A DNA stretch of 64,000 bases from an uncultured Oscillospiraceae bacterium (GTDB taxonomy: Bacteria; Bacillota; Clostridia; Oscillospirales; Oscillospiraceae). Made by a program: the position numbers and the translations under genes. Of this stretch, positions 1-64,000 are shown one piece after another. The notes under the pieces were generated by a model. It did no database searches. It saw only the letters and a program-made list of their open reading frames with translations, and was not told where the DNA came from. Each line of letters starts with the position of its first letter. The first letter of the stretch is position 1. The stretch is from contig CALWOA010000011.1 of the NCBI GenBank assembly GCA_944382965.1, positions 21,214 to 85,213 on the forward strand. The letters are read 5' to 3'.

Positions 1-540
1 CAGTTCGTTGTTGGTGCAGTAAGTAATGTCGGCGGCGTAAGCAGCCCGGCGCTCCTGGGGGGTCATGCCGGGAATCACCAGACCGATGCTCAGCCCCAGA
101 TACCGGTAGACCTTGCCCATCCACTCGGACTGGTATTTTGCCAGGTAGTCGTTGACGGTGACCACATGGACGCCTTCGCCGGTGAGGGCATTTAAGTAAC
201 AGGGCAGAATGGCAACCAGTGTTTTGCCTTCACCGGTTTTCATTTCGGCAATCCGGCCCTGATGCAGCACAATGCCGCCGATGAGCTGAACGGGGTAAGG
301 CCGCAGGCCCAGAACCCGGTCGGCAGCTTCCCGAACGGTGGCGAAGGCTTCCGGCAGCAGATCGTCCAGGGTTTCCCCATCTGCCAGACGCTGCTTGAAA
401 ACCGCAGTTTTTCCCCGGAGTTCTTCTTCGCTCAATGCCTTGTAGCTGTCTTCCAGGGCAAGAATCTGATCCACTATGGGCTGGATCTTCTTCAGCTCCC
501 GCTGGGAGCGGGTTCCGAACAATTTATCAAAAAGTCCCAT
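1..540 (-). CDS. secA: Preprotein translocase subunit SecA (N-terminal part)
   Basis: This is the first 180 residues of the ATPase that drives Sec-dependent protein export; the rest lies beyond the left edge. The translation opens MGLFDKLFG, the usual SecA start, and contains the Walker A motif KTGEGKTL and the following VTVNDYLA segment of nucleotide-binding domain 1. The start is fixed by AAAGGAG about seven bases upstream. It has its own promoter region (an extended -10 at 590-595) and is separated from the upstream aminotransferase gene by a terminator, so it is probably transcribed alone. The identification is by family motifs and is firm. Confidence 0.95.
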
Positions 541-589
541 TGTAATCTCCTTTAACATTAGAAATGGCCGCAGCCAACCAATTTGATGT

Positions 590-595
590 ATTATA
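590..595 (-). promoter_or_regulatory. secA extended -10 promoter element
   Basis: On the minus strand the hexamer TATAAT is preceded by TG one base upstream (extended -10). No good -35 is seen at 17 bases. It lies about 50 bases upstream of the secA start, a sensible position for its promoter. Confidence 0.55.
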
Positions 596-694
596 ACACA
601 TTTGTAAAGAGAATAATAGTCGAATTTGTGAACAAATTGCCGACCTTGTGCCTAAATTTCTTGCTCTGTTCCAACGAAAAAACCGGAGAAAAGC

Positions 695-729
695 AAAAAA
701 TCTCCCGCTGCCGAAAAAGCAGCGGGAGA
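695..729 (-). terminator. Intrinsic terminator after the DegT-type aminotransferase
   Basis: An 11-bp perfect stem (701-711 with 719-729) around a 7-base loop is followed on the minus strand by six T. It lies just past the aminotransferase stop codon and upstream of secA. Confidence 0.9.
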
Positions 730-734
730 AACTG

Positions 735-1871
735 TTATTTTACAAAGCCGTTGACAATCTCAGCAATTCCCGCCACATCCTCGTCGGTCAGATACATGTG
801 CAGGGGCATGGTGATGATATGCTGGCTGATTTCATGGGCGTGGGGGCAGGTGCCATGGGCGTAGGTGTACATGGAAAATTCCGTATTGTCCCGGTAGTGA
901 ACACCGCCGTAGATGTCGTGCTTGGCCAGCTCCGACAGCAGCCCTTCCCGGTCGGGAACGGCGATTTCATAAATATGGAAGGAGCATTCCTCCCGGTAGG
1001 GGGCGGGGATAATCTGAATCTTGGGATTGCCCGCAAAGGCGGCGTCGTACATGGCGGCGATTTCCCGGCGGCGGGCGTTCTCTTCGTCCAGGTAGGGCAG
1101 CTGAGCCAAAGCAATGGCGGCCATAATGGCGTTGCCGTTGTACTTAAAGCCCACATAATCCACGCCGTAGTTCCACTTGTAGGTGCCTTCGTTGCTGGTA
1201 CGGGCGTAGGTATCTTTGTTAATGCCCATCCAGGAGACCTTCCGGCATTCGGCGTCCAGCTCCGGGTCGGCAAAGCAGATCATGCCGCTGTCACCGGTGG
1301 GCAGGTTCTTGACCGCCTGGTAAGAGTATACCGTCACATCCACACCATCCCAGGTGCCGGGCATCTGGCCGTTTACCCGGGTGCCGGACATGTGAGCAGC
1401 ATCCAGAATCAGCCGCAGGTTATGCTTTTTGCACAGGGCGATGATCTTGTCCAGCTGACCGACCCGTCCGCCGTAGCCCACAAAGATCACAGCCCGGGTT
1501 TTCTCGTTGATCTTTTTCTCCACATCCACCGGGTCCAGACACAGATATTCGTCCACATCCGCAAACCGGGGCTTGAGATTTTCATAGAGGATGGCGTGGT
1601 TGGTGGAGACGAAGGTAATGGGGGTGGAGATAATCTCGTCCCCATCCTGCCAGCCATAGCGGCGCTTGAGAATGTTCACCGCCAGATGCAGTCCTGCGGT
1701 GCTGGAGTTGAGGAAGCAGGCATTGGCATGGCCGGTGTAGGCTTTCCAGGCAGTTTCCAGCTCTGCAGTTTTGAAGCCGGAGCCAGTCCAGCCCTTTTCC
1801 AGGCACTCCCGAATCTGGGCCAGGCACTCGTCTATATGAAATTTGGGTTTCAATACCTGAATGGTAGACAT
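735..1871 (-). CDS. DegT/DnrJ/EryC1/StrS-family PLP-dependent aminotransferase
   Basis: A 378-residue protein of the DegT/StrS family, sugar or cell-surface aminotransferases that move an amino group onto a keto-sugar nucleotide using pyridoxal phosphate. The motif VYSYQAVKNLPTGDSG around residue 200 carries the expected PLP lysine in the family's usual K-x(2)-TG setting, and the early NSSTAGLHLA segment matches the cofactor phosphate-binding region. Length is normal for the family. It lies downstream of an XRE/AbrB-like regulator and a membrane acyltransferase on the same strand, suggesting cell-surface carbohydrate work, but no sugar-nucleotide genes are nearby, so the substrate is unknown. 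AAAGGAT lies upstream of the chosen ATG. Confidence 0.88.
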   Translation of the reverse strand: MSTIQVLKPKFHIDECLAQIRECLEKGWTGSGFKTAELETAWKAYTGHANACFLNSSTAGLHLAVNILKRRYGWQDGDEIISTPITFVSTNHAILYENLKPRFADVDEYLCLDPVDVEKKINEKTRAVIFVGYGGRVGQLDKIIALCKKHNLRLILDAAHMSGTRVNGQMPGTWDGVDVTVYSYQAVKNLPTGDSGMICFADPELDAECRKVSWMGINKDTYARTSNEGTYKWNYGVDYVGFKYNGNAIMAAIALAQLPYLDEENARRREIAAMYDAAFAGNPKIQIIPAPYREECSFHIYEIAVPDREGLLSELAKHDIYGGVHYRDNTEFSMYTYAHGTCPHAHEISQHIITMPLHMYLTDEDVAGIAEIVNGFVK

Positions 1872-1982
1872 AACACAAAAAATCCTTTCGCTTTCGACGT
1901 TTATTCTGGGGCTATTTTAATCCAAACGGAAGGCAATTACAAGAGTACCGGCAAAATTTTGTGTCAGTCTGAGGTTTTCTGC

Positions 1983-2402
1983 TCAATCCTGCTGCTGAAA
2001 GGGTTTGATCAGGTGCTCAAAAATATCTTTCTCTTTCATCAGGGCAATTCCTTGCCCTTCGTCCCCCAAAACCAGCAGCCGGTGACCGGGTTCGATGGAG
2101 AAAATTTTCCGGGCCTGGGCGGGAATAACAATCTGCCCTTTTTCCCCGACTGTGACAACACCGAATACGTGTTTTCCTCTGGGGGGCACATTCAGGCCGC
2201 TGACCGGGCTGTTGAAATTCACCAGATCATCCAGGGTGACGTCAAAAACGCTGGCCAGTGCCATACATTTTTCAATGTCCGGCACGGATTCTCCTGTTTC
2301 CCATTTTGACAGGGTTTGGCGGGAAACATTGATTTTCTCCGCCAGTTCTTCCTGGGAGAAATTGTGCAGTTTCCGAAGTTGGGTTAAGTTCTCACGAAAC
2401 AT
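1983..2402 (-). CDS. XRE-family regulator with C-terminal AbrB/SpoVT-like domain
   Basis: A 139-residue two-domain regulator. Residues 1-65 form an XRE helix-turn-helix (FSQEELAEKINVSRQTLSKW). Residues about 78-125 look like an AbrB/SpoVT swapped-hairpin domain, with the phrase VVTVGEKGQIVIPAQAR typical of that fold. The combination implies a DNA-binding protein with two DNA-contacting or oligomerising modules. It overlaps the end of the upstream acyltransferase gene by 11 bases, so the two are translationally coupled. AGGAGG precedes the ATG. The target genes are unknown; the neighbouring acyltransferase and aminotransferase are natural candidates. Confidence 0.85.
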   Translation of the reverse strand: MFRENLTQLRKLHNFSQEELAEKINVSRQTLSKWETGESVPDIEKCMALASVFDVTLDDLVNFNSPVSGLNVPPRGKHVFGVVTVGEKGQIVIPAQARKIFSIEPGHRLLVLGDEGQGIALMKEKDIFEHLIKPFQQQD

Positions 2403-3471
2403 GGGTTTCCTCCTTTTTTATCCCCAGTATGCACCAGCGCAGTACCGGAATGGCGCAGATCAGTGCGTTCAGCAGATACCCGCCCCCAAACGCGGCAATT
2501 CCTGCAATCAGATAGCACAGTCCAGGTGCCAGCGGGGAATACCGATCCAGAAAATAGGCGGCTGCTGCCAGAGGCAGGTAGTGCAGTACATACAGTCCAT
2601 AACTTCTCCTGCCGATCCACTGCAGTACGGCGTTGGTTTTATCTGCCCATTTTTTTGCTCCGGCAAACACCGCCAGAATCATCACCCAGGCGTAGGCTAT
2701 GGAAAAGAAGCTGTTTACCACCGGCGCGCTGACGTAATCCTGACCAAAGTAGTGGATGGTATAACCGATTCCCAGGCAAAGGGCCCCAATGCCCAGGGGC
2801 AGCCAGAATCTGCTCAAGCGCTGGATTACCGGCTCCTGGGAGAACACGAAGTAGCCCAGGAAAAAGGCACATCCATAGATACCAAACCGGTAAACCGGAA
2901 TGACCGGCGTATTGAGAATCTGGGCGCTGAGCCAAAGGGGGAATACCAGCAGAAGAAGCGCCGGCACCGGGAACCGGGCGCAGGCAGCGTACAGCTTTCC
3001 CGTTTCCCATTTCCGGAGCAGAACCACTGCCACAGAGAACAGCCACAGCATTTGGATGTACCACAGTACTCCCGTGCCGGATACCGCCATAATCCCATAA
3101 AGTACAAGTCCCGGCATCTGCGGCATATGGTCGAAGGCAGCGCCGATTGCCATATTAAAATACCCCAAAATCCATTGAAATGCAAACAGTCCAATGGTGG
3201 AAGGGACCAACAGCTTCCGGGTTTGAAAACGGAAGAACGCCCGGACGGTGCGCTTCTGCAGGGATGCTCTGGTGCTGATGCCGGATACGATAAACAGAAT
3301 CACCATAAACCAGGGGTAGAGCAGATATGCGATGGCATCCTGGTATTGCACTTCCTGAAACGGACCGATGACACCCACTGTCAGTACGCCGTTGTACATA
3401 TATATTACATGGTAAACCACCACCAGCAGTCCGGTAAGCCAGCGAATGTTGTCAAGGTAATGTATTCTCAT
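2392..3471 (-). CDS. Membrane acyltransferase family 3 protein
   Basis: A 359-residue polytopic membrane protein resembling acyltransferase family 3 (OafA/WecH type), which O-acylates sugars or glycolipids at the membrane. The N-terminus (YLDNIRWLTGLLVVVYH) gives the family signature: a helix with a catalytic-type H followed by repeated hydrophobic segments, about ten in all. The gene is first in a minus-strand group with an overlapping XRE/AbrB regulator and a DegT-type aminotransferase. The acceptor substrate cannot be told. A TATAAT-like -10 lies about 35 bases upstream on the minus strand, with no good -35. Confidence 0.8.
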   Translation of the reverse strand: MRIHYLDNIRWLTGLLVVVYHVIYMYNGVLTVGVIGPFQEVQYQDAIAYLLYPWFMVILFIVSGISTRASLQKRTVRAFFRFQTRKLLVPSTIGLFAFQWILGYFNMAIGAAFDHMPQMPGLVLYGIMAVSGTGVLWYIQMLWLFSVAVVLLRKWETGKLYAACARFPVPALLLLVFPLWLSAQILNTPVIPVYRFGIYGCAFFLGYFVFSQEPVIQRLSRFWLPLGIGALCLGIGYTIHYFGQDYVSAPVVNSFFSIAYAWVMILAVFAGAKKWADKTNAVLQWIGRRSYGLYVLHYLPLAAAAYFLDRYSPLAPGLCYLIAGIAAFGGGYLLNALICAIPVLRWCILGIKKEETHVS

Positions 3472-3582
3472 GTATTTCCCACCTTGTATAACGGTTTTTG
3501 ACCATTATACTAGGAAAAAACCAGATTTTCTACAAGGAAAAACTAACATTTTGAAATAGTTTCTGTTAAAAATAGTAGCAAA

Positions 3583-3605
3583 ATGCCGCCCGGTGCGGGC
3601 GGCAT
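3583..3605 (-). terminator. Hairpin terminator downstream of the first tandem paralogue
   Basis: A 9-bp perfect stem (3583-3591 with 3597-3605) around a 5-base loop is followed on the minus strand by TTTGCT and a further T-rich run. It lies about 90 bases past the stop of the 98-residue gene. Confidence 0.7.
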
Positions 3606-3694
3606 CTGCGTCGAATTATCGTATGACCTTTTTCTGAATGTTACCCGGCCCTTGCTTTGGAAAAGACCGGGAGTTGGTTTTGATGGTTGTTTTG

Positions 3695-3991
3695 TTATGA
3701 GCGAAGTCTTCCCAGGGAGTCTGCGCGCTCGTCGTAGGGGGCGTAAGTCCAGCCCAGAATCCGATCCATGGGAATTTCGGTGTCGGAGGAGATGTAGCTG
3801 AACCGGCCGTTTTCGTAGGCCGCTTCACAGCAGATGACCCCCTCGTCGGGAAACAGCTCTTTGATGATCACATATCCGGCTTCTCCGGGCAGAGCTTTTG
3901 CCGGAGCATGCCAACGCAGAATGGTAAAATCGTCCAGATTCGCAAGACCCAGAATGGCCTGGATCTGCTGCAGTTTTTCCTTGTCTTTCAT
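3695..3991 (-). CDS. Uncharacterised 98-residue protein, tandem paralogue A
   Basis: I do not recognise this family. The protein has no signal peptide or membrane segment and looks like a small soluble alpha/beta domain. It is clearly related (roughly half the residues identical by eye) to the next gene upstream at 4134-4424; both share RW-x(2)-P-x(2)-ALP, EAAYE/EAAFE-x-GRF and the end motif LGW-x-Y-x-PYD-x-RAD-x-LGRL. AGGAG lies seven to eight bases before the ATG. Upstream there is a promoter (GTGACA-17-TATAGA, 4036-4064) whose -35 lies inside a 9-base direct repeat, so it has its own regulation. Confidence 0.75.
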   Translation of the reverse strand: MKDKEKLQQIQAILGLANLDDFTILRWHAPAKALPGEAGYVIIKELFPDEGVICCEAAYENGRFSYISSDTEIPMDRILGWTYAPYDERADSLGRLRS

Positions 3992-4035
3992 AGTGGTTCT
4001 CCTATAAGTAGTTCAGTTTGCATCTGTACGAGCTG

Positions 4036-4076
4036 TCTATAGAATAGCACAAGGAAGCTGTCACAACCTGTCACAA
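4036..4076 (-). promoter_or_regulatory. Promoter of paralogue A with a tandem direct repeat over the -35
   Basis: On the minus strand GTGACA (4059-4064) and TATAGA (4036-4041) are 17 bases apart. The 9-base word CTGTCACAA (plus-strand reading) occurs at 4058-4066 and again at 4068-4076, a 10-base period matching one helical turn and overlapping the -35. This arrangement fits a regulator binding site. Confidence 0.5.
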
Positions 4077-4133
4077 TTTGTCGCCAAACGAAAAAACGGG
4101 CCAAAATCCCACGCAGCAGGCAGAAAAAGGGGG

Positions 4134-4424
4134 TCAGTCCAAAAGACGGCCCAGGATATCGGCCCGTCCGTCGTAGGGAGGATAGGCCCAGCCCAGCACC
4201 TGATGGGTAGGAATGGAGCGGTCTGTGGTGAGATACCAGAATCTTCCCTGTTCAAAGGCCGCTTCCTGACACAGAATTTCTCCGTCCTGGGCCTGCTTGA
4301 CCAGAACGTAGCTGGCTTCCTCCGGCAGCGCCTGTTTTGGTGAATACCAGCGAATCAGGGAGAAGGATTCCCCGTCCAACGCCAAAATCTCCCGAATCTG
4401 CTCCCATTTTTTCAACGCATCCAT
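4134..4424 (-). CDS. Uncharacterised 96-residue protein, tandem paralogue B
   Basis: This gene is a close relative of the 98-residue gene just downstream and of unknown function. The conserved core includes LIRWYSPKQALPEEASYV and GWAYPPYDGRADILGRL, with invariant W, P, Y and RAD residues that may mark a binding surface. No signal peptide or membrane helix is visible. AGGAGG lies seven to eight bases before the ATG. A separate promoter-like pair (TTTACG-17-TATAAC at 4439-4467) suggests that the two copies are transcribed independently, in line with a duplication followed by divergence of regulation. Confidence 0.75.
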   Translation of the reverse strand: MDALKKWEQIREILALDGESFSLIRWYSPKQALPEEASYVLVKQAQDGEILCQEAAFEQGRFWYLTTDRSIPTHQVLGWAYPPYDGRADILGRLLD

Positions 4425-4512
4425 GTTGCATCCTCCTAGTTATAAGCAATATGTTCTATATCGTAAATACATAGTAACATATGCAAACGTCGAAGGAAGT
4501 CATATTTCGTCG

Positions 4513-4542
4513 GAAAAAGAAAAACTGCGCACACAGGCGCAG
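4513..4542 (-). terminator. Terminator after the 110-residue XRE regulator
   Basis: A 6-bp GC-rich stem (4525-4530 with 4537-4542) is followed on the minus strand by TTTTTCTTTTT. It lies 16 bases past the stop codon of the XRE gene. Confidence 0.75.
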
Positions 4543-4558
4543 CTTCACGTTTGAAAAG

Positions 4559-4891
4559 TTAAATATTCCCTTTGGCCTGCTGAATCATTAGCTCTACCAT
4601 TTCCAGAATCCGCTTCTGCTCCTGGGGCGGCAGGCTTTCCAGTTCCTGGGACAGGACGCTGGCTTTATACTCGGTGGCGTGTTCCAGCACGTCGCAGAAA
4701 ATGGCGTCGGCAGAGGTTTCCAGACAGTTGATAATGGCAATCAGCTTTTCGCACCGGGGAAAGGAAGCGCCCCGCTCGATGGTGGAAATATAATTGGTGG
4801 CAACCCCCAGCTTTTCCGCAAACTGATCCTGGGTCAGTCCCAGACGCTCCCGGCACTGCTTGATGCGTTTGCCGATCCGCTTGTCTATCAT
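4559..4891 (-). CDS. XRE-family helix-turn-helix regulator
   Basis: A 110-residue single-domain regulator. The helix-turn-helix occupies residues about 8-62 (LGLTQDQFAEKLGVATNYISTIERG), followed by a helical tail rich in Q and E (PQEQKRILEMVELMIQQ) likely used for dimerisation. The reading frame stays open far upstream, but the ATG at 4891 is the start because it is preceded by AAAGGAG and begins exactly at the conserved domain. An inverted repeat CTGTATA/TATACAG (4910-4916, 4931-4937) lies just upstream and is a natural autoregulatory site. Targets are unknown. Confidence 0.85.
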   Translation of the reverse strand: MIDKRIGKRIKQCRERLGLTQDQFAEKLGVATNYISTIERGASFPRCEKLIAIINCLETSADAIFCDVLEHATEYKASVLSQELESLPPQEQKRILEMVELMIQQAKGNI

Positions 4892-4909
4892 CTCGCCGCC
4901 GCTCCTTTC

Positions 4910-4937
4910 CTGTATATCGTTTATCCATAGTATACAG
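4910..4937. promoter_or_regulatory. Inverted repeat upstream of the XRE regulator
   Basis: CTGTATA at 4910-4916 and TATACAG at 4931-4937 form a perfect 7-bp inverted repeat with 14-base spacing, and the right half overlaps a TATACT -10-like hexamer on the minus strand. It is a candidate operator for the adjacent XRE protein. Confidence 0.45.
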
Positions 4938-5001
4938 CGATAACACCGACAGATACAGAAATGATAATCCACAGAGTATGGATTACCGATTGAGCAGCGG
5001 C

Positions 5002-5041
5002 AAAAAGAAAACCCAGCCGAAGTTTGGCAGCTTCGGCTGGG
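5002..5041 (-). terminator. rpoD terminator
   Basis: An 11-bp perfect stem (5012-5022 with 5031-5041) with an 8-base loop is followed on the minus strand by TTTTCTTTTT. It lies 20 bases after the rpoD stop codon. Confidence 0.92.
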
Positions 5042-5060
5042 AGGGTTTGTGTTCTGACAA

Positions 5061-6209
5061 TCAGCAGTAGAAGTCCCGGATCTTCTTGGCACGGCTGGGG
5101 TGGCGCAGCTTGCGGATGGCCTTGTTCTCGATCTGGCGAATCCGTTCCCGGGTAACGCCGAAGATCTGGCCCACCTCTTCCAGGGTGTGGGTCCGGCCGT
5201 CGTACATGCCGAAACGCATCCGCAGCACGTCCGCTTCCCGTTCGGTCAGGGTGCCCAGGATTTCCTTCAGGGCTTCTGCCAGCAGGGCGTTGGAGGTAGC
5301 GTCGGCGGGACCGGGGGTGCGCTCGTCCTCCACGAAGGAGCCGATGGAGGTATCTTCTTCATCACCCACAGGGGTGTCCAGGCTCAGGGTATCGGCAGCG
5401 GTGCGGTTGGCCTCGATGATCTTTTCAACCGGCAGATTCAGCTCGGCGGCGATTTCTTCCACGGTCGGCTCCCGGCCCAGTTCCTGCACCAGCTTGCGGT
5501 TGCAGCGGGTGGCCTTGTTAATCACTTCTACCATATGCACCGGCACCCGGATGGTCCGGGCCTGGTCGGCAATGGCACGGGTGATGGCCTGCCGAATCCA
5601 CCAGGTGGCATATGTAGAGAATTTGTTTCCCTTTGTCCAGTCAAACTTGTCTACCGCCCGAATTAGGCCCGTGTTGCCCTCCTGGATCAGATCCAGAATG
5701 TGCAGGCCCCGTCCGGAATACTTCTTGGCGATGGAAACCACCAGCCGCAGGTTCGCCTCGGTCAGCTTGTTCTTGGCGTACTGATCGCCCTCGGCAACCC
5801 GCTTGGCAAGCTCCACTTCCTCATCGGCGGACAGGAGCTTGACCTGACCGATTTCCTTCAGGTACATCCGCACCGGGTCGTCCAGGCTGTACTCGGCGGC
5901 CAGATCCACCGGGTCCACCAGGTCCTCTTCTTCCAGGCCGGACAGGTCGATGTCCCCGTCGGGGTCCAGGTCCAGATCGTCGTCCCCCAGATCCAGTTCC
6001 AGGTCGGCGGTGATGATCTGAATATTCATGGCCTCAAAGCGGTCGTATATCTCTTCAATTTTCTCAGGGGTCAGCTGCATTTTTTCCAGCTGGGCGTTCA
6101 AATCGGCGGCACGGATCATGCCGTCCTTCTTGCCCTGGAGGATCAATGCCTGCAAGGCGGCGTAGATATCTTCCAGATTTCCCTTGGGAGTCTTCTTCGT
6201 TGTACTCAT
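5061..6209 (-). CDS. rpoD: RNA polymerase primary sigma factor SigA/RpoD
   Basis: A 382-residue housekeeping sigma factor. Domains in order: a short region 1.1 (about residues 10-70), an acidic linker, region 1.2 ([14 protein letters not shown], about 110-125), region 2 with the -10 recognition segment ([18 protein letters not shown]), region 3, and region 4.2 with the -35 recognition helix ([19 protein letters not shown]) close to the C-terminus. The length is typical of Firmicute SigA. It is a single-gene unit with its own promoter and terminator. Many promoters in this window match the TTGACA-17-TATAAT sequence such a factor recognises. Confidence 0.97.
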
Positions 6210-6261
6210 GGAACGTCCCCTCTTTTTTCTATGTAAAGTCTAAAAATTCTCGTGCCGTTAA

Positions 6262-6290
6262 ACTATACCCCAATTTTTTCGGAATGACAA
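6262..6290 (-). promoter_or_regulatory. rpoD promoter
   Basis: On the minus strand TTGTCA (6285-6290) and TATAGT (6262-6267) are separated by 17 bases, about 50 bases before the rpoD ATG. Confidence 0.75.
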
Positions 6291-6386
6291 GGGGATTTTG
6301 CAGAATTTTTTCTGGAATTTGCAGGTTTTCTAAAAAGTTTTCCGGCTGCAAAGACAGGTTTCCCCGGATTTCTCCAAAACATACGG

Positions 6387-6415
6387 TTTACATTTTGGAA
6401 AAAATTCGGTATAAT
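6387..6415 (+). promoter_or_regulatory. lepA promoter
   Basis: TTTACA (6387-6392) and TATAAT (6410-6415) have a 17-base spacer, about 75 bases upstream of the lepA start. It is divergent from the rpoD promoter. Confidence 0.8.
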
Positions 6416-6488
6416 TGGGAAAATGCAAGATTTTGCCCTGTGGCCGGATTTCGGCACAGCGTAATCTGACTGTTGAGGAGCAACCCCT

Positions 6489-8297
6489 ATGACCGAATTG
6501 AGCAAAATTCGCAATTTTTCTATCATTGCCCACATCGACCACGGCAAGTCCACCTTGGCCGACCGGCTGCTGGAATCCTGCAACGCCATTGACCAGCGGA
6601 TTCGGGCCGAGCAGCTGCTGGACTCCATGGACTTAGAGCGGGAGCGGGGCATCACCATCAAAGCAACCGCCGTTACCCTGCACTACACCGCCGACGACGG
6701 GGAAACCTACGCCCTGAACCTGATCGACACGCCGGGCCATGTGGACTTTAACTATGAGGTGTCCCGTTCCCTGGCCGCCTGCGAAGGTGCGGTGCTGGTG
6801 GTGGACGCTTCCCAGGGCGTGGAAGCCCAGACCCTGGCCAATACCTACCTTGCCATTGACGCGGGGCTGGAAGTGCTGCCGGTGATCAACAAAATCGACC
6901 TGCCCTCTGCCCGCCCGGCGGAAGTCAAGGCCGAAGTGGAGGACATCATCGGCATCCCCGCCGAGGATGCCCCGGAAATCTCCGCCAAGAATGGCATCAA
7001 CATTCACAGCGTGCTGGAAATGATTGTCAAAGACGTTCCCGCCCCCGCCGGAGACCGGGAAGCGCCGCTGCAGGCACTGATTTTTGACAGCCAGTATGAT
7101 TCCTACCGGGGTGTCATTGTCTACACCCGGATCAAGCAGGGCACCGTCAAGCCCGGCATGGATATTAAAATGATGGCCACCGGCGCGGTTTATAAGGTGG
7201 TGGAGGTGGGTACCATGACTCCCACAGGGCTGTGCCCCCTGGATGCCCTGGGAGCCGGAGAAGTGGGCTACATCACCGCTTCCATCAAAACCGTTGCCGA
7301 TACCCAGGTGGGCGACACCATCACCACGGTGGAAAATCCCGCTTCGGAGCCGCTGCCCGGTTACCGGGCGGTGCAGCCCATGGTGTTCTCCGGCGTTTAC
7401 CCCGCCGACGGCGCCAAGTACCAGGATCTGCGGGATGCTCTGGAAAAGCTGAAGCTCAACGACGCTTCCATGAGCTACGAAATGGAAAGCTCCATTGCCC
7501 TGGGCTTTGGCTTCCGCTGCGGCTTCCTGGGACTGCTGCATATGGAGATCATCCAGGAGCGGCTGGAACGGGAATACAATCTGGATCTGATCACCACCGC
7601 CCCCAACGTTGTCTATCGGGTCACCAAGACCAACGGAGAGGTGATGATGGTCTACACCCCCCTGGATTACCCCGACCCCATGGAAATTCAGCTGGCAGAG
7701 GAGCCCTACGCCAAGGTCAATCTGATTGCCCCTCAGGAATATGTGGGCAACATTATGGATTTGTGCCAGCAGCGCCGGGGCGAATTCAAGGATATGGTCT
7801 ACCTGGATGCCAGCCGGGTGGAGCTGCACTACGAAATGCCCCTGAATGAAATCATCTACGATTTCTTCGATGCACTGAAGTCCCGTACCAGAGGCTATGG
7901 AAGTCTTGACTATGAGCTCATCGGCTACCGTCCCAGCCGCCTGGTGAAGCTGGACATCCTGCTCAACGGCGACATTGTGGACGCGCTGAGTTTCATCCTC
8001 TTTGCGGACAACGCCTATCCCCGGGCCCGGAAGATCTGCGAAAAGCTGAAAGAGAACATTCCCCGTGCCCAGTTTGAAATTCCTGTGCAGGCCGCCATCG
8101 GCGGAAAGATCATCGCCCGGGAAACTATCAAGGCCCTGCGCAAGGATGTGCTGGCCAAGTGCTACGGCGGCGACATTACCCGGAAGAAGAAGCTGCTGGA
8201 AAAACAGAAGGAGGGCAAAAAGCGGATGCGTACCTTCGGCACCGTCTCCGTCCCCTCCGAAGCCTTTATGGCTGTGCTGAAGCTGGATGAAGATTAA
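6489..8297 (+). CDS. lepA: Elongation factor 4 (LepA), ribosome-associated GTPase
   Basis: A 602-residue translational GTPase that acts on ribosomes during initiation or elongation stress. The G motifs are AHIDHGKST (G1), DTPGH (G3) and NKID (G4), followed by the EF-G-like domains II, III and V and the LepA-specific C-terminal domain. The length matches the family (about 600). GAGGAG lies eight bases before the ATG. It is followed 19 bases later by hemW; the lepA-hemW order is common in Firmicutes. Confidence 0.97.
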
Positions 8298-8316
8298 GTG
8301 AAGTCGGAGGGAATCT

Positions 8317-9510
8317 ATGCCAATTCTTACCAAACGCCCCAACAAACGTCCATTAGGACTGTATATTCATGTGCCTTTCTGCCGCAGCAAGTGCCAGTAC
8401 TGCGACTTCTATTCCACCTGCACCAAGGAAGACAAGCTCATTGACGGCTACCTGGACGCAGTGTGCGACCACATCAAGGAGGCCGGAGAGCTGGCTCCCA
8501 ACTATAAGGTGGACACTGTCTACTTTGGCGGAGGTACCCCGTCCTACTTCGGAGCCGACGGTCTGGCGGTGATTATGACCACCATCCGCCGCAACTTCGA
8601 CGTGGACAACAACGCCGAAATCACCTTTGAGGCAAACCCGGATTCCGTATCTGACCGGCTGCTGCACCGGCTCCGGGCGGAGGGCTTCAACCGGGTCAGT
8701 CTGGGCATTCAGTCCGACGACGATGAGATGCTGAAAAAGCTGGGCCGTCCCCATACCTACGCCCAGGCGGTGGCGGCTTATCACAAAATCCGCAAGGCAG
8801 GTTTTCGCAACGTCTCCATTGACCTGATGTACGGTCTGCCCGGACAGGATTTGAAGGACTGGCAGGAGACACTGGACAATGTGCTGCGGCTGCTTCCAGA
8901 GCATATCAGCTGTTACGCCCTGAAAATTGAAGAGGGCACCCCCTTTGCCCAGTGCAAGGACATTCTGAATCTGCCCGATGACGAAACCCAGGCGGATATG
9001 TACCTGGCAGCGGTGGAAACCCTCCGGGGCCGGGGCTTCCGGCAGTACGAGATTTCCAATTTCTGCCGCAAGGGCCTGGTGTCCAAGCACAATATGAAGT
9101 ACTGGACCGGCGGAGAATACCTGGGCTTCGGCCCCAGCGCCAGCTCCGACTTTGCCGGCAAGCGCTATACCCTGAAACGGGACTTGCAGGCCTATATCAC
9201 CGGCATCCGGGAAGGCGGAGACATTATGGAGGACATTCAGGAAATCCCTCTGCGGGAGCGGGCGGGAGAATACCTGATGCTCCGGCTGCGCACCAGCGTG
9301 GGCATTGACGCTCAGGAGTATGAGAAAATGTTCCTGCTGCCCTTTGCTCCCCTGGAAGACGTGCTGGAACAGCGCCGCCGATTCTTCCACGCCACCCAGA
9401 CCGACACCGGTCGGTGGGTGCTGACCCCCAAGGGCTACCTGGTCAGCAACGACATCATCACCGACCTGCTGCTGGCCCAGGACGGGTCCAGCCCCCTCAA
9501 GCGGATATAA
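8317..9510 (+). CDS. hemW: Radical SAM protein HemW (HemN-like heme chaperone)
   Basis: A 397-residue radical SAM protein of the HemW group, thought to act as a heme chaperone and not as a true coproporphyrinogen dehydrogenase. The cluster-binding motif C-x(3)-C-x(2)-C is seen as CRSKCQYC near residue 22, followed by the GGGTPS motif. The C-terminal HemN-like domain is present. It is co-transcribed with lepA and ends at a bidirectional terminator. HemN with true oxidase activity has extra N-terminal residues missing here, hence the HemW call. Confidence 0.93.
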   Translation: MPILTKRPNKRPLGLYIHVPFCRSKCQYCDFYSTCTKEDKLIDGYLDAVCDHIKEAGELAPNYKVDTVYFGGGTPSYFGADGLAVIMTTIRRNFDVDNNAEITFEANPDSVSDRLLHRLRAEGFNRVSLGIQSDDDEMLKKLGRPHTYAQAVAAYHKIRKAGFRNVSIDLMYGLPGQDLKDWQETLDNVLRLLPEHISCYALKIEEGTPFAQCKDILNLPDDETQADMYLAAVETLRGRGFRQYEISNFCRKGLVSKHNMKYWTGGEYLGFGPSASSDFAGKRYTLKRDLQAYITGIREGGDIMEDIQEIPLRERAGEYLMLRLRTSVGIDAQEYEKMFLLPFAPLEDVLEQRRRFFHATQTDTGRWVLTPKGYLVSNDIITDLLLAQDGSSPLKRI

Positions 9511-9519
9511 ATGCAAAAA

Positions 9520-9550
9520 CCCTCCCGTCGTTTGCCGGGAGGGAAGCTTT
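9520..9550. terminator. Bidirectional terminator between hemW and the Cys-rich mini-gene
   Basis: An 8-bp GC-rich stem (9520-9527 with 9536-9543) is followed by AAGCTTTTT on the plus strand and by TTTTT on the minus strand, so it can serve hemW and the convergent minus-strand gene. Confidence 0.85.
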
Positions 9551-9552
9551 TT

Positions 9553-9576
9553 GCCCGGGTGGTATTCCACCCGGGC
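9553..9576. repeat. Perfect 10-bp inverted repeat
   Basis: GCCCGGGTGG at 9553-9562 pairs with CCACCCGGGC at 9567-9576 around a 4-base loop. Neither strand has a T-run directly after it. It is the second of three strong hairpins in about 100 bases; the third is at 9597-9619. Confidence 0.7.
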
Positions 9577-9596
9577 AGCGTTATTATGGTTTGACC

Positions 9597-9619
9597 GGGG
9601 CAGAGGGTTTCTCTGCCCC
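9597..9619. repeat. Inverted repeat just past the Cys-rich mini-gene
   Basis: GGGGCAGAG (9597-9605) and CTCTGCCCC (9611-9619) make a 9-bp stem with a 5-base loop, eight bases past the mini-gene stop on the minus strand. It could stabilise the 3' end of its mRNA. Confidence 0.65.
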
Positions 9620-9626
9620 ACAGGGC

Positions 9627-9752
9627 TTAGCAGCAGCCGCAGCCGTTGTCGTTGGTCATGGTGCCGTTACCGCAGCAGCAGAACAGCAGCAGAATCACGA
9701 TCCACCACCAGTTGTTGCCGATGCAGCTGCACAGATTGTTGTTACCACACAT
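9627..9752 (-). CDS. Small Cys- and Trp-rich membrane-type protein (41 residues)
   Basis: This is a 41-residue ORF with GGAGG eight bases before its ATG. The protein begins MCGNNNLCSC, has a short hydrophobic segment NNWWWIVILLLFCCC around residues 13-27, and ends in a glycine- and cysteine-rich tail. The pattern (Asn/Cys/Gly ends around one short hydrophobic core with adjacent tryptophans and a CCC cluster) looks like a small membrane peptide of unknown function. It lies downstream of dapH with no terminator in between, so it may be read from the dapH promoter. It is followed by three hairpins. Confidence 0.7.
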   Translation of the reverse strand: MCGNNNLCSCIGNNWWWIVILLLFCCCGNGTMTNDNGCGCC

Positions 9753-9844
9753 AAGAAGTACCTCCGAAACATGTTCTTGAGCTTCACCGCTCATTCCATG
9801 GTATTCCGCAGGGCAGAAAATGTGCGTCGGTACGGGGGGAAATC

Positions 9845-10537
9845 TTATAAAGTCCGCAGGGCATCCACCAGGGCGGTCTTGCCGGCGGTCTTTTCATCCT
9901 TGACCTTGATGACCCGGGCGGGACACCCGGCCACCACGGTGTTGGGCTCCACATCGGAAACCACAATGGCGCCGGCGGCAACCACGGCATCGTGACCGAT
10001 CCGGCATCCTTCAATCACCACGGCGTTGGCGCCGATGAGCACATTGTCCTCTACCACCACCGGAGTTGCGGAGGCAGGCTCCACCACACCGGCCAGCACT
10101 GCACCGGCGCCCACATGGCAGTTCTTGCCCACGGTTGCCCGGCCGCCCAGCACGGCGCCCATGTCGATCATGGTACCCTCGCCGATGATGGCGCCGATGT
10201 TGATGACCGCGCCCATCATAATCACGGCGTTCTTGCCGATCTCCACCTGCTCCCGGATAATGGCGCCGGGTTCGATCCGGGCGGGGATGTCTTTCAGATC
10301 CAGCATGGGGATGGCAGAGTTGCGGCAGTTGTTTTCAATTTCCACATGGACAAATTCGTTGCTTTCCAGCACCGGGGCAACGTCTTTCCAGTCGCCAAAG
10401 ACGATTTTGCAGCCTTCTGCGGCGGGGAACTCCCGGCAGTTGGGGAAGGCAACGGGCTGCTTTTCCCAGACGTAGACCTTTACCGGGGTTTTCTTTTCCG
10501 AAGTGCGGATATATTCAATAATCTGTTGTGCATCCAT
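9845..10537 (-). CDS. dapH: 2,3,4,5-tetrahydropyridine-2,6-dicarboxylate N-acetyltransferase
   Basis: A 230-residue acetyltransferase that acetylates tetrahydrodipicolinate with acetyl-CoA in the acetylase branch of DAP/lysine synthesis. Residues 1-85 are the DapH-specific alpha/beta N-terminal domain; residues about 90-205 are a left-handed beta-helix with hexapeptide repeats ([20 protein letters not shown]). The length matches DapH. It is divergently transcribed from an M20 deacetylase and an aminotransferase, the enzymes that would complete the branch. AAGGAG precedes the ATG, with a promoter TTGAGT-17-TATGAT upstream. Confidence 0.95.
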
Positions 10538-10566
10538 AACGATTTTCTCCTTTTCTATGATGCTTC

Positions 10567-10595
10567 ATCATACCATCTTTTTGTTCCAAACTCAA
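10567..10595 (-). promoter_or_regulatory. dapH promoter
   Basis: On the minus strand TTGAGT (10590-10595) and TATGAT (10567-10572) have a 17-base spacer, about 30 bases before the dapH start. Confidence 0.7.
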
Positions 10596-10604
10596 GGGGA
10601 TAAA

Positions 10605-10633
10605 TTGACACCGCCGGGCATTTGGCGTATAAT
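10605..10633 (+). promoter_or_regulatory. Promoter of the M20 deacetylase operon
   Basis: TTGACA (10605-10610) and TATAAT (10628-10633) with a 17-base spacer: a full consensus SigA promoter. The 5' leader is only about 25 bases, so there is no room for a lysine riboswitch. Confidence 0.9.
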
Positions 10634-10663
10634 ACTGGTAAAATTTCCACAGGAGGCATTGCC

Positions 10664-11752
10664 ATGCCCTTAGCCGCTGACCGCCAGGCGCTGCACCGGA
10701 TTCCGGAGCTGGATCACGACCTTCCACAGACCCTGGCCTATCTGAAAAATGCTCTGAAAGGGATGCCTTGCCGGGTGTTTTCCCCAATGTCCGGAGCGCT
10801 GTGCGCCTGGTTTGACTTTGGCAGGGAAACCGCTATTGCCTTCCGGGCCGACGCCGATGCGCTGCCGATTGAAGAGAAAACCGGCGCTGCCTACGCATCC
10901 CAACACCCGGGGAAGATGCACGCCTGCGGCCACGACGGGCACATGGCAATTTTGCTGGAACTGGCCCGGCGGCTGAGCCGGAAGGAAGCTTTGCCTCACA
11001 ATGTGCTGCTGGTATTCCAGCCCGCGGAGGAGACCACCGGGGGTGCAAGAGAACTGTGCGAAACCGGGATTTTTGAAACCTATGGCGTACAGGCTATATT
11101 CGGACTGCACCTGTGGCCGGGACTGACCGCCGGGGTCATTGCCAGCCGGGAGCAGGAGATGATGGCCCGATCCTGTGAGGTGACTGTGGACATTTTCGGC
11201 AAAACTGCCCACATCGCAAAAGCCGCCGAAGGGGTTGACGCCCTGGCTGCCGGGGTAGAATTCTATCGTCAGGCCGGGGCGCTGGAGGAGTCTGTGCCCC
11301 AGGGAATTTTCCGGCTGCTGAAATTCGGCAAATTCCAAAGCGGCACCGTCCGCAATGCCCTGTCTGCCCACACTCACCTGGAAGGAAGTCTGCGGGCATT
11401 CCAGGATGCAATTTTTGAGGGACTTCAACAGGGACTGCGGGAGATTGGACATCAGGTGGAAAGGGCCTTCGGCTGCACGGTCCAGGTGCATATGAACGAC
11501 GGCTATCCCGCTGTGATGAACCCGCCGGAATTATTTGCCCGGGTACGCCGGGCGGTGGATTTTACCCTGCTGGAAGCGCCCAGCATGACCACCGAAGATT
11601 TTTCCTGGTATCAGCGGCATCTTCCGGGGATGTTTTTCTTCCTGGGAGTGGGGGATACCCCGGCGCTTCATGCCGATACCTTTGACTTTGACGAGGCCGT
11701 TTTGGAAAACGGCGCAGAATTTTTTGAACGATTGGCGGAGAATTTCCAATGA
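10664..11752 (+). CDS. M20-family amidohydrolase, probable N-acetyl-diaminopimelate deacetylase
   Basis: A 362-residue M20D metallo-amidohydrolase. The metal-binding motif HACGHDGHM near residue 88 and the acidic pair in PAEETTGGA are present, followed by the dimerisation domain and the C-terminal catalytic half. Its divergence from dapH and its 4-base overlap with an aminotransferase point to removal of acetate from N-acetyl-LL-DAP, the job of YkuR/DapL in Bacillus. The reading frame opens 14 codons earlier, but AGGAGG sits just before the ATG at 10664. Other M20D amidohydrolases (indole-acetamide or hippurate type) cannot be excluded by sequence alone. Confidence 0.85.
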   Translation: MPLAADRQALHRIPELDHDLPQTLAYLKNALKGMPCRVFSPMSGALCAWFDFGRETAIAFRADADALPIEEKTGAAYASQHPGKMHACGHDGHMAILLELARRLSRKEALPHNVLLVFQPAEETTGGARELCETGIFETYGVQAIFGLHLWPGLTAGVIASREQEMMARSCEVTVDIFGKTAHIAKAAEGVDALAAGVEFYRQAGALEESVPQGIFRLLKFGKFQSGTVRNALSAHTHLEGSLRAFQDAIFEGLQQGLREIGHQVERAFGCTVQVHMNDGYPAVMNPPELFARVRRAVDFTLLEAPSMTTEDFSWYQRHLPGMFFFLGVGDTPALHADTFDFDEAVLENGAEFFERLAENFQ

Positions 11753-12900
11753 TTCCAGTAAATCAGAACTTGTATAGTCTCCAGCGCAGCCCCATCCGGG
11801 TCTATACCAACCTGGCAAAGGAAGTACCGGGATGCGTTATGTTAACTATTGGAGAGCCGGATTTTGATACCCCGGATGTGGTGAAGGAGGCTGCTGTTGC
11901 GGCACTCAATCAAGGACAGACCCACTATGCCCCTAACCAGGGCACGGATGCTTTGCGCCGGGCGGTGGCGGCGTACGAAACCCGCCGGGGTCACGCCGTG
12001 AAAGAAAATCAGGTGCTCGTTACCATCGGCGCCAGCCAGGCCCTGTTTACTGCCCTGCTGGGCATCCTCAATCCGGGAGAAGAAGTGATTATCCCTACCC
12101 CGGGGTTTGTGCTGTATGAAAGTATCGCCGCCGTGGCGGGGGCCAAGACCGTATCACTGGATGTGACCAAAACCAACTTTCAGATTACGAAAGAGGCGCT
12201 GGAAGCGGCAATCACCCCCAAAACCAAGGCCATTATCCTCAATTCTCCCTGCAACCCTACCGGCGTGGTGCTGAGCCGGGAGAGCCTGCAGGCGGTGAAG
12301 GAAGCTGTGCTGGGCAGGCCCATTTTTGTGATTGTGGATAACGTCTATAACCAGCTGTGCTACGGCGAGTCCTGCCCGGACCTGAGTCTGGATAAAGAAC
12401 TGGCGGATCAGCTGATTCTGTGCCAGAGTTTTTCCAAGCCCTACGCCATGACCGGCTGGCGGGTGGGATATCTGACCTGCCCGGAGTATGTGATGGACCG
12501 GCTGCTGCTGCTCAGCGCCGCCAACATTGCCGCCGTGCCTACCTTCATTCAGGCCGCCGCTGCTGCGGCTCTGGAATCAGACCCCAGCGACATGATCCGC
12601 GCCTATGACAGCCGGAGACAGTATGTCTGCGCCCGGCTGAAAAAAATGGGACTTCGCTTCCCGGAGCCGGAAGGGGCATTTTATGTCTTTGTGGACATCT
12701 TCCCCTACGGGCTCAGCAGCGGGGAATTCTGCACCCGGATGATCCGCCAGGCCGGTGTGGCCGCCGTGCCCGGCAGCTGTTTCGGTACGGAGGGGTATAT
12801 CCGGCTGTCCTACTGCTGCAGCCGCGAATCTCTGAAAACTGGGCTGGATCGGATGGAAGCCTTCCTGAAAACCCTGCCCCGAAAGGATACCGCACAATGA
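11749..12900 (+). CDS. Class I/II aminotransferase, probable N-acetyl-DAP aminotransferase
   Basis: A 383-residue fold-type I PLP enzyme with the cofactor lysine in SFSKPYAMTGWRVGY and the NSPCNPTG motif. It overlaps the M20 gene by four bases (ATGA), so translation is coupled. With dapH and the deacetylase nearby, it is best explained as the PatA-like transaminase that converts N-acetyl-2-amino-6-oxopimelate to N-acetyl-LL-DAP. Related enzymes act on aspartate or aromatic amino acids, so the exact substrate is an inference from context. Confidence 0.85.
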   Translation: MIPVNQNLYSLQRSPIRVYTNLAKEVPGCVMLTIGEPDFDTPDVVKEAAVAALNQGQTHYAPNQGTDALRRAVAAYETRRGHAVKENQVLVTIGASQALFTALLGILNPGEEVIIPTPGFVLYESIAAVAGAKTVSLDVTKTNFQITKEALEAAITPKTKAIILNSPCNPTGVVLSRESLQAVKEAVLGRPIFVIVDNVYNQLCYGESCPDLSLDKELADQLILCQSFSKPYAMTGWRVGYLTCPEYVMDRLLLLSAANIAAVPTFIQAAAAAALESDPSDMIRAYDSRRQYVCARLKKMGLRFPEPEGAFYVFVDIFPYGLSSGEFCTRMIRQAGVAAVPGSCFGTEGYIRLSYCCSRESLKTGLDRMEAFLKTLPRKDTAQ

Positions 12901-13892
12901 GCGACAAGAAAAAAATTCTCCTGCTGACCACCGGCGGCACCATCGCCTCCGTTCCCGGTGGAGAGGGGTTGGTTCCCCACCGCTCCGGGGTGATGGAGCG
13001 GGAACTGGAACAGCTGCGCACCTATTACAGCATCACCGTCCAGGACGTGATGTGCCTGGATTCTTCCAATATCCGCCCGGAAGAGTGGCAGCTCATTGCC
13101 AAGACTGTTTTTGAGCAGCGGCAGGGCTATGACGGCATTGTCATCTCTCACGGCACCGATACCATGGCCTACACCGCCTCCGCTGTCACGTTTATGCTGC
13201 CGGACATTGACCTTCCGGTGGTGTTCACTGGTTCTCAGCTGCCCCTGACGGATATGCTCTCCGATGGACCGGACAATCTGCGCACTGCCTTTGCCATGGC
13301 GGCCTCGGGCTGCCCCGGTGTGTTTCTGGCCTTTGACCGGAAGGTGATGCTGGGCTGCCGGGCGGTGAAAGTCCGGGCTTCCGGCTTTTCCGCTTTTGAA
13401 AGCGTCAACGCCCGCTATGCTGCCCTGGTCAGCAACCAAGGACTGGTAATCGATCCCCAGGTATTGCCCAAATTTCAGGGGCAAAGCCGCCTGTGTCCGG
13501 ACATCAGCCGGGAGGTATTCCTGCTGAAACTGACTCCGGGACTGAATCCCGCGGTTTTCGATATGCTGGCTGCCATGGGTTACAAGGGCATCGTCATTGA
13601 AGCCTTCGGCCTGGGCGGTATGAACGTCCTCCACCGGGGTCTGCGGGGCATCCGCCGGTGTGTGGAGGATGGGGTGAGCATTGTGGTCACCACCCAGTGT
13701 CTGTACGACAGCGCCAATCTGGAAGTGTACCAGGTGGGCAACAAGCTGCTGGAACTGGGGGTCATCCAGGGCCGGGACATGACCTCGGAAGCCGCCATGA
13801 CCAAGCTGATGTGGGCCATCGGTCAGGGTATGGACCCCAATGAAATTGAAGCGCTCTTCGGCAAAAGCCTTGCCGGAGAAATCACGGTATAA
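12897..13892 (+). CDS. ansA: L-asparaginase, type I-like
   Basis: A 331-residue asparaginase that hydrolyses asparagine to aspartate and ammonia. Both catalytic threonine motifs are seen: LLTTGGTIAS at residues 8-17 and the SHGTDTM triad segment near residue 83. No signal peptide is present, so it acts in the cytoplasm. It overlaps the aminotransferase by four bases, placing aspartate supply in the same transcript as lysine synthesis enzymes; aspartate is the precursor of that pathway. Confidence 0.93.
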   Translation: MSDKKKILLLTTGGTIASVPGGEGLVPHRSGVMERELEQLRTYYSITVQDVMCLDSSNIRPEEWQLIAKTVFEQRQGYDGIVISHGTDTMAYTASAVTFMLPDIDLPVVFTGSQLPLTDMLSDGPDNLRTAFAMAASGCPGVFLAFDRKVMLGCRAVKVRASGFSAFESVNARYAALVSNQGLVIDPQVLPKFQGQSRLCPDISREVFLLKLTPGLNPAVFDMLAAMGYKGIVIEAFGLGGMNVLHRGLRGIRRCVEDGVSIVVTTQCLYDSANLEVYQVGNKLLELGVIQGRDMTSEAAMTKLMWAIGQGMDPNEIEALFGKSLAGEITV

Positions 13893-13917
13893 TTTTGAAG
13901 AGAAGAGAGGAGCAACC

Positions 13918-15531
13918 ATGGATCACATTTATGTAACCGGGCATCGCAATCCCGATACCGACTCCATTGTGGCTGCCATTGCCTATGCCGCGCTGCACAA
14001 TGCCTGCGGCGACCGGGAATACGAGGCCGCCTGCCTGGGCCAGGTGTCGGATGAGACCCAGATTGTGCTGGACCGTTTCGGCTTCCAGCCCCCCAAGCGG
14101 ATTACCGACCTGTATAACCAGGTGCGGGATCTGGATTTTGACATGCCGCCGGTACTCAATGCCGGTGTCACCGTGAGCCGGGCCTGGGATGAACTCCAGG
14201 AATACCCCTCCATTGCCGCTGTGCCGGTGGCGAAAGAGGACGGAACCCTCTATGGTATTTTGTCCCGGACGGACATTGCCAGCTACAATATGTCTGGCAT
14301 CACCTCCGGTGTGTTGGAAGAAGTGCCCCTGTTCAACGTGCTTTCCGTGCTGGAAGGCAAGGTGCTCAACGACGCCGGCGACCTGACCGACAGTGTAGCC
14401 GGAGAGGTTACCATCGCCCTGCCGGTGAGCCGGGACAATCTGCTCTTTCCCAACCGAAACAGCATTGTGCTGTGCGGCTACCAGCCGGAGATGATTCAGC
14501 GGGCTCTGGAGAGCAACGTCAACTGTCTGGTTCTGTGCCAGTCGGAGCTTCCTGCCCAGTTCCGGGATTTCCCCACCTCTACCTGCATCATTTCCACCCC
14601 CTTTGATGCGTACCGGGCTGCCCGGCTGCTGTTCCTGTCCACCCCGGTGGGCCGGATCTGCAATACCCAGGGGCTGGTGTGCTTCCACCTGGACGAACGG
14701 GTGGACGATGTGCGGGAAATCGTGCTGAAATACCGTCACCCCAGCTACCCCATTCTGGATGCCCAGGAACGGGTTGTGGGCATTCTGACCCGGTATCATC
14801 TGCTGCGCCCCCGGCGCAAACGGGTGGTGCTTGTGGACCACAACGAGGCATCCCAGTCCGTACCCGGCCTGGAGGAAGCGGAGATCCTGGAGATTATCGA
14901 CCACCATCGTCTGGCGGATATCCAGACTACCAACCCTATTTTTGTCCGCAATGAGCCCGTGGGCTCTACCAATACCATCATTGCCAGCATGTTCCAGGAT
15001 CGGGGTCTGATGCCCTCGGCGGCTTTGGCGGGCATGATGGCGGCGGCGATTCTGTCCGATACCGTCATGTTCAAGTCTCCTACCTGCACTCCCCGGGATG
15101 TGCGCACCGCAGAGCGGATGGCCCGGATTGCCAGTGTGTCCCTGGACGAACTGGGCAAGGCCATTTTCTCCGCTTCCGTAGAGCACAAAACTGCGGAGGA
15201 AGTGCTGTTTACCGATTACAAAGAGTTCCACATTGCCGGACACTCCCTGGCGGTGGCCCAGCTGACCTGCGTGGACAGCGCCGCGGTGCTCCAGCGCCGG
15301 GAGGAGCTGCTCAGGCTTATGGAAAGCCACGCCAAGAAGAAGGAACTGGATCTGGTGGTGCTGATGCTCACAGATGTGCTGCTGGAAGGCACCCAGATTC
15401 TCTACGTGGGCGATGATGAAACCATCCGCCAGGCCTTCAGTGTGACCCCCAAGGACAATACCGCCTTCCTGCCCAAGGTGATGAGCCGGAAAAAGCAGGT
15501 CATTCCCATGCTGTCGGATCTGTGGGGTTAA
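13918..15531 (+). CDS. ppaC: Manganese-dependent inorganic pyrophosphatase with CBS and DRTGG domains
   Basis: A 537-residue family II pyrophosphatase with a regulatory insert. Domains in order: DHH part 1 (GHRNPDTDS near residue 8), CBS, a DRTGG-like domain, a second CBS, DHH part 2 with DHNEASQ and DHHRLAD (near 305-330), then the DHHA2 domain. In known CBS-type enzymes adenine nucleotides bind the CBS pair and tune activity. A longer frame opens inside the asparaginase gene, but the ATG at 13918, preceded by GAGAGGAG and starting the conserved motif, is the likely start. Confidence 0.93.
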   Translation: MDHIYVTGHRNPDTDSIVAAIAYAALHNACGDREYEAACLGQVSDETQIVLDRFGFQPPKRITDLYNQVRDLDFDMPPVLNAGVTVSRAWDELQEYPSIAAVPVAKEDGTLYGILSRTDIASYNMSGITSGVLEEVPLFNVLSVLEGKVLNDAGDLTDSVAGEVTIALPVSRDNLLFPNRNSIVLCGYQPEMIQRALESNVNCLVLCQSELPAQFRDFPTSTCIISTPFDAYRAARLLFLSTPVGRICNTQGLVCFHLDERVDDVREIVLKYRHPSYPILDAQERVVGILTRYHLLRPRRKRVVLVDHNEASQSVPGLEEAEILEIIDHHRLADIQTTNPIFVRNEPVGSTNTIIASMFQDRGLMPSAALAGMMAAAILSDTVMFKSPTCTPRDVRTAERMARIASVSLDELGKAIFSASVEHKTAEEVLFTDYKEFHIAGHSLAVAQLTCVDSAAVLQRREELLRLMESHAKKKELDLVVLMLTDVLLEGTQILYVGDDETIRQAFSVTPKDNTAFLPKVMSRKKQVIPMLSDLWG

Positions 15532-15604
15532 GATGTTCCCATAATGGACGGTATGTTCCACGATATGGAAAACCCGCATTTGCGTAGAATGTAGGAGAAA
15601 TGTG

Positions 15605-17374
15605 ATGTTTGTTATTGGAGCCTTAATTTTTGTAATATCAACAGCGGGCTTTTTCTTGTTTATACACCGCAGATTGGCAGTTTCGATGGAATTTGTTCCT
15701 GCCATATTTTGCGTTAGCTGCGTGTGTTTTCTGTTTTTTGCCGGGATTTTGAATTTCTTGCCTGAAATGACGTGGTGTCTGGCTGGGGCAGGTGTAATCC
15801 TGTTCCTTCGGCAGTGGAAGGACATTGGTAAACTATCCAAACGCAGTTGGATTGTGCTTACCTGTTATGCCTTGGCGCTGGTATATGGAGCCTATCTTCT
15901 GGTGAAGGTCCCGCTGAATCATTACGATGATTTTTCCCATTGGGGTTTGGTTATCCGTGAAATGCTGAAGGATGACCGATTTCCTAATTTCTCCGACACA
16001 TTGATTACATTTCAGGCATATCCACTGGGCAGTGCCATCTGGGTGTACTATGTCTGCCGCCTGAGCGGTGGGGAGGAAGGCTTGTTTTTGCTGGCCCAGC
16101 AGATTTTACGGGTAAGTTTTTTGCTGCCGATTTTTGCTGGAATCCGGAAGGAAAATCGATTTTTGATTATTCCCGCATTGGGCTATGTTATCTTCGCGCT
16201 CATCGCCGGGACAGGAATTACCAATCTGCTGGTGGACAGCTTGCTGCCGTCTGCGGCGGTTGCTTTGTTTGCCATATTCTGCTATACACAGCAGGATACA
16301 AAACGGGCTGTTTTGCTGGCAGCGCCTATGGTGTTCTTCTTGTTTCAGGTAAAAAACAGCGGAATTTTCTTTGTTATTCTATTCTGGGTGTGGGCAGGTG
16401 CACGACTGCGCAAAGCGCCTAAGTCGGAACGGAAAGCATTTTTGCTCTGGGATATTTTGTTCCCATGTACCGGAGTGCTGCTGTGGCAGAAGCACGTGCA
16501 GCTGGTTTTTGCGGGCGGTTCCACCGCCAAGCATGCCATGACCATAGCCAATTATCAAAGCACCATGCTGGAAAAGAATGCCGGTGATGTGCTGACCATA
16601 TTGGAGGGGGTCGTTGGAAAATCTTTTCATATGGATAATGGAAGCTTCTGGCTTCTTGTGGTGGTTACCGCAGCGCTGCTGCTTTTGTTTGCATGGAACA
16701 TCTGTTTGGAGAAAAAGCGCACCGCAGTTATAATGCAGCTATGTATTAATTGGGGAGTCTACTGCCTGTATATGCTGGGAATCTGGGGGATGTACATCTT
16801 CTCAATGCCGGAGGCAGAAGCGATGACCTTGGCGGGATTTGACAGATATTCCAGCACTTGTGGAATTTTCCTATATGGTGTGAACACGATCTGGCTGATA
16901 CGAAATCTGGGTGGCTTGCTGCCGCCCCGCAGATTCCTTGCAGTGCTGGCTTGTGCCATTGCTGTGATGCTGCCTTTCTGGAGTATTACGGCAAATGGAG
17001 TGCAAAGCCGATATAGTTGTACATCTTTGCTTGTACGGAGCCAGAGAGGACGGGAAATTCGTAGCCGTATTGAACAAAGTTTGGACCGATATGGTTGGTT
17101 TTGGGAGGATGCACGCTGCATCGTGTACCAGAATGAAAAGGACGATGGTTACCTGTACTATGTACTGCGCTATGAAACCGGAATCTCAGGTATAACCACC
17201 CTCCAGGACCTTTCGGAGTATGACACTTTGACACAGATGGCAGAAGATGCTGAATACTTCCTGATTTGGACACCGGATGCTTACTCGGATCAGTTGCTAA
17301 AGGAATCTAACCGCGAGGATATCTGCGGTGAACAAGGTGCAATTGTGAATTTGATGTCGCTTCAAGAAAACTGA
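15605..17374 (+). CDS. Polytopic membrane protein, possibly a GT-C-like glycosyltransferase
   Basis: A 589-residue protein with about 12 membrane helices over residues 1-475 and a soluble tail of about 110 residues. The first extracellular loop has HYDDFSHWGLVIREML, an acidic and aromatic segment of the kind found in GT-C lipid-linked glycosyltransferases and related envelope proteins; no exact family is certain. A GTG three bases upstream is an alternative start; AGGAGA fits the ATG at 15605 slightly better. The gene is visibly more AT-rich than its neighbours and sits between two housekeeping units, so recent acquisition is likely. Confidence 0.6.
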   Translation: MFVIGALIFVISTAGFFLFIHRRLAVSMEFVPAIFCVSCVCFLFFAGILNFLPEMTWCLAGAGVILFLRQWKDIGKLSKRSWIVLTCYALALVYGAYLLVKVPLNHYDDFSHWGLVIREMLKDDRFPNFSDTLITFQAYPLGSAIWVYYVCRLSGGEEGLFLLAQQILRVSFLLPIFAGIRKENRFLIIPALGYVIFALIAGTGITNLLVDSLLPSAAVALFAIFCYTQQDTKRAVLLAAPMVFFLFQVKNSGIFFVILFWVWAGARLRKAPKSERKAFLLWDILFPCTGVLLWQKHVQLVFAGGSTAKHAMTIANYQSTMLEKNAGDVLTILEGVVGKSFHMDNGSFWLLVVVTAALLLLFAWNICLEKKRTAVIMQLCINWGVYCLYMLGIWGMYIFSMPEAEAMTLAGFDRYSSTCGIFLYGVNTIWLIRNLGGLLPPRRFLAVLACAIAVMLPFWSITANGVQSRYSCTSLLVRSQRGREIRSRIEQSLDRYGWFWEDARCIVYQNEKDDGYLYYVLRYETGISGITTLQDLSEYDTLTQMAEDAEYFLIWTPDAYSDQLLKESNREDICGEQGAIVNLMSLQEN

Positions 17375-17396
17375 TTCGCAAAATCCGCTTCCCCCT

Positions 17397-17424
17397 TTTA
17401 CATTTGGGAAAGTTATGGTATAAT
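17397..17424 (+). promoter_or_regulatory. holB promoter
   Basis: TTTACA (17397-17402) and TATAAT (17419-17424) have a 16-base spacer, 30 bases upstream of the holB start. Confidence 0.7.
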
Positions 17425-17453
17425 CAAAAAGTGTGAAGAAACAGGAGAACGCT

Positions 17454-18410
17454 ATGGCTTTTGAAACGTTGCTGGGAAACGATCAGCTGAAACAGAATCT
17501 GACCCAAAGCCTTTCCAAAGGCCATGTTTCCCATTTTTATCTCATCGCCGGGCCGGAAGGCTCCGGCAAGCATACCCTGGCAACGCTGCTGGCGGCGGCG
17601 CTGCTGTGCAAGGGAGAGCCAAAACCCTGCCTGCACTGTACCCCTTGCCGGAAAATCCTGGACGGTAGCCATCCGGACTTTATCACCGTGGACGATCCGG
17701 AGAAGAAAACCGTCACGGTAGACTTAATCCGGCAGGCCCGGGCGGATATGTACGTCCAGCCCAATGAGTCCGACTACAAAATCTACCTCTTCCCCCGCTC
17801 CCAGGACATGGGCATTCCCGGACAGAACGCCCTGCTGAAGGTACTGGAAGAGCCCCCGGCCTACGGTGTGTTTCTGCTGCTGACAGACAATCCGGACAAG
17901 CTGCTGCCCACCGTCCGCTCCCGGTGTACCCTGCTGAAGATGCAGGCCCTGCCCCGGAAGGTGCTGCTGGAAGCGCTGAGCCGGGAATTTCCCGACGCTT
18001 CCCGGGAGGACCTGGAAGCCGCGGCACTGCGCAGCGGCGGATTTTTGGGTCAGGCAAAAACCCTTCTTTCCGGCGGTACACAGCTGCCTGCCGGTACGGA
18101 AGAATTTTTGCAGGCCTTTGCCTCCGGGGACGGTCTGCTGCTGACCCAGGTATTCGTGCCCATGGAAAAGTGGAAACGGGATACCCTGGGTGATGCCCTG
18201 GCTGCCTGGCTGGAGCTGCTGGAGACGGCGTTGACCTGCCGCAGCGGCATCCAGGCCCTGTCTGTCCATGCCCGGAATCTGGCCCGACAATGCAGCCCCG
18301 GACAGCTGTACCAAGGGGTACAGCACCTGAAAAAAGCCCTGGACTACACCCAGAGCAACGTATCCCCCGCCGCCGTCTGCGCCTATCTGTCCTGGGCGCT
18401 GCGCTCGTAA
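17454..18410 (+). CDS. holB: DNA polymerase III subunit delta prime
   Basis: A 318-residue clamp-loader subunit. The AAA+ domain shows a P-loop GPEGSGKHT near residue 33, a zinc-binding segment with four cysteines (CKGEPKPCLHCTPCRK), and the sensor-like SRC motif (TVRSRCTLLKM). It helps load the sliding clamp with DnaX and HolA. An in-frame GTG seven codons upstream is possible, but AGGAG stands seven bases before the ATG at 17454. The gene leads a holB-ricT operon, an arrangement common in Firmicutes. Confidence 0.92.
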   Translation: MAFETLLGNDQLKQNLTQSLSKGHVSHFYLIAGPEGSGKHTLATLLAAALLCKGEPKPCLHCTPCRKILDGSHPDFITVDDPEKKTVTVDLIRQARADMYVQPNESDYKIYLFPRSQDMGIPGQNALLKVLEEPPAYGVFLLLTDNPDKLLPTVRSRCTLLKMQALPRKVLLEALSREFPDASREDLEAAALRSGGFLGQAKTLLSGGTQLPAGTEEFLQAFASGDGLLLTQVFVPMEKWKRDTLGDALAAWLELLETALTCRSGIQALSVHARNLARQCSPGQLYQGVQHLKKALDYTQSNVSPAAVCAYLSWALRS

Positions 18411-18424
18411 GAAGAATTTGCACG

Positions 18425-18443
18425 CCTCCGGCTTTCCCGGAGG
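18425..18443 (+). repeat. Intercistronic hairpin between holB and ricT
   Basis: CCTCCGG (18425-18431) pairs with CCGGAGG (18437-18443) around a 5-base loop, just ahead of the ricT ribosome-binding site. No T-run follows, so it is more likely an mRNA processing or translation element. Confidence 0.45.
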
Positions 18444-18460
18444 GATAAGGAGAAAACCCA

Positions 18461-19681
18461 ATGGAAGAAAACATCACCCTTATGGAACCGGACGCCCCTG
18501 TTGAGGTGGTGGACATCCAGTTCCGGCCGGGACAGAAAGTATACTTTTTTGACCCGGACGGCAGCGTGTTCCGTCCGGGGGATCACGTCATCATAGACAC
18601 CGCCCGGGGTGCGGAATTCGGCATCTGCGCCGGAGGCAACCATACCATTCCCTTCCGGGATGTGGTGGCCCCGCTGCGCAAAGTCCTGCGCAGAACCACT
18701 CCCCAGGACGAAAAAATCGTAGCCGACAACCGGGCCAAGGAAAAGCGGGCCTACGATGTGTGTCTGCAAAAGATTGCCGACCATCAGCTGGATATGCAGC
18801 TGGTCAGCACCGAAGTTGCCTTTGACGGCAGCAAGATTCTGTTCTATTTTACCGCCGACGAGCGGGTGGACTTCCGGGAGCTGGTGAAGAATCTGGCCTC
18901 GGTGTTCCACACTCGGATCGAACTGCGTCAGATCGGCGTCAGGGACAAGGCCAAAATGGTGGGCGGCCTGGGCATCTGCGGACGCCCCTTCTGCTGCGCC
19001 AGCTTCCTGGACGATTTCCAGCCGGTGTCCATTAAAATGGCCAAAACCCAGAATCTGAGTCTGAACCCCACCAAAATCTCCGGCACCTGCGGACGGCTGA
19101 TGTGCTGCCTGAAATACGAGCAGGATGCTTACGAAGATCTGATCCGCACCAGTCCCAAAATGGACTCCCTGGTGGACACCCCGGAAGGCCGGGGCACCGT
19201 GGTGGAGGTTGACCTGCTGCGTCAGCGGGTGAAGGTGCGGATGGAAGAAAATCCGGAAACCGTGACCCAGTTTGCCAACGCCGACATTGCCGTGCTGCGC
19301 AGCGGCAAGGCCCGGAAGAACGATCCCCCTGTCCCTGCCGACTATGCACCCATTTCCGGCGGCGGTAAGAAACAGAAAAAACAGGAGCAGACCCAGGCAC
19401 CGGTACTGGAGCCTATCCGGTTCCGCTACAGCACGGAACAGATTGTAGAAGAGGTTTCTCAGGAAACCGTGGCGGAGGAACCCCAGACCAAGCCCTCCCG
19501 GCCCCGGCCCCGCCGGAGAAAACCTTCTGACGGAGCCCCCAAGGCCCCCCAGCAGCCGGAAACCAAACCCGAAAAATCAGAAAAGTCTGAAAAAACCGAA
19601 AAAACCGGAAAGGAAGGGGAAACGCCCCGCCGCCGTCCCAATCGCCGGCGCAGACCCCAAAAACCGTCCGGCGAAGCATAA
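18461..19681 (+). CDS. ricT: RicT/YaaT (PSP1-domain protein) with long charged tail
   Basis: A 406-residue PSP1-domain protein of the YaaT/RicT family, which in Bacillus forms the Fe-S containing Y-complex that guides RNase Y mRNA cleavage and supports sporulation and competence. The conserved cysteines appear in GICGRPFCCASFL and GTCGRLMCCLKYE (about residues 170-220). The core ends near residue 290; the remaining about 115 residues are a Lys/Pro/Glu/Arg-rich low-complexity tail ending in RRRPNRRRR-like basic runs, absent from the 275-residue Bacillus protein. Such a tail may bind RNA. Confidence 0.92.
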   Translation: MEENITLMEPDAPVEVVDIQFRPGQKVYFFDPDGSVFRPGDHVIIDTARGAEFGICAGGNHTIPFRDVVAPLRKVLRRTTPQDEKIVADNRAKEKRAYDVCLQKIADHQLDMQLVSTEVAFDGSKILFYFTADERVDFRELVKNLASVFHTRIELRQIGVRDKAKMVGGLGICGRPFCCASFLDDFQPVSIKMAKTQNLSLNPTKISGTCGRLMCCLKYEQDAYEDLIRTSPKMDSLVDTPEGRGTVVEVDLLRQRVKVRMEENPETVTQFANADIAVLRSGKARKNDPPVPADYAPISGGGKKQKKQEQTQAPVLEPIRFRYSTEQIVEEVSQETVAEEPQTKPSRPRPRRRKPSDGAPKAPQQPETKPEKSEKSEKTEKTGKEGETPRRRPNRRRRPQKPSGEA

Positions 19682-19708
19682 CGGCCCAGATAAGGAGCAG
19701 AAAGAATC

Positions 19709-21706
19709 ATGTTGAAAAAGAAAATACCCCTGTCCCCCGGCCTGTTCCTGGCGGGACTGGTGGTGTATAACGAATGGATGCTTCATCTGTGGATCACCGA
19801 GACCTTCCAGTGGGGGCGCTTTGCCGCCCTCACTGCTTTTGCTCTGGGTCTGGGGTGCATCCTGGGATTTTTGGTCAGCCTGATTCCCAGGGGCGGCGCT
19901 GCCAAAGTGACCGCCATCGTTCTGGCGCTGGTGGTTACCATAATCTGGCTGATGGAGTACTTCCTGTCCGATGCCTATGGCGGCTTTATGTCCCCGTCCA
20001 CCATTTTCAACGGAGCTGGCGGCGTGGCCACAGACTACCTGGATGTGGTGATCTCCCTGCTGCTGCGAAATCTGTGGCGGCTGGCACTGATGCTGCTGCC
20101 GGTTGTGCTGTATGCCCTGCTGTGCAGCGGCAAGGATGCAGCCTGGCCTCTGCGGGGGATGCTGGCGGGAGGTGCGGTCTGTGCTTACCTGCTGGGACTG
20201 GGCGCCGCCTGGAGCCTGACCGGGGATTTCGCCAAGCTGAGCAGCGCCTATGCCTTTGACAGCACCACCCGGTGCTATGGGCTGCATGTGGCCCTGGCAC
20301 TGGAGGTGACCCATGGTGCCGGCAATGATCAGGAGCCGGAATTTGCCATCCCAACACCCCAGCAGCCGCTGCCCACAGAATCTGCCCAGGAGTCTCCATC
20401 GGAGACGGAGCCGAACATCAGTTACGAAGAAAATACCATTCCTCAGCTGGATTTTGAAGCGCTGGCCCAGGAAGAAACGGACAGCAGAATTGCATCCCTG
20501 CATCAGTATGTGGCTTCCCTGACCCCTTCCCGGCAGAACCAGTACACCGGATTGTTTGAAGGAAAGAATCTGATTCTCATTACCGCGGAAGCCCTGACCA
20601 AAGAGGCTATCGACCCGGAACTGACCCCCACGTTGTACCGTCTGGCTACCCAGGGCATCCAGTTTACCGACTATTACCAGCCCGCCTGGGGTGCCAGCAC
20701 CATTTCCGGAGAATTTTCCAACCTGATGGGCCTGGTTCCTACCAACGGCGGCATGTGCATGAAGGAAGTCAAGCAGCAGAACTTCTTCCTGACCATGGGC
20801 CACCAGATGCAAAAATTGGGGTATTGGAGCGCCGCCTATCATAACAATAACAAGGACTTCTACGACCGGGATCAGACCCATACTCTTATTGGCTATGATC
20901 GTTTCATTGCCCTGTATGGCGGACTGGAAAATGTGGAACCGGTATGGCCGGAAAGTGACTGGGAAATGATGGTGGAAACCGTTCCTCAGTACATAAACCA
21001 GCAGCCTTTCAGCGTCTACTACATGACCGTCAGCGGGCATAGCGTTTACAGCCTGAACGGCAGCGCCATGGCCCGAAAGCACTATGACGAAGTGAAGGAT
21101 CTTCCCTACTCCGAGCCGGTGAAATGTTACCTGGCTGCCACGCTGGAGCTGGAAGCCGCCATGAAATACCTGGTGGAGCAATTGGAAGAGGCAGGCATTG
21201 CCGATGATACGGTGATCGTCATGGCGACGGATCATTACCCTTACGGACTGGAAAAGAGCAGTACCTGGAATAACGCCTCCGACTACCTGGCGGAACTGTA
21301 TGGGGTAGAGAGCTATGACCATATTGTCCGTGACCACAACGCTCTGATAATCTGGAGCGGCTGTCTGGAAGGGCAGGATATTGTGGTGGATGAGCCGGTA
21401 TACAGCCTGGATATTCTGCCTACCTTGTCCAACCTCTTTGGCGTAGAGTATGATTCCCGGCTGCTGGTAGGACGGGACGTATTCTCCGGGGAAATGCCTC
21501 TGGTGCTGTGGCCGGATTTCAGCTGGAAAACGGAAAAGGGAATCTACAACGCCCGAACCGGTCAGTTTACGCCCAGTCCGGGACAGGAGGCCGATGAAGC
21601 ATATCTGGATTATGTCCACGCCCTGGTGCAGAACAAAATCACCTACTGCCGGTATGTGCTGAGCAACGACTATTTCAAATATCTGGACGAAGCACTGCAG
21701 CAATAA
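19709..21706 (+). CDS. LTA synthase-like sulfatase-fold membrane enzyme
   Basis: A 665-residue protein with about five N-terminal membrane helices (residues 8-175), a Ser/Glu/Pro-rich linker, and an extracellular alkaline-phosphatase-superfamily domain from about residue 285. The likely catalytic threonine is in WGASTISGEFSNLMG, and metal-ligand motifs include ITAEALTKEA and ATDHYPYGL. By family it would move glycerol phosphate or phosphoethanolamine onto lipid or polysaccharide. The true LTA synthase (LtaS) usually has a NES motif at the first metal site; here it reads TAE, so a related transferase or phosphodiesterase activity is possible. Confidence 0.82.
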   Translation: MLKKKIPLSPGLFLAGLVVYNEWMLHLWITETFQWGRFAALTAFALGLGCILGFLVSLIPRGGAAKVTAIVLALVVTIIWLMEYFLSDAYGGFMSPSTIFNGAGGVATDYLDVVISLLLRNLWRLALMLLPVVLYALLCSGKDAAWPLRGMLAGGAVCAYLLGLGAAWSLTGDFAKLSSAYAFDSTTRCYGLHVALALEVTHGAGNDQEPEFAIPTPQQPLPTESAQESPSETEPNISYEENTIPQLDFEALAQEETDSRIASLHQYVASLTPSRQNQYTGLFEGKNLILITAEALTKEAIDPELTPTLYRLATQGIQFTDYYQPAWGASTISGEFSNLMGLVPTNGGMCMKEVKQQNFFLTMGHQMQKLGYWSAAYHNNNKDFYDRDQTHTLIGYDRFIALYGGLENVEPVWPESDWEMMVETVPQYINQQPFSVYYMTVSGHSVYSLNGSAMARKHYDEVKDLPYSEPVKCYLAATLELEAAMKYLVEQLEEAGIADDTVIVMATDHYPYGLEKSSTWNNASDYLAELYGVESYDHIVRDHNALIIWSGCLEGQDIVVDEPVYSLDILPTLSNLFGVEYDSRLLVGRDVFSGEMPLVLWPDFSWKTEKGIYNARTGQFTPSPGQEADEAYLDYVHALVQNKITYCRYVLSNDYFKYLDEALQQ

Positions 21707-21737
21707 AAAAGCCCCCACAGGAACCAACCTGTGGGGG
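21705..21737. terminator. Convergent terminator
   Basis: A 10-bp stem (21712-21721 with 21728-21737) with a 6-base loop. On the minus strand it is followed by C and six T, fitting the end of the glycoside-hydrolase-like gene; on the plus strand the T-run is weak but it follows the LTA-synthase-like gene directly. Confidence 0.85.
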
Positions 21738-21748
21738 TATTGTTATGA

Positions 21749-22813
21749 TCAGGACATTCCTTTTCTGGCTTCCACTTCTTCCGCAACGTTGAGGCTGCGC
21801 AGGACGCTGTAATCATCGTAGCGGGTGTCGCCGCTTTCGGCTAGGAATACCAGCCGAATCTCCGGATCATCAAAGGTAATATTGGAAACGGTTTGCTTGA
21901 TGCTGGCAGGCTCCACACCGCTGACATACATCCGGCACCGTCCGTCGGGCAGGGGGAACGTCACGTCCGTAACGCCGAAAGACAGCACAAAATTGTCAGC
22001 GCTGCAGGAGGAGATCAGAGTATCCGCCGCGGTTTTCAGAGCGGCAGCCTTGTCCCCTTCAAAAATATACTGATTGGAATTGGGGAAGCAGAAATCCGAC
22101 AGCAGCACCTCATTAAAGCCCATGTTCCGCAGTTCCAGAACCACGTTGCTGATCCAGTTGGTGGTGGCGGACTTGGTGGGGTCGAGCCAGTAACAGCCGC
22201 CTTCGTCCATCCAAAGACCGGCCCGGCTGAGCATGTACAGACCGGCGGGAACGTTTTTGTTGCCGAACTCCCGGTCCCGGAAAGCACTGATCTGGGCAAT
22301 GGTGTAGAATCCCTTGTCTTTCAGCTTCTGTACCAGAGATTCATAGGCTTTGATATCCGTACTCTGGGAAATGGTAGCGCCGGCCAACTGGGAAGTATAG
22401 AAGAAGGAACCATAGCCGCCCTTCATCTCAATCATCACCGGAGTGCCGGAGGAAAGACGCTCCACCTGCACCAGCACATTGCTCAGGTCATCTTTGACCA
22501 TCTGATTGGTGATGTAGTAGCCGGAGAGCTGCTTGAGGTCGTTGCTGGTGTCAATGGCGTTGGCACCTTCGTTGTAGAAGATGGAAACCTTTGCCTCTGC
22601 CACCGGCGGCACGGCAACCTCGCCCACCACATCATTGGCAGACTGGGAAAAGTCCAGCCGGGCACCGCCGTCTTCCTGGTCGGTATACACCACATATCGC
22701 TGCAGCCAGATAACCCAGCACAGCCAGGCAATGGTACCCACCACCAGCAGGATCATCAGCACGATGCCCACCCGTCTCAGGGTGCGTTGGGTACGATAGG
22801 GAATATTCAACAT
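21749..22813 (-). CDS. Membrane-anchored glycoside-hydrolase-like protein (DUF4015 type)
   Basis: A 354-residue protein with one N-terminal transmembrane anchor (about residues 15-37) and an extracellular domain. The arrangement of KGFYTIAQISAFRDREF, VPAGLY, WMDEGGCYWLDPT and NMGFNEVLLSDFCFP suggests a TIM-barrel of the putative glycoside hydrolase family DUF4015, with candidate acidic residues in the last segment. The activity of this family is not established. It lies 24 bases downstream of prmA and is likely co-transcribed, which is not an obvious functional link. Confidence 0.6.
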   Translation of the reverse strand: MLNIPYRTQRTLRRVGIVLMILLVVGTIAWLCWVIWLQRYVVYTDQEDGGARLDFSQSANDVVGEVAVPPVAEAKVSIFYNEGANAIDTSNDLKQLSGYYITNQMVKDDLSNVLVQVERLSSGTPVMIEMKGGYGSFFYTSQLAGATISQSTDIKAYESLVQKLKDKGFYTIAQISAFRDREFGNKNVPAGLYMLSRAGLWMDEGGCYWLDPTKSATTNWISNVVLELRNMGFNEVLLSDFCFPNSNQYIFEGDKAAALKTAADTLISSCSADNFVLSFGVTDVTFPLPDGRCRMYVSGVEPASIKQTVSNITFDDPEIRLVFLAESGDTRYDDYSVLRSLNVAEEVEARKGMS

Positions 22814-22837
22814 AGTCAGGTAACTCCTTTTTCTCGC

Positions 22838-23764
22838 TTACAGGCAGGCGCGGACACAGCGCCAGTCCTCTTTTTCCCGGACTGCGGCAATCTTCAGTCC
22901 GGCTTTTTCCAGGGCGGCGATGACTTCCGCCAGACGGACATCCAGAATGCCGGAGCAGATCAGGGTACTCTCCGGGCCCAGAAATTGGGGAAGCACCGGG
23001 GCCAGGCCAATAATCACATCCGCCACAATGTTCACCAGTACCAGATCATAGCTTCCCGCCAGGGATGCCATCAGATTCTTGTCTTCCGTCACGTTGCCGG
23101 TGCAGGCGGTAAACTCCGGGGCGGCGAAGCCATTGTAGGCTGCGTTCTCCCGGGCAATGTCCTCGGCCTTGGGGTCGATATCCACGCCAATGGCACTGGC
23201 AGCTCCCAGCCGCAGGGCGGTGATGGACAAAATGCCGCTGCCGCTGCCCAGGTCCAGACACCGGAATCCGGGTTTCACCACCCGTTCCATTTCCTCCATC
23301 ACCATCTGGGTGGAGGGGTGGGCGCCGGTGCCGAAGGTCAGGCCCGGGTCCAGAATGACCTTTTTCCGGGGCGTTTCCTGCTCTGCCAGCCAATAGGGCA
23401 GTACCACCAGAGAATCCCCCACTTCCTGAGGCGGGTAATTTTCCTTCCAGCTCTCGTCCCAGTCCGTTTCGGCCAGGGCGGCGGTGGTCATGGGAAGATC
23501 CATCTGCTTCGCCAGATCTTCCAGCCGGGCAAGGCCCTTGCGGTCCGTATCTTCCAGATACAGCTTCACCTGGGAAAGACCCTGAAGCTTTTGCTGCAAA
23601 CCTTCGTCTATGTAATCCCAGTAAGCCCGGTTTTCTTCCAAAAATGTCTCAAATTCCTGCTGATCTTCCATCACCAGATCGGAAAAGCCCTGGGCGGTCA
23701 GGGTATTGACCACCGTGTTCATATTCCGGGGGGTGGTATGCAGGGTAATTTCCAGCCAAGCCAT
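22838..23764 (-). CDS. prmA: Ribosomal protein L11 methyltransferase
   Basis: A 308-residue SAM-dependent methyltransferase that trimethylates ribosomal protein L11. The N-terminal substrate-recognition domain spans residues 1-100; the Rossmann domain carries the PrmA signature GTGAHPSTQMVMEEM followed by motif I (DLGSGSGILSI) and the catalytic NIVADVI segment. The length matches the family. AGGAGG stands well placed before the ATG. It heads a two-gene minus-strand unit divergent from yfmF. Confidence 0.95.
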   Translation of the reverse strand: MAWLEITLHTTPRNMNTVVNTLTAQGFSDLVMEDQQEFETFLEENRAYWDYIDEGLQQKLQGLSQVKLYLEDTDRKGLARLEDLAKQMDLPMTTAALAETDWDESWKENYPPQEVGDSLVVLPYWLAEQETPRKKVILDPGLTFGTGAHPSTQMVMEEMERVVKPGFRCLDLGSGSGILSITALRLGAASAIGVDIDPKAEDIARENAAYNGFAAPEFTACTGNVTEDKNLMASLAGSYDLVLVNIVADVIIGLAPVLPQFLGPESTLICSGILDVRLAEVIAALEKAGLKIAAVREKEDWRCVRACL

Positions 23765-23947
23765 GGCGGTATCCTCCTGTATGAAAGCAAGTTCGTCTTG
23801 TTATTTTAGCGCAAAACCCGGGAAAAGACAACTGAAAAACTCTTAAATTTTTGTGTACTACTTCCTATTTTGGAGAAAATGGTATATAATATCCCGTACA
23901 TGACAATTCTGGAAATCCGGGAACGGATTTCCTGTTAGGAGACAGGT

Positions 23948-25213
23948 ATGATCGAAACCATTTCCCTTTCCCCCGGGGTGACGCTGCGCTGCTGCCGGGA
24001 TGATCGCTTCAAACAGGGCTGCCTGAGCGTCCAGCTGGTGCGCCCCATGACCCGGCAGGAATCTGCCGCAAATGCCCTTTTGCCTTCGGTGCTGCTCCGG
24101 GGCACGGTCAGCTGTCCGGATCTGCGGGCCATTACCCTGCGGCTGGACACCCTCTACGGCGCCAGCGTCAGCCCCTTGGTGCGCCGGGTGGGAGATTATC
24201 AGACCACCGGACTGTATTGCGGCTTTATGGACGACCGCTTTGCCCTGCCGGGAGATGCGGTACTGCAGCCCATGGTGAAGTTTTTGGAAGAGCTGCTTCT
24301 GGATTCCCCGGTGGAAAACGGGGGATTTCTGGAAACCTTTGTGGAAAGCGAAAAGAAAAATCTGATTTCCACCATTGAGTCCGAACGCAACGACAAGCGG
24401 GTTTACGCCATGAGCCGGCTGCTGAAAATTCTGTGCCGGGAGGATAGCTTCGGCCTGTCCCGGCTGGGCGAGCCGGAGCAGGTCAGTACCATCACCCCCA
24501 AGGGGCTGTATGACCATTACCAGCAGATTCTTCGCAGCAGCACCATGGAACTGTTCTATGTGGGCAGCGCTGAAAGCAGCCGGGTGGCCCAGCTTCTCAA
24601 ACCCATGCTGTCCCGCATCCGGCGGCAGTGGCAGCCCCTTTCTCCCCAGACCGGATTCCACCCCTGCCCCGGGGACAACGTGGTGGAGATTATGGACGTG
24701 GCCCAGGGCAAGCTGGGTATGGGCTTTGTGACCCCCATCACCAACCGGGATTCCAGATTCCCTGCCATGCAGGTGCTCAATACCCTCTTTGGCGGGGGCA
24801 TGACCAGCAAGCTTTTTGTGAATATCCGGGAAAAGCATTCCCTGTGCTACTCCATCGGTTCTGCTTACTACGGCGCCAAGGGCATTGTTACCGTGTCCGC
24901 CGGAATTGACTTTGACAAAGAAGCCCAGACCCGGGAAGAAGTCCTTGCCCAGCTGAAAGCCTGCCAGGATGGCTGCATTACCCCGGAGGAACTGACCGCC
25001 GCCAAGGAGGCGGTGCTGAGCAGTCTCCGGGCTACCCATGATTCTCCCGGAGCCATCGAAGGCTATTACGCCACCGCTGCCCTCAGCACCCTGAATCTAA
25101 CGGTGCCGGAGTATATGTCTGCTGTGGCAAAGGTGACCATGGGGGACGTGGTGGCAGCGGCCCGGGAGCTGAAACTGCACAGCACCTACTTCCTGAAAGG
25201 AGAGAGCCAATGA
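23948..25213 (+). CDS. yfmF: M16-family peptidase-like protein YfmF
   Basis: A 421-residue M16 peptidase homologue that lacks the zinc-binding HxxEH motif; the corresponding segment reads NALLPSVLLRG, so it is predicted to be inactive and to act as partner of the next gene. In Bacillus the YfmF/YfmH pair is reported to be linked to the 5-aminopentanol modification of elongation factor P. It overlaps yfmH by four bases. The domain arrangement (two M16 repeats) is visible from the sequence and the length matches. Confidence 0.88.
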   Translation: MIETISLSPGVTLRCCRDDRFKQGCLSVQLVRPMTRQESAANALLPSVLLRGTVSCPDLRAITLRLDTLYGASVSPLVRRVGDYQTTGLYCGFMDDRFALPGDAVLQPMVKFLEELLLDSPVENGGFLETFVESEKKNLISTIESERNDKRVYAMSRLLKILCREDSFGLSRLGEPEQVSTITPKGLYDHYQQILRSSTMELFYVGSAESSRVAQLLKPMLSRIRRQWQPLSPQTGFHPCPGDNVVEIMDVAQGKLGMGFVTPITNRDSRFPAMQVLNTLFGGGMTSKLFVNIREKHSLCYSIGSAYYGAKGIVTVSAGIDFDKEAQTREEVLAQLKACQDGCITPEELTAAKEAVLSSLRATHDSPGAIEGYYATAALSTLNLTVPEYMSAVAKVTMGDVVAAARELKLHSTYFLKGESQ

Positions 25214-26502
25214 TTCGTGCGTATTATCCAGAGCTGGACGAAACCCTCTACCGGGAAACTTTGGAAAACGGTCTGCCGGTGCTGGTGATTCCCCGGAAGG
25301 GATTTACCAAGAAAATTGCCTATTTCGTCACGGACTACGGCTCCATCCATCGGGACTTTACCTTGGAGGGGCAGGAGTATCATGCCCCGGCGGGCGTTGC
25401 CCATTTCCTGGAGCATAAACTCTTCGACCTGCCGGGTGAGCGGGACGTAAGCGCCGAGTTTGCATCCATGGGCGCTTCTACCAACGCCTTTACCAGCTAT
25501 GACATGACGGCCTACTATTTTTCCTGCACCGAGCATTTTGACGACTGCCTGAAGCTGCTGCTGGAATTTGTCAGCACCCCGTACTTCACCGATGAAAGCG
25601 TGGCAAAGGAGCAGGGCATTATCGATCAGGAAATCGGCATGAACGAGGATGCCTCGGACAGCCGGGTGTTTGAAAATCTGATGCAGGCGCTGTATCATGC
25701 CCATCCCATTCGGGTGCCCATTCTGGGAACCTCCGCTACCATCCGGGAAATCACTCCCCAGGTGCTGGAAACCTGCCACCGGGCCTTCTACACCCCGGAG
25801 AATATGCTGCTGTGCGTCGTCGGCGACGTGGAGCCGGAGCAGGTGGCGAAGATTGCCCGGCAGGTGCTGGGCACCGATCACCGCCCGGCGGGGGTAAAGC
25901 AATACCTCTGGCAGGAGGATATGACCCGGCCTAAGGAAGAGGTCAGCCTTTCCATGGAGGTTGCCATGCCCATGTTCAGCCTGGGCTTCAAGTGCGAAAG
26001 CCTGGGCAAGGGAGAGCAGGCCATCCGGGAGGAAATGGTGGCAGACCTGGCGGCGGAGGCGCTGTTCGGTGAATCCTCCGAACTGTATCTGAAACTGTAC
26101 GAAGATGGCCTGATTGATTCGTCCTTTGGCGGCGGATTTGAAACCATTGACGGCTGCGCCATGCTGCTTTGCTCTGGTGATTCCGACAATCCCCATGCCG
26201 TCCGGGACGCCATTGTGGCCCAGGGAGAAAAAATCGCAGCCCAGGGGCTGGAAGAAGAGGCTTTCCTGCGGATGAAGCGCAGCGCTCTGGGGCGCCGGAT
26301 TCGGGGACTGGATAGTTTCGATGCTACCTGCTTCCGGGTTTGCGCCTACCACTTCTCGGACTTTGACTATTTCCGCTTCCCGGAAATCTACCGGGATATC
26401 CAGCCGAAGGAAATCTGTGATTTCCTGGGCCGGGTAGTCCGGGCCGACCGGTGCAGCCTGTCCATCATCAACCCCATTTCCAGCAATCCCATAGGAGGGT
26501 AA
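25210..26502 (+). CDS. yfmH: M16-family zinc peptidase YfmH
   Basis: A 430-residue M16 metallopeptidase. The inverted zinc motif H65-x-x-E68-H69 is seen in VAHFLEHKLF, and the downstream glutamate region is EQGIIDQEIGM. It probably forms a heterodimer with the inactive YfmF encoded just upstream, as in other M16 pairs. Translation is coupled by a 4-base overlap with yfmF, and lgt follows after four bases, giving a yfmF-yfmH-lgt operon. Confidence 0.9.
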   Translation: MIRAYYPELDETLYRETLENGLPVLVIPRKGFTKKIAYFVTDYGSIHRDFTLEGQEYHAPAGVAHFLEHKLFDLPGERDVSAEFASMGASTNAFTSYDMTAYYFSCTEHFDDCLKLLLEFVSTPYFTDESVAKEQGIIDQEIGMNEDASDSRVFENLMQALYHAHPIRVPILGTSATIREITPQVLETCHRAFYTPENMLLCVVGDVEPEQVAKIARQVLGTDHRPAGVKQYLWQEDMTRPKEEVSLSMEVAMPMFSLGFKCESLGKGEQAIREEMVADLAAEALFGESSELYLKLYEDGLIDSSFGGGFETIDGCAMLLCSGDSDNPHAVRDAIVAQGEKIAAQGLEEEAFLRMKRSALGRRIRGLDSFDATCFRVCAYHFSDFDYFRFPEIYRDIQPKEICDFLGRVVRADRCSLSIINPISSNPIGG

Positions 26503-26506
26503 GACT

Positions 26507-27370
26507 ATGAATCTGAGTCAATACAGCACCATTTCTTTCCCCTCTTTGGGGATTGAAATCAACCCGCCCCAGGTTCTATCCCTGGGGCCGGTGGATATCC
26601 ATTTGTACGGTCTGGTCATTGCCCTGGGCCTGATGCTGGCGGCAGTATATGGTATGCGCCGCAGCAAACAGTTCGGGCTGACGGAGGACAACATTCTCGA
26701 CGGCGTTCTGTGGATTACCCCCTTTGCCATTGTCTGCGCCCGGGCCTACTATGTGGCCTTTACCTGGGAGTACTATGCCCGCAATCCCATCTCCATCTTG
26801 TACATCTGGGAAGGCGGCCTGGCTATCTACGGCGGCGTCCTGGGCGCGGTGCTGGGTATGTGGGTTTTCTGCCGGGTGAAGAAGCTGAAATTCGCAGCGG
26901 TGCTGGATCTGGTTCTGCTGGGCTTCCTCATCGGCCAGGCCATGGGCCGTTGGGGCAACTTCTTCAACCGGGAAGCCTTCGGCGCGCCCACCGATTCCTT
27001 TTTCCGGATGGGACTGTACAACACCACAACCGGTGCCTGGGAGTATTACCATCCCACCTTCCTGTATGAGTCGGTGTGGAACCTGATTGGCCTGGGGCTG
27101 CTGCATGTGCTGTCGAAGAAACGCCGCTATGACGGTCAGATTGCCTTGGGCTACGCCGCCTGGTACGGTCTGGGCCGGGCCTTTATCGAAGGACTGCGGA
27201 TGGACAGCCTGTACTGGGGCCCCTTCCGGGTCAGTCAGGTGCTGGCGGCCCTGAGCTGCCTGGCGGCGGTGGGAATTCTGCTGTGGCAGAGCTTCCGCCC
27301 CCATGATTTGAGCGAGCTTTATGTCAACCAGGTCGCTCAAAAGGCAGCCCAGGAGCCCAAAAGCGAATAA
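26507..27370 (+). CDS. lgt: Prolipoprotein diacylglyceryl transferase
   Basis: A 287-residue integral membrane enzyme that transfers diacylglycerol to the lipobox cysteine of prolipoproteins, such as the two solute-binding lipoproteins in this window. The signature GQAMGRWGNFFNREAFG is present near residue 145 and the GG-x(3)-GG loop (EGGLAIYGGVLG) precedes it. Seven membrane helices are expected. It is the last gene of the yfmF-yfmH-lgt operon and ends in a strong terminator. Confidence 0.95.
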   Translation: MNLSQYSTISFPSLGIEINPPQVLSLGPVDIHLYGLVIALGLMLAAVYGMRRSKQFGLTEDNILDGVLWITPFAIVCARAYYVAFTWEYYARNPISILYIWEGGLAIYGGVLGAVLGMWVFCRVKKLKFAAVLDLVLLGFLIGQAMGRWGNFFNREAFGAPTDSFFRMGLYNTTTGAWEYYHPTFLYESVWNLIGLGLLHVLSKKRRYDGQIALGYAAWYGLGRAFIEGLRMDSLYWGPFRVSQVLAALSCLAAVGILLWQSFRPHDLSELYVNQVAQKAAQEPKSE

Positions 27371-27374
27371 CCCA

Positions 27375-27408
27375 AGAAAGCTGGAGATTTTCTCCGGCTT
27401 TCTTTTTT
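27375..27408 (+). terminator. lgt operon terminator
   Basis: A 13-bp stem with one G-T pair (27375-27387 with 27391-27403) and a 3-base loop is followed by TTTTT, directly after the lgt stop codon. Confidence 0.93.
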
Positions 27409-27493
27409 GTCATTGGGTGATAGACCTTTTCACCAATTTTCTGAATCGCTCCTTGTGAAATATGCAGAACTTTCAAAATCTGCCATTTTTCCG

Positions 27494-27522
27494 TTGCACT
27501 TTTATGCAGATTGCGCTATACT
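27494..27522 (+). promoter_or_regulatory. Promoter of the alpha-glucan ABC operon
   Basis: TTGCAC (27494-27499) and TATACT (27517-27522) with a 17-base spacer put the transcription start near 27529, inside or just ahead of the LacI-type operator. Confidence 0.75.
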
Positions 27523-27537
27523 CAATGCATGGAACGA

Positions 27538-27553
27538 TTGGAATCGTTTCCAA
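27538..27553. promoter_or_regulatory. LacI-family operator
   Basis: A 16-base near-perfect palindrome TTGGAATCGTTTCCAA with the central CG typical of LacI/GalR/CcpA-type sites; only the two bases flanking the CG break symmetry. It lies about +9 to +24 relative to the predicted start site, the place for a repressor roadblock. The LacI regulator encoded at the end of the operon is its likely ligand. Confidence 0.75.
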
Positions 27554-27597
27554 ATTACATAGTCCGACATGTTCGGACCAAATTAGGAGGAAAAACA

Positions 27598-28950
27598 ATG
27601 AAAAAGCTGATTGCTGTGCTGTTAGCTCTGGTCATGGTTTTGGGTCTGGCTGCCTGCGGCAGTTCCAACACCACAGAAACTCAGGCTCCCGCCGCTACCG
27701 GCGCTGCTGATGAGACCCAGGCTGCTGCCAATACTCCCGCCGGCGAAGGCCGTGTGTATTATCTGAACTTCAAGCCCGAAGCTGACGCTGCTCTGCAGGA
27801 GCTGGCTGCTCTGTATACCGAGCAGACCGGTGTTCCCGTCAAGGTTGTCACCGCTGCTTCCGGCACCTACTCCGACACCCTGACCGCTGAGATGGCCAAG
27901 TCTGAGGCTCCCACCGTCTTCAACATCGGCAACATGTCCGGCCTGAAGGACTGGGACGAGTACGCCCTGGATCTGACCGACACCGCTCTGGCCGGTGAGC
28001 TGAGCACCGACGACTTCAACCTGTACAACGAGGCTGGCGAACTGAAGGCTATGGGCCACTGCTACGAGTCCTTCGGTATCATCGTCAACACCGCTCTGCT
28101 GGAGAAGGCTGGTCACTCCCTGGAGGAGATCACCAACTTTGAGACCCTGAAGACTGTTGCCGACGACATCCATGCCCGCAGCGCAGAGCTGGGCTTCGAC
28201 GCCTTCTCCGCTTCCGGTCTGGACAGCTCCTCTTCCTGGCGTTTCTCCGGCCACCTGGCCAACATGCCTCTGGCTTACGAGTTCCGGGATGACGGCGTGG
28301 TAGAGCAGCCCGCTACCATTACCGGCGCTTACATGGACAACTTCCGCAACATCTGGGACCTGTACATCACCGATACTTCTGCTGACCCCAAGTCCCTGTC
28401 CACCTCCACCGCTGACGAGTCCAAGGCTCAGTTCACCGAGGGCAAGGCTGTGTTCTACCAGAACGGTACCTGGGAATACGCAGGTCTGCTGGAAGCTGGT
28501 ATGAGCAGCGACGATCTGGCTATGATCCCCATCTACTGCGGCGTAGAAGGTGAAGAAGAGGCCGGTCTGTGCTCCGGCACCGAGAACTGCTGGGCTGTGA
28601 ACTCCCAGGTTTCCGAGGCCGATCAGCAGGCTTCTCTGGACTTCCTGTACTGGCTGGTTACCGACGAAGTGGCTGCCCAGAAGATGGTGGACACCCTGGG
28701 TGCTCTGCCCTTCAAGAACGCTCCGGAACCCACCAACGTGTTCCTGGCTGACGGCAACCGGATGCTGGAAGAGGGCAAGTACACTGTGACCTGGGCCTTC
28801 AACCACACTCCCAACGTCGACTCCTGGAGAGCTACCGTTGTCACCGCTCTGGCTGCTTACTCTGCTGATCCCACCGATGCCAACTGGGAGCAGGTTGTCT
28901 CTGCTTTCGTTGACGGCTGGGCCATCGAGTACAACATGGTCAACGGCTAA
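27598..28950 (+). CDS. ABC-transporter sugar-binding lipoprotein, probable alpha-glucan type
   Basis: A 450-residue extracellular solute-binding protein of family 1. The signal peptide ends in the lipobox LGLAAC (cleavage before C19) followed by a Thr/Ala/Gln-rich tether, then the two-lobed binding domain. The reading frame opens earlier, but the ATG at 27598 has AGGAGG ahead and starts the signal peptide. The linked 4-alpha-glucanotransferase points to maltodextrin or starch oligosaccharides. Codon use is strongly biased, as in highly expressed genes. A hairpin right after the stop probably limits permease expression. Confidence 0.88.
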   Translation: MKKLIAVLLALVMVLGLAACGSSNTTETQAPAATGAADETQAAANTPAGEGRVYYLNFKPEADAALQELAALYTEQTGVPVKVVTAASGTYSDTLTAEMAKSEAPTVFNIGNMSGLKDWDEYALDLTDTALAGELSTDDFNLYNEAGELKAMGHCYESFGIIVNTALLEKAGHSLEEITNFETLKTVADDIHARSAELGFDAFSASGLDSSSSWRFSGHLANMPLAYEFRDDGVVEQPATITGAYMDNFRNIWDLYITDTSADPKSLSTSTADESKAQFTEGKAVFYQNGTWEYAGLLEAGMSSDDLAMIPIYCGVEGEEEAGLCSGTENCWAVNSQVSEADQQASLDFLYWLVTDEVAAQKMVDTLGALPFKNAPEPTNVFLADGNRMLEEGKYTVTWAFNHTPNVDSWRATVVTALAAYSADPTDANWEQVVSAFVDGWAIEYNMVNG

Positions 28951-28967
28951 TTACCAAAGGAAAACAG

Positions 28968-28990
28968 GGGCGGGCATTTGCCCGCCCTTT
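28968..28990 (+). promoter_or_regulatory. Intercistronic hairpin after the binding protein gene
   Basis: GGGCGGGC (28968-28975) pairs with GCCCGCCC (28980-28987) and is followed by TTTCCC. It lies 17 bases past the stop of the binding protein gene and over 100 bases before the permease gene, so it could act as a leaky terminator or an mRNA-stabilising end that raises binding protein over permease. Confidence 0.7.
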
Positions 28991-29090
28991 CCCAAAATTG
29001 CTTTTGGACAGTGGGAAGAAACTTGGTGCAAGCCTCTGCCCATTGCCCAAAAGCAACAACCACATCCATACGAAAGAGAGGGAGATCATC

Positions 29091-29987
29091 TTGGCGAAAA
29101 GCAAACGCTCTGTCAATCTGGTGCAGCGCCCAATCCGGCGGTTTGCCCCCATCTTCATTTTACCTACGTTCCTGGCATTCGTCATCGGCTTTGTCTGGCC
29201 CTTCCTGCAGGGTATTTACCTGTCCTTCTGCAGCTTCAATACCCCCAAAGATGCCAAATGGGTGGGCTTTAGCAATTATATAAAAGCCTTTCAGGACCCG
29301 GGCTTTGCCAACGCCTTCTGGAACACGGCGGCCTTTGCGGTGGTGTCCATCATCCTGATTAACGTGGTGGCCTTCTTCATCGCCTTTGCCCTGACCCAGA
29401 AAATGCGGGGCGCGAACCTGTTTCGCACCGTGTTTTTCATGCCCAACCTGATCGGCGGCGTGGTGCTGGGCTACATCTGGAGCATGATCTTCGACGGCAT
29501 TCTGAAAAATTACGGCACCTACCTCACCGCCAACGGAACCTACGGTTTCTGGGGTCTGGTGATTCTGGTGGCCTGGCAGCAGATCGGCTACATGATGATT
29601 ATTTACATCGCGGGACTCCAGGCCATTTCCGAGGATATGCTGGAGGCCGCCCGGATGGACGGCGCCACCGGCAGACAGACATTGTTCCAGGTCATCATCC
29701 CCAACGTGATGCCCTCCATTACCACTTGTACCTTCCTGACCTTGACCAACTCCTTCAAGATGTTCGACCAGAACATGGCCCTGACTGGCGGTCTGCCCAG
29801 TGTGATTCAGGACGGTGCCAAGATCAACATCACCGAACTGCTGGCGCTGAACATCTACTCTACTTACAATATCAATAAGAGCTGGCACGGCGTGGCCCAG
29901 GCCAAGGCTGTGATATTCTTCATCCTGGTGGCTGTGCTGGCCATCTCCCAGCAGGCCGCTACCCGCCGTAAGGAGGTGCAGCAGTAA
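29091..29987 (+). CDS. Sugar ABC-transporter permease, MalF type
   Basis: A 298-residue inner-membrane permease with six predicted helices and the EAA loop (EDMLEAARMDGATGRQTLFQVIIPNVMPS, near residue 200) that contacts the ATPase. No ATG fits; the TTG at 29091, six bases after AGAGGGAG, is the likely start and gives a family-typical length. It forms a heterodimer with the next gene product. It stops on the base before the next start (TAATG overlap). Confidence 0.88.
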   Translation: MAKSKRSVNLVQRPIRRFAPIFILPTFLAFVIGFVWPFLQGIYLSFCSFNTPKDAKWVGFSNYIKAFQDPGFANAFWNTAAFAVVSIILINVVAFFIAFALTQKMRGANLFRTVFFMPNLIGGVVLGYIWSMIFDGILKNYGTYLTANGTYGFWGLVILVAWQQIGYMMIIYIAGLQAISEDMLEAARMDGATGRQTLFQVIIPNVMPSITTCTFLTLTNSFKMFDQNMALTGGLPSVIQDGAKINITELLALNIYSTYNINKSWHGVAQAKAVIFFILVAVLAISQQAATRRKEVQQ

Positions 29988-30838
29988 TGAAAAAATCGTC
30001 CCAGTATTCGAGTCTGAGTAAGGTCATGACCGTTTTATTTGCCCTGCTGTCTATTGCCTGGCTGATTCCCATTTTTGAGGTGGTTATCAACTCCTTCAAG
30101 GCAAACAGCTTCGTCAACCTGGAGCCCTTCGCCCTGCCTACGGCGGAATCCTTTGTTGGCTGGGCCAACTACATCAAGGGCATGACCTTCGGCAACTATC
30201 CCTTCTTCCGGGCAGCCTTTTACAGCTTCTTTATCACCGTCGTCTCCGTTGCCCTGATTCTGTTGTTCTGCTCTATGTCTGCCTGGTACATTGCCCGGGT
30301 TAACAGCACCATTTCCAGAGTGTTCTATTACCTGTGCCTGTTCTCCATGATTGTTCCCTTCCAGATGGTTATGTTCACCCTGACCTTCACCGCCGACCAG
30401 CTGGATCTGAACACCCCCTTCACCATTCCCGTGGTTTACCTGGGCTTCGGCGCAGGACTGGCCATCTTTATGTTCCTGGGATTTGTCAAGGGACTGCCGC
30501 TGGAAATTGAGGAAGCGGCGGCCATTGACGGCTGCGGCCCCCTGCGCACCTACTTCAACGTGGTGCTGCCCATGCTCAAGCCCACCCTGATTTCCGTGGG
30601 CATTCTGGAACTGATGTGGGTGTGGAACGACTATCTGCTGCCCTATCTGGTTCTGGACCGGACCAAGTATATGACCATCCCCATCCTGGTGCAGTACCTG
30701 AAAGGCAGCTACGGCACCGTGGATCTGGGTGCCACCATGGCGGTGATTATGATGAGCATTATCCCTATCATTGTCGCCTACATGTTCTGCCAGAAGCACA
30801 TCATCAAGGGTGTGGCAGCCGGCGCCGTGAAGGGATAA
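29987..30838 (+). CDS. Sugar ABC-transporter permease, MalG type
   Basis: A 283-residue permease, second half of the importer channel. Six membrane helices are predicted, and the EAA loop EIEEAAAIDGCGPLRTYFNVVLP lies near residue 175. Its ATG overlaps the previous stop codon, so translation is coupled. The ATP-binding subunit is not encoded here, so the importer must use a shared MsmX/UgpC-type ATPase from elsewhere in the genome. Confidence 0.9.
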   Translation: MKKSSQYSSLSKVMTVLFALLSIAWLIPIFEVVINSFKANSFVNLEPFALPTAESFVGWANYIKGMTFGNYPFFRAAFYSFFITVVSVALILLFCSMSAWYIARVNSTISRVFYYLCLFSMIVPFQMVMFTLTFTADQLDLNTPFTIPVVYLGFGAGLAIFMFLGFVKGLPLEIEEAAAIDGCGPLRTYFNVVLPMLKPTLISVGILELMWVWNDYLLPYLVLDRTKYMTIPILVQYLKGSYGTVDLGATMAVIMMSIIPIIVAYMFCQKHIIKGVAAGAVKG

Positions 30839-30868
30839 AAATCCATTTGCCGAAAGAGAGGTGTGTCC

Positions 30869-31912
30869 ATGACCATCAAAGACCTGGCCGCCAAAACCGG
30901 CTATGCCGTGGGCACCATTTCCCGGGCCTTGAACGGCCATCCCCATGTCAGTGAAAAAGCGCGAAAAGCCATTCTGGAAGCCGCCCGGGAAAGCGGCTTC
31001 CAGCTCAACACCAACGCCAAGCAGCTCAAGCAAACCCACTCCACCACCATTCTGGCGGTGGTCAAGGGTATCGGCAATGAGCTCTTCGGCGAGATGGTGG
31101 AAACCATTCAGAACCACATCGCCCAGACCCGCTACCAGCTGCTGGTGGACTACCTGGACGAAGATTCCAACGAGGTGACCCGGGCGGTGCAGCTGTGCCG
31201 GGAGCGAAAGCCTCTGGGCATCATCTTCCTGGGCGGCAATACCGACAATTTCCTTCGGGATTTTGCGGCTATCGACCTACCCTGCGTGGTGGTGACCCAC
31301 GATGCATCCAGTCTGCCCTTTGCCAATCTGTCCAGCGTCACCACCGATGACCTTCAGGCTACCCGGAGTGCCATCGATACCCTGATTTCCATGGGCCACA
31401 GCCGCATTGCCATCATCGGCGGCAACCGACAGCTGTCGGATACCAGCCGCCTGCGTTATGAGGGCTGTATGCAAGCCTTTGCCAGCCATGGCATCCCCTT
31501 TGATTCGGAGCGGGACTACCAGGGCGTGCGCTACTCCTATCAGGATGGCTACCGGGCGGTGCAGACTCTGCTGGACGGCGGCTGCACCTTTACGGCGATT
31601 TTTGCCAGTGCCGACGTTATGGCCATCGGCGCCATCCGGGCACTGTGGGATCACGGTCTGCGGGTGCCGGAGGATGTGTCGGTGATGGGGGTGGACGGTC
31701 TGCCCCTGGGCAGCTTCCTGGTGCCCCAGCTGGCTACCGTGGTGCAGGACGCAGCCAAGCTTGCCCAGCAAAGCGTGGCGATTTTGCTGGAAGCCATTGA
31801 GCAGGGGTGCCCTGCCCGGCACGAAATCGTCCCCTTTGTCATCGCCCGCCGGGAGAGCATCCGGGACATTACACAAGGAGAAGCAAAACCATGCGCGAAA
31901 GCGGAATTTTAA
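30869..31912 (+). CDS. LacI-family transcriptional regulator
   Basis: A 347-residue repressor. Residues 1-48 form the LacI helix-turn-helix and hinge (TIKDLAAKTGYAVGTISRAL), followed by the periplasmic-binding-protein-like effector domain. A GTG two codons earlier is a possible start. It follows the permeases by 30 bases and overlaps malQ, so it is part of the operon it most likely controls through the palindrome at 27538-27553. The effector is probably a maltodextrin or glucose derivative. Confidence 0.9.
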   Translation: MTIKDLAAKTGYAVGTISRALNGHPHVSEKARKAILEAARESGFQLNTNAKQLKQTHSTTILAVVKGIGNELFGEMVETIQNHIAQTRYQLLVDYLDEDSNEVTRAVQLCRERKPLGIIFLGGNTDNFLRDFAAIDLPCVVVTHDASSLPFANLSSVTTDDLQATRSAIDTLISMGHSRIAIIGGNRQLSDTSRLRYEGCMQAFASHGIPFDSERDYQGVRYSYQDGYRAVQTLLDGGCTFTAIFASADVMAIGAIRALWDHGLRVPEDVSVMGVDGLPLGSFLVPQLATVVQDAAKLAQQSVAILLEAIEQGCPARHEIVPFVIARRESIRDITQGEAKPCAKAEF

Positions 31913-33369
31913 TGCACATCACCTCCCTGCCCGGGCCCTATGGCATCGGCGCCATGGGCAAGGAGGCTTACCACTTTGTGGATTTTCTGGAAAAGGCAGG
32001 CCAGTCCTGCTGGCAGATTCTGCCCCTGACCCCCACAGGCTACGGCGATTCCCCCTACCAATCCTTCGGCGCCTGTGTCGGAAACCCTTACCTCATTGAC
32101 CTGGATACCCTGGTGGCGGAAGGACTGCTGAAGAAGAAGGAACTGCGCAGCATCACCTGGTGCCAGAGCGCCGAACGGGTGGATTTCGGCATCCAGTATG
32201 CCCAGCGGCTGGCGGTGCTGGCTCTGGCATACCAGCGGTTTGTGCCGGGAGAAGCGTACGAAACCTTCCTGGAAGAAAATCAAAGCTGGCTGCCGGATTA
32301 TGCCCTGTTTATGGCCCTGAAGGACGAAAATGGGGGAAAACCCTGGTTGGACTGGCCCGAGGACGTAAAACTGCGCAAGCCCAAAGCCCTGGAAGAAAAG
32401 CGGAAAGAACTGTCCGATGCCATCGCCCGGCAGTATTTCCTGCAATATCAGTTTGACCGGCAGTGGAAGACCCTGCGCAGCTACGCCAATGAAAAAGGCA
32501 TCCGCATCATCGGCGATGTACCCATCTATGTGCCATTGGACTCTGTGGACGTGTGGGCCAATCCCCAGCTTTTCCAGCTGGATGAGACCCGCCGGCCGGA
32601 GGTGGTGGCAGGGTGCCCGCCGGATTCCTTCACCGCCGACGGCCAGCTCTGGGGCAATCCCATTTACGACTGGAAAACTATGGCCAAGAACGGCTACCGA
32701 TGGTGGATTCATCGCCTGGAAGCCGCGGCGAAAATGTATGATGTGGTGCGTATCGACCATTTCCGGGGCTTTGAAAGCTACTGGGCTGTGCCCGCCGGGG
32801 ACAAAACCGCCCGGAATGGTAAGTGGGTCAAAGGCCCAGGCCTGGACTTTATCCGCACCATTCAGAAAGCCCTGCCCAAGCTGGACTTTATTGCCGAGGA
32901 TCTGGGCTATGTGACCACGGAAGTGCGGCAGCTTCAGCTGGATTCCGGCTATCCCGGCATGAAGGTCATGGAATTTGCCTTTGATTCCCGGGAGGAAAGC
33001 GACTACCTGCCCCATCTGTACCCGGTGGATTCCATCTGCTACACCGGCACCCACGACAACGTGACCCTGAAACAGTGGTTTGACGAAGCATCCAAAGAGG
33101 ATGTGGCCTATGCCAAGGCCTACCTGGGTCTGAACAAGGAGGAAGGCTACATCTGGGGTATGATCCGGGGAGCCATGTCCTCGGTGTCCCGGCTGTGCGT
33201 GGTGCAGATGCAGGATTATCTGGAACTGGGCAAGCATGCCCGGATGAATTTCCCCGGTACCTTGTCCAGCGCTAACTGGACCTGGCGGGCGAAAAAGGGC
33301 TTTGATTCCGATGCCCTGGCAAAGCGGATTTACAAGCTGACCAAGCTCTACGGCAGAGCCAAAGCATAA
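31891..33369 (+). CDS. malQ: 4-alpha-glucanotransferase
   Basis: A 492-residue GH77 enzyme that disproportionates maltodextrins, releasing glucose. Signature parts include the N-terminal ITSLPGPYGIGAMG, IIGDVPIYVPLDSVDVWANP, the nucleophile region VVRIDHFRGFE (Asp), the acid/base region FIAEDLGYVT (Glu) and TGTHDN. The length is typical. It starts inside the end of the LacI gene (22-base overlap) with AAGGAG ahead of the ATG and closes the alpha-glucan operon. Confidence 0.95.
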   Translation: MRESGILMHITSLPGPYGIGAMGKEAYHFVDFLEKAGQSCWQILPLTPTGYGDSPYQSFGACVGNPYLIDLDTLVAEGLLKKKELRSITWCQSAERVDFGIQYAQRLAVLALAYQRFVPGEAYETFLEENQSWLPDYALFMALKDENGGKPWLDWPEDVKLRKPKALEEKRKELSDAIARQYFLQYQFDRQWKTLRSYANEKGIRIIGDVPIYVPLDSVDVWANPQLFQLDETRRPEVVAGCPPDSFTADGQLWGNPIYDWKTMAKNGYRWWIHRLEAAAKMYDVVRIDHFRGFESYWAVPAGDKTARNGKWVKGPGLDFIRTIQKALPKLDFIAEDLGYVTTEVRQLQLDSGYPGMKVMEFAFDSREESDYLPHLYPVDSICYTGTHDNVTLKQWFDEASKEDVAYAKAYLGLNKEEGYIWGMIRGAMSSVSRLCVVQMQDYLELGKHARMNFPGTLSSANWTWRAKKGFDSDALAKRIYKLTKLYGRAKA

Positions 33370-33371
33370 AA

Positions 33372-33400
33372 AACCGGGAGGGTTTCCCCTCCCGGTTTTT
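33372..33400. terminator. malQ operon terminator
   Basis: A 9-bp perfect stem (33374-33382 with 33387-33395), extended by A-T pairs on either side, is followed by a T-run right after the malQ stop. Confidence 0.93.
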
Positions 33401-33484
33401 TGAAAATTCAACAACTGTTTACACCTGCTCTACTTTCCCTTTGGAAGAACCTATGGTAAAATAGAAAAATGCGAGGTGACCAAA

Positions 33485-34117
33485 ATGGGAAGCTGTATAA
33501 TTTTCTGCGCCGCAGAATTTGATGCTCTGGCGCGGCCTTTGGCAGAGGATGACTTTGTCATCGCCGCCGATGGCGGTCTGCGGCATACGGAAAAATTGGG
33601 GATTGTGCCCCAGGAAATTCTGGGAGATTTTGACTCCCTGGGATATACCCCCACCGGGGCCAACGTGTTCCCGGTGGAAAAAGACGATACCGACGCCATG
33701 CTGGCGGTGCGCCGGGGATTGCAGCTGGGATACCGGGAATTTGTGCTCTACGGCAGTGTGGACGGCTCCCGGCTGGATCATACCGTGGCAAACTTCCAGA
33801 CACTGCAATTTCTTGCCGACCGGGGAGCGGTGGGGTATCTGGTGGGGAAGGATTTCCTCATCACAGTGGTAAAAGATGGGGCCATTGCCTTCCCTGCCGG
33901 GTGCCGGGGAACCGTAAGCGTATTCTGCCTGGGCAGCGATGCTTCGGGCGTAACACTGGAAGGGCTATATTACCCTCTGAAAAACGGAAAGCTCACCGCC
34001 GGGTTTCCCCTGGGGGTAAGCAACCACTTTACCGACGACCCTGCCCGCATTGCCGTCGGACAGGGCAGCCTTCTGGTGCTGTGGCAGCGGGAAAACGGCT
34101 TCCCTGAGAGAAACTAA
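33485..34117 (+). CDS. thiN: Thiamine diphosphokinase
   Basis: A 210-residue kinase that makes thiamine diphosphate from thiamine and ATP. The family motifs IAADGGLRH, GDFDSL and KDDTDA are seen in order within the first 85 residues, with YGSVDGSRLDHT shortly after. A GTG three codons upstream is an alternative start; AGGTGA best serves the ATG at 33485. It is followed 18 bases later by a P-type ATPase gene and may be read with it. Confidence 0.93.
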   Translation: MGSCIIFCAAEFDALARPLAEDDFVIAADGGLRHTEKLGIVPQEILGDFDSLGYTPTGANVFPVEKDDTDAMLAVRRGLQLGYREFVLYGSVDGSRLDHTVANFQTLQFLADRGAVGYLVGKDFLITVVKDGAIAFPAGCRGTVSVFCLGSDASGVTLEGLYYPLKNGKLTAGFPLGVSNHFTDDPARIAVGQGSLLVLWQRENGFPERN

Positions 34118-34135
34118 ACCAAAGGAGATGGGGCT

Positions 34136-36541
34136 ATGGAACAAAGACAGAACATTGCGCCAATCTGTGCAGACCCTGACGTGGGCCTTACCCAGGAGCA
34201 GGTAACGCAGCGACTGGAAGCCGGACTGGTCAGCGGAAAGCCCCATCCCTCCGGGAAAACTCCCGGAGAGATTGTCTGGGGCCACTGCTTTACTTTTTTC
34301 AATCTGATTTTTCTGGTGCTGGCGGCGCTGCTGGTAATCAGCGGCTCCAGCGTACTGAATATGGGATTTCTGATGGTGGCGGCCATCAATACCGTCATCG
34401 GCATCGTCCAGGAGATCCGGGCCAAACGGGCAGTGGATCGGCTGGCCCTGGTGGCGGAGCGCCCGGTGACGGTGATCCGGGAGGGAAAGCGTATGGAGGT
34501 TCCCCCGGAGGAAATTCTCCGGGATGACATTGCCGAATTTGCCCAGGGTGACCAGCTCTGTGCCGACGGCATCCTGCGGCAAGGAGAGCTGTGGCTGGAT
34601 GAATCCCTAATTACCGGCGAAGCCGACGCTGTTACCCATCTGCCCGGGGACATTTTGCGCTCTGGCAGCATCGTGGTGGCCGGACGGGGCCGGGTACAGC
34701 TGACGGCGGTGGGAGCGGAGGCCTTCGCCAGCAAGCTGTCCCGGGAGGCCAAGGAAAATCCCAAAGCCAAAAAGTCCGAAATGATGCGCTCTCTGGACAA
34801 GCTGATTCTGGTGCTGGGCATTGCCCTGATTCCTGTGGGACTGGTGCTGTTTTACCAGGAATTTTCTGTGCTGCAGCTGAACTTCCGGGATAGTGTGGAA
34901 GGCACTGTGGCGGCCCTGGTGGGGATGATTCCCGAGGGGCTGTACTTGCTGACCTCCATTGCCATGGCGGCCTCGGCGCTGAAGCTGAGCCGGGAAAAGG
35001 TGCTGGTGCAGGATATGAACTGCATCGAGTCCCTGGCCCGGGTGGATGTGCTGTGCGTGGACAAAACCGGCACCATCACCCAGCCGGACATGGAAGTGGA
35101 AAATCTCGTGCCCCTGTCCAGGCACCAGCCGGAGTATCTGGAAGCGGTGCTCAGCGCCATGTATGGCTCTCAGGAACCGGATAACGCTACCGCCCGGGCA
35201 ATCGGGGAACTGTTTCACAGTGAAAGTAGCTGGGTAGAGACAAAACGGATTCCCTTCTCTCCCCAGACAAAATGGAGCGCCGCCGTATTTGAAGGAGAAG
35301 GGGCCTTCGTGGTAGGCGCCCCGGAGCGGATTCTGGGCCGGAAGGTGGAAATGATATCCTCCCAGATTCGCAGCTGGACCGACCGGGGCAGCCGGGTGCT
35401 GCTGGTGGCAGCCTACAATGGCGACCCCCAGCCGGAGGGCCTGGACCCGGAAGGGGTAACGCCCCTGGCATTGCTGATTCTCAGCAGTCCCCTCCGGGAA
35501 AACGCAAAGGAAACCTTTTCTTACTTTGCCCGACAAGGAGTGTCCATCCGGGTGATTTCCGGGGACGATCCCCACACCGTCAGCCAGGTAGCCGCCCAGG
35601 CGGGAATCGAAGGTGCGGAGCACTACCTGGATGCCTCCACCCTGGAAACGGAAGAAGACTATGCCCGAGCGGCGGCCGAAACCATCGTATTTGGCCGGGT
35701 GACCCCGGAGCAGAAGCGGAAGCTGGTTGCCGCATTGCAAAGCCAGGGGCACACCGTGGCCATGACCGGTGACGGCGTCAACGACCTGCTGGCTATGAAG
35801 CAGGCGGACTGCTCTGTTGCCATGGCCTCCGGCGCTCAGGCTGCCAGTCAGCTGGCCAGTCTGGTGCTGCTGAATTCCGACTTTGCCGCCATGCCGGACA
35901 TTGTGGTGGAGGGGCGGCGGGTGATCAACAATATCCAACGGGCGGCCACGTTGTTTTTAGTGAAGAATATCTTTTCTCTGTTCCTGTCGGTGATTTCTCT
36001 GTTTACCGACTGGCCCTATCCCTTGCAGCCCATGCATCTGACGGTGATTTCCGCCCTGACCATTGGCATTCCCTCCTTCTTTCTGGCCATGGAGCCAAAC
36101 TACGACCGGGTGCGGGGGCATTTTCTCCGGGGCGTGCTGCGCCGGGCCTTTCCCGGCGGGCTGACCAATGTGTTTGCGGTGCTGGTGTGCCAGGCCTATA
36201 TGAGCGTCTTTGCCCTCACGGCGGAGTCTATCACCACGGTCTGCGCCGGAATTCTGGGAGTTGTGGGAATGATGGTGCTGTTCCAGGTGTGCAAACCCTT
36301 TGACCTGTTCCGGAAGGTGATCTGGGCTGCCATGGCGGTGGGCCTGGTAGGGGTGTTTACGGTACTGGGCCAGTTCCTGGAACTGACTGCCAGCCGTCCG
36401 GAAACCAAGCTGGCGATGCTGACACTGCTGCTGATGACCCCTACGGTATTTTTTTCCATGCAGCGGCTGTTTGACTGGGGAGAACGGTTATATAACCAGA
36501 TTCTGGGCAAACTGGATGCCAGGAAGGACACCAAACGGTGA
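34136..36541 (+). CDS. P-type cation-transporting ATPase (CtpE-like)
   Basis: An 801-residue P-type ATPase with about ten helices. The phosphorylation site DKTGT is near residue 305, the actuator loop reads TGEA where most pumps have TGES, and the hinge motif TGDGVNDLLAMKQAD is intact. The fourth membrane helix carries MIPEGLYLL, the pattern of the CtpE-like group, reported to move calcium in mycobacteria. No metal-binding N-terminal CxxC domain is seen, so a soft-metal pump is unlikely. The ion remains an inference. Four bases separate it from the next gene. Confidence 0.85.
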   Translation: MEQRQNIAPICADPDVGLTQEQVTQRLEAGLVSGKPHPSGKTPGEIVWGHCFTFFNLIFLVLAALLVISGSSVLNMGFLMVAAINTVIGIVQEIRAKRAVDRLALVAERPVTVIREGKRMEVPPEEILRDDIAEFAQGDQLCADGILRQGELWLDESLITGEADAVTHLPGDILRSGSIVVAGRGRVQLTAVGAEAFASKLSREAKENPKAKKSEMMRSLDKLILVLGIALIPVGLVLFYQEFSVLQLNFRDSVEGTVAALVGMIPEGLYLLTSIAMAASALKLSREKVLVQDMNCIESLARVDVLCVDKTGTITQPDMEVENLVPLSRHQPEYLEAVLSAMYGSQEPDNATARAIGELFHSESSWVETKRIPFSPQTKWSAAVFEGEGAFVVGAPERILGRKVEMISSQIRSWTDRGSRVLLVAAYNGDPQPEGLDPEGVTPLALLILSSPLRENAKETFSYFARQGVSIRVISGDDPHTVSQVAAQAGIEGAEHYLDASTLETEEDYARAAAETIVFGRVTPEQKRKLVAALQSQGHTVAMTGDGVNDLLAMKQADCSVAMASGAQAASQLASLVLLNSDFAAMPDIVVEGRRVINNIQRAATLFLVKNIFSLFLSVISLFTDWPYPLQPMHLTVISALTIGIPSFFLAMEPNYDRVRGHFLRGVLRRAFPGGLTNVFAVLVCQAYMSVFALTAESITTVCAGILGVVGMMVLFQVCKPFDLFRKVIWAAMAVGLVGVFTVLGQFLELTASRPETKLAMLTLLLMTPTVFFSMQRLFDWGERLYNQILGKLDARKDTKR

Positions 36542-36545
36542 TCGT

Positions 36546-37907
36546 ATGTTAACTTATGAACTGAAAAAATCCCCGGGTGTCCCCCTGTATGAAGCCCTCT
36601 ACCGCTGCATCCGCCGGGATATTCTGGAAGGTACCCTGAAACCCGGGACGAAACTGCCCTCCAAGCGGGCACTCTCCCAGAATCTGGAAGTCAGCAAAAT
36701 TACCGTGGAAGCGGCCTACAACCAGCTCCTGGCGGAAGGGTATATCCGCTCCCAGGAGAAGGTGGGCTATTTTGTGGAAGCGGTGGAAGGGCGAAATCCC
36801 CCGCCCCCGACCCAGGCAGAACAGCCGGAGAAGAAGCGGGAGTTTCTGCTGGATCTGACCGGCATTGGCACGGAGCAGTTCCCTTTCTCCGTTTGGAGCC
36901 GCTTGCAGCGGGAAGTGATGCTGGATTACGGTTCGCAGCTTCTGCTGCCCCTTCCCAACCGAGGCGTAGCGGAGCTGCGTCAGGCCATTGCCGACCATTT
37001 GGCGGCCTTTCGGGGGATGCAGGTTTCCCCTCAGAACATCCTGATTGGCGCAGGAACGGACTTCCTGTACAATTTGTTGATTCAACTGTTGGGCCGGGAT
37101 AAGGTCTACGCCGTGGAAGAGCCGGGGTATGACAAAATCCGGCAGATCTACGCCGCCGGCGGGGTGCGCTGCGTCAGTGCCGCCATGGATGACAAAGGGG
37201 TATTGCCGGAGGGGCTTTCCCAGGCGGACGTGCTGCACTGCTCGCCGTCCCACCATTTCCCCACAGGACTGGTAACGCCGGTGAACCGCCGGATGGAACT
37301 GCTGGACTGGGCCGGGGAGGACAAGTGGATTATTGAAGATGACTACGACTCGGAATTTCGCTTTGATGCCCATCCCATGCCCACGCTGCAGACCCTGGAC
37401 GGCGCCCAGCGGGTGATCTACATGAACACCTTCTCCAAAACCCTGGCCCCCTCCATCCGGATCAGCTATATGGTTCTGCCCCCGGCGCTGATGGCGCAGT
37501 TTCAGAAGGTTTTGGGCTTTTACAGCTGCACGGTGCCCAGCTTCGAGCAGTACACCCTGGCCCGGTTTCTCGGCCGGGGGTATTTTGAAAAGCACATCAA
37601 CCGGATGCGGAAATTCTATAAAAAGCGGCGAAATGCCCTGGTATCCCTGCTGGAAACTTGCGCTTTTTCCGAAAAGCTGACCATTTTGGAGCAGGATGCC
37701 GGGCTGCATTTTCTTTTGAAAGTGGACACGGCCCTGCCGGATGGGGACTTGGTTCAGAAACTTGCCCATGTGGGAATCCGGGTCAAAGCCCTCAGCGAAT
37801 ATTACCACGACCAGGGCTTGGACCGGCACTGTCTGGTGGTAAACTATTCCGGGGTGAAAGAGGAAGCTCTGGAGCAGGCTTTATCTGCTGTTGAAAAGAT
37901 TATGTAA
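36546..37907 (+). CDS. MocR/GntR-type regulator with aminotransferase domain
   Basis: A 453-residue fusion regulator. Residues about 8-75 are a GntR winged helix (LPSKRALSQNLEVSKITVEAAYNQL); residues about 100-450 are a fold-type I aminotransferase domain with DDYDSEFRFD and the PLP lysine in NTFSKTLAPSIRISYM. MocR proteins of this kind sense PLP or amino compounds (PdxR, GabR). The frame extends upstream into the ATPase gene; the ATG at 36546 starts the conserved domain. It lies four bases after the ATPase stop, so it may be coupled to it, but no pdx or gab genes are nearby. Confidence 0.9.
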   Translation: MLTYELKKSPGVPLYEALYRCIRRDILEGTLKPGTKLPSKRALSQNLEVSKITVEAAYNQLLAEGYIRSQEKVGYFVEAVEGRNPPPPTQAEQPEKKREFLLDLTGIGTEQFPFSVWSRLQREVMLDYGSQLLLPLPNRGVAELRQAIADHLAAFRGMQVSPQNILIGAGTDFLYNLLIQLLGRDKVYAVEEPGYDKIRQIYAAGGVRCVSAAMDDKGVLPEGLSQADVLHCSPSHHFPTGLVTPVNRRMELLDWAGEDKWIIEDDYDSEFRFDAHPMPTLQTLDGAQRVIYMNTFSKTLAPSIRISYMVLPPALMAQFQKVLGFYSCTVPSFEQYTLARFLGRGYFEKHINRMRKFYKKRRNALVSLLETCAFSEKLTILEQDAGLHFLLKVDTALPDGDLVQKLAHVGIRVKALSEYYHDQGLDRHCLVVNYSGVKEEALEQALSAVEKIM

Positions 37908-37932
37908 ACAAACGCCCCTGGGGATATTTTCC

Positions 37933-37961
37933 TTGCCTTTTCCCATCAGGGGGGCTATAAT
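37933..37961 (+). promoter_or_regulatory. Promoter of the ADP-ribosylglycohydrolase-like gene
   Basis: TTGCCT (37933-37938) and TATAAT (37956-37961) with a 17-base spacer, about 35 bases before the start codon. Confidence 0.7.
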
Positions 37962-37994
37962 AAGACAAAAAGCGTTGGAAGGGAGCGGACAGCG

Positions 37995-39095
37995 ATGGCC
38001 TTAGCACAATCGTCCTACCGGGGGTGCCTGCTGGGAATGGCAGTGGGAGACGCCATGGGATACACCGTGGACAACCGGAACTGGCAGGAAATTCAGCGGG
38101 ATTACGGCCCCAATGGGCTGCTGGGATATGATTTGGTCAATGGCTATGCCGACGTAACCTCCTATACCCAGCTGGCGGCCTTTACCTGCAACGGTCTGCT
38201 GTTCGGTTTGACCCGGGGGCAGATGCTGGGGAAAATGGCCCCCTTTATCAAGTATATCGGCCTGAGCAGCCGGGAGTGGGCAGCGTCCCAGCGTCCCTGG
38301 GGTCGTCCCAGCCGGACCTATTGCTGGCTGCTGCGCCGGGCGGAACTGTGCCGCCGCCGTTGCATGGATACCCGAATGCTGGACACTTTGAGCCGGGAGA
38401 ATCTGGGAGCCTTGGAAACTCCCCGCAACAGTTTCGCTTCCCCAGGGGGACTGACCAGCGCCATCGGCGTGGGGCTGTTTTTTCACGAGGACCGGATGGA
38501 CCAGGAAGAGATTGACCGGCTGGGTGCGGAAGCGGTGGCGCTGACCCATGGCAGCCCCACGGCGTTCCTGTCCGGTGCGGTGCTGGCGCACATCATCAGC
38601 AAGCTGCTGTGCAACCCCCAGGTTCCTCTGAAACCGCTGATTCTGGAAGCGGTGGAGGCTATGAAAGACCAGTTCGGCCACCAGTACAGCCAGGCCTATG
38701 AGGTTGCAACCCTGGTGCGCCACGCCATCACCTATGCCGAATCCCCCAATCTCCGGCCGGTGGACGTGATGGAGCGGCTGAGCTGCGGCAATGCGGCTCA
38801 GGTGCTGGCAGGAGCGGTGTATGCCTGCATTGCCAGCCGGGGGGATTTTGACAGCGCTATGATCATCGCTGTGAACCACTCCGGACGCAGCGCCGCGGTG
38901 GGCGCTCTGGTGGGGGCCATTCTGGGCATTCGGCTGGGAGAGGAAGCGTTGCCGGAATTCTACATCGAATGCCTGGAACCGGCGGATGTACTGCGGGAAC
39001 TGGCAGACGATCTGTACACTGGCTGCCCCATGGAAATGGGCAACAAGCTCTTTGACCTGGACTGGGATTACAAATACCTCCATGGCGGACAATAA
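37995..39095 (+). CDS. ADP-ribosylglycohydrolase-fold protein with lost metal ligands
   Basis: A 366-residue protein with the all-helical fold of ADP-ribosylglycohydrolases (start YRGCLLGMAVGDAMGY). Active members bind two magnesium ions through a DDT-like motif in the first third and a D-x-D/T motif in the last third. Here the first place reads VTSYTQLAAF and the second NHSGRSAAVGALVGAILG, so the key aspartates are replaced. It therefore probably binds a ligand or partner without classical catalysis, or uses other residues. Fold-level assignment is good; function is unknown. Confidence 0.8.
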   Translation: MALAQSSYRGCLLGMAVGDAMGYTVDNRNWQEIQRDYGPNGLLGYDLVNGYADVTSYTQLAAFTCNGLLFGLTRGQMLGKMAPFIKYIGLSSREWAASQRPWGRPSRTYCWLLRRAELCRRRCMDTRMLDTLSRENLGALETPRNSFASPGGLTSAIGVGLFFHEDRMDQEEIDRLGAEAVALTHGSPTAFLSGAVLAHIISKLLCNPQVPLKPLILEAVEAMKDQFGHQYSQAYEVATLVRHAITYAESPNLRPVDVMERLSCGNAAQVLAGAVYACIASRGDFDSAMIIAVNHSGRSAAVGALVGAILGIRLGEEALPEFYIECLEPADVLRELADDLYTGCPMEMGNKLFDLDWDYKYLHGGQ

Positions 39096-39119
39096 GGAAA
39101 AAGCAAAGTAAGCATAGAT

Positions 39120-39156
39120 CCCCTCCTTTGGGCATAGGATGTGCCAAAAGGAGGGG
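39120..39156 (+). promoter_or_regulatory. Hairpin that hides the Shine-Dalgarno site of the deacetylase gene
   Basis: The mRNA segment 39120-39134 pairs with 39142-39156 in a 15-position stem with one mismatch (39130/39146) and a 7-base loop. The right arm contains AAGGAGGGG, the Shine-Dalgarno site for the GTG at 39164. No T-run follows, so it is not a terminator. This looks like a translational switch. Confidence 0.7.
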
Positions 39157-39163
39157 ATTTGTT

Positions 39164-39946
39164 GTGAGAAAACGGGACTTGCTGATTCTGCTTGGCTCCA
39201 TTGCGGCAGCGGCGGCGGTGGCGTTGAGCGTCTTTGCCACCAGTGCCCTGTCCACCGGGTCCTGGGGGCTGAGCTTCCGCCAGGAGGGGACGCCCCCCAT
39301 CGGAAATGCCGGTCAGGATCAGCTCCAGCACTATGATGCGGCATATCTCGGGGATACCAGCCAAAAGGTGATCTACCTGACATTTGACGCCGGGTATGAG
39401 TGCGGCTCTACGGCGAAAATTCTGGATGTGCTGAAACAGCACCAGGCGCCTGCGGCCTTTTTCCTGGTGGGCAGCTACATTGAGAAAAATGCCGACCTGG
39501 TGCGCCGGATGGCGGAGGAAGGGCACATTGTGGGCAACCACACCATGCATCACTACGACATGAGCAAACTGTCGGACAAAGATGCCTTTGCCAAGGAACT
39601 GACGGAGCTGGAAAAGTTGTACAAAGAAGTTACCGGCAAGGATATGGAAAAGTATTACCGCCCGCCCCAGGGAATTTACAGCGAGAAAAATCTGAAAATG
39701 GCCCAGGAGCTGGGGTACAAAACGGTGTTCTGGAGCCTTGCCTATGTGGACTGGCTTCAGGATGACCAGCCCACCCGGGAACAGGCGCTGAAAAAGCTGC
39801 TGCCCCGGATGCATCCGGGGGCGGTATTGCTGCTGCATTCCACTTCCCAGACCAATGCGGAAATTCTGGACGAGCTGTTGACTACCTGGGAGAGCCAGGG
39901 CTACCGATTTGCCAGCATTGCGGAGCTGTTTGCGCCCCGTTCTTAA
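39164..39946 (+). CDS. Polysaccharide deacetylase, PdaA-like
   Basis: A 260-residue NodB-domain deacetylase with an N-terminal hydrophobic helix (LLILLGSIAAAAAVALSVFA) that anchors or exports it. The NodB motif 1 reads TFDAGYE in place of TFDDGPE, motif 2 is GNHTMHH, and motif 3 RPPQGIYS. The TFD-x-GYE form is typical of PdaA, which makes muramic delta-lactam in the spore cortex, so a cortex or cell-wall role is likely. The GTG at 39164 is the start because AAGGAGG lies nine bases upstream; that site is locked in a hairpin. Confidence 0.85.
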   Translation: MRKRDLLILLGSIAAAAAVALSVFATSALSTGSWGLSFRQEGTPPIGNAGQDQLQHYDAAYLGDTSQKVIYLTFDAGYECGSTAKILDVLKQHQAPAAFFLVGSYIEKNADLVRRMAEEGHIVGNHTMHHYDMSKLSDKDAFAKELTELEKLYKEVTGKDMEKYYRPPQGIYSEKNLKMAQELGYKTVFWSLAYVDWLQDDQPTREQALKKLLPRMHPGAVLLLHSTSQTNAEILDELLTTWESQGYRFASIAELFAPRS

Positions 39947-39956
39947 AGGCAGCCAC

Positions 39957-39985
39957 TTGACAAACGGAATTGAGGTCACTATAAT
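39957..39985 (+). promoter_or_regulatory. Consensus promoter of the RCC1-repeat gene
   Basis: TTGACA (39957-39962), 17 bases, TATAAT (39980-39985). This is a full consensus promoter with a leader of about 105 bases before the start codon. Confidence 0.88.
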
Positions 39986-40096
39986 GCAAGGCAGAAATTG
40001 TTGCTGAAACACCGAAAATGTGGGTAATTACAGAAGTTTACATCCATATTTCAATTCGGAAACAATATCGTAACAACAGAAAACGGAGAGATGGAA

Positions 40097-41140
40097 ATGA
40101 AGAAACTAGTCGGTGCCGTTCTGGTGGTGCTGCTGATCTGGAGCCTGTGCATGGCTATTCCGGTCCGTGCCACGGAAAGCACGGAATTTACGGTACCCAC
40201 TTTGGAAACGGAACCTGTGCCCACGGAAGAAACCATTCCGACTCTGCCAACCTTGGAGACGATTCCCTCCACCGAGCCGGAGGAGTCTCCTGTGAAGCCG
40301 GAAATGGAACCGGTTCCCGAAGAGACGGAGGCTACCGTCCCGGAAGAGCCGGAATCGCCTTGGAAAACCGGGAAAATTGCCGCCGGTGCCTATCACAGCG
40401 CCTGGATTCGGGAGGATGGCACCGTAGGGACTGCCAGCGCTGACCGGGTGCCAAACCAATGGCGGGGCATCCGGCAGATTGCCGCATACCTGGGAACGGT
40501 GGGACTGAAAGAGGACGGCACCGTAGTTGCGGCTGGTGAAGTGCGAGATAAGGACAACATTGGCGCCTGGCGGGATATTGTGGATATCGACGCCAATGAG
40601 AACAATACCATTGGCCTGACCTCCCAGGGCACCGTGGTAGTGGCCGGATACAATACTTACGGCCAGTGTGACGTGTCCTCGTGGCAGAACGTGGTGGATG
40701 TGGCCATGGGCTATCGCACCGCCTACGGTTTGACGGAGGACGGAAAGGTGCTTACCGCCGGCAGCAACAGCGCCGGTCAGCGCAATGTGGACAGCTGGTC
40801 GGATATCACCGCCATCAGTGCCGGCAATTACCATGTGGTGGGCCTGAAAGCGGACGGTACCGTGGTGGCCCGGGGCAGGAACGAATCCGGTCAGTGCGAT
40901 GTGGAATTCTGGGAAGATATTGTGGCCATCAGCGCCGGCCCCAGCCATACGGTGGGGCTGCGGTCGGATGGTACGGTGATTGCCACCGGTGCCAACAAAT
41001 ATGGCCAGTGCAGTGTAGGCGGCTGGACGGATATCGTAGCCGTCAGCGCCGGTATGTACCATACCCTGGGACTGCGTTCCGACGGCACCTTGGTAGCTGT
41101 TGGCAGCAACGGCTGGGGCCAGTGCGTAGTGAATAATTGA
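40097..41140 (+). CDS. Secreted RCC1-repeat protein
   Basis: A 347-residue exported protein. Residues 1-27 are a signal peptide ending near VRATES, residues about 28-93 a Thr/Pro/Glu-rich spacer, and residues about 95-345 six to seven RCC1-type repeats of about 38 residues with the pattern AISAG-x(2)-H-x-VGL-x(2)-DGTVVA-x-G-x-N, expected to form a beta-propeller. No sortase motif or anchor is seen, so it is probably secreted. The ATG at 40097 fits the GGAGAG site better than the ATG six bases earlier. Partner or substrate is unknown. Confidence 0.85.
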   Translation: MKKLVGAVLVVLLIWSLCMAIPVRATESTEFTVPTLETEPVPTEETIPTLPTLETIPSTEPEESPVKPEMEPVPEETEATVPEEPESPWKTGKIAAGAYHSAWIREDGTVGTASADRVPNQWRGIRQIAAYLGTVGLKEDGTVVAAGEVRDKDNIGAWRDIVDIDANENNTIGLTSQGTVVVAGYNTYGQCDVSSWQNVVDVAMGYRTAYGLTEDGKVLTAGSNSAGQRNVDSWSDITAISAGNYHVVGLKADGTVVARGRNESGQCDVEFWEDIVAISAGPSHTVGLRSDGTVIATGANKYGQCSVGGWTDIVAVSAGMYHTLGLRSDGTLVAVGSNGWGQCVVNN

Positions 41141-41143
41141 GAA

Positions 41144-41177
41144 AAATGGCAGGGAGTATCATTGCTCCCTGCCGTTT
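41144..41177. terminator. Convergent bidirectional terminator
   Basis: A 9-bp stem (41148-41156 with 41165-41173) is flanked by GTTTCTT on the plus strand and ATTTTTC on the minus strand, serving the RCC1 gene and the convergent small gene. Confidence 0.85.
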
Positions 41178-41178
41178 C

Positions 41179-41505
41179 TTATTCTTCCACAAACCGGATG
41201 GATGCGTCCTTTTTCAGGGCCAGGCCGCATTCGGCCTCGGCGCACTTGATGATTCCCGCAATCACCGGGCATGCGCAGTGTCCGGGGAAATGCTCTGCTG
41301 CATACTGGTACAGTTCTCCGGTGCCGGGCTTGCCCAGGCACAGTTCAAATGCATCGAAGGTGTTGCCCAGAGCATCAAACATCCGCCGCACCGCTTCGCA
41401 GCCGGAAACCACTTCCAACGTCACTTCCTGCTGGTCTTCGTCGGTTACAGCGCTGACCCGGGTGGGCAGACCACAGACGCCGGGATCGATGATTACCTTT
41501 GTCAT
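41179..41505 (-). CDS. Small Cys-containing cytoplasmic protein of unknown function
   Basis: A 108-residue soluble protein starting MTKVIIDPGVCGLPTRV, with cysteines at the N-terminal PGVCG, in the middle (SGCEAVRRMFDALG), and in the HCACPV and IIKCAEAECG segments. The spread of cysteines suggests a metal or cluster site, and the pattern recalls uncharacterised conserved families of anaerobes (possibly DUF6951), though I am not certain of the name. The start has AGGAG ahead. It is transcribed towards the RCC1 gene. No functional clue other than its place next to metal-handling genes. Confidence 0.6.
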   Translation of the reverse strand: MTKVIIDPGVCGLPTRVSAVTDEDQQEVTLEVVSGCEAVRRMFDALGNTFDAFELCLGKPGTGELYQYAAEHFPGHCACPVIAGIIKCAEAECGLALKKDASIRFVEE

Positions 41506-41570
41506 ATCCTGATTTCTCCTGAAATCCGGCGGCAAAACGCCGCCTGTATTTGCCCCCATCATAGCAAGCA

Positions 41571-41602
41571 AACCCTGCCTTGTAAAGCGTCAAGGCAGGG
41601 TT
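41571..41602. terminator. Hairpin with T-run
   Basis: A 12-bp perfect stem (41571-41582 with 41591-41602) with an 8-base loop, with TTTT at its plus-strand end and TTTG at its minus-strand end. It lies between the 59-residue gene and the 108-residue gene on the minus strand and may end the former's transcript. Confidence 0.65.
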
Positions 41603-41615
41603 TTGCAGAAAGAAA

Positions 41616-41646
41616 GCCCATGCAGGACAGCTGCATGGGCTTTCGG
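41616..41646. repeat. Perfect 13-bp inverted repeat
   Basis: AAAGCCCATGCAG is followed after a 5-base loop by its exact complement CTGCATGGGCTTT, with CTTTCTG after it on the minus strand. It is a second strong hairpin past the 59-residue gene. Confidence 0.6.
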
Positions 41647-41714
41647 GTTATTTCTTACTTGCATGCCGCTCCAGCAAGCCCTTCGCGATCATCAGAATAT
41701 CTGAAACGTCCTAC

Positions 41715-41894
41715 TCAGTTCTTGTTGCTGCTGATCCAATAGCCCAATACGGCAAGCGCAACGCCAATGACGATCGAAAGGATGCCGCTGGAAATACCCT
41801 CTGACTTACATAAGCTGATACCCAAAATAACCAGGCCACAGCCAATTATACTGACAACCGATGCAAGAAAAGAATTCCTATACCAGAAGAACAT
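41715..41894 (-). CDS. Small two-helix membrane protein (59 residues)
   Basis: A 59-residue ORF with GGAGG seven bases before the ATG and a promoter TTGACT-17-TAAACT upstream (41928-41956). The protein has two hydrophobic segments, residues about 9-27 (LASVVSIIGCGLVILGISL) and 34-53 (ISSGILSIVIGVALAVLGYW), joined by a short polar turn CKSEG, so it is a helical hairpin in the membrane. No family is recognised. It is more AT-rich than its neighbours. Two strong hairpins follow. Confidence 0.65.
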   Translation of the reverse strand: MFFWYRNSFLASVVSIIGCGLVILGISLCKSEGISSGILSIVIGVALAVLGYWISSNKN

Positions 41895-41927
41895 AATTTT
41901 ACCTCCGTTTGAGTTGAATTAATTATC

Positions 41928-41956
41928 AGTTTATCATCGGGATGTGGAAAAGTCAA
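41928..41956 (-). promoter_or_regulatory. Promoter of the 59-residue membrane protein gene
   Basis: On the minus strand TTGACT (41951-41956) and TAAACT (41928-41933) are 17 bases apart, about 35 bases before the ATG. Confidence 0.5.
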
Positions 41957-42145
41957 GTGTGGTATCTTATGGCATTGCCTTGGCAAAAGAAGAGAGGGAA
42001 CCCTTTTCAGGGCACACCCTCCCCAGGAGTCTATTGCAACTTTTTCATAACTTGAAGCAGCACTCCAGCAGGCCATGAAAGCCTGCTGGGATGGCGGCGG
42101 GGGCGCAGTTAGAAAGATAAAAATTGCATTGCCCTTCCGGCCGTT

Positions 42146-42298
42146 TCAGTCCAGGGGCTCCATGCGCTTGCCGCAGCACAGGGGGATGGTCTGGCCTGCC
42201 TCCAGGTGGAGGATCTTGTGGCAGATGGGGCAGACGTAGTCCCCTTCCTTCTCCGCTTTGGCAACCGGCAGGAAGCCCTCTTCCTTCCATGTTATCAT
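42146..42298 (-). CDS. Small zinc-ribbon protein next to rubrerythrin (50 residues)
   Basis: A 50-residue protein whose second half reads CPICHKILHLEAGQTIPLCCGKRMEPLD. The CPIC and CCGK pair looks like a rubredoxin/desulforedoxin-type metal knuckle that would bind one iron or zinc. AGGAG lies seven bases before the ATG at 42298; longer in-frame starts lack such a site. It lies 55 bases downstream of rubrerythrin on the same strand, so it may be an electron carrier or metal-loading partner of the peroxide-reducing enzyme. Confidence 0.7.
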   Translation of the reverse strand: MITWKEEGFLPVAKAEKEGDYVCPICHKILHLEAGQTIPLCCGKRMEPLD

Positions 42299-42353
42299 GG
42301 GAAACTCCTTTCGAGAAAAAAGGGGGCGGCCGAAGCCGCCCCGCATATCATTC

Positions 42354-42944
42354 TTACTTGAAGTAACGCTCCAGCAGGCCCTTCAGTGCCTTGCCGTGGC
42401 GAGCCTCGTCACGAGCCATCTCGTGAACGGTGTCGTGGATAGCATCCAAGCCGTTCTTCTTAGCGCAGGCAGCCAGATCGAACTTGCCCTGGGTTGCGCC
42501 GAACTCGCAGTCAACGCGCCATGCCAGGTTGTCCTTGGTGGTAGCCTTCATGTTGGGCTCCAGGTCAGCGCCCAGCAGCTCAGCGAACTTGGCAGCGTGC
42601 TCAGCCTCTTCGTAGGCAGCCTTCTCCCAGTACAGGCCGATTTCGGGGTAGCCTTCCCGATGGGCGATACGAGCCATGCACAGGTACATGCCCACTTCGG
42701 AGCACTCGCCGTTGAAGTTGGCCATCAGCTGCTCGAAGATGAACTTCTTGTCCTCTTCGGAGATGTCGGGGTTGTTCTTCACGGTCTTGGCGTAGATGCC
42801 GTACTCGTGCTCAGCAGCCAGCTTGTCGGTCTCCATGACCTTGAACTTGGAGCCGTCAACCTTGCAGACGGGGCACTTGAAGCCTTCGGGGATGCTTTCG
42901 CCTTCGTAAACGTAACCACAGACGGGGCAGACAAACTTCTTCAT
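42354..42944 (-). CDS. Rubrerythrin with N-terminal rubredoxin domain
   Basis: A 196-residue reverse-type rubrerythrin. Residues 1-35 are a rubredoxin domain (CPVCGYVY and CPVCKVDG), followed by a ferritin-like diiron four-helix domain with ExxH motifs (EEAEHAAKF and EARHGKAL). It reduces hydrogen peroxide in anaerobes, taking electrons through the rubredoxin site. The ATG at 42944 has GGAGG ahead. Codon use is strongly biased, suggesting high expression. PerR is encoded just upstream on the same strand, matching peroxide control. Confidence 0.95.
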
Positions 42945-42990
42945 ACTTGTTTCCTCCAATAATAATGTAATTTTTGATTTTTCAGGGATT

Positions 42991-43383
42991 TCAGGAATTT
43001 GCGCAGCTGCCGCACAGACCGGTAAAGGTCAGTTGGCAGCCCTGGACCCGACAGCCGGCGTATTTTTCCGTGTCAGTTTCCAGAGAATGGGGAACTGCGA
43101 TCTGGGGCAGATCGATGACCGCACTGCAGCCGGTGCAGACAAAGTGGACATGGGGCGCTGTGTTTGCATCAAAGCGCTCGATGCCGTTGACCGTACCCAG
43201 GCTTTGAATCATGCCCTGGCTTTTGAACCAGGCCAGATTCCGGTACACCGTGGCAAGAGAAATGTCCGGATGGGTCTTCTGAAGCATTTCGTGGACCATC
43301 TCCGCCGAGGGGTGTGCGTGGGTTTGCTGCAGGCAGGCGAGAATGGCGTTGCGTTTGCGGAACTGCTTGGTAGATCCTTCCAT
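42991..43383 (-). CDS. perR: Fur-family peroxide-type repressor
   Basis: A 130-residue Fur-family regulator. The N-terminal winged helix includes [27 protein letters not shown]; the metal site includes HVHFVCTGC and a second C-x(2)-C near the end (GLCGSC), forming the structural zinc site. Its position directly upstream of rubrerythrin argues for PerR, not Fur. The ATG at 43383 has AGGAGG ahead, and a TTGACA-17-TATACT promoter lies further upstream. A Fur/PerR-box-like sequence at 43469-43483 suggests autoregulation. Confidence 0.88.
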
Positions 43384-43431
43384 AGACACCTCCTGTCGTC
43401 TGATTTGTGATTGATTCTTATTTACGAGATG

Positions 43432-43460
43432 AGTATAGCATGTCCATTGCACTTTGTCAA
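43432..43460 (-). promoter_or_regulatory. perR-rubrerythrin promoter
   Basis: On the minus strand TTGACA (43455-43460) and TATACT (43432-43437) have a 17-base spacer. Confidence 0.85.
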
Positions 43461-43468
43461 GAAGAAAA

Positions 43469-43483
43469 TGAGAATTATTTGCA
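43469..43483. promoter_or_regulatory. Fur/PerR-box-like site
   Basis: TGAGAATTATTTGCA resembles the 7-1-7 Fur/PerR box (TGATAAT-N-ATTATCA) at 11 of 14 defined positions. It lies just upstream of the perR -35. Confidence 0.45.
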
Positions 43484-43493
43484 TTTATTTTTT

Positions 43494-43528
43494 AAAAAAA
43501 TTTCCGGGCAGATTTCTCCGCCCGGAAA
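43494..43528 (-). terminator. Terminator of the CooT operon
   Basis: A 9-bp stem (43501-43509 with 43520-43528) with a 10-base loop, followed on the minus strand by seven T, ten bases past the cooT stop. Confidence 0.9.
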
Positions 43529-43537
43529 GGATCTCAA

Positions 43538-43732
43538 TTATACAGCCGCCTCTTTCACAACGGCTACACCGTCCACCAGGTTTGCCATTTCCAGAGTACC
43601 CTCAATGGCCATCTGGCGCTCCATCAGATCGGTGAGGATGACCATGCCGTCCTTGCACTCAATGCGCATAACGTTGCGCATCATCACCGTCTCAGGGGTC
43701 AGACTGTTTTTATATACGGTAGAAAGACACAT
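43538..43732 (-). CDS. cooT: CooT-family nickel-binding protein
   Basis: A 64-residue protein of the CooT family. CooT of Rhodospirillum rubrum is a small dimer that binds nickel through Cys2. Here the N-terminus MCLSTVYKN keeps the conserved MC and Y, and the beta-rich core NVMRIECKDGMVILTDLMER and GTLEMANLVDGVAVV match the family. It is 15 bases downstream of a His-rich protein gene and shares its promoter. No CO dehydrogenase genes are in the window, so which nickel enzyme it serves is open. Confidence 0.85.
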   Translation of the reverse strand: MCLSTVYKNSLTPETVMMRNVMRIECKDGMVILTDLMERQMAIEGTLEMANLVDGVAVVKEAAV

Positions 43733-43747
43733 AGCATTATCCCTCGC

Positions 43748-44194
43748 TTACTTGACGTCCAGGCTGCTCAGAACCACGCTCAGACGCATATTGCCCTTTT
43801 CAAAATCAGACACCGCAGCCATGACCTGCTCATAGGCCACATGATTGCCGGCATCTTCCAGCTTGCCTGCCAGATCCGCCAGTTCCTTGGCATGGGCGGC
43901 GTTGTGGCCCACCATGTATTTCATCAGAGCCATCAGCTCTTCCATGGGGGTATGCTCGCAGCTGCCCTGGCAGCCGGCGCACTGACCTTCGCAGCCATGG
44001 GAATGGTCGTGGGGATGGGCATGATCGTGCAGATGGTCGTGGTCATGGGGGTGTACATGGTCATGCTCATGGATGTGGGCATGAGGATGGGTATGGGCAA
44101 CACCGTTATGGGTGTGCTCGTGGGTGTGTTCATGGGTATGAGGATGCTCGTGCTGAGGAGCACCGCCGGCAATGTGATCTTCGTGGATGTGCAT
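43748..44194 (-). CDS. His-rich metal-binding protein with Cys cluster and helical domain
   Basis: A 148-residue protein with three parts. Residues 1-66 hold 28 histidines in alternating H-x-H runs; residues 67-80 form a Cys cluster (CEGQCAGCQGSC); residues about 82-148 form a helical domain (EELMALMKYMVGHNAAHAKELADL). It is likely a nickel or cobalt store or chaperone. It shares a TTGACA-17-TATAAT promoter with cooT and is divergent from a CsoR/InrS-like repressor that also has a His-rich N-terminus. No signal peptide is seen, so it is cytoplasmic. The helical domain is of a family I cannot name with certainty. Confidence 0.85.
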   Translation of the reverse strand: MHIHEDHIAGGAPQHEHPHTHEHTHEHTHNGVAHTHPHAHIHEHDHVHPHDHDHLHDHAHPHDHSHGCEGQCAGCQGSCEHTPMEELMALMKYMVGHNAAHAKELADLAGKLEDAGNHVAYEQVMAAVSDFEKGNMRLSVVLSSLDVK

Positions 44195-44220
44195 TGCAAT
44201 TCCTCCTTTGTTTTTTTTCT

Positions 44221-44249
44221 ATTATACTCTTTTGCCCCGGTTCTGTCAA
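44221..44249 (-). promoter_or_regulatory. Promoter of the His-rich/cooT operon
   Basis: On the minus strand TTGACA (44244-44249), 17 bases, TATAAT (44221-44226): full consensus, about 25 bases before the start codon. Confidence 0.9.
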
Positions 44250-44272
44250 AGTATTTATTTTCCGGGAAATAT

Positions 44273-44283
44273 CCCCGGTGGGG
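44273..44283. promoter_or_regulatory. Candidate CsoR-type operator (C4/G4 inverted tract)
   Basis: CCCC-GGT-GGGG sits between the two divergent promoters, directly upstream of the repressor gene's -35. CsoR/RcnR-family repressors bind G/C-tract inverted repeats of this sort, so it could control both sides. Confidence 0.45.
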
Positions 44284-44284
44284 C

Positions 44285-44313
44285 TTGCCAAAAGGGGAAA
44301 ATCCGGGTATAAT
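44285..44313 (+). promoter_or_regulatory. Promoter of the CsoR/InrS-like gene
   Basis: TTGCCA (44285-44290) and TATAAT (44308-44313) with a 17-base spacer, 35 bases before the start codon. Confidence 0.75.
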
Positions 44314-44347
44314 AACCAAGAAAATTGTCAGAAAGCAGGTGGTGTTC

Positions 44348-44686
44348 ATGTCCGATCATCACGAGCATGCCCATATGGATCATGAATATCTCCATGCCCA
44401 CGGCATTGCCCATTCCCACAACCATGTCCATGAAAATCAGAAGGCAGTGATCAACCGGCTGTCCCGGGCCATTGGCCATCTGGAGAAAGTCAAGCGGATG
44501 GTGGAGGAGGGGCATGACTGCTCGGAAGTGCTGATCCAGCTGGCGGCGGTGCGCTCGGCTCTGGACAATACCGGCAAGGTGATTCTCAAAGACCACATGC
44601 GCCACTGCATGGTGGATGCCGTGGCCGCCGGAGACCAGGACGCCATTGACGACCTGTGCCAGGCCATTGACAAATTTATGAAGTAA
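44348..44686 (+). CDS. CsoR/InrS-like metal-sensing repressor with His-rich N-terminus
   Basis: A 112-residue member of the CsoR/RcnR/FrmR family. The N-terminal 28 residues hold nine or more histidines (MSDHHEHAHMDHEYLHAH). The core helices start at RLSRAIGHLEKVKRMVEEGHDC. Ligand positions Cys58, His83 and Cys87 are spaced 25 and 4 apart, exactly as in CsoR (36, 61, 65) and the nickel sensor InrS (53, 78, 82); InrS also uses an N-terminal His. A longer frame opens far upstream antisense to the His-rich gene, but AGGTGG before 44348 marks the start. It is expected to repress the divergent His-rich/cooT operon. Confidence 0.85.
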   Translation: MSDHHEHAHMDHEYLHAHGIAHSHNHVHENQKAVINRLSRAIGHLEKVKRMVEEGHDCSEVLIQLAAVRSALDNTGKVILKDHMRHCMVDAVAAGDQDAIDDLCQAIDKFMK

Positions 44687-44752
44687 AGCGGGCGCTTTTG
44701 GGGCATTCCGCAAGCATAAGAACAAGGAAACAGATGGGTGTTTGACAGAATA

Positions 44753-44777
44753 AAAGGTGGGCATTGCCCACCTTTTT
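44753..44777 (+). terminator. Terminator after the CsoR/InrS-like gene
   Basis: A 10-bp stem (44753-44762 with 44766-44775) and a 3-base loop, with TTTTT at its end. Confidence 0.85.
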
Positions 44778-44887
44778 GTTATTTGTGTGTTTTCTTGAAA
44801 CTTGTTAATCCCGTAAGGAAGGTTAACAAACACATGGCTTACAGAGCAACAGCCTTCCATAGGGCGTGGTGTAAAATCAGCCAATTG

Positions 44888-45493
44888 TCAAAACTGTTCC
44901 GTGCGGGTGCGTTGGCTTAAGTAATGGGGGCGACCGTCTTCGGGGTACAGATAACTGCTGAATTGCTGAGGGCCAACCGACAGAAGCATCTGCAGGTCAT
45001 CCCGTGTGAGCAAAACAGCCTGCAAACATATGCAGGTGCGGAAAGGGCTCAATTTGCAGCGAAGCATGCCCACATCTTCGATAATTTGAGGAAATTCCAG
45101 AAAAGCGCCCACAATACTTTCCGCTTCTTCTGGCTCCCATTCCATGCTGTGCCCGTAAGACACCGGTATTTGCGTTGCCATGGAATAGGTGGCAATCATC
45201 AGAAGCTTCTCACGATACCAAGACAGCGTGTCCGGATCTCTGAGATTCTCCTGGTCGGAAATAAACATCATATATTCGTTGCGGTTTCCCAATGTTTGCT
45301 TGGCTTTTGGCATTTTGTAGTCGCTGGCACCCATCGTAACCAATTTCCAAAAGGGGAATTTGCCGTTGGGCGGATACACCAGCACATCGATGTGCACGGT
45401 GGTGTCTTCCGTGGGATGGAGAATGGTACAATCCGATTGCTGAAAATACTTATCGCAATGGGCGGTAAATATATTCATTTCTCTTATATTCAT
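44888..45493 (-). CDS. SUFU (suppressor of fused) domain protein
   Basis: A 201-residue protein resembling the SUFU domain family: an early VHIDVLVYPP segment, then FWKLVTMGASDYKMP, EYMMFIS, and a late acidic turn before LLTRDDLQMLLS. In bacteria this domain is best known in immunity proteins of polymorphic toxin systems, also as free-standing orphans. No toxin gene is in the window. The ATG at 45493 follows AGAGGA. Base composition is more AT-rich than in the flanking genes, and it abuts a tRNA gene, which suggests acquisition. Confidence 0.75.
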   Translation of the reverse strand: MNIREMNIFTAHCDKYFQQSDCTILHPTEDTTVHIDVLVYPPNGKFPFWKLVTMGASDYKMPKAKQTLGNRNEYMMFISDQENLRDPDTLSWYREKLLMIATYSMATQIPVSYGHSMEWEPEEAESIVGAFLEFPQIIEDVGMLRCKLSPFRTCICLQAVLLTRDDLQMLLSVGPQQFSSYLYPEDGRPHYLSQRTRTEQF

Positions 45494-45633
45494 AAAATCC
45501 TCTCCATTCGGTGTGTACACTGTAACTATACCATAGATAAACAGGGAAAACAATGATAAATATACGATGCTGCCTTATGACAATGGTATCATTGGTTCGT
45601 TTGCCCGCACCGTTCCCTTCTATTGAGGACAAG

Positions 45634-45656
45634 AAAAAGCCACCCCGCAGGGTGGC
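45634..45656 (-). terminator. tRNA-Gly terminator
   Basis: A 7-bp GC-rich stem (45639-45645 with 45650-45656) with a 4-base loop is followed on the minus strand by TTTTTC, 12 bases past the tRNA 3' end. Confidence 0.85.
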
Positions 45657-45667
45657 CTTTTCTTGTC

Positions 45668-45741
45668 TGGAGCAGGATACGGGAGTCGAACCCGCCTTCA
45701 CGGCTTGGGAAGCCGTTGTATTACCGATATACGAATCCTGC
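45668..45741 (-). tRNA. tRNA-Gly (anticodon CCC), CCA encoded
   Basis: A 74-base gene folding as a cloverleaf: acceptor GCAGGAT with ATCCTGC, D stem GTAT/ATAC, anticodon stem ACGGC/GCCGT with loop TTCCCAA (anticodon CCC, reads GGG), and T arm with the GGTTCGA sequence. The discriminator is T and CCA is encoded. A promoter TTGCAT-17-TATAAT (45752-45780, minus strand) lies ten bases upstream and a terminator downstream, so it is a single-gene unit. Confidence 0.95.
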
Positions 45742-45751
45742 ATGTGCTGGT

Positions 45752-45780
45752 ATTATAGCAGAGCCAAAGGAAAAATGCAA
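45752..45780 (-). promoter_or_regulatory. tRNA-Gly promoter
   Basis: On the minus strand TTGCAT (45775-45780) and TATAAT (45752-45757), spacer 17. Confidence 0.8.
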
Positions 45781-45868
45781 CCACTTTTTGTCGAAGCGGG
45801 TATCCGGCAACCGATGCCGCCGGTTGGGAATAATCCGGGGAAAAACCGGAAAAATCCGGAAAAAGTAC

Positions 45869-45897
45869 TTGACAATCGGCATATATTCCGATAAAAT
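45869..45897 (+). promoter_or_regulatory. rpsF-ssb-rpsR promoter
   Basis: TTGACA (45869-45874) and TAAAAT (45892-45897), spacer 17, giving a leader of about 75 bases. Confidence 0.85.
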
Positions 45898-45918
45898 GAA
45901 CAGGTCTGCCAATGGCGC

Positions 45919-45960
45919 GGACAAATCCTTGCTCCCGGCGGCGCCGGGGGCCAAAAGTCC
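45919..45960 (+). promoter_or_regulatory. Structured rpsF leader, possible S6:S18 binding site
   Basis: A 9-bp GC-rich stem (45931-45939 with 45943-45951, one G-T pair) is enclosed by a 4-bp outer stem (45919-45922 with 45957-45960) separated by an asymmetric internal loop. It ends right before the AAAAGGAGGT site of rpsF. Autoregulatory leaders bound by the S6:S18 complex are known at this locus in many bacteria; the exact motif match was not confirmed. Confidence 0.45.
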
Positions 45961-45979
45961 AAAAGGAGGTGCAATCAAC

Positions 45980-46276
45980 ATGGCTAAGATCACCGGTAAG
46001 TATGAGGTGCTCTACATCATCGACCCCACCCTGGGCGAGGAGGGCACTGCAGCACTTGTGGAAAAGTTCAAGGCAATGGTGGAGGCGGAGGGTACTCTGA
46101 CCAACATCGATGAGTGGGGCAAGCGTCGTCTGGCATACCCCATCAACGACATGGCAGAAGGCTACTACGTTCTGATGAACATGGAAACCAAGCCCGAGTT
46201 CCCCGCAGAGCTGGAACGTGTGATGAAGATCACCGAAGGCGTTATGCGCTGCCTGACCACTGCTGTGGAGGAGTAA
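45980..46276 (+). CDS. rpsF: 30S ribosomal protein S6
   Basis: A 98-residue ribosomal protein that binds S18 on the 30S platform. The start YEVLYIIDPTLGEE and the WGKRRLAYPINDMAEGYYVLMN core are typical of S6. The open frame extends far upstream through the tRNA region, but the ATG at 45980 is preceded by AAAGGAGGT. It is the first gene of the classic rpsF-ssb-rpsR operon. Confidence 0.97.
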   Translation: MAKITGKYEVLYIIDPTLGEEGTAALVEKFKAMVEAEGTLTNIDEWGKRRLAYPINDMAEGYYVLMNMETKPEFPAELERVMKITEGVMRCLTTAVEE

Positions 46277-46279
46277 TTC

Positions 46280-46804
46280 ATGCTCAACCACATTGTTATC
46301 ATGGGTCGTCTGACCCGTGACCCTGAGCTTCGCCGTACCGGCAGCGGAATTGCCGTTGCCAGTTTCAGCGTAGCTGTCGACCGGGACTTCGGCGGCAGAG
46401 ACGGCGGCGAGCGGGAAACCGATTTTATTGATTGTGTTGCCTGGCGTCAGACCGGAGAGTTTGTCTCCAAGTATTTCACCAAGGGTTCCATGATCGTGGT
46501 TTCCGGTCGGCTCCAGATTCGCAGCTGGACCGACAAAGATGGCAACAAGCGTCGCACTGCGGAAGTCGTTGCAGACAATGTCTACTTCGGCGACAGCAAG
46601 CGCAGCAGCGAGAGCGGCAACAACACCTACGGCGGCAACGCTTATGGTGGCAACAGCTACGGCAGCAATGGAAACTCCTATTCCGCCCCCAGCTACGGCA
46701 GTGCTCCCGCTACTCCCAACTACGGTGGCTACAGCGCCCCCGCAGCCGCTCCGGCATCGGATTTCGCCATGCTGGAAGACGATGACGCCCAGCTGCCCTT
46801 CTAA
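46280..46804 (+). CDS. ssb: Single-stranded DNA-binding protein
   Basis: A 174-residue SSB. The OB fold spans residues about 1-110 (MLNHIVIMGRLTRDPELR, then FIDCVAWRQTGEFV), followed by a Gly/Asn/Ser/Tyr-rich flexible linker and the acidic tip DDDAQLPF that recruits partner proteins. It lies three bases after rpsF and before rpsR, the standard arrangement. Confidence 0.97.
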   Translation: MLNHIVIMGRLTRDPELRRTGSGIAVASFSVAVDRDFGGRDGGERETDFIDCVAWRQTGEFVSKYFTKGSMIVVSGRLQIRSWTDKDGNKRRTAEVVADNVYFGDSKRSSESGNNTYGGNAYGGNSYGSNGNSYSAPSYGSAPATPNYGGYSAPAAAPASDFAMLEDDDAQLPF

Positions 46805-46849
46805 CTTTTACTGAACTTTTTCTACAACGCTTACAAGGAGGGAAAATCC

Positions 46850-47086
46850 ATGGCTAACGAACAGCGTATGCGTCCCCGCAAGCGCAAGAAGGTTTGCGCT
46901 TTCTGCGTGGATAAGGTGACCAGCATCGATTACAAGGACACCGCTAAGCTCCGCCGTTACCTGTCCGAGCGCGGCAAGATTCTGCCCCGCCGTACCACCG
47001 GTACCTGTGCTGAGCATCAGCGTGACCTGACCACCGCCATCAAGCGTGCCCGTCAGATCGCCCTGCTGCCCTACGTCGCTGACTGA
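46850..47086 (+). CDS. rpsR: 30S ribosomal protein S18
   Basis: A 78-residue S18 with the conserved core [33 protein letters not shown]. It keeps cysteines (CAFC near residue 16, and TC near 53) as in the zinc-type S18 variant. AAGGAGGG precedes the ATG. Last gene of the operon, followed by a strong terminator. Confidence 0.97.
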
Positions 47087-47097
47087 TTGACGAAGTT

Positions 47098-47135
47098 ACA
47101 TCCCAAAAGCTTTCTGCGCTTTTGGGATGTTTTTC
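47098..47135 (+). terminator. rpsR terminator
   Basis: A 13-bp perfect stem (47098-47110 with 47118-47130) with a 7-base loop, followed by TTTTCT. Confidence 0.95.
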
Positions 47136-47215
47136 TATATTCTGGAAAAAATGGGTAAGATAGAGGAAACGGCAGATTCACGGAAGGAACAAACCATAGA
47201 TGTGAGGTGCAGATT

Positions 47216-48775
47216 ATGAAAACATTGTTTTATGGCGGCAGTATCCTGACCATGGAGGAAAATCTGTATGCCCAGGCCCTGGTTGCGGAGGATGACAAGA
47301 TTCTGGCAGTGGGCACGGAAGCGCAAATGCGGGATCTGGCGGGTAAGTGCGAAGAGGTGAATCTTCACGGCGCGACCCTGATGCCCGGATTTATCGACGC
47401 CCACAGTCATTTCTCCCAGATGGCCAGCGCCCAGCTTCAGATTTCTCTGGACGGGGCGGACACGGTGGAGGAAATGCAGCGCCGGATTTGGCAGTTCCTG
47501 GAAAAGAACAAGCCCTCCCCTGGCCAGTGGGTCACCGCCCGGGACTATGACAAAGCCCCGCCCTTCCCGACCTTGGAAGAATTGGACAGCTTCGCTCCCA
47601 AAAATCCCCTGGTTATCCACCACAAGTCCGGACATATGGGCTTTTTGAACAGTCTGGCCCTGGAAGCCCTGGACATTACCCCCCAGACCCAGGCCCCGGA
47701 GGGCGGACGGATTGAAACCAAGGACGGAAAACTCACCGGATATCTGGAAGAAAATGCCTTCGTTTCCTACCTGAAGAAAATCCCAATGGCGCCTCCGGAG
47801 CAGCTGCTCCAGGCCTACGCCCAGGCTCAGGACATCTACGCTTCCTACGGCATCACCACCATCCAGGACGGTATGATCGTCCGGGAACTGCTGCCGCTGT
47901 ATCACATGCTGCTGGGCCGGAAGCTGCTGAAACTGGATCTGGTGGCCTACCCTGACCCGGACACTTACCCCCAGGCTCAGGAGGAACTGGGCAAAGCCAG
48001 CCGCCATCTACGCATCGGGGGTATGAAAATCTTCCTGGACGGCTCTCCCCAGGGGCGGACGGCCTGGATGCGCAAGCCTTACGCCTGCGGTGGAGACTAC
48101 CGGAGCTACGGCACCATGACCGATGATGGGGTAAAGCAGGCCATGGAAAAAGCAGCCAGGCAGGAAACCCAACTGCTGGCCCACTGCAACGGTGACGCAG
48201 CGGCGGAGCAGTTTTTGTCCTGCCTGGAAGCGGTGGAGGGAGAATATCCCGGGCTCAAAGACCTGCGGCCGGTGATTGTCCACGGCCAGCTCATGGGTTT
48301 GGACCAGCTGCCCAAGGCAGCGGAGTTGGGAGCGATGATTTCCTTCTTCGTGGCCCATGTGTACCACTGGGGCGATATCCATGTGAAGAATTTCGGCATG
48401 GAACGGGCCAGCCGGATCAGCCCTGCCCGCAGCGCCCTGGAACAGGGCATTCCCATTACCTTCCACCAGGATGCCCCGGTGATTCAGCCGGACATGCTGG
48501 AAACGCTGTGGTGCGCCTGCTGCCGCCGAACCCGGGGCGGTATGGTACTGGGACGGGAGGAACAGATTCCCGTGCTGGATGCCCTGAAAGCAATCACGGT
48601 CAACGCCGCCTATCAGTACTTTGAAGAGAAGGACAAGGGCACCCTGGCCCCGGGAAAGCGGGCGGATTTCGTAATCCTGAGCCAGAATCCTTTGGAAATC
48701 CCGGCAGAAAACTCACGAAGCATTCAGGTTCTGCAAACCTGGAAGGACGGTCAGTGCATCTATATCCGGCAGTAA
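47216..48775 (+). CDS. YtcJ-like amidohydrolase
   Basis: A 519-residue amidohydrolase of the amidohydrolase-3 (YtcJ/ExoZ-like) group. The N-terminal strand KTLFYGGSILTMEE and the metal-binding HSHF motif in MPGFIDAHSHFSQM lead the TIM-barrel; later features include HCNGDAAAEQFL, VHGQLM and FHQDAPV. These enzymes hydrolyse amide or imine bonds, but the substrate is not known. A GTG three codons earlier is a possible start; GAGGTG six bases before the ATG at 47216 favours the latter. It is monocistronic. Confidence 0.88.
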   Translation: MKTLFYGGSILTMEENLYAQALVAEDDKILAVGTEAQMRDLAGKCEEVNLHGATLMPGFIDAHSHFSQMASAQLQISLDGADTVEEMQRRIWQFLEKNKPSPGQWVTARDYDKAPPFPTLEELDSFAPKNPLVIHHKSGHMGFLNSLALEALDITPQTQAPEGGRIETKDGKLTGYLEENAFVSYLKKIPMAPPEQLLQAYAQAQDIYASYGITTIQDGMIVRELLPLYHMLLGRKLLKLDLVAYPDPDTYPQAQEELGKASRHLRIGGMKIFLDGSPQGRTAWMRKPYACGGDYRSYGTMTDDGVKQAMEKAARQETQLLAHCNGDAAAEQFLSCLEAVEGEYPGLKDLRPVIVHGQLMGLDQLPKAAELGAMISFFVAHVYHWGDIHVKNFGMERASRISPARSALEQGIPITFHQDAPVIQPDMLETLWCACCRRTRGGMVLGREEQIPVLDALKAITVNAAYQYFEEKDKGTLAPGKRADFVILSQNPLEIPAENSRSIQVLQTWKDGQCIYIRQ

Positions 48776-48791
48776 CTCCCGGGATGTCGGT

Positions 48792-49325
48792 TTACTCCGC
48801 GAACGGACTCAGATCCAGCCTGTCCCGGTCGGTGGGATTGATGGTGAAGGTGACGCCGGTGATTTCCGCCCACTGATAATCCCCGATCTGGCGATTTTTG
48901 ATGTCGGACAGAATCTGATCCTTGGCATACAGAACTGCCTCTACTCCAGCGCTGGGAGAGGCGTGAACCACCAGATTGTCTTTGCCATAGTAGTTGAGCC
49001 ACAGGTCCAGGGTGCAGCCCGGCACCGTCCGATACTCCACATCCACCTGGATGGTTCCCGGTGCCAGCTTGGCATTGGTTTCCACCTGAGGTACTTCCGC
49101 ATCGGGGGCAATGGGCATGTTCCAAGATTCAAAGCCTATCTTTTCATCACTCCCCTTTTCCAGAGAGATCTGATAGGTGGCGGTGTCGGTTACGGTCATA
49201 TTCAGCCGGGAATCTCCCCCATAGGTAAAGCTGGAGGCTTCCACGAAGCACATCCCAATGCCCACGCCGCCGATGAGCAAGCCCAGAAATACCAGAATCA
49301 GAGCTGTAATGCGCAGTTTACGCAT
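48792..49325 (-). CDS. Membrane-anchored beta-rich protein (last gene of the PadR operon)
   Basis: A 177-residue protein with one N-terminal membrane helix (about residues 5-27, LRITALILVFLGLLIGGVGIGM) and a beta-rich extracytoplasmic part. It overlaps the DUF1700 gene by eight bases. In many Firmicutes PadR and DUF1700 genes are followed by a DUF4097-type adhesin-like protein; this one sits in the same place and has a similar layout but is shorter, so the family assignment is tentative. Confidence 0.6.
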   Translation of the reverse strand: MRKLRITALILVFLGLLIGGVGIGMCFVEASSFTYGGDSRLNMTVTDTATYQISLEKGSDEKIGFESWNMPIAPDAEVPQVETNAKLAPGTIQVDVEYRTVPGCTLDLWLNYYGKDNLVVHASPSAGVEAVLYAKDQILSDIKNRQIGDYQWAEITGVTFTINPTDRDRLDLSPFAE

Positions 49326-50091
49326 GGTCGCCCACCTCCTTGTTGTTGTTCGGTTTCTTCCAAATCAGGGTGCAGGCAAAGACCAGCACGCCGCAGCCGC
49401 ACACCACGATGCCGATGCTTCCCAGAAGCAGTCCCAGCGCCGGATATCCCTGCACCAGCAGTACAACCAGGGTACCGGTGCAGACCAGGAAAAATCCTAC
49501 GGCGCACACCACAGGCACCGCAGCGCACAGCAGCGCCGCATTCCAGGCCCACCGGCACAGAATCTTTGCTACCCGGATAGCCCAGGCAAACAGGGCGCCA
49601 ATCATGCCCCACAGCCGCCGATTCATGTCTTTGATCCAACCCCAGAAGGTGTGGGGACGAGGCTGTTTCGGCGGCTTTTCCAGTTTGGGCTGCTCCGGCA
49701 CTTCCTGCTCCGGCGCATCCTCTTTCTTCAGACGAAGCTGCAGGTTCTGCCATTGCCCGGACAGCCACTTCCGGAATTTTCCCCAGGCGGCCCGGCATTT
49801 CTGCCAGAACCGTTCCAGCCAGCCGGCGCACTGGATGGCGGCCTCTTTCACCGGGGCGATGGGCTCCTTGATCTTGGACTGCCAGTCGGGGCTGATGTGA
49901 TATGCCTCCAGAATCTCCGCCGCCAGATCATCCAGCGAGCCAAAATCCCGGATGGCCTCATCCTCGGACAGCCCCCCTTCCATCCGCATCTGGATGTGCT
50001 GGGCGTATTCTTCCAGAATATCCTGCTGCTCCGACGGCTGCAGAATCCGAATCCGCTCCTGAAGCTGCTTTAAAAAATCTTCTTTGTTCAT
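49318..50091 (-). CDS. DUF1700 (HAAS) domain membrane protein
   Basis: A 257-residue protein. Residues 1-70 are the helical HAAS/DUF1700 domain (NKEDFLKQLQERIRILQPSEQQDILEEY and DEAIRDFGSLDDLAAEIL), followed by an amphipathic region, a linker, and a C-terminal group of about four membrane helices (residues 155-245). Such proteins are found next to PadR repressors and are thought to sense membrane or envelope state. The ATG at 50091 fits the GGAG site better than that at 50097. Middle gene of a padR-DUF1700-membrane protein operon. Confidence 0.85.
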   Translation of the reverse strand: MNKEDFLKQLQERIRILQPSEQQDILEEYAQHIQMRMEGGLSEDEAIRDFGSLDDLAAEILEAYHISPDWQSKIKEPIAPVKEAAIQCAGWLERFWQKCRAAWGKFRKWLSGQWQNLQLRLKKEDAPEQEVPEQPKLEKPPKQPRPHTFWGWIKDMNRRLWGMIGALFAWAIRVAKILCRWAWNAALLCAAVPVVCAVGFFLVCTGTLVVLLVQGYPALGLLLGSIGIVVCGCGVLVFACTLIWKKPNNNKEVGDHA

Positions 50092-50112
50092 TGCCATTCT
50101 CCTTCCTGTTTG

Positions 50113-50430
50113 CTAGGCCCCATGCTCCTGCAAAAATTCATTCACCTGCTGGGAAAATTGCAGCCACTCCGCTTCCAGGGCGTCCCGGTACAGGACACCG
50201 GCTGCGGTGAGGTGATAGTATTTTCGGGGCGGGCCTTCTGAGGATTCCCGCAGATAGGTTTCAAAATAGTGCTCGTTGGTCAGCCGCTTCAGCAGCGGAT
50301 AAATGGTGCCTTCGTTCACGTCCACCACTTTGGAAACTTCCGCTACCAATTCGTACCCATACATATCCCGTTTCCGGACAGATTCCAGCACGATCAGCTC
50401 CAGCACACCTTTCTTGAACTGGGCATTCAC
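50113..50430 (-). CDS. PadR-family transcriptional repressor
   Basis: A 105-residue PadR regulator: winged helix with FKKGVLELIVLESVRKRDMYGYEL and DVNEGTIYPLLKRL, then a helical dimerisation end. The GTG at 50430 is chosen because AAGGGGGG lies eight bases upstream and the resulting N-terminus matches the family; an ATG two codons earlier overlaps the Shine-Dalgarno site. It heads the operon with the DUF1700 gene 21 bases downstream. A promoter TTGACA with TAGTAT lies upstream, in a TATAGTATAG-repeat region that may be the operator. Confidence 0.88.
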   Translation of the reverse strand: MNAQFKKGVLELIVLESVRKRDMYGYELVAEVSKVVDVNEGTIYPLLKRLTNEHYFETYLRESSEGPPRKYYHLTAAGVLYRDALEAEWLQFSQQVNEFLQEHGA

Positions 50431-50452
50431 CAGCATCCCCCCTTTTGTAACT

Positions 50453-50481
50453 ATACTATACCAACTACTGTGCATTGTCAA
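50453..50481 (-). promoter_or_regulatory. padR operon promoter
   Basis: On the minus strand TTGACA (50476-50481) and TAGTAT (50453-50458) are 17 bases apart; the -10 lies in a repeated TATAGTATAGT stretch. Confidence 0.6.
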
Positions 50482-50618
50482 GTACTGAGATATTAAGAAT
50501 ACTTGAAGATTCTTCCCGTGGGTATTTCTTTGGATTTTCTCCCGGGCTGGGGGATTCCTTCCTTTACAACCGGGGAAAAATTTGGTATTCTATACAGCGG
50601 AAAGGGAGGTAATTGCTA

Positions 50619-51122
50619 GTGAAGACCAAAAAGCTGACCCTTCTGGCGCTGCTGACTGCCATTGCACTGACTATTTTCCTGGTGGAAGCCCAGATCCCGC
50701 CGCTGGTGCCCATTCCCGGCATCAAGCTGGGCCTTGCCAATATTGTCACGGTGTTTGCCGTGTTCGCCCTGGGCAGCCGGGAGGGGGCCTGTGTCCTCTT
50801 TGCCCGGATTTTCCTGGGGGCCATCTTTGCCGGATTCGGTACCATCTTCTATTCTGCCGCCGGCGGACTGTGCGCCATTTTGGTGACGGTGCTGGTAAAA
50901 AAGATCCTTACCAAAAAGCAGCTTTGGGTTGCCGGCTGCCTGGGGGCCATTGCCCACAGTGTGGGGCAGATGGCCATGGCTATTGCCCTCACCGGCACTC
51001 CGGCGCTGATTGTTTACTTGCCGGTTATGGTGGTGATCAGCATCATCACCGGACTGTTCACCGGGCTGTGCGCCCAATTTCTGGTTAACCGAGGAACGTT
51101 ATGGAAAATTACTTCAACATGA
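50619..51122 (+). CDS. Gx transporter family membrane protein (HepS component I-like)
   Basis: A 167-residue membrane protein with five to six helices. The segment IPPLVPIPGIKLGLANIVTVFAVF with its PG-x-KLGLAN core is characteristic of the family annotated as heptaprenyl diphosphate synthase component I or Gx transporter, related in layout to ECF S-components. The substrate is not known. The GTG at 50619 sits eight bases after AGGGAGGT; a TTG two codons earlier is too close. It overlaps mrnC by 22 bases. Confidence 0.82.
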   Translation: MKTKKLTLLALLTAIALTIFLVEAQIPPLVPIPGIKLGLANIVTVFAVFALGSREGACVLFARIFLGAIFAGFGTIFYSAAGGLCAILVTVLVKKILTKKQLWVAGCLGAIAHSVGQMAMAIALTGTPALIVYLPVMVVISIITGLFTGLCAQFLVNRGTLWKITST

Positions 51123-51505
51123 ATTTAACCAAGCAGGAGATCGACGCCATCTCCAATCTGGGCCTTGCCCATATGGGAGACTGCGTGTTTGAAATCCTGT
51201 GCCGGGCCTACCTGTGCGCCCAGGGTGAAAAAACCGTGGACAAACTCCACCGGGACACCATCAACATGGTCAAAGCCACAGCCCAGGCCAAATTTGTGGA
51301 CAAGCTGCTGCCCCTGCTGACGGAAGAGGAACTGGCTTACTACCGCCGGGGCAAGAATGCCCACGTCCACGCCGTACCCAAATCCGCTACCCCCGCCGAA
51401 TACGCCAAGGCCACCGGGTTGGAAGCCCTGTTCGGGGCGCTGTATCTGTCCGGTCAGACCCATCGGCTCAACGAACTGTTCCGGGGCGTGATGGAAAACC
51501 CCTAA
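51101..51505 (+). CDS. mrnC: Mini-ribonuclease III
   Basis: A 134-residue RNase III-like protein without a double-strand RNA-binding domain. The catalytic motif LAHMGDCVFEILCR near residue 22 and the second EALFGALYL motif are present. It matures 23S rRNA precursors in Firmicutes. Its start lies inside the preceding gene, implying coupled translation, and rqcH follows 12 bases later. Confidence 0.95.
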   Translation: MENYFNMNLTKQEIDAISNLGLAHMGDCVFEILCRAYLCAQGEKTVDKLHRDTINMVKATAQAKFVDKLLPLLTEEELAYYRRGKNAHVHAVPKSATPAEYAKATGLEALFGALYLSGQTHRLNELFRGVMENP

Positions 51506-51517
51506 GGAGGAAACCCT

Positions 51518-53263
51518 ATGGCTTTTGATGCCGTTTTTTTGTCCGCAGTGCTGGCGGAAATCCGCACCCGCTGTCTGGGTGCCCGGGTGGATAAAATCCA
51601 CCAGCCCAGCCGGGACACGTTGATTTTGCACCTGCGCTGCCGGGAAGGCCGGGAAAAGCTGCTCTTTGCCGCCAACCCTACTGCGCCCCGGCTCCATCTG
51701 ACCACCGCCTCTCCGGAAAATCCGGCGGAGCCGCCCATGTTCTGTATGCTCCTGCGCAAGCACCTGTTGGGTGCCAAGCTGACGGAAGTATCCCAGATTC
51801 CCATGGAGCGGGCGGCGGCCTTCACCTTTGACTGTACCGACGAAATGGGCTTTCCGGTACAGAAAAAGCTGGTGGCCGAACTGATGGGCAGAACCTGCAA
51901 CCTGTATCTGCTGTCCCCGGAGGGACGGATTCTGGACTGCCTGCGCCGCATCGGTCTGGACGAAAGTGCCAAGCGGGCAGCGCTGCCGGGGCTGAATTAC
52001 CAGCTGCCGGAGCCCATTGCCAAGCAAAATCCCATGGAGGATGTGGACTATTCCGGTTTGCTTACCCAAAACGGGGCGGATTTGCTTTGTGACCGGCTGA
52101 TGGACACACTGGGTGGTTTGTCGCCCCTGGTGTGCCGGGAGGCGGCGCTGTTTGCCGCAGGCAGTGTGGATGCCCGGATTTCCGACCTGGACGTGGCTGC
52201 TGCCGCCGACAAGCTGGAACTGTTCTTCCGGGAACATTGCCTGCACCCTGCCCCCTACTGCTTTTTGCTGCCCGACGGAACCCCCAAGCAGTTTGCCTTC
52301 TGCCCCATCCGGCAATACGGCAGCTACACCCGGGCGGAGTCCTTCGGCGCCCTGCTGGACAGCTACTACACCCTCCGGGACCGGAAGGACGCCATGCGGC
52401 AGAAAAGCCAGGCGGTGCGCAAAACCGTCCAGAACCTTTGCACCCGGCTGACCCGGAAGCTGGCCATCCAGGAAAAAGAACTGGAAGCCACCTACGACCG
52501 GGAACGGCTGCGGCAGCTGGGAGACATTCTCACCGCCAACCTGCACCGGGTGGTGAAGGGGCAAAGTGTGGTTTCCTGCGAGGACTTTTACGATGAGGAT
52601 ATGAAAACCGTGGACATTCCCCTGTCCCCCGTTCTCTCTCCCCAGCAGAATGCCGCCAAGTTCTACAAAGACTACACCCGAATGAAAAACGCCGAGAAGG
52701 AGCTGACCCACCAGATTTCCCTGGGCGAAACGGAACTGCAATACCTGAAAAGCGTTCTGGAAGAGCTGAACCGGGCCCAGACCGAGGCGGAATTGGAAGA
52801 AATCCGCCGGGAACTGCAGGACGGCGGGTATCTGCGGCAAGAATCCGGGAAAAAGCGCATCCGTCAGGAGAAACTGAAGCCCATGGCCTTTACCTCCACC
52901 GATGGCTACCCCATCTATGTGGGACGGAACAACCGGCAAAATGAGGAGCTGACCTTCCGGACGGCCCGGAAAGACGATATCTGGTGCCACGCCTCCAAGG
53001 TTCACGGCTCCCATGTGATTATCGCCTGCGGCGGCGCCACTCCGCCGGACAACACCATTACCCAGGCCGCCCAGCTGGCGGCCTACTACGCCGAAACCAC
53101 CGGCGGACGGAATGTGCCGGTGGATGTGACCACGGTGAAGCAGGTGAAGAAAATCCCCAACGGCAAGCCTGGCATGGTGATCTACCACACCTACAAAACC
53201 GTCATTGCCAACCCCTATCCGGATATCGTTCTGGATGAACTGAACGCAGAAAAAAGCGAATAA
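51518..53263 (+). CDS. rqcH: RqcH/NFACT ribosome quality control protein
   Basis: A 581-residue NFACT protein (formerly fibronectin-binding protein), which adds alanine tails to stalled nascent chains on large ribosomal subunits. Domains: NFACT-N (1-180, MAFDAVFLSAVLAEI start), helix-hairpin-helix, long coiled coil (about 270-430), and NFACT-R (KDDIWCHASKVHGSHVII, about 480-560). In most RqcH proteins the NFACT-R motif reads D-x-W-x-H-A. Length is typical. Last gene of the operon, before a terminator. Confidence 0.95.
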   Translation: MAFDAVFLSAVLAEIRTRCLGARVDKIHQPSRDTLILHLRCREGREKLLFAANPTAPRLHLTTASPENPAEPPMFCMLLRKHLLGAKLTEVSQIPMERAAAFTFDCTDEMGFPVQKKLVAELMGRTCNLYLLSPEGRILDCLRRIGLDESAKRAALPGLNYQLPEPIAKQNPMEDVDYSGLLTQNGADLLCDRLMDTLGGLSPLVCREAALFAAGSVDARISDLDVAAAADKLELFFREHCLHPAPYCFLLPDGTPKQFAFCPIRQYGSYTRAESFGALLDSYYTLRDRKDAMRQKSQAVRKTVQNLCTRLTRKLAIQEKELEATYDRERLRQLGDILTANLHRVVKGQSVVSCEDFYDEDMKTVDIPLSPVLSPQQNAAKFYKDYTRMKNAEKELTHQISLGETELQYLKSVLEELNRAQTEAELEEIRRELQDGGYLRQESGKKRIRQEKLKPMAFTSTDGYPIYVGRNNRQNEELTFRTARKDDIWCHASKVHGSHVIIACGGATPPDNTITQAAQLAAYYAETTGGRNVPVDVTTVKQVKKIPNGKPGMVIYHTYKTVIANPYPDIVLDELNAEKSE

Positions 53264-53264
53264 G

Positions 53265-53309
53265 AAACCGCCGTGCTCTGGGAAATTCCCAAGCACGGCG
53301 GTTTTATTT
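53265..53309. terminator. rqcH terminator
   Basis: A 13-bp perfect stem (53265-53277 with 53292-53304), with a small inner hairpin in the loop, followed by TTATTTTT. Confidence 0.93.
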
Positions 53310-53330
53310 TTACTTGTTTTGGAAAACCAA

Positions 53331-54611
53331 TTAACGCTGGCGGTTTAGCTTGTCAGCCTTAGAAAATACCACGAAGCCCACGGCAAACAGGATAATCAGC
53401 GCGCCAACGGCGATATTCTCGTTTTGCAATGTCAGGCCAAAGACATTCACGGAAATACCGGCGGTCAGCTGGCTGATGACGGACACCAGGGTCATGCCTA
53501 CAAAGGAAGCGCCTTTGCCGCAGATGTCCATCAGGCCATAGAATTCACCGCTGCGCTCTGCCGGGATGATCTTGCCCAGGTAGCTGCGGCTCAGAGCCTG
53601 GATGCCGCCCTGGAACATGCCCACCAGTACGGCCAGCACCCAGAACTGCCACTGGGCCACCAGGAACATGGCGAACAGGGTGATGCCGGTATAGGCGCCG
53701 ATGCAGACTTTAATCAGCAGCCCCGTGTCATACCGGGCAGACAGCCGACCAAAGAAAATGGAGCAGGGGAAAGCCACAAACTGGGTCAGAAGCAGCGCCA
53801 GCAGCAGTCCCGTGGTATCCAGACCCAGGGCTGCGCCGTAGGCGGTTGCCATGTCGATGATGGTGTACACGCCGTCAATGAAGAAGAAAAAGGAAACCAG
53901 GTACAGGAAAATGTGCTTATCCTTCCGGGCGTCCCGGATGGTCCGGCCCAGCTGACGGAAGGAATCCCCCCAGGGGCTTTCGGTGTAGGTGACATAGGCC
54001 TTTTGCCGGTAGCGTTTGACCAGAGGCAGGGTGCAGCCCAGCCACCACAGGGCGGTGACCAGGAAGGCCAGGGTCATGGCGGTAGTCTGGCTCAGACCGA
54101 AGCTGCCCCCGCCCAGCACCAGCACCAGGCAGAGGATAAAGGGAATTACCGAGCCGATGTAGCCATAGGCATAGCCCATGGAGGAAATGGAATCCATCCG
54201 GCCTTCTTCGGTGATTTCCGGCAGCATGGAGTCATAAAACACAATGCTGGAGGAATAGCCCACCCGGGCGGCTACAAAAATGCCCAGAAATACCAGCCAG
54301 CCGCTGGAAAAGCCCAGCAATGCGCAGCTGATGACGCCCACTGCCACGCAAAGCAGGAACAGGGGCTTCTTGAAATTCCGGTCGGACAATGCGCCGCAGA
54401 TGGGGCCGATAATGGCCACCAGCACCGTGGCGATGGAGCCGGCGTAGCCCCAGTAGCTGAGGTACAGGTTCTCGTCCACCCCGGCAGAGGCTGCCAGAGC
54501 ATTGAAATAAATGGGAATCAAAGTGGAAACCATAAGAATAAAGGCAGAATTGCCGATATCGTAGAGAATCCAGCTTCGCTCCAATGCCGTGAGTTTGAAG
54601 GTTTTATTCAT
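53331..54611 (-). CDS. MFS transporter, UMF1 (Atg22-like) family
   Basis: A 426-residue transporter with 12 predicted helices. The start WILYDIGNSAFILMVSTLIPIYF is the UMF1 family signature, named after the yeast vacuolar Atg22 amino-acid effluxer. The central loop SDRNFKKPLF and the second half GRLSARYDTGLLIK carry the MFS loop motif. Substrate unknown; amino acids are possible by analogy. GGAGAG precedes the ATG. It lies 29 bases after the phospholipase C-like gene. Confidence 0.88.
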   Translation of the reverse strand: MNKTFKLTALERSWILYDIGNSAFILMVSTLIPIYFNALAASAGVDENLYLSYWGYAGSIATVLVAIIGPICGALSDRNFKKPLFLLCVAVGVISCALLGFSSGWLVFLGIFVAARVGYSSSIVFYDSMLPEITEEGRMDSISSMGYAYGYIGSVIPFILCLVLVLGGGSFGLSQTTAMTLAFLVTALWWLGCTLPLVKRYRQKAYVTYTESPWGDSFRQLGRTIRDARKDKHIFLYLVSFFFFIDGVYTIIDMATAYGAALGLDTTGLLLALLLTQFVAFPCSIFFGRLSARYDTGLLIKVCIGAYTGITLFAMFLVAQWQFWVLAVLVGMFQGGIQALSRSYLGKIIPAERSGEFYGLMDICGKGASFVGMTLVSVISQLTAGISVNVFGLTLQNENIAVGALIILFAVGFVVFSKADKLNRQR

Positions 54612-54640
54612 GTTCTCTCTCCGTTGTATTGTTTTTTGGC

Positions 54641-55408
54641 TTAGCCAAAGGTTGCCTGGAAGTCCTCACCCAGAGGTTCCCCGGTCTGTATGTGCTCCTG
54701 AATCTGCCGTAGCATCTGCGGGTAATTCCGTACCTGCCGGTTAAACCGGGCCAGCAGTTCGCTGTCCATCCGGGCGTAAACCGGCAGCCCTCTTCTGGGC
54801 ACCAGATTGTCCAGCAGACTGGGATTGACCAGCTTCAGCAGCCGCTCCCGGCCTTTCCGGTTTTTGCTGGACAGGAAATTCAGAGCAAAGACCATGTTCC
54901 GCACGCCCCGGTTTACATTGGCCCCGGTGGCACCGGGGAAAAATTCTGCCACGGTCATGCACTCGCCCCGGGTCAGCTTCAGAAATTTGCTGATGTTATA
55001 GGTGTGGGGCGAGGGCTCTCCATCCATTTCCAGCAGATACCGGTCAAACTCCGACTCCAGGGCCACATGACGGACTTCCCCGCTGTCCACTTTGCTCTGG
55101 ACAAAGGGATGGCAGGCGGAATCCAGGCAGTAATGCCCCAGCAGTCCGTACAGATAGGCCCGGGCCGCTTCCGAGGTTGCCGATGCACAGGCCCAGGTGA
55201 AAAATTCCTGTCCGGTCTGACCGTGGAACTGCCCTCCCAAGGCACCCACAGAGGTTTTCATCAGGGGATTGTAGTAAAAGAAAAAGTCCGGCCCCTGCAG
55301 TCCCACGTCGAACATCCGGCGAAAACGGGAAATACATTGCCGGGCATCCGGCGGGAGATTGGGAAGAACCAGCTTACCGAACCGATAGTGGGCATAACTG
55401 GCGGGCAT
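54641..55408 (-). CDS. Zinc-dependent phospholipase C-family protein
   Basis: A 255-residue all-helical protein of the zinc-dependent phospholipase C-like family. Candidate ligands lie in the early SYAHYRFG and GPDFFFY segments and in GHYCLDSACHPFV and HVALESEFDRYL. No signal peptide is seen, unlike secreted toxins, so it is likely cytoplasmic with an unknown substrate. The first gene of a two-gene unit with the MFS transporter; GAGGTGA precedes the ATG. Confidence 0.82.
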   Translation of the reverse strand: MPASYAHYRFGKLVLPNLPPDARQCISRFRRMFDVGLQGPDFFFYYNPLMKTSVGALGGQFHGQTGQEFFTWACASATSEAARAYLYGLLGHYCLDSACHPFVQSKVDSGEVRHVALESEFDRYLLEMDGEPSPHTYNISKFLKLTRGECMTVAEFFPGATGANVNRGVRNMVFALNFLSSKNRKGRERLLKLVNPSLLDNLVPRRGLPVYARMDSELLARFNRQVRNYPQMLRQIQEHIQTGEPLGEDFQATFG

Positions 55409-55512
55409 AGTATCACCTCAACGCATTTTTTGTCTATTTTACACTACATGGGCGGAAAAAGCTAGAGGAAGGAAGAAAAGTTTTGGGCAAAACCATGTAA
55501 AGTCAAGGTAAG

Positions 55513-55541
55513 TTGCATTCCGGCGGCTTCTGTGGTATAAT
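55513..55541 (+). promoter_or_regulatory. alaX promoter
   Basis: TTGCAT (55513-55518) and TATAAT (55536-55541) with a 17-base spacer, 30 bases before the ATG. Confidence 0.78.
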
Positions 55542-55573
55542 CCGGAAAAACTGCCGGAAAGGGTACGATTTTC

Positions 55574-56725
55574 ATGCAGACACGAAAGCTATATTACGAA
55601 GATTCCCACTTGGACCGCTTCACCGCCCAGGTTCTCTCCTGTGAGCAGGATGGGCAAAACTATCGGGTGATTCTGGATGCCACTGCCTTTTACCCGGAAG
55701 GCGGCGGACAGGGAGCGGACACCGGCACGCTGGGCGACGTCCGGGTGCAATTTACCCGGGAAGAGGGAGAAACGGTGGTGCATATCTGCGACGGAGCCTT
55801 GATGACCGGCAGCACCGTGGAAGGGCAGATTGATTATGCCGCTCGGTTCCTGCGGATGCAGCAGCACAGCGGTGAGCACATTGTGTCAGGCATTATCAAC
55901 CGCCGATTCGGTTACCATAATACCGGCTTCCATATGGGCGCGGACTGCATCACCATTGATTTTGACGGTGTGATTTCTCCGGAGGTGCTGCCGGAAATCG
56001 AGGCAGAAGCCAACCGGGCGGTGTGGCAGAATCTTCCCATCCGATGCTGGTATCCCAGCCAGGAACAGCTGCCCCAGGTAAACTACCGCACCAAGCGGGC
56101 GCTGCCCTGGCCGGTACGGATTGTGGAGATTCCCGGCTTTGACTGCTGCGCCTGCTGTGGCACCCATGTGGCGGCCACAGGGGAAATTGGGCTGATTAAG
56201 CTCTTCAGCGCCGTGCATTTCCGGGGCGGCACCCGGATGGAAATGGCCTGCGGAAAGCGGGCGCTGGAAATTCTCAACAGTGCCTACCAGCAAAACAAGC
56301 TGGTATCCCAGGCATTTTCTGCCCAGATCACGGAAACCGGAGCGGCTGCCCAGCGGATGAACGATCTGGCAGCTGCCCAGAAGTACCGGATCATCGGATT
56401 GGAAAAGCGCATTTTTGCAGGAATTGCAGAAGCGTTTGCCGGAACCGGGGATGTTTTGCTGTTTGAAGCTGACCTGGACGGCACCGCTCTGCGGGAGCTG
56501 ACCGATGCGGTAGCTGGAACATGCGGCGGCAGGGCTGCGGTGTTCAGCGGCAGCGACGAAAGCGGCTATGGCTTCTGCCTGGCCCAGCCCGGCGGGGACC
56601 TGCGGCATCTGTGCAAGGAGATGACCGCTTCCCTTTCTGGCCGGGGCGGTGGTAAGCCCGGATTTCAGCAGGGCCGGGTTCAGGCTGGAAAAGCGGAAAT
56701 CGAAGCCTTCTTCCATAACCGATAA
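55574..56725 (+). CDS. Alanyl-tRNA editing protein AlaX, long form
   Basis: A 383-residue free-standing editing protein that removes misattached serine or glycine from tRNA-Ala. The zinc ligands appear as HSGEH (near residue 99) and CCACCGTHV (near 195), with the LDATAFYPEGGGQGADTG start of the editing domain. The C-terminal part (from about 310) with SGRGGGKPGFQQG is a DHHA1 domain, so it is the long AlaX type. Monocistronic. Confidence 0.93.
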   Translation: MQTRKLYYEDSHLDRFTAQVLSCEQDGQNYRVILDATAFYPEGGGQGADTGTLGDVRVQFTREEGETVVHICDGALMTGSTVEGQIDYAARFLRMQQHSGEHIVSGIINRRFGYHNTGFHMGADCITIDFDGVISPEVLPEIEAEANRAVWQNLPIRCWYPSQEQLPQVNYRTKRALPWPVRIVEIPGFDCCACCGTHVAATGEIGLIKLFSAVHFRGGTRMEMACGKRALEILNSAYQQNKLVSQAFSAQITETGAAAQRMNDLAAAQKYRIIGLEKRIFAGIAEAFAGTGDVLLFEADLDGTALRELTDAVAGTCGGRAAVFSGSDESGYGFCLAQPGGDLRHLCKEMTASLSGRGGGKPGFQQGRVQAGKAEIEAFFHNR

Positions 56726-56867
56726 CGAAATTATCCCGCCAGAGTCAAACGGAATTGTTCTATTTTATGCAGACAGCAGGAAAAGCACTTCGTATCTAGA
56801 GAGTGTGTTGGCTTTCGTCGGAGTGGCGCAGCGTCAGTGGAGCCACTTCTGTTTGGCTAACCAAATC

Positions 56868-56900
56868 ACAGAGGAAGCGGTACCCCGCTTCCTCTGTTTT
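56868..56900. terminator. Hairpin terminator after alaX
   Basis: A 13-bp perfect stem (56868-56880 with 56885-56897) with a 4-base loop followed by TTT on the plus strand. It lies between convergent genes, 143 bases after the alaX stop; the stretch in between shows no other feature. Confidence 0.75.
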
Positions 56901-56933
56901 ACATCTGTATCAGGCGAATTTGTGCCTGATTTT

Positions 56934-57131
56934 TTACGGTTCCACAGTGAAGATTGCCTCAATAGTGGTCTTAAATACCTTGGCAATATTCCAGGCCAGC
57001 ACCAAGGAAGGATTGTACTTTCCTTTTTCCAGGTTTCCAATCGTCTCCCTGCGTACCCCCACAAGATTTGCCAGCTCTTCCTGCTTCATGTCATATTTTG
57101 CACGGTACTCTTTGATGCGGTTCTTAATCAT
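56934..57131 (-). CDS. XRE-type regulator paired with DUF3796
   Basis: A 65-residue regulator consisting only of an XRE helix-turn-helix (KQEELANLVGVRRETIGNLEKGKYNPSL). It resembles the small regulators often encoded with DUF3796 membrane proteins. The ATG at 57131 overlaps the end of the DUF3796 gene by eight bases, so the two are translationally coupled. Longer in-frame starts lie inside that gene and lack a ribosome-binding site. It presumably controls its own operon. Confidence 0.88.
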   Translation of the reverse strand: MIKNRIKEYRAKYDMKQEELANLVGVRRETIGNLEKGKYNPSLVLAWNIAKVFKTTIEAIFTVEP

Positions 57132-57483
57132 TGCAGGCACCTTTTTGCTCTTTCCATTCCAGCACCGCAAGCGCCAAAGTAAATGCCAGAATTACAACCG
57201 CAAAACTCAGTCCAAAGGCCATTGGCACCGCCCGTTGGGCCCCATATAAGTAGGTACACCCGAACATAAACGGAACCAGAGAAATCATCTCCCCCATAAA
57301 GGCAAACGTGGCAGCCTTCTGCACATTGAGGCGGAAAAATTCGTCCGGTATTACCCAAAAGTATCGCAGATAGTAGGCAAATCCAACAAAGCCAAACAGT
57401 CCGTTGTTTTCCGTTATCCACCCCAAAATGCCGATCAATGCCAGCAGCGACAGCAGACCCAGGTAGTTGATTTTGTGTTTCAT
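57124..57483 (-). CDS. DUF3796-family small membrane protein
   Basis: A 119-residue protein with four predicted helices. The early LGLLSLLALIGILGW and GFVGFAYYLRYFWVIPDEFFRLNVQKAAT pattern is that of DUF3796, whose role is unknown. The reading frame extends upstream through the promoter, but the ATG at 57483 follows GGAGGAG. With the overlapping XRE regulator it forms a two-gene unit, which may sense a membrane-active signal and adjust transcription. It is more AT-rich than the adjoining genes. Confidence 0.82.
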   Translation of the reverse strand: MKHKINYLGLLSLLALIGILGWITENNGLFGFVGFAYYLRYFWVIPDEFFRLNVQKAATFAFMGEMISLVPFMFGCTYLYGAQRAVPMAFGLSFAVVILAFTLALAVLEWKEQKGACND

Positions 57484-57531
57484 ACAGATACTCCTCCTTG
57501 TTATATGGTGTATTTCGCTCTTTGTGTTATA

Positions 57532-57560
57532 AATATACCACATGGCATATATTCTGTCAA
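57532..57560 (-). promoter_or_regulatory. Promoter of the DUF3796/XRE operon
   Basis: On the minus strand TTGACA (57555-57560) and TATATT (57532-57537) with a 17-base spacer, about 50 bases before the ATG. Confidence 0.8.
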
Positions 57561-57581
57561 GCGTCGAATGCTCAAGCGTAT

Positions 57582-57611
57582 AAAAAAGCCGCCCGGTATC
57601 GGGCGGCTTTT
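57582..57611 (-). terminator. Terminator of the sialic-acid-type operon
   Basis: A 12-bp perfect stem (57584-57595 with 57600-57611) with a 4-base loop, T-run on the minus strand, 12 bases past the ROK stop. Confidence 0.93.
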
Positions 57612-57623
57612 GGATAAGGTTTC

Positions 57624-59003
57624 TTACTTGATCTTGGGCAGGCTGGCGGCAGCTACAGACTGACCAACCCGGCGGGTCTTCTCGTCGGGGAGCATGACCT
57701 CGCACTTGCTTGCCAGTGCGGGGAACTCGTCGGCCAGGATTTCGTTGCACACCCGCAGGATGGTGTCGCCGCCCTTACCGGACATGACACGGCCCAGCAT
57801 CATCATGTGCTCAATGTCGTAGAACTGGGAGTACAGCACCACGGTATAGGCCAGATAAGCACCGATGGTCTCGAAAATCGCCACGGCCCGAGGATCGTCC
57901 TGGTTCATCAGGCCCTGGACAACCTTCAGCTTTTCCGCAGGGGACAGGCTCTCGTCCAGCTCGATGCCCGCAGCGGGAGCAAGCTTGATGACAGCGTCCT
58001 GGGAGAAGTACTTGCAGCCTACGCCGAAGTCAGTGGACCACTCGTCCTGCATAGCGCCTTCCTGGAGGTCAACGGGAGCGAAAGCCAGCTCGTTGATCCA
58101 GCCCAGCACGTTCTGATCCTTGTCTACATAGCCCACGGCTTCGGAAGTACCCATGGCGATACCCATGATATTGCCCACACCCAGGCCCATGGCGCCGGCC
58201 AGAGCGGATACGTCGCCGTCGTTGGCAACTACGATGGGCACGTCACCAATTTCCTTGGCTGCCCGGTCGTAGATGGTCTTTACCTTGTCCCAGTTGGAGC
58301 GGGGAACCTTGATGAACAGGGAAGCCACCATGGGTGCGTTGCCGATGAAGGTACCGGCGGAGGAAACGCCGATGGCATCCACCCGGGGCATCTTGGAAGC
58401 GGCGGTTTTGAAGGCTTCCACAATGTGCTGGAAGTGGTAGTCCGGGTCTTCCTGGAGTTTGGGGAACCAGACCACTTCTTCGGAGTAAACGCACTCGCCG
58501 TCAATCACAGCGGAAACCTTCCGGTCGGAACCGCCGGCGTCAAAGCCAATACGGCAGCCATCCATATTGCCGCCCATGGGCTCGGCGCTTTCATTGGCAG
58601 CGGGGCAGGCTTCCAGCGGCAGATCCAGGATCTCCAGATTGCGCTCGTAGAGCTGGTTGACAAAGGTGTAGTCAAAGTGACGCTCTCCCTCGGGGGTATA
58701 GGCTGCCTTCAGCCGCTGGGCTAGTTCCGAGCAGCCGCAGACGGATACCCGGAAGCCGCCGGTGGACCAGAGCAGGAACTTGACGTACCGCTCCACATAC
58801 CGGTAGTCGGCCTCTGCCATTTCCGGCGTGCCGTGGATGCAGGTGTGATGAACGGAGATGCGGCCCTTGTCCCGCTCAACGGCGATGGCGATGGGCTGCT
58901 TGGCGTCCTTCAGGTAGGCTTCCCGCCAGACACCGAAGGGGATGAAGGTGGGGTCCAGTTTGGGGGCGTGTTTCATCTGATAGTCAATGCCTAAGTACTG
59001 CAT
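57624..59003 (-). CDS. ROK-family sugar kinase-like protein
   Basis: A 459-residue protein of the actin-like ATPase superfamily. The phosphate-binding loop GFDAGGSDRKVSAVI lies near residue 155, after a long N-terminal extension of about 145 residues not found in ordinary 300-residue ROK kinases. Further motifs are VVANDGDVSALAG and MGIAMGTSEAVGYV. The usual ROK zinc motif (C-x-C-G-x(2)-GC) is not seen. Location after N-acetylneuraminate lyase suggests a role like N-acetylmannosamine kinase, but the odd length leaves room for another role. Strong GAGGAGG site. Confidence 0.78.
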   Translation of the reverse strand: MQYLGIDYQMKHAPKLDPTFIPFGVWREAYLKDAKQPIAIAVERDKGRISVHHTCIHGTPEMAEADYRYVERYVKFLLWSTGGFRVSVCGCSELAQRLKAAYTPEGERHFDYTFVNQLYERNLEILDLPLEACPAANESAEPMGGNMDGCRIGFDAGGSDRKVSAVIDGECVYSEEVVWFPKLQEDPDYHFQHIVEAFKTAASKMPRVDAIGVSSAGTFIGNAPMVASLFIKVPRSNWDKVKTIYDRAAKEIGDVPIVVANDGDVSALAGAMGLGVGNIMGIAMGTSEAVGYVDKDQNVLGWINELAFAPVDLQEGAMQDEWSTDFGVGCKYFSQDAVIKLAPAAGIELDESLSPAEKLKVVQGLMNQDDPRAVAIFETIGAYLAYTVVLYSQFYDIEHMMMLGRVMSGKGGDTILRVCNEILADEFPALASKCEVMLPDEKTRRVGQSVAAASLPKIK

Positions 59004-59109
59004 AGGAAATTTCCTCCTCTGGTTTGAATTCTATTGTCATTATACCATATTTTTTTCATTGCGCCATGGCAGATTCTCGAAATTTTTTACAAAAAACTGC
59101 TATTTTGCG

Positions 59110-59139
59110 AAAGCCGCCGGAGGGGGGTCCGGCGGCTTT
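59110..59139 (-). terminator. Intercistronic hairpin after the lyase gene
   Basis: A 12-bp perfect stem (59110-59121 with 59128-59139) with a 6-base loop lies just past the lyase stop. On the minus strand T-rich sequence follows after a short gap, so it may be a partial terminator or an mRNA-stabilising end. Confidence 0.6.
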
Positions 59140-59145
59140 TCGGTT

Positions 59146-60054
59146 TTAGCAATACTTTGCCACAGCGTTGCGGATCATCTGGGCGGCTTCCTGGGCAATC
59201 AGGTAGTCGCTTTCGATCATCTCCGCCAGAGGTGCCCGGACGCTGCCGCAGTCGGGGCCGCCGTTGATGCGCAGGATCTCCTTGATCACGGCGTACATGT
59301 TGCCATGGGCAGAGCACATTTTGTAGATGATCCGGCAGCACTCGTTCTGGATTTCCAGAGCGGTGGCCAGGTCACCGGACTTGACCAGGTCAAACAACTT
59401 GGTGTACAGCTCCGGCATAGCGCCGTAGGTGCCGCCGATGCCGCCTGTTGCACCCATGACCATACCGGAAATCAGCTGCTCATCGGGACCGTTGAAGACG
59501 ATGGCTCCCTCATCACGCCACATCTGGATGTCCTGAACCGGCATGGAGGAGTTTTTGACACCGATTACCCGGGGATTCTTCAGCATTTCCTTCAGCAGGG
59601 GCACGCTCAGGGCAACCCCGGCCAACTGGGGAATGTTGTAGATGATGAAGTCGGTGTTGGGAGCGGCGGCGCTCATGTCATTCCAGTATTTGGCAATGGC
59701 ATACGGGGGCAGCTTGAAGTAGATGGGAGGAATGGCAGCGATGGCATCCACGCCCAGGCTTTCTGCGTGGGCAGCCAGCTCCTGGGAGTCAGCAGTGTTG
59801 TTGCAGGCGATGTGGGCAATAACGGTGAGCTTGCCCTTGGCTTCCGCCATGACGTTTTCCAGCACCAGCTTGCGCTCTTCCTTGCTCTGGTAGATGCATT
59901 CGCCGGAGGAACCGCCTACATAAACGCCCTTCACGCCCTTGTCAATAAAGTAGCGGGTCAGTTCCCGGACTGCCTGGGGATTGATATGCCCCTCGGCATC
60001 ATAGCAGGCATAGAAAGCAGGGATAATGCCTTCGTATTTTTTGATATCAGTCAT
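59146..60054 (-). CDS. nanA: N-acetylneuraminate lyase-type DHDPS-family aldolase
   Basis: A 302-residue class I aldolase of the DapA/NanA family. The motif VGGSSGECIYQSKEER (near residue 47), the tyrosine in FIIYNIPQLAGV (near 138) and the Schiff-base lysine in VIGVKNSS (near 165) are in place. GGS-x-GE with YNIP is the N-acetylneuraminate lyase form, cleaving sialic acid to N-acetylmannosamine and pyruvate. Flanked by ABC importer genes and a ROK protein. AGGAG before the ATG. Confidence 0.88.
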   Translation of the reverse strand: MTDIKKYEGIIPAFYACYDAEGHINPQAVRELTRYFIDKGVKGVYVGGSSGECIYQSKEERKLVLENVMAEAKGKLTVIAHIACNNTADSQELAAHAESLGVDAIAAIPPIYFKLPPYAIAKYWNDMSAAAPNTDFIIYNIPQLAGVALSVPLLKEMLKNPRVIGVKNSSMPVQDIQMWRDEGAIVFNGPDEQLISGMVMGATGGIGGTYGAMPELYTKLFDLVKSGDLATALEIQNECCRIIYKMCSAHGNMYAVIKEILRINGGPDCGSVRAPLAEMIESDYLIAQEAAQMIRNAVAKYC

Positions 60055-60089
60055 ATGTATTCTCCTTAGTATTTGTAAAATCAGCCTGA

Positions 60090-60112
60090 GCCCCCTCTAA
60101 ATCAGAGGGGGC
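60090..60112 (-). repeat. Intercistronic hairpin between permease and lyase genes
   Basis: GCCCCCTCT (60090-60098) pairs with AGAGGGGGC (60104-60112) around a 5-base loop. No T-run; probably a message-stability element. Confidence 0.55.
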
Positions 60113-60122
60113 GAGACTGGGA

Positions 60123-61037
60123 TTAACCCTTGACAGCACCCATGGTGATGCCCTTGGTAAAGTATTTCTGGAAAATCAGGAACACAATGATGATGGGGAT
60201 AGATGCCAAAGCAGAACCGGCCATGAGGATGCCGAAGTCGGTGGAGTTTTCACCCTGCATGGTGGCAATACCGACGGAGATGGTCAGTTCCTTGGTGCTC
60301 ATCAGCATAATCAGCTGCATGAAGTAGTCGTTCCAGGAATTGATGAAGGTGAAGATAGCGCAGGCACCAACACCGGGCTTAATCATGGGGAACATGACGT
60401 CGGTGAAGGTACGCCACTCGCTGGCACCGTCGATTCGGCAGGCTTCCACCATTTCCGTGGGGATACCCTCGGCAAACTGCTTCAGCAGGAACACGCCGAA
60501 GGGCCAGCCGACGATGGGGATGATGACGGACCAAATGGTGTCATACAGATTCAGAGCAGACATTTCCCGCACCAGAGGGATCAGGATAACCTGCTTGGGC
60601 AGAGCCATGGCGCAGACAATCAGGCTGAACAGAATGGTCCGGCCATAGAAGCGCTTTTTTGCCAGAGCATAGCCCGCCATAGCGGCAGTCAGGCAGGTCA
60701 GCAGCATGGAAGAGACGGACATGACCACTGTGTTCAGCAGCCACCGGATGGCACCGGGAATGGTGGGTCCGGTGATGGTGTAGCCAAACAAAGAGAAGTC
60801 AAACAGCGGCGCAGTACGCTTGCTCATCAGATTCTCATAGTTGGTCATAACCCATTCGGAGGGAACCCAAACGGGGGTGGAGGACAGGATCTCGGTCTTG
60901 GTCTTGAAAGAGCCGGTGATGATCCAGTACAGAGGGAACAGGAACGTAAAGGCAATCAGGCAGATAACCACACAGGAGAAAATGGAGTAGAGTTTGGCTC
61001 TGCGCTGTTCGGGGGAAAGCTGACTATAATGTTTCAT
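60123..61037 (-). CDS. Sugar ABC-transporter permease, MalG type (sialic-acid operon)
   Basis: A 304-residue permease with six predicted helices; EAA loop MVEACRIDGASEWRTFTDVMFP near residue 195. It pairs with the MalF-type permease encoded 18 bases upstream. No ATPase gene is in the operon. Sequence relation to the other MalG-type permease in this window is only at family level, so this is a separate importer. Confidence 0.88.
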   Translation of the reverse strand: MKHYSQLSPEQRRAKLYSIFSCVVICLIAFTFLFPLYWIITGSFKTKTEILSSTPVWVPSEWVMTNYENLMSKRTAPLFDFSLFGYTITGPTIPGAIRWLLNTVVMSVSSMLLTCLTAAMAGYALAKKRFYGRTILFSLIVCAMALPKQVILIPLVREMSALNLYDTIWSVIIPIVGWPFGVFLLKQFAEGIPTEMVEACRIDGASEWRTFTDVMFPMIKPGVGACAIFTFINSWNDYFMQLIMLMSTKELTISVGIATMQGENSTDFGILMAGSALASIPIIIVFLIFQKYFTKGITMGAVKG

Positions 61038-61055
61038 ATTCCGCTGCCCCCTTCC

Positions 61056-61967
61056 TTATTTCTCCTGTCCGGCCTTAAACTGAATGGCGGACAGAATGGC
61101 GATGATAATAGCGAGAATGACGCCCATGGCATTGCCGTAACCATACTTATACAGCTTGAAGGCGCTGTAGTAGATATAGTACATGATGGTCATGGTGGAG
61201 TTCTTCGGGCCGCCGGAAGTCAGCAGCTGAATTAGTGCAAAGCACTGGAAGGAGTTGATGGTGGTAATCACCAGGATGTACAAAGTAGTAGGCATCATCT
61301 GGGGCCACTTGATCTTCCAGAAGGCCTGCTTGGGGGTAGCGCCGTCCACTTCGGCAGCTTCCACCAGGGACTTGTCCACGTTATCCAGAGCGGAAACATA
61401 CAGCACAATGGGCTGGCCCACAGAGGTGGTCAGCAGAATCAGGATAATGCACCACAGGGCGTACTTCTCATCGCCCAGCCAGTTGATATTCTTGTCCAGA
61501 ATACCCAGCACGTCCTTGCCCAGGTAGTTGAAAATGCCGTAGTAGTTGTTGAACATCCACTTCCAGACCATGGTGACAGCCACGGAACCTGTGACCACAG
61601 GCAGGTAGAAGATGCAGCGGAAGGCGGAGGTGGCAGCAACCGGCATCTTGCTGATGGCGGAAGCAACCCACAGGGAGAAGATGCAGGTAATCGGCACGGA
61701 GACAACCACGATTACCAGCGTATTGCGCAGGGCGATCCAGAACACCTCGTCCTGGAACAGGTCCTGATAGTTTTTAAGGCCCACAAAGATATCTTCCCGG
61801 CCCATGGTTGCGTCAAAGAAGCTGGTATAGACGCACATGAACATGGGATACAGCACAAAGCCTACGAAGAAGATTAAGAACGGCAGCAAGAACGCATAGG
61901 CTGCCACATTTTCCTGCATCACCAGACGGCGCTGCTTTTTGTTGTATTGCACAGGTGTCTTGACCAA
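61056..61967 (-). CDS. Sugar ABC-transporter permease, MalF type (sialic-acid operon)
   Basis: A 303-residue permease with six helices; EAA loop SLVEAAEVDGATPKQAFWKIKWPQM near residue 205. The TTG at 61967 is the likely start, with GGGGGA about eight bases upstream; no ATG lies in a suitable place except M17, which would cut into the first conserved segment. Like the MalF-type gene of the alpha-glucan operon, it begins with TTG and follows a hairpin. Confidence 0.85.
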   Translation of the reverse strand: MVKTPVQYNKKQRRLVMQENVAAYAFLLPFLIFFVGFVLYPMFMCVYTSFFDATMGREDIFVGLKNYQDLFQDEVFWIALRNTLVIVVVSVPITCIFSLWVASAISKMPVAATSAFRCIFYLPVVTGSVAVTMVWKWMFNNYYGIFNYLGKDVLGILDKNINWLGDEKYALWCIILILLTTSVGQPIVLYVSALDNVDKSLVEAAEVDGATPKQAFWKIKWPQMMPTTLYILVITTINSFQCFALIQLLTSGGPKNSTMTIMYYIYYSAFKLYKYGYGNAMGVILAIIIAILSAIQFKAGQEK

Positions 61968-62001
61968 AAAGATCCCCCTCTCATAAATTTGCTTTGGAAA
62001 A

Positions 62002-62028
62002 CGCCCCTCCCCTCGAAGGGGAGGGGCG
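62002..62028 (-). promoter_or_regulatory. Intercistronic hairpin after the sialic-acid-type binding protein gene
   Basis: A stem of about 11 bp (62002-62012 with 62018-62028) lies between the binding protein stop and the permease start, placed as in the alpha-glucan operon. It may stabilise the upstream message or act as a partial terminator. Confidence 0.7.
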
Positions 62029-62064
62029 CTGTTCAGATGACTATTTCTTCTTTCCGGTCAGGAA

Positions 62065-63402
62065 TCAGCCTTCTGCGGCAGCGGCGGTGTTTGCAGCGGT
62101 CTGAGCGGTTTCCATCTCAGCCAGGATGGCTTCCACGGAGCCGTCGGTGGCGCTGACACGCTGCAGCATGTTCCACCACTCGGTACGGGCCTGAGTCCAG
62201 CCCTTGGTGACCTGGTAGTAGTCACCCATCATGGGGCTGAGCAGGTTGTACTCGGGGAACAGCTCGTCGGTAGCGTAAACGCCTTCCACATCACGGACAG
62301 GAGCGTAGGTGGTGGCCTCAACAGCCTTGATGTACTGAGCGTCGTCCTCAGTCATGAACTTGATGAAGGTCTTGGCAGCCTCGATCTTGGCCTCATCGCC
62401 ATTGTTGAACACGCCGAAGCCCCAGATACCGCCCTGCAGGGAGGGAGTGGTGTCGGAGGGGAAGGCCATGGGCAGAACGTCGAAGCTCAGAGCGTCAGCA
62501 TTGGTAACTTCCTGGCCGATGTTCCAGCAGAAAGCCATCTGGAAGGTGCCGTTTACGAAGGCCTGGATTTCGTCCGCAGCCTGGATAGCGGTATCGAAGG
62601 TGATGCCCTCCTGGGCATACAGCTTAGCCAGAGCCTCTGCATTTTCCTGAGAAGCGTAGGTGTACTCGGTGTGCTCGGCGTTGGCGTAGGTGCCGCCGCT
62701 CAGGTTGGTAATCAGAGCACGGGTGCCCTGGTCGCCGCCCTGACCGCCGCAGTAGATGGTGCCAACGTACTCGTTGCCGGCATCATACACAGCCTGAACA
62801 GCCTTGAAGAAGTCTTCCACAGAGTTCCAGGTATGGGTTTCCTCGTTCAGGTACTGCAGAGCATCAGCAGCCTCGAACACGTCACGGTTGATGGCCATGC
62901 AGTGGGCGATCATACATACGGGCATTTCGTAGACAGCGCCGTCAGCGCTGGTGCAGGAGGACAGAACGGAGTCATAAGTACCGGCGGGAACGATGTCCTT
63001 CAGGTCGACCATCAGACCCTTGGCGCCCCAGTTGGCGATCAGACGCTCCGGTCCTTCCATGACGATGTCAGGAGCCTGTCCGCCTTCGATGGCGGTGTTG
63101 ACCTTGTCGTCACCGTTGGTGTAGTCCAGGTACTCGACCTTGACGGTGATGTTGGGGTAAGCGGCGTTGAAGTCAGCCAGCAGAGCGGAGACGGTAGCCT
63201 CGTCAGTCCACTTGCCGATGGGGTAGGTCCACAGAGAGATTTCCACGGGGTCGCCGGCAGCTTCGGGAGCCGCAGCCTGAGTGCCTTCGGCAGCAGCGGG
63301 CTGGGTTTCGGGGGCCTTGGTTTCCGCGGCCTTTTCCACGGAGCAAGCGCCCAGGGAAAGAACCATGACCAGTGCCAGCAGAAGTGCGACAATCTTCTTC
63401 AT
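62065..63402 (-). CDS. ABC-transporter solute-binding lipoprotein (sialic-acid operon)
   Basis: A 445-residue family 1 solute-binding protein. The signal peptide ends in the lipobox LSLGAC (Cys20), followed by a Glu/Ala/Thr/Pro-rich tether and the two-lobed domain. The ATG at 63402 follows AGGAG and starts the signal peptide, although the frame opens 12 codons earlier. First gene of the five-gene operon. The linked lyase points to sialic acid or a derivative as substrate. Biased codon use suggests high expression. Confidence 0.88.
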   Translation of the reverse strand: MKKIVALLLALVMVLSLGACSVEKAAETKAPETQPAAAEGTQAAAPEAAGDPVEISLWTYPIGKWTDEATVSALLADFNAAYPNITVKVEYLDYTNGDDKVNTAIEGGQAPDIVMEGPERLIANWGAKGLMVDLKDIVPAGTYDSVLSSCTSADGAVYEMPVCMIAHCMAINRDVFEAADALQYLNEETHTWNSVEDFFKAVQAVYDAGNEYVGTIYCGGQGGDQGTRALITNLSGGTYANAEHTEYTYASQENAEALAKLYAQEGITFDTAIQAADEIQAFVNGTFQMAFCWNIGQEVTNADALSFDVLPMAFPSDTTPSLQGGIWGFGVFNNGDEAKIEAAKTFIKFMTEDDAQYIKAVEATTYAPVRDVEGVYATDELFPEYNLLSPMMGDYYQVTKGWTQARTEWWNMLQRVSATDGSVEAILAEMETAQTAANTAAAAEG

Positions 63403-63432
63403 AATCACATTCTCCTCACAGTTTGTTATTTT

Positions 63433-63458
63433 GCACAATTCGACACAGCAAATCGTGC
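63433..63458. promoter_or_regulatory. Candidate operator of the sialic-acid operon
   Basis: GCACAATTCG (63433-63442) and CAAATCGTGC (63449-63458) form an inverted repeat with 8 of 10 matching positions and a 6-base centre. It lies just downstream of the predicted transcription start of the binding protein gene, a repressor position. Confidence 0.5.
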
Positions 63459-63470
63459 GTTCTACTGAAA

Positions 63471-63499
63471 ATATTACACGACAATTTTTCCTTTGTCAA
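63471..63499 (-). promoter_or_regulatory. Promoter of the sialic-acid-type operon
   Basis: On the minus strand TTGACA (63494-63499) and TAATAT (63471-63476) with a 17-base spacer, about 70 bases before the start codon. Confidence 0.8.
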
Positions 63500-63610
63500 C
63501 TGTTTTCTGAAAATTATTTTCCAAGAATTGTCGAAAAAGAAAACTTTTTCCATAACGCACAAAAACGGTGATCTCGTTTACAGCACATTGACGAAAGTTT
63601 TGCCCTGCCC

Positions 63611-63638
63611 TTGACGGCAGGACAAAACATGCTATCCT
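63611..63638 (+). promoter_or_regulatory. Promoter of the GDSL hydrolase gene
   Basis: TTGACG (63611-63616) and TATCCT (63633-63638), spacer 16, about 27 bases before the start. Confidence 0.6.
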
Positions 63639-63665
63639 GTAAGAAAAAACAGGAAGGTGCATTCC

Positions 63666-64000
63666 ATGAAAAAACATATTTTGTGTCTGGGCGATTCCAA
63701 CACCCACGGCTACTGCGCAGACCCTGCCGACTGTGCCGACGGCGGTATCCGCTTCAATGAGGATGAGCGCTGGACAAAGCTGCTGCAGAAATATCTGGGA
63801 GAAGACTACCTGGTCATTGAAGAAGGACTCAGCGGCAGAACCACCTGCTTTTCTGACCCTCTTTACGAAGGGCTCAGTGCGCTGGAGTACATTCATCCCT
63901 GCCTGAAAAGTCACGAGTCCATCGACCTTCTGATTATCATGCTGGGTACCAACGACACCAAGGACCGTTTCTGCGCCAGCGGCGCCTGCATCGGCCTGGG
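63666..64000 (+). CDS. SGNH/GDSL hydrolase (N-terminal part)
   Basis: The first 111 residues of an SGNH-fold esterase, cut by the right edge. Block I is LGDSNTHGY (catalytic Ser11), block II glycine is in EGLSGRTT, and block III is MLGTNDTKD. No signal peptide, so it acts inside the cell. It is divergent from the sialic-acid-type operon; removal of O-acetyl groups from imported sialic acids would be a fitting role, but that is only an inference. The ATG at 63666 is preceded by AGGAAGG. Confidence 0.88.
   Translation, partial: MKKHILCLGDSNTHGYCADPADCADGGIRFNEDERWTKLLQKYLGEDYLVIEEGLSGRTTCFSDPLYEGLSALEYIHPCLKSHESIDLLIIMLGTNDTKDRFCASGACIGL

Follow-up and report, generated by a model that had tools for sequence, protein, structure and literature searches.

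A CooT and His-Rich Protein Gene Pair beside a Divergent InrS-like Repressor: A Probable Nickel Unit for the CODH/ACS Enzymes of an Uncultured Oscillospiraceae Bacterium

Introduction

The nickel supply of acetyl-CoA synthase (ACS) is, to our knowledge, only partly known. AcsF has a role in ACS maturation, and the Wood–Ljungdahl pathway also needs a corrinoid protein. CooJ carries in its helical domain the motif H-W/F-x2-H-x3-H, which we take to be its nickel site.

One closely similar described system is the CooT/CooJ pair of Rhodospirillum rubrum (cooCTJ). As stated in PMC6006190, R. rubrum CooT binds nickel as a dimer, and the same source reviews the presence of CooT and CooJ in CO dehydrogenase (CODH) operons. 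A survey ties the clade E CODH operons that contain CooT and CooJ to one-carbon metabolism (PMC13056359), and cable bacteria are described as having CooC, CooT and CooJ alongside CODH/ACS (PMC11247825).

A second system is the hp/nbp pair of Clostridium autoethanogenum (CAETHG_1604/1605), i.e., neighboring genes for a His-rich and a CooT-family protein in a Wood–Ljungdahl organism. According to PMC10230548, strains lacking either hp or nbp grew more slowly in rich medium and contained less AcsB; in minimal medium their growth was unaffected, and the nbp mutant did not respond to nickel supplementation there. In that account the two genes have a growth phenotype and an unassigned function. The pair adjoins a C1 gene cluster, and the available text names no repressor for it.

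The third system is a regulator. InrS regulates expression of an exporter in a cyanobacterium (PMC4235346). As given in the same source, the ligands of the copper sensor CsoR are Cys36, His61 and Cys65, a spacing of 25 and 4, and a sensor with Tyr just ahead of the first Cys is predicted to respond to copper.

Here, we describe a locus with similarities to these systems. Judged against the papers searched, a similar gene pair is already described, and the new parts are a fusion to AcsB and an InrS-like repressor. No report of a CsoR/InrS-type regulator of such gene pairs was found in the literature searched, and no small nickel donor protein for ACS was found there either.

The Locus

The window is the whole stretch of DNA that was analysed, 64,000 nucleotides in length. 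The features considered below are the following.

43538–43732, minus strand: cooT, 64 aa, CooT family (PF10133), Cys2 present
43748–44194, minus strand: His-rich gene, 148 aa, with a His tail, a Cys4 cluster and a C-terminal helical hairpin
44348–44686, plus strand: CsoR/RcnR-family repressor gene, InrS-like, 112 aa, PF02583
44221–44249, minus strand: promoter of the His-rich gene and cooT, TTGACA-17-TATAAT, 12/12 consensus bases
44285–44313, plus strand: repressor promoter, TTGCCA-17-TATAAT, 11/12 consensus bases
43501–43528, minus strand: terminator-like hairpin 3′ of cooT, 12-pair stem and T run
44752–44776, plus strand: terminator-like hairpin 3′ of the repressor gene, 11-pair stem and T run
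44244–44288, no strand assigned: conserved operator-like block, TGTCAAA..ATTTATTT...ATCCCC-N3/4-GGGGCTTGC, spanning from −35 box to −35 box

The divergent start codons of the His-rich gene and the repressor gene are separated by a control region of 153 bases (44195–44347), in which CCCC-GGT-GGGG lies at 44273–44283. The gap between the His-rich gene and cooT is 15 bases; thus, the two are very likely carried on one transcript. A promoter scan of the region returned three such sites where 1.5 are expected, so that the promoter match alone is little proof. In relatives, the −35 and −10 boxes of the His-rich gene are kept, as are the TTGC and TATAAT of the repressor promoter. An earlier, sequence-only reading had described this layout as a three-gene module, with cooT and the His-rich gene under one consensus promoter, a divergent CsoR-family gene, and about 150 bases containing CCCC-GGT-GGGG between the promoters. 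All of this holds; its description of a 28-His protein does not, as the protein has 32 His, 28 being the count for the first 80 residues.

Relatives of the locus were sought with the hairpin as the query, because the CooT alignments are too variable for that use. The listed relatives referred to below are 80 of 150 confirmed places in named records; they are mostly Oscillospiraceae, including Candidatus Faecousia, the scan having reached the window's own kin only. cooT shares a stretch with the His-rich gene in all 80 and lies within 200 bases of it in 79. This regularity, together with the conservation of the operator-like block, is more than chance would give. For named acetogens the distribution is taken from PMC10230548; the other homologues come from the genomes searched here.

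Two neighborhoods flank the unit. A PerR/Fur-like gene and a rubrerythrin gene lie 3′ of cooT (42354–43452), and the same order is seen in 12 of the 80 listed relatives. They were considered as members of the unit and excluded, because the terminator intervenes and they have a promoter-like site of their own. Downstream of the repressor gene, 44888–45553 on the minus strand encodes a SUFU (suppressor of fused) domain protein (PF05076, 48.8 bits).

CooT and the His-Rich Protein

The CooT assignment is based on a match to PF10133 at 63.4 bits (curated cut-off 27) that covers positions 1–59 of 60. The protein starts MCLSTVY and has Cys2, the nickel-ligand position. M1, C2 and L3 are invariant in alignment A1 (16 sequences, the window included); alignment A2, picked for its start residues, is left out of the Cys2 evidence.

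The His-rich protein matches no Pfam family above cut-off and no NCBIfam entry. Its N-terminal tail is followed by a Cys4 cluster, C68-x3-C72-x2-C75-x3-C79, the spacing of which is present in 74 of the 80 listed relatives. An AlphaFold model built from 45 aligned sequences has helices at 83–115 and 118–146, with a pLDDT of 94–98 over residues 91–140; two strands modeled in the His tail reach 76–80 only, and the remaining tail is lower. Foldseek gave no match at an E value of 0.001 or better. Neither the 45 sequences nor a more diverse set of 20 show any change at H97, N98 or H101 of the hairpin; in the 16 widest hairpin rows, H97 and H101 are the only ones of these three that stay invariant. 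Thus, the core feature of the hairpin is a helical i/i+4 His pair, H-x3-H.

Comparison with CooJ

Like CooJ, the His-rich protein is the partner of a CooT-family protein and has a helical H-x3-H. The differences are several. The His tail is C-terminal in CooJ, as stated in PMC6006190, and N-terminal here; the matched CooJ chain reads HFxxHxxxH, whereas the window's hairpin reads Y-M-x2-H-x3-H, with Tyr-Met replacing His-aromatic, and so departs from the CooJ motif; and the Cys4 cluster is a further difference. H-W-x2-H-x3-H is found in 6 of the 16 rows of alignment A6, which holds the wider homologues, and the HW-type rows are linked to the window's family at 97.6% (profile A4 against A7).

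Profile A6 covers most of the CooJ chain 6hk5 and puts the same His residues in register, but only at an E value of 0.065; three matches rank above 6hk5 in that search, namely two designed proteins and a synthetic fusion-inhibitor peptide. Pairwise probability against 6hk5 is 50% with A6 and 1.3% with A4, and profile A7 does not reach 6hk5 at an E value of 1. With such an E value behind designed proteins and with narrower profiles that give no support, we call the protein CooJ-like in its presumed mode of action and do not file it as CooJ; homology of the two proteins is only suggestive at the sequence level.

The Repressor

The repressor matches PF02583 (CsoR/RcnR, DUF156) at 97.6 bits (cut-off 22.8). 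Against chains of known structure, InrS (5fmn) scores 83.7 bits and chains named CsoR score at most 47.3; 6ahx, named “putative cytosolic protein”, scores 88.4, above InrS. Thirty-five repressor sequences were compared (the window, 31 adjacent to the pair and 3 others), and H24, H26, H28, D57, C58, H83, H86 and C87 are invariant in all of them.

C58, H83 and C87 align with Cys53, His78 and Cys82 of InrS. The sequence-only reading had taken this 25 and 4 spacing as InrS-like, and the residues are indeed as it stated. Taken alone, the spacing is no pointer to nickel, since it is common to CsoR. InrS has a position A without Tyr and acidic positions B and C, the latter two placed here by the InrS alignment. 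Position A is Asp57 (35/35) and position B is Asp102 (34/35), while position C, Glu95 in InrS, is Ala99 (35/35). To summarize, the repressor resembles InrS of Synechocystis in its C-H-C ligands, in a His tail, one His of which aligns with His21, and in the absence of the copper-type Tyr. It differs at position C and in an extra Cys, C104, which is present in 34 of the 35 sequences; InrS has a Lys at the aligned position, and C104 may bind the metal as an additional ligand. The targets differ as well: InrS represses the exporter gene nrsD, and the presumed target of the window's repressor is the CooT/His-rich pair. A second CsoR, which is tail-less, is encoded elsewhere in the window's genome (C53).

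The Control Region

Among the 80 listed relatives, 31 have the repressor gene next to the pair in divergent orientation and 3 have it elsewhere; it is missing from the stretch in 43, and in 3 the stretch is too short to tell. The same divergent, adjacent arrangement is found in 11 of 45 genomes of the wider family, and in one more a gene intervenes; upstream sequence is shorter than 900 bases in four of the stretches examined. Neither of the two other genomes of the same genus in our draw (G049 and G135) has the repressor beside the pair. Given roughly two CsoR genes per 2 Mb, we estimate that chance would bring about adjacency in well under 1% of genomes. A quick tree of hairpin and CooT, built without a shuffled control, has at least eight switches of adjacency among its 75 rows; thus, the repressor looks like an attachable part. 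The sequence-only reading had staked its module on co-occurrence across genomes, and co-occurrence is what we find, because the pair recurs in the relatives and in the wider family, the repressor accompanying it to the extent just given. At one locus (L129, 9122–10034), the repressor gene, the His-rich gene and cooT all point in one direction.

An alignment of 25 control regions, from the window and 24 of the 31 adjacent loci (7 were dropped for start-codon or length problems), keeps TGTCAAA..ATTTATTT......aaatATCCCCc....GGGcTTGC between diverged flanks. The C-tract core beside the repressor's −35 box is present in 31/31 loci with an adjacent repressor, 30 of them with the stricter form, and in 0/46 loci without. 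Because this core touches the repressor promoter, a second element was counted separately. ATTT[AC]TT, which stands beside the pair's −35 box and within 22 bases of its GTCAA, is found in 28/31 loci with and 0/46 without an adjacent repressor, whereas the GTCAA itself is retained in 35 of those 46.

A search of the window's genome for the block returned a perfect match only at the locus itself. Three sites have at most 3 mismatches, and only the window's site lies between promoters; the other two, with 2 and 3 mismatches, lie immediately 3′ of a GntR-like gene and where a peptidase-like gene begins (both named by eye) and were not counted as operators. In 12 control regions of the wider family, C-tract/G-tract pairs were found in 4 under a loose definition (3.4 expected) and in 2 under a strict one (0.3 expected). 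This palindrome is not clearly above chance in the wider family, and the clear footprint is confined to the closer 31 loci.

Co-occurrence with ACS and CODH

We searched 150 genomes of the window's family, its own included, for the hairpin part, CooT, CODH and ACS. The hairpin is matched in 45, CooT in 47, CODH in 48 (44 above the family cut-off) and ACS in 48. CooT is present in all 45 genomes with the His-rich protein. ACS is present in 40 of these 45 versus 8 of the 105 others, and CODH in 36 versus 12, in both cases with kinship ignored. Two CooT genomes that lack a hairpin match (G006 and G105) have a diverged hairpin beside CooT in a more sensitive search; both are among the eight ACS genomes without a His-rich match. 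The pair occurs without a CODH or ACS match in G003, G036 and G080, which are at least 97% complete, and in G142, which is 67% complete. Across 291 genomes of the class, the hairpin is found in 13 and CooT in 31, all 13 hairpin genomes being among the CooT ones (kinship ignored), and hairpin and CooT lie at most 500 bases apart in 9 of the 13, with the window's genome counted. Many of the 48 ACS genomes of the family have two AcsB matches, often on different contigs, and the pair often lies in the same stretch as one of them.

Elsewhere in the genome of this gut bacterium, contig 9 holds consecutive genes for CODH, a CooC-like ATPase and AcsB, and contig 40 has those for CbiM, CbiN and CbiQ. 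Thus, the view that the unit comes without CO dehydrogenase and without a transporter is true of the neighborhood only. What survives of the nickel (or cobalt) storage and sensing unit that had been proposed is a metal unit with a dedicated repressor, nickel being the likeliest metal; the absence of enzyme and transporter is local, and the pair tracks ACS across genomes.

Neighborhoods and the AcsB Fusion

Within the family, the gene order His-rich, CooT, CooC-like, ..., ACS is frequent. Among 56 neighborhood stretches (L043–L098, some of which are second hairpin copies), the hairpin shares the stretch with ACS in 21 and with a CooC-like gene, of the CooC/AcsF ATPases, in 33. No such ATPase gene adjoins the window's pair, and neither ACS nor CODH lies in the stretch around it or in those of 79 of the 80 listed relatives. 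In the exception (L145), the distance between ACS and the pair is 7.8 kb, and the separation is therefore not absolute. The separation is also a difference from hp/nbp, as, on the available text, is the repressor. The likeness of the window's pair to hp is one of description, and homology is suggested by homologues in C1 clusters. Thus, the earlier view that this is not a described system stands for the InrS-like repressor, of which no report was found in the papers searched; the pair fits the description of hp/nbp in PMC10230548 and resembles CooT/CooJ.

A link to AcsB is also seen in another family of the class (f58), of which 40 genomes were searched. At five loci (L194, L195, L216, L217 and L220), the His-rich gene adjoins AcsB in a neighborhood that also has CODH, a CooC-type gene or both. 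It follows AcsB in L194, is upstream of one AcsB in L195 and is flanked by two AcsB copies in L216 and L217; the order in L220 is CODH-CooC-AcsB-His-rich-CooT-DUF3842. In one of the 40 genomes (L196, 8197–11040, minus strand), a single reading frame encodes the His tail and hairpin joined to a complete AcsB, a protein of 947 aa in which Pfam finds three ACS/CODH families; a second, separate AcsB adjoins. Four further fusion candidates (G442, G443, G444 and G445) proved on inspection to be separate genes.

Other arrangements of the hairpin were seen. The hairpin domain occurs alone, as proteins of 72–75 aa with HWxxH and no His tail, in L216 (7166–7390), L217 (1186–1404), L219 (349–570) and L220 (9129–9356), where it sits in C1 clusters, preceded by CooT and a DUF3842-type gene. 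Another type of His-rich hairpin gene has no adjoining CooT (L073, 3728–4427; L095, 8148–8917; L096, 4202–4989), and a CsoR-type gene follows it directly 3′ on the same strand. In L084 (7424–8546), what appears by eye to be a corrinoid-protein gene lies between the His-rich gene and the repressor, beside CODH and ACS.

A Proposed Function and Its Alternatives

We suggest that the unit is a CooT/CooJ-like nickel buffer and donor for ACS/CODH that is derepressed by nickel, a reading to which we give a probability of roughly 0.58. The pair would serve the Wood–Ljungdahl enzymes of the same cell, and in the window's genome it probably serves the nickel of CODH/ACS enzymes while standing apart from their genes. 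By analogy with Rhodospirillum CooT, the window's CooT would be a nickel-binding dimer held by Cys2. The His tail of the CooJ-like protein would buffer many metal ions, and the H-x3-H hairpin, together with the Cys4 cluster in the window's clade, would hold an ion or hand it on, the recipient probably being a CooC/AcsF-type ATPase and ACS. The InrS-like repressor is proposed to sit on the conserved block between both promoters and to come off once C58/H83/C87 are occupied by nickel; both buffer and repressor would then be made under plentiful nickel. The sequences themselves show the gene content, the pairing, the tie to ACS across genomes, the single AcsB fusion and a block that goes with the adjacent repressor, and the hp and nbp deletions in C. 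autoethanogenum are a precedent; the identity of the metal, repressor binding at the block, its relief by metal and delivery to ACS are inferred. A narrower form of this proposal, which we hold tentatively and think somewhat doubtful, makes the His-rich hairpin protein, which travels with AcsB and is joined to it in one genome, a dedicated nickel donor for ACS; among the Oscillospiraceae related to the window, Candidatus Faecousia included, it would have turned into a free-standing nickel reserve under InrS-like control, with a repressor that uses C104.

Several observations count against the nickel buffer and donor reading. The pair occurs in the four genomes without CODH/ACS noted above, and eight ACS genomes have no His-rich match. 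The adjacent repressor is missing in both genomes of the same genus and at most listed loci, and the fusion is found in one genome. Part of the block coincides with the repressor promoter, the C-tract/G-tract site of the wider family is hardly above chance, and in L145 the pair is not far from ACS. As reported in PMC10230548, hp and nbp deletions left growth in minimal medium unchanged, where added nickel did nothing for the nbp mutant, and the InrS Glu95 is replaced by Ala99 in the alignment.

Some of these points suit a unit for nickel (or cobalt) detoxification or storage, in which the repressor senses excess and the His-rich protein soaks up metal with no special tie to ACS/CODH. The 32 His fit bulk binding, the acs genes lie away from the pair in the window's genome and are missing from the stretches of 79 of 80 listed relatives, three nearly complete genomes have the pair with no CODH/ACS match, and the described target of InrS is an exporter gene (PMC4235346). 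We consider this unlikely in view of the co-occurrence with ACS and CooT, the AcsB neighborhoods in another family and the AcsB fusion. A cobalt unit feeding corrinoid synthesis for the same pathway would answer the pathway's need for a corrinoid protein and would be in keeping with CbiM, CbiN and CbiQ in the window's genome and with the corrinoid-protein gene in L084. We rate it very unlikely: CooT is a nickel protein where tested, as stated in PMC6006190, and the fusion partner in L196 is AcsB, a nickel enzyme, and no corrinoid protein.

The remaining alternatives concern the repressor. If it were an ordinary CsoR or CstR, the unit would respond to copper or persulfide, as its C-H-C ligands at CsoR spacing would allow. 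This is highly improbable, as Asp stands in place of the Tyr before C58 in 35/35 sequences, InrS scores far above chains named CsoR, the unit is without a copper gene, and the genome has its second, tail-less CsoR. The repressor might instead regulate only itself, its adjacency to the pair being a chance neighborhood. The block touches the repressor's −35 box, making part of it the repressor's own promoter, and the repeated switching of adjacency, counted without a shuffled control, points the same way. We find this distinctly unlikely, given the divergent and adjacent repressor in 11/45 family genomes and 31/80 listed relatives and, beside the pair's own −35 box, an ATTT[AC]TT that tracks the repressor (28/31 vs. 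0/46).

Implications

Taken together, fusion to AcsB in one genome, co-occurrence with ACS and a hairpin with H-x3-H point to a concrete and testable role for hp/nbp-type proteins. The InrS-like repressor and its footprint would, in turn, serve as a reporter of nickel status in gut acetogens.
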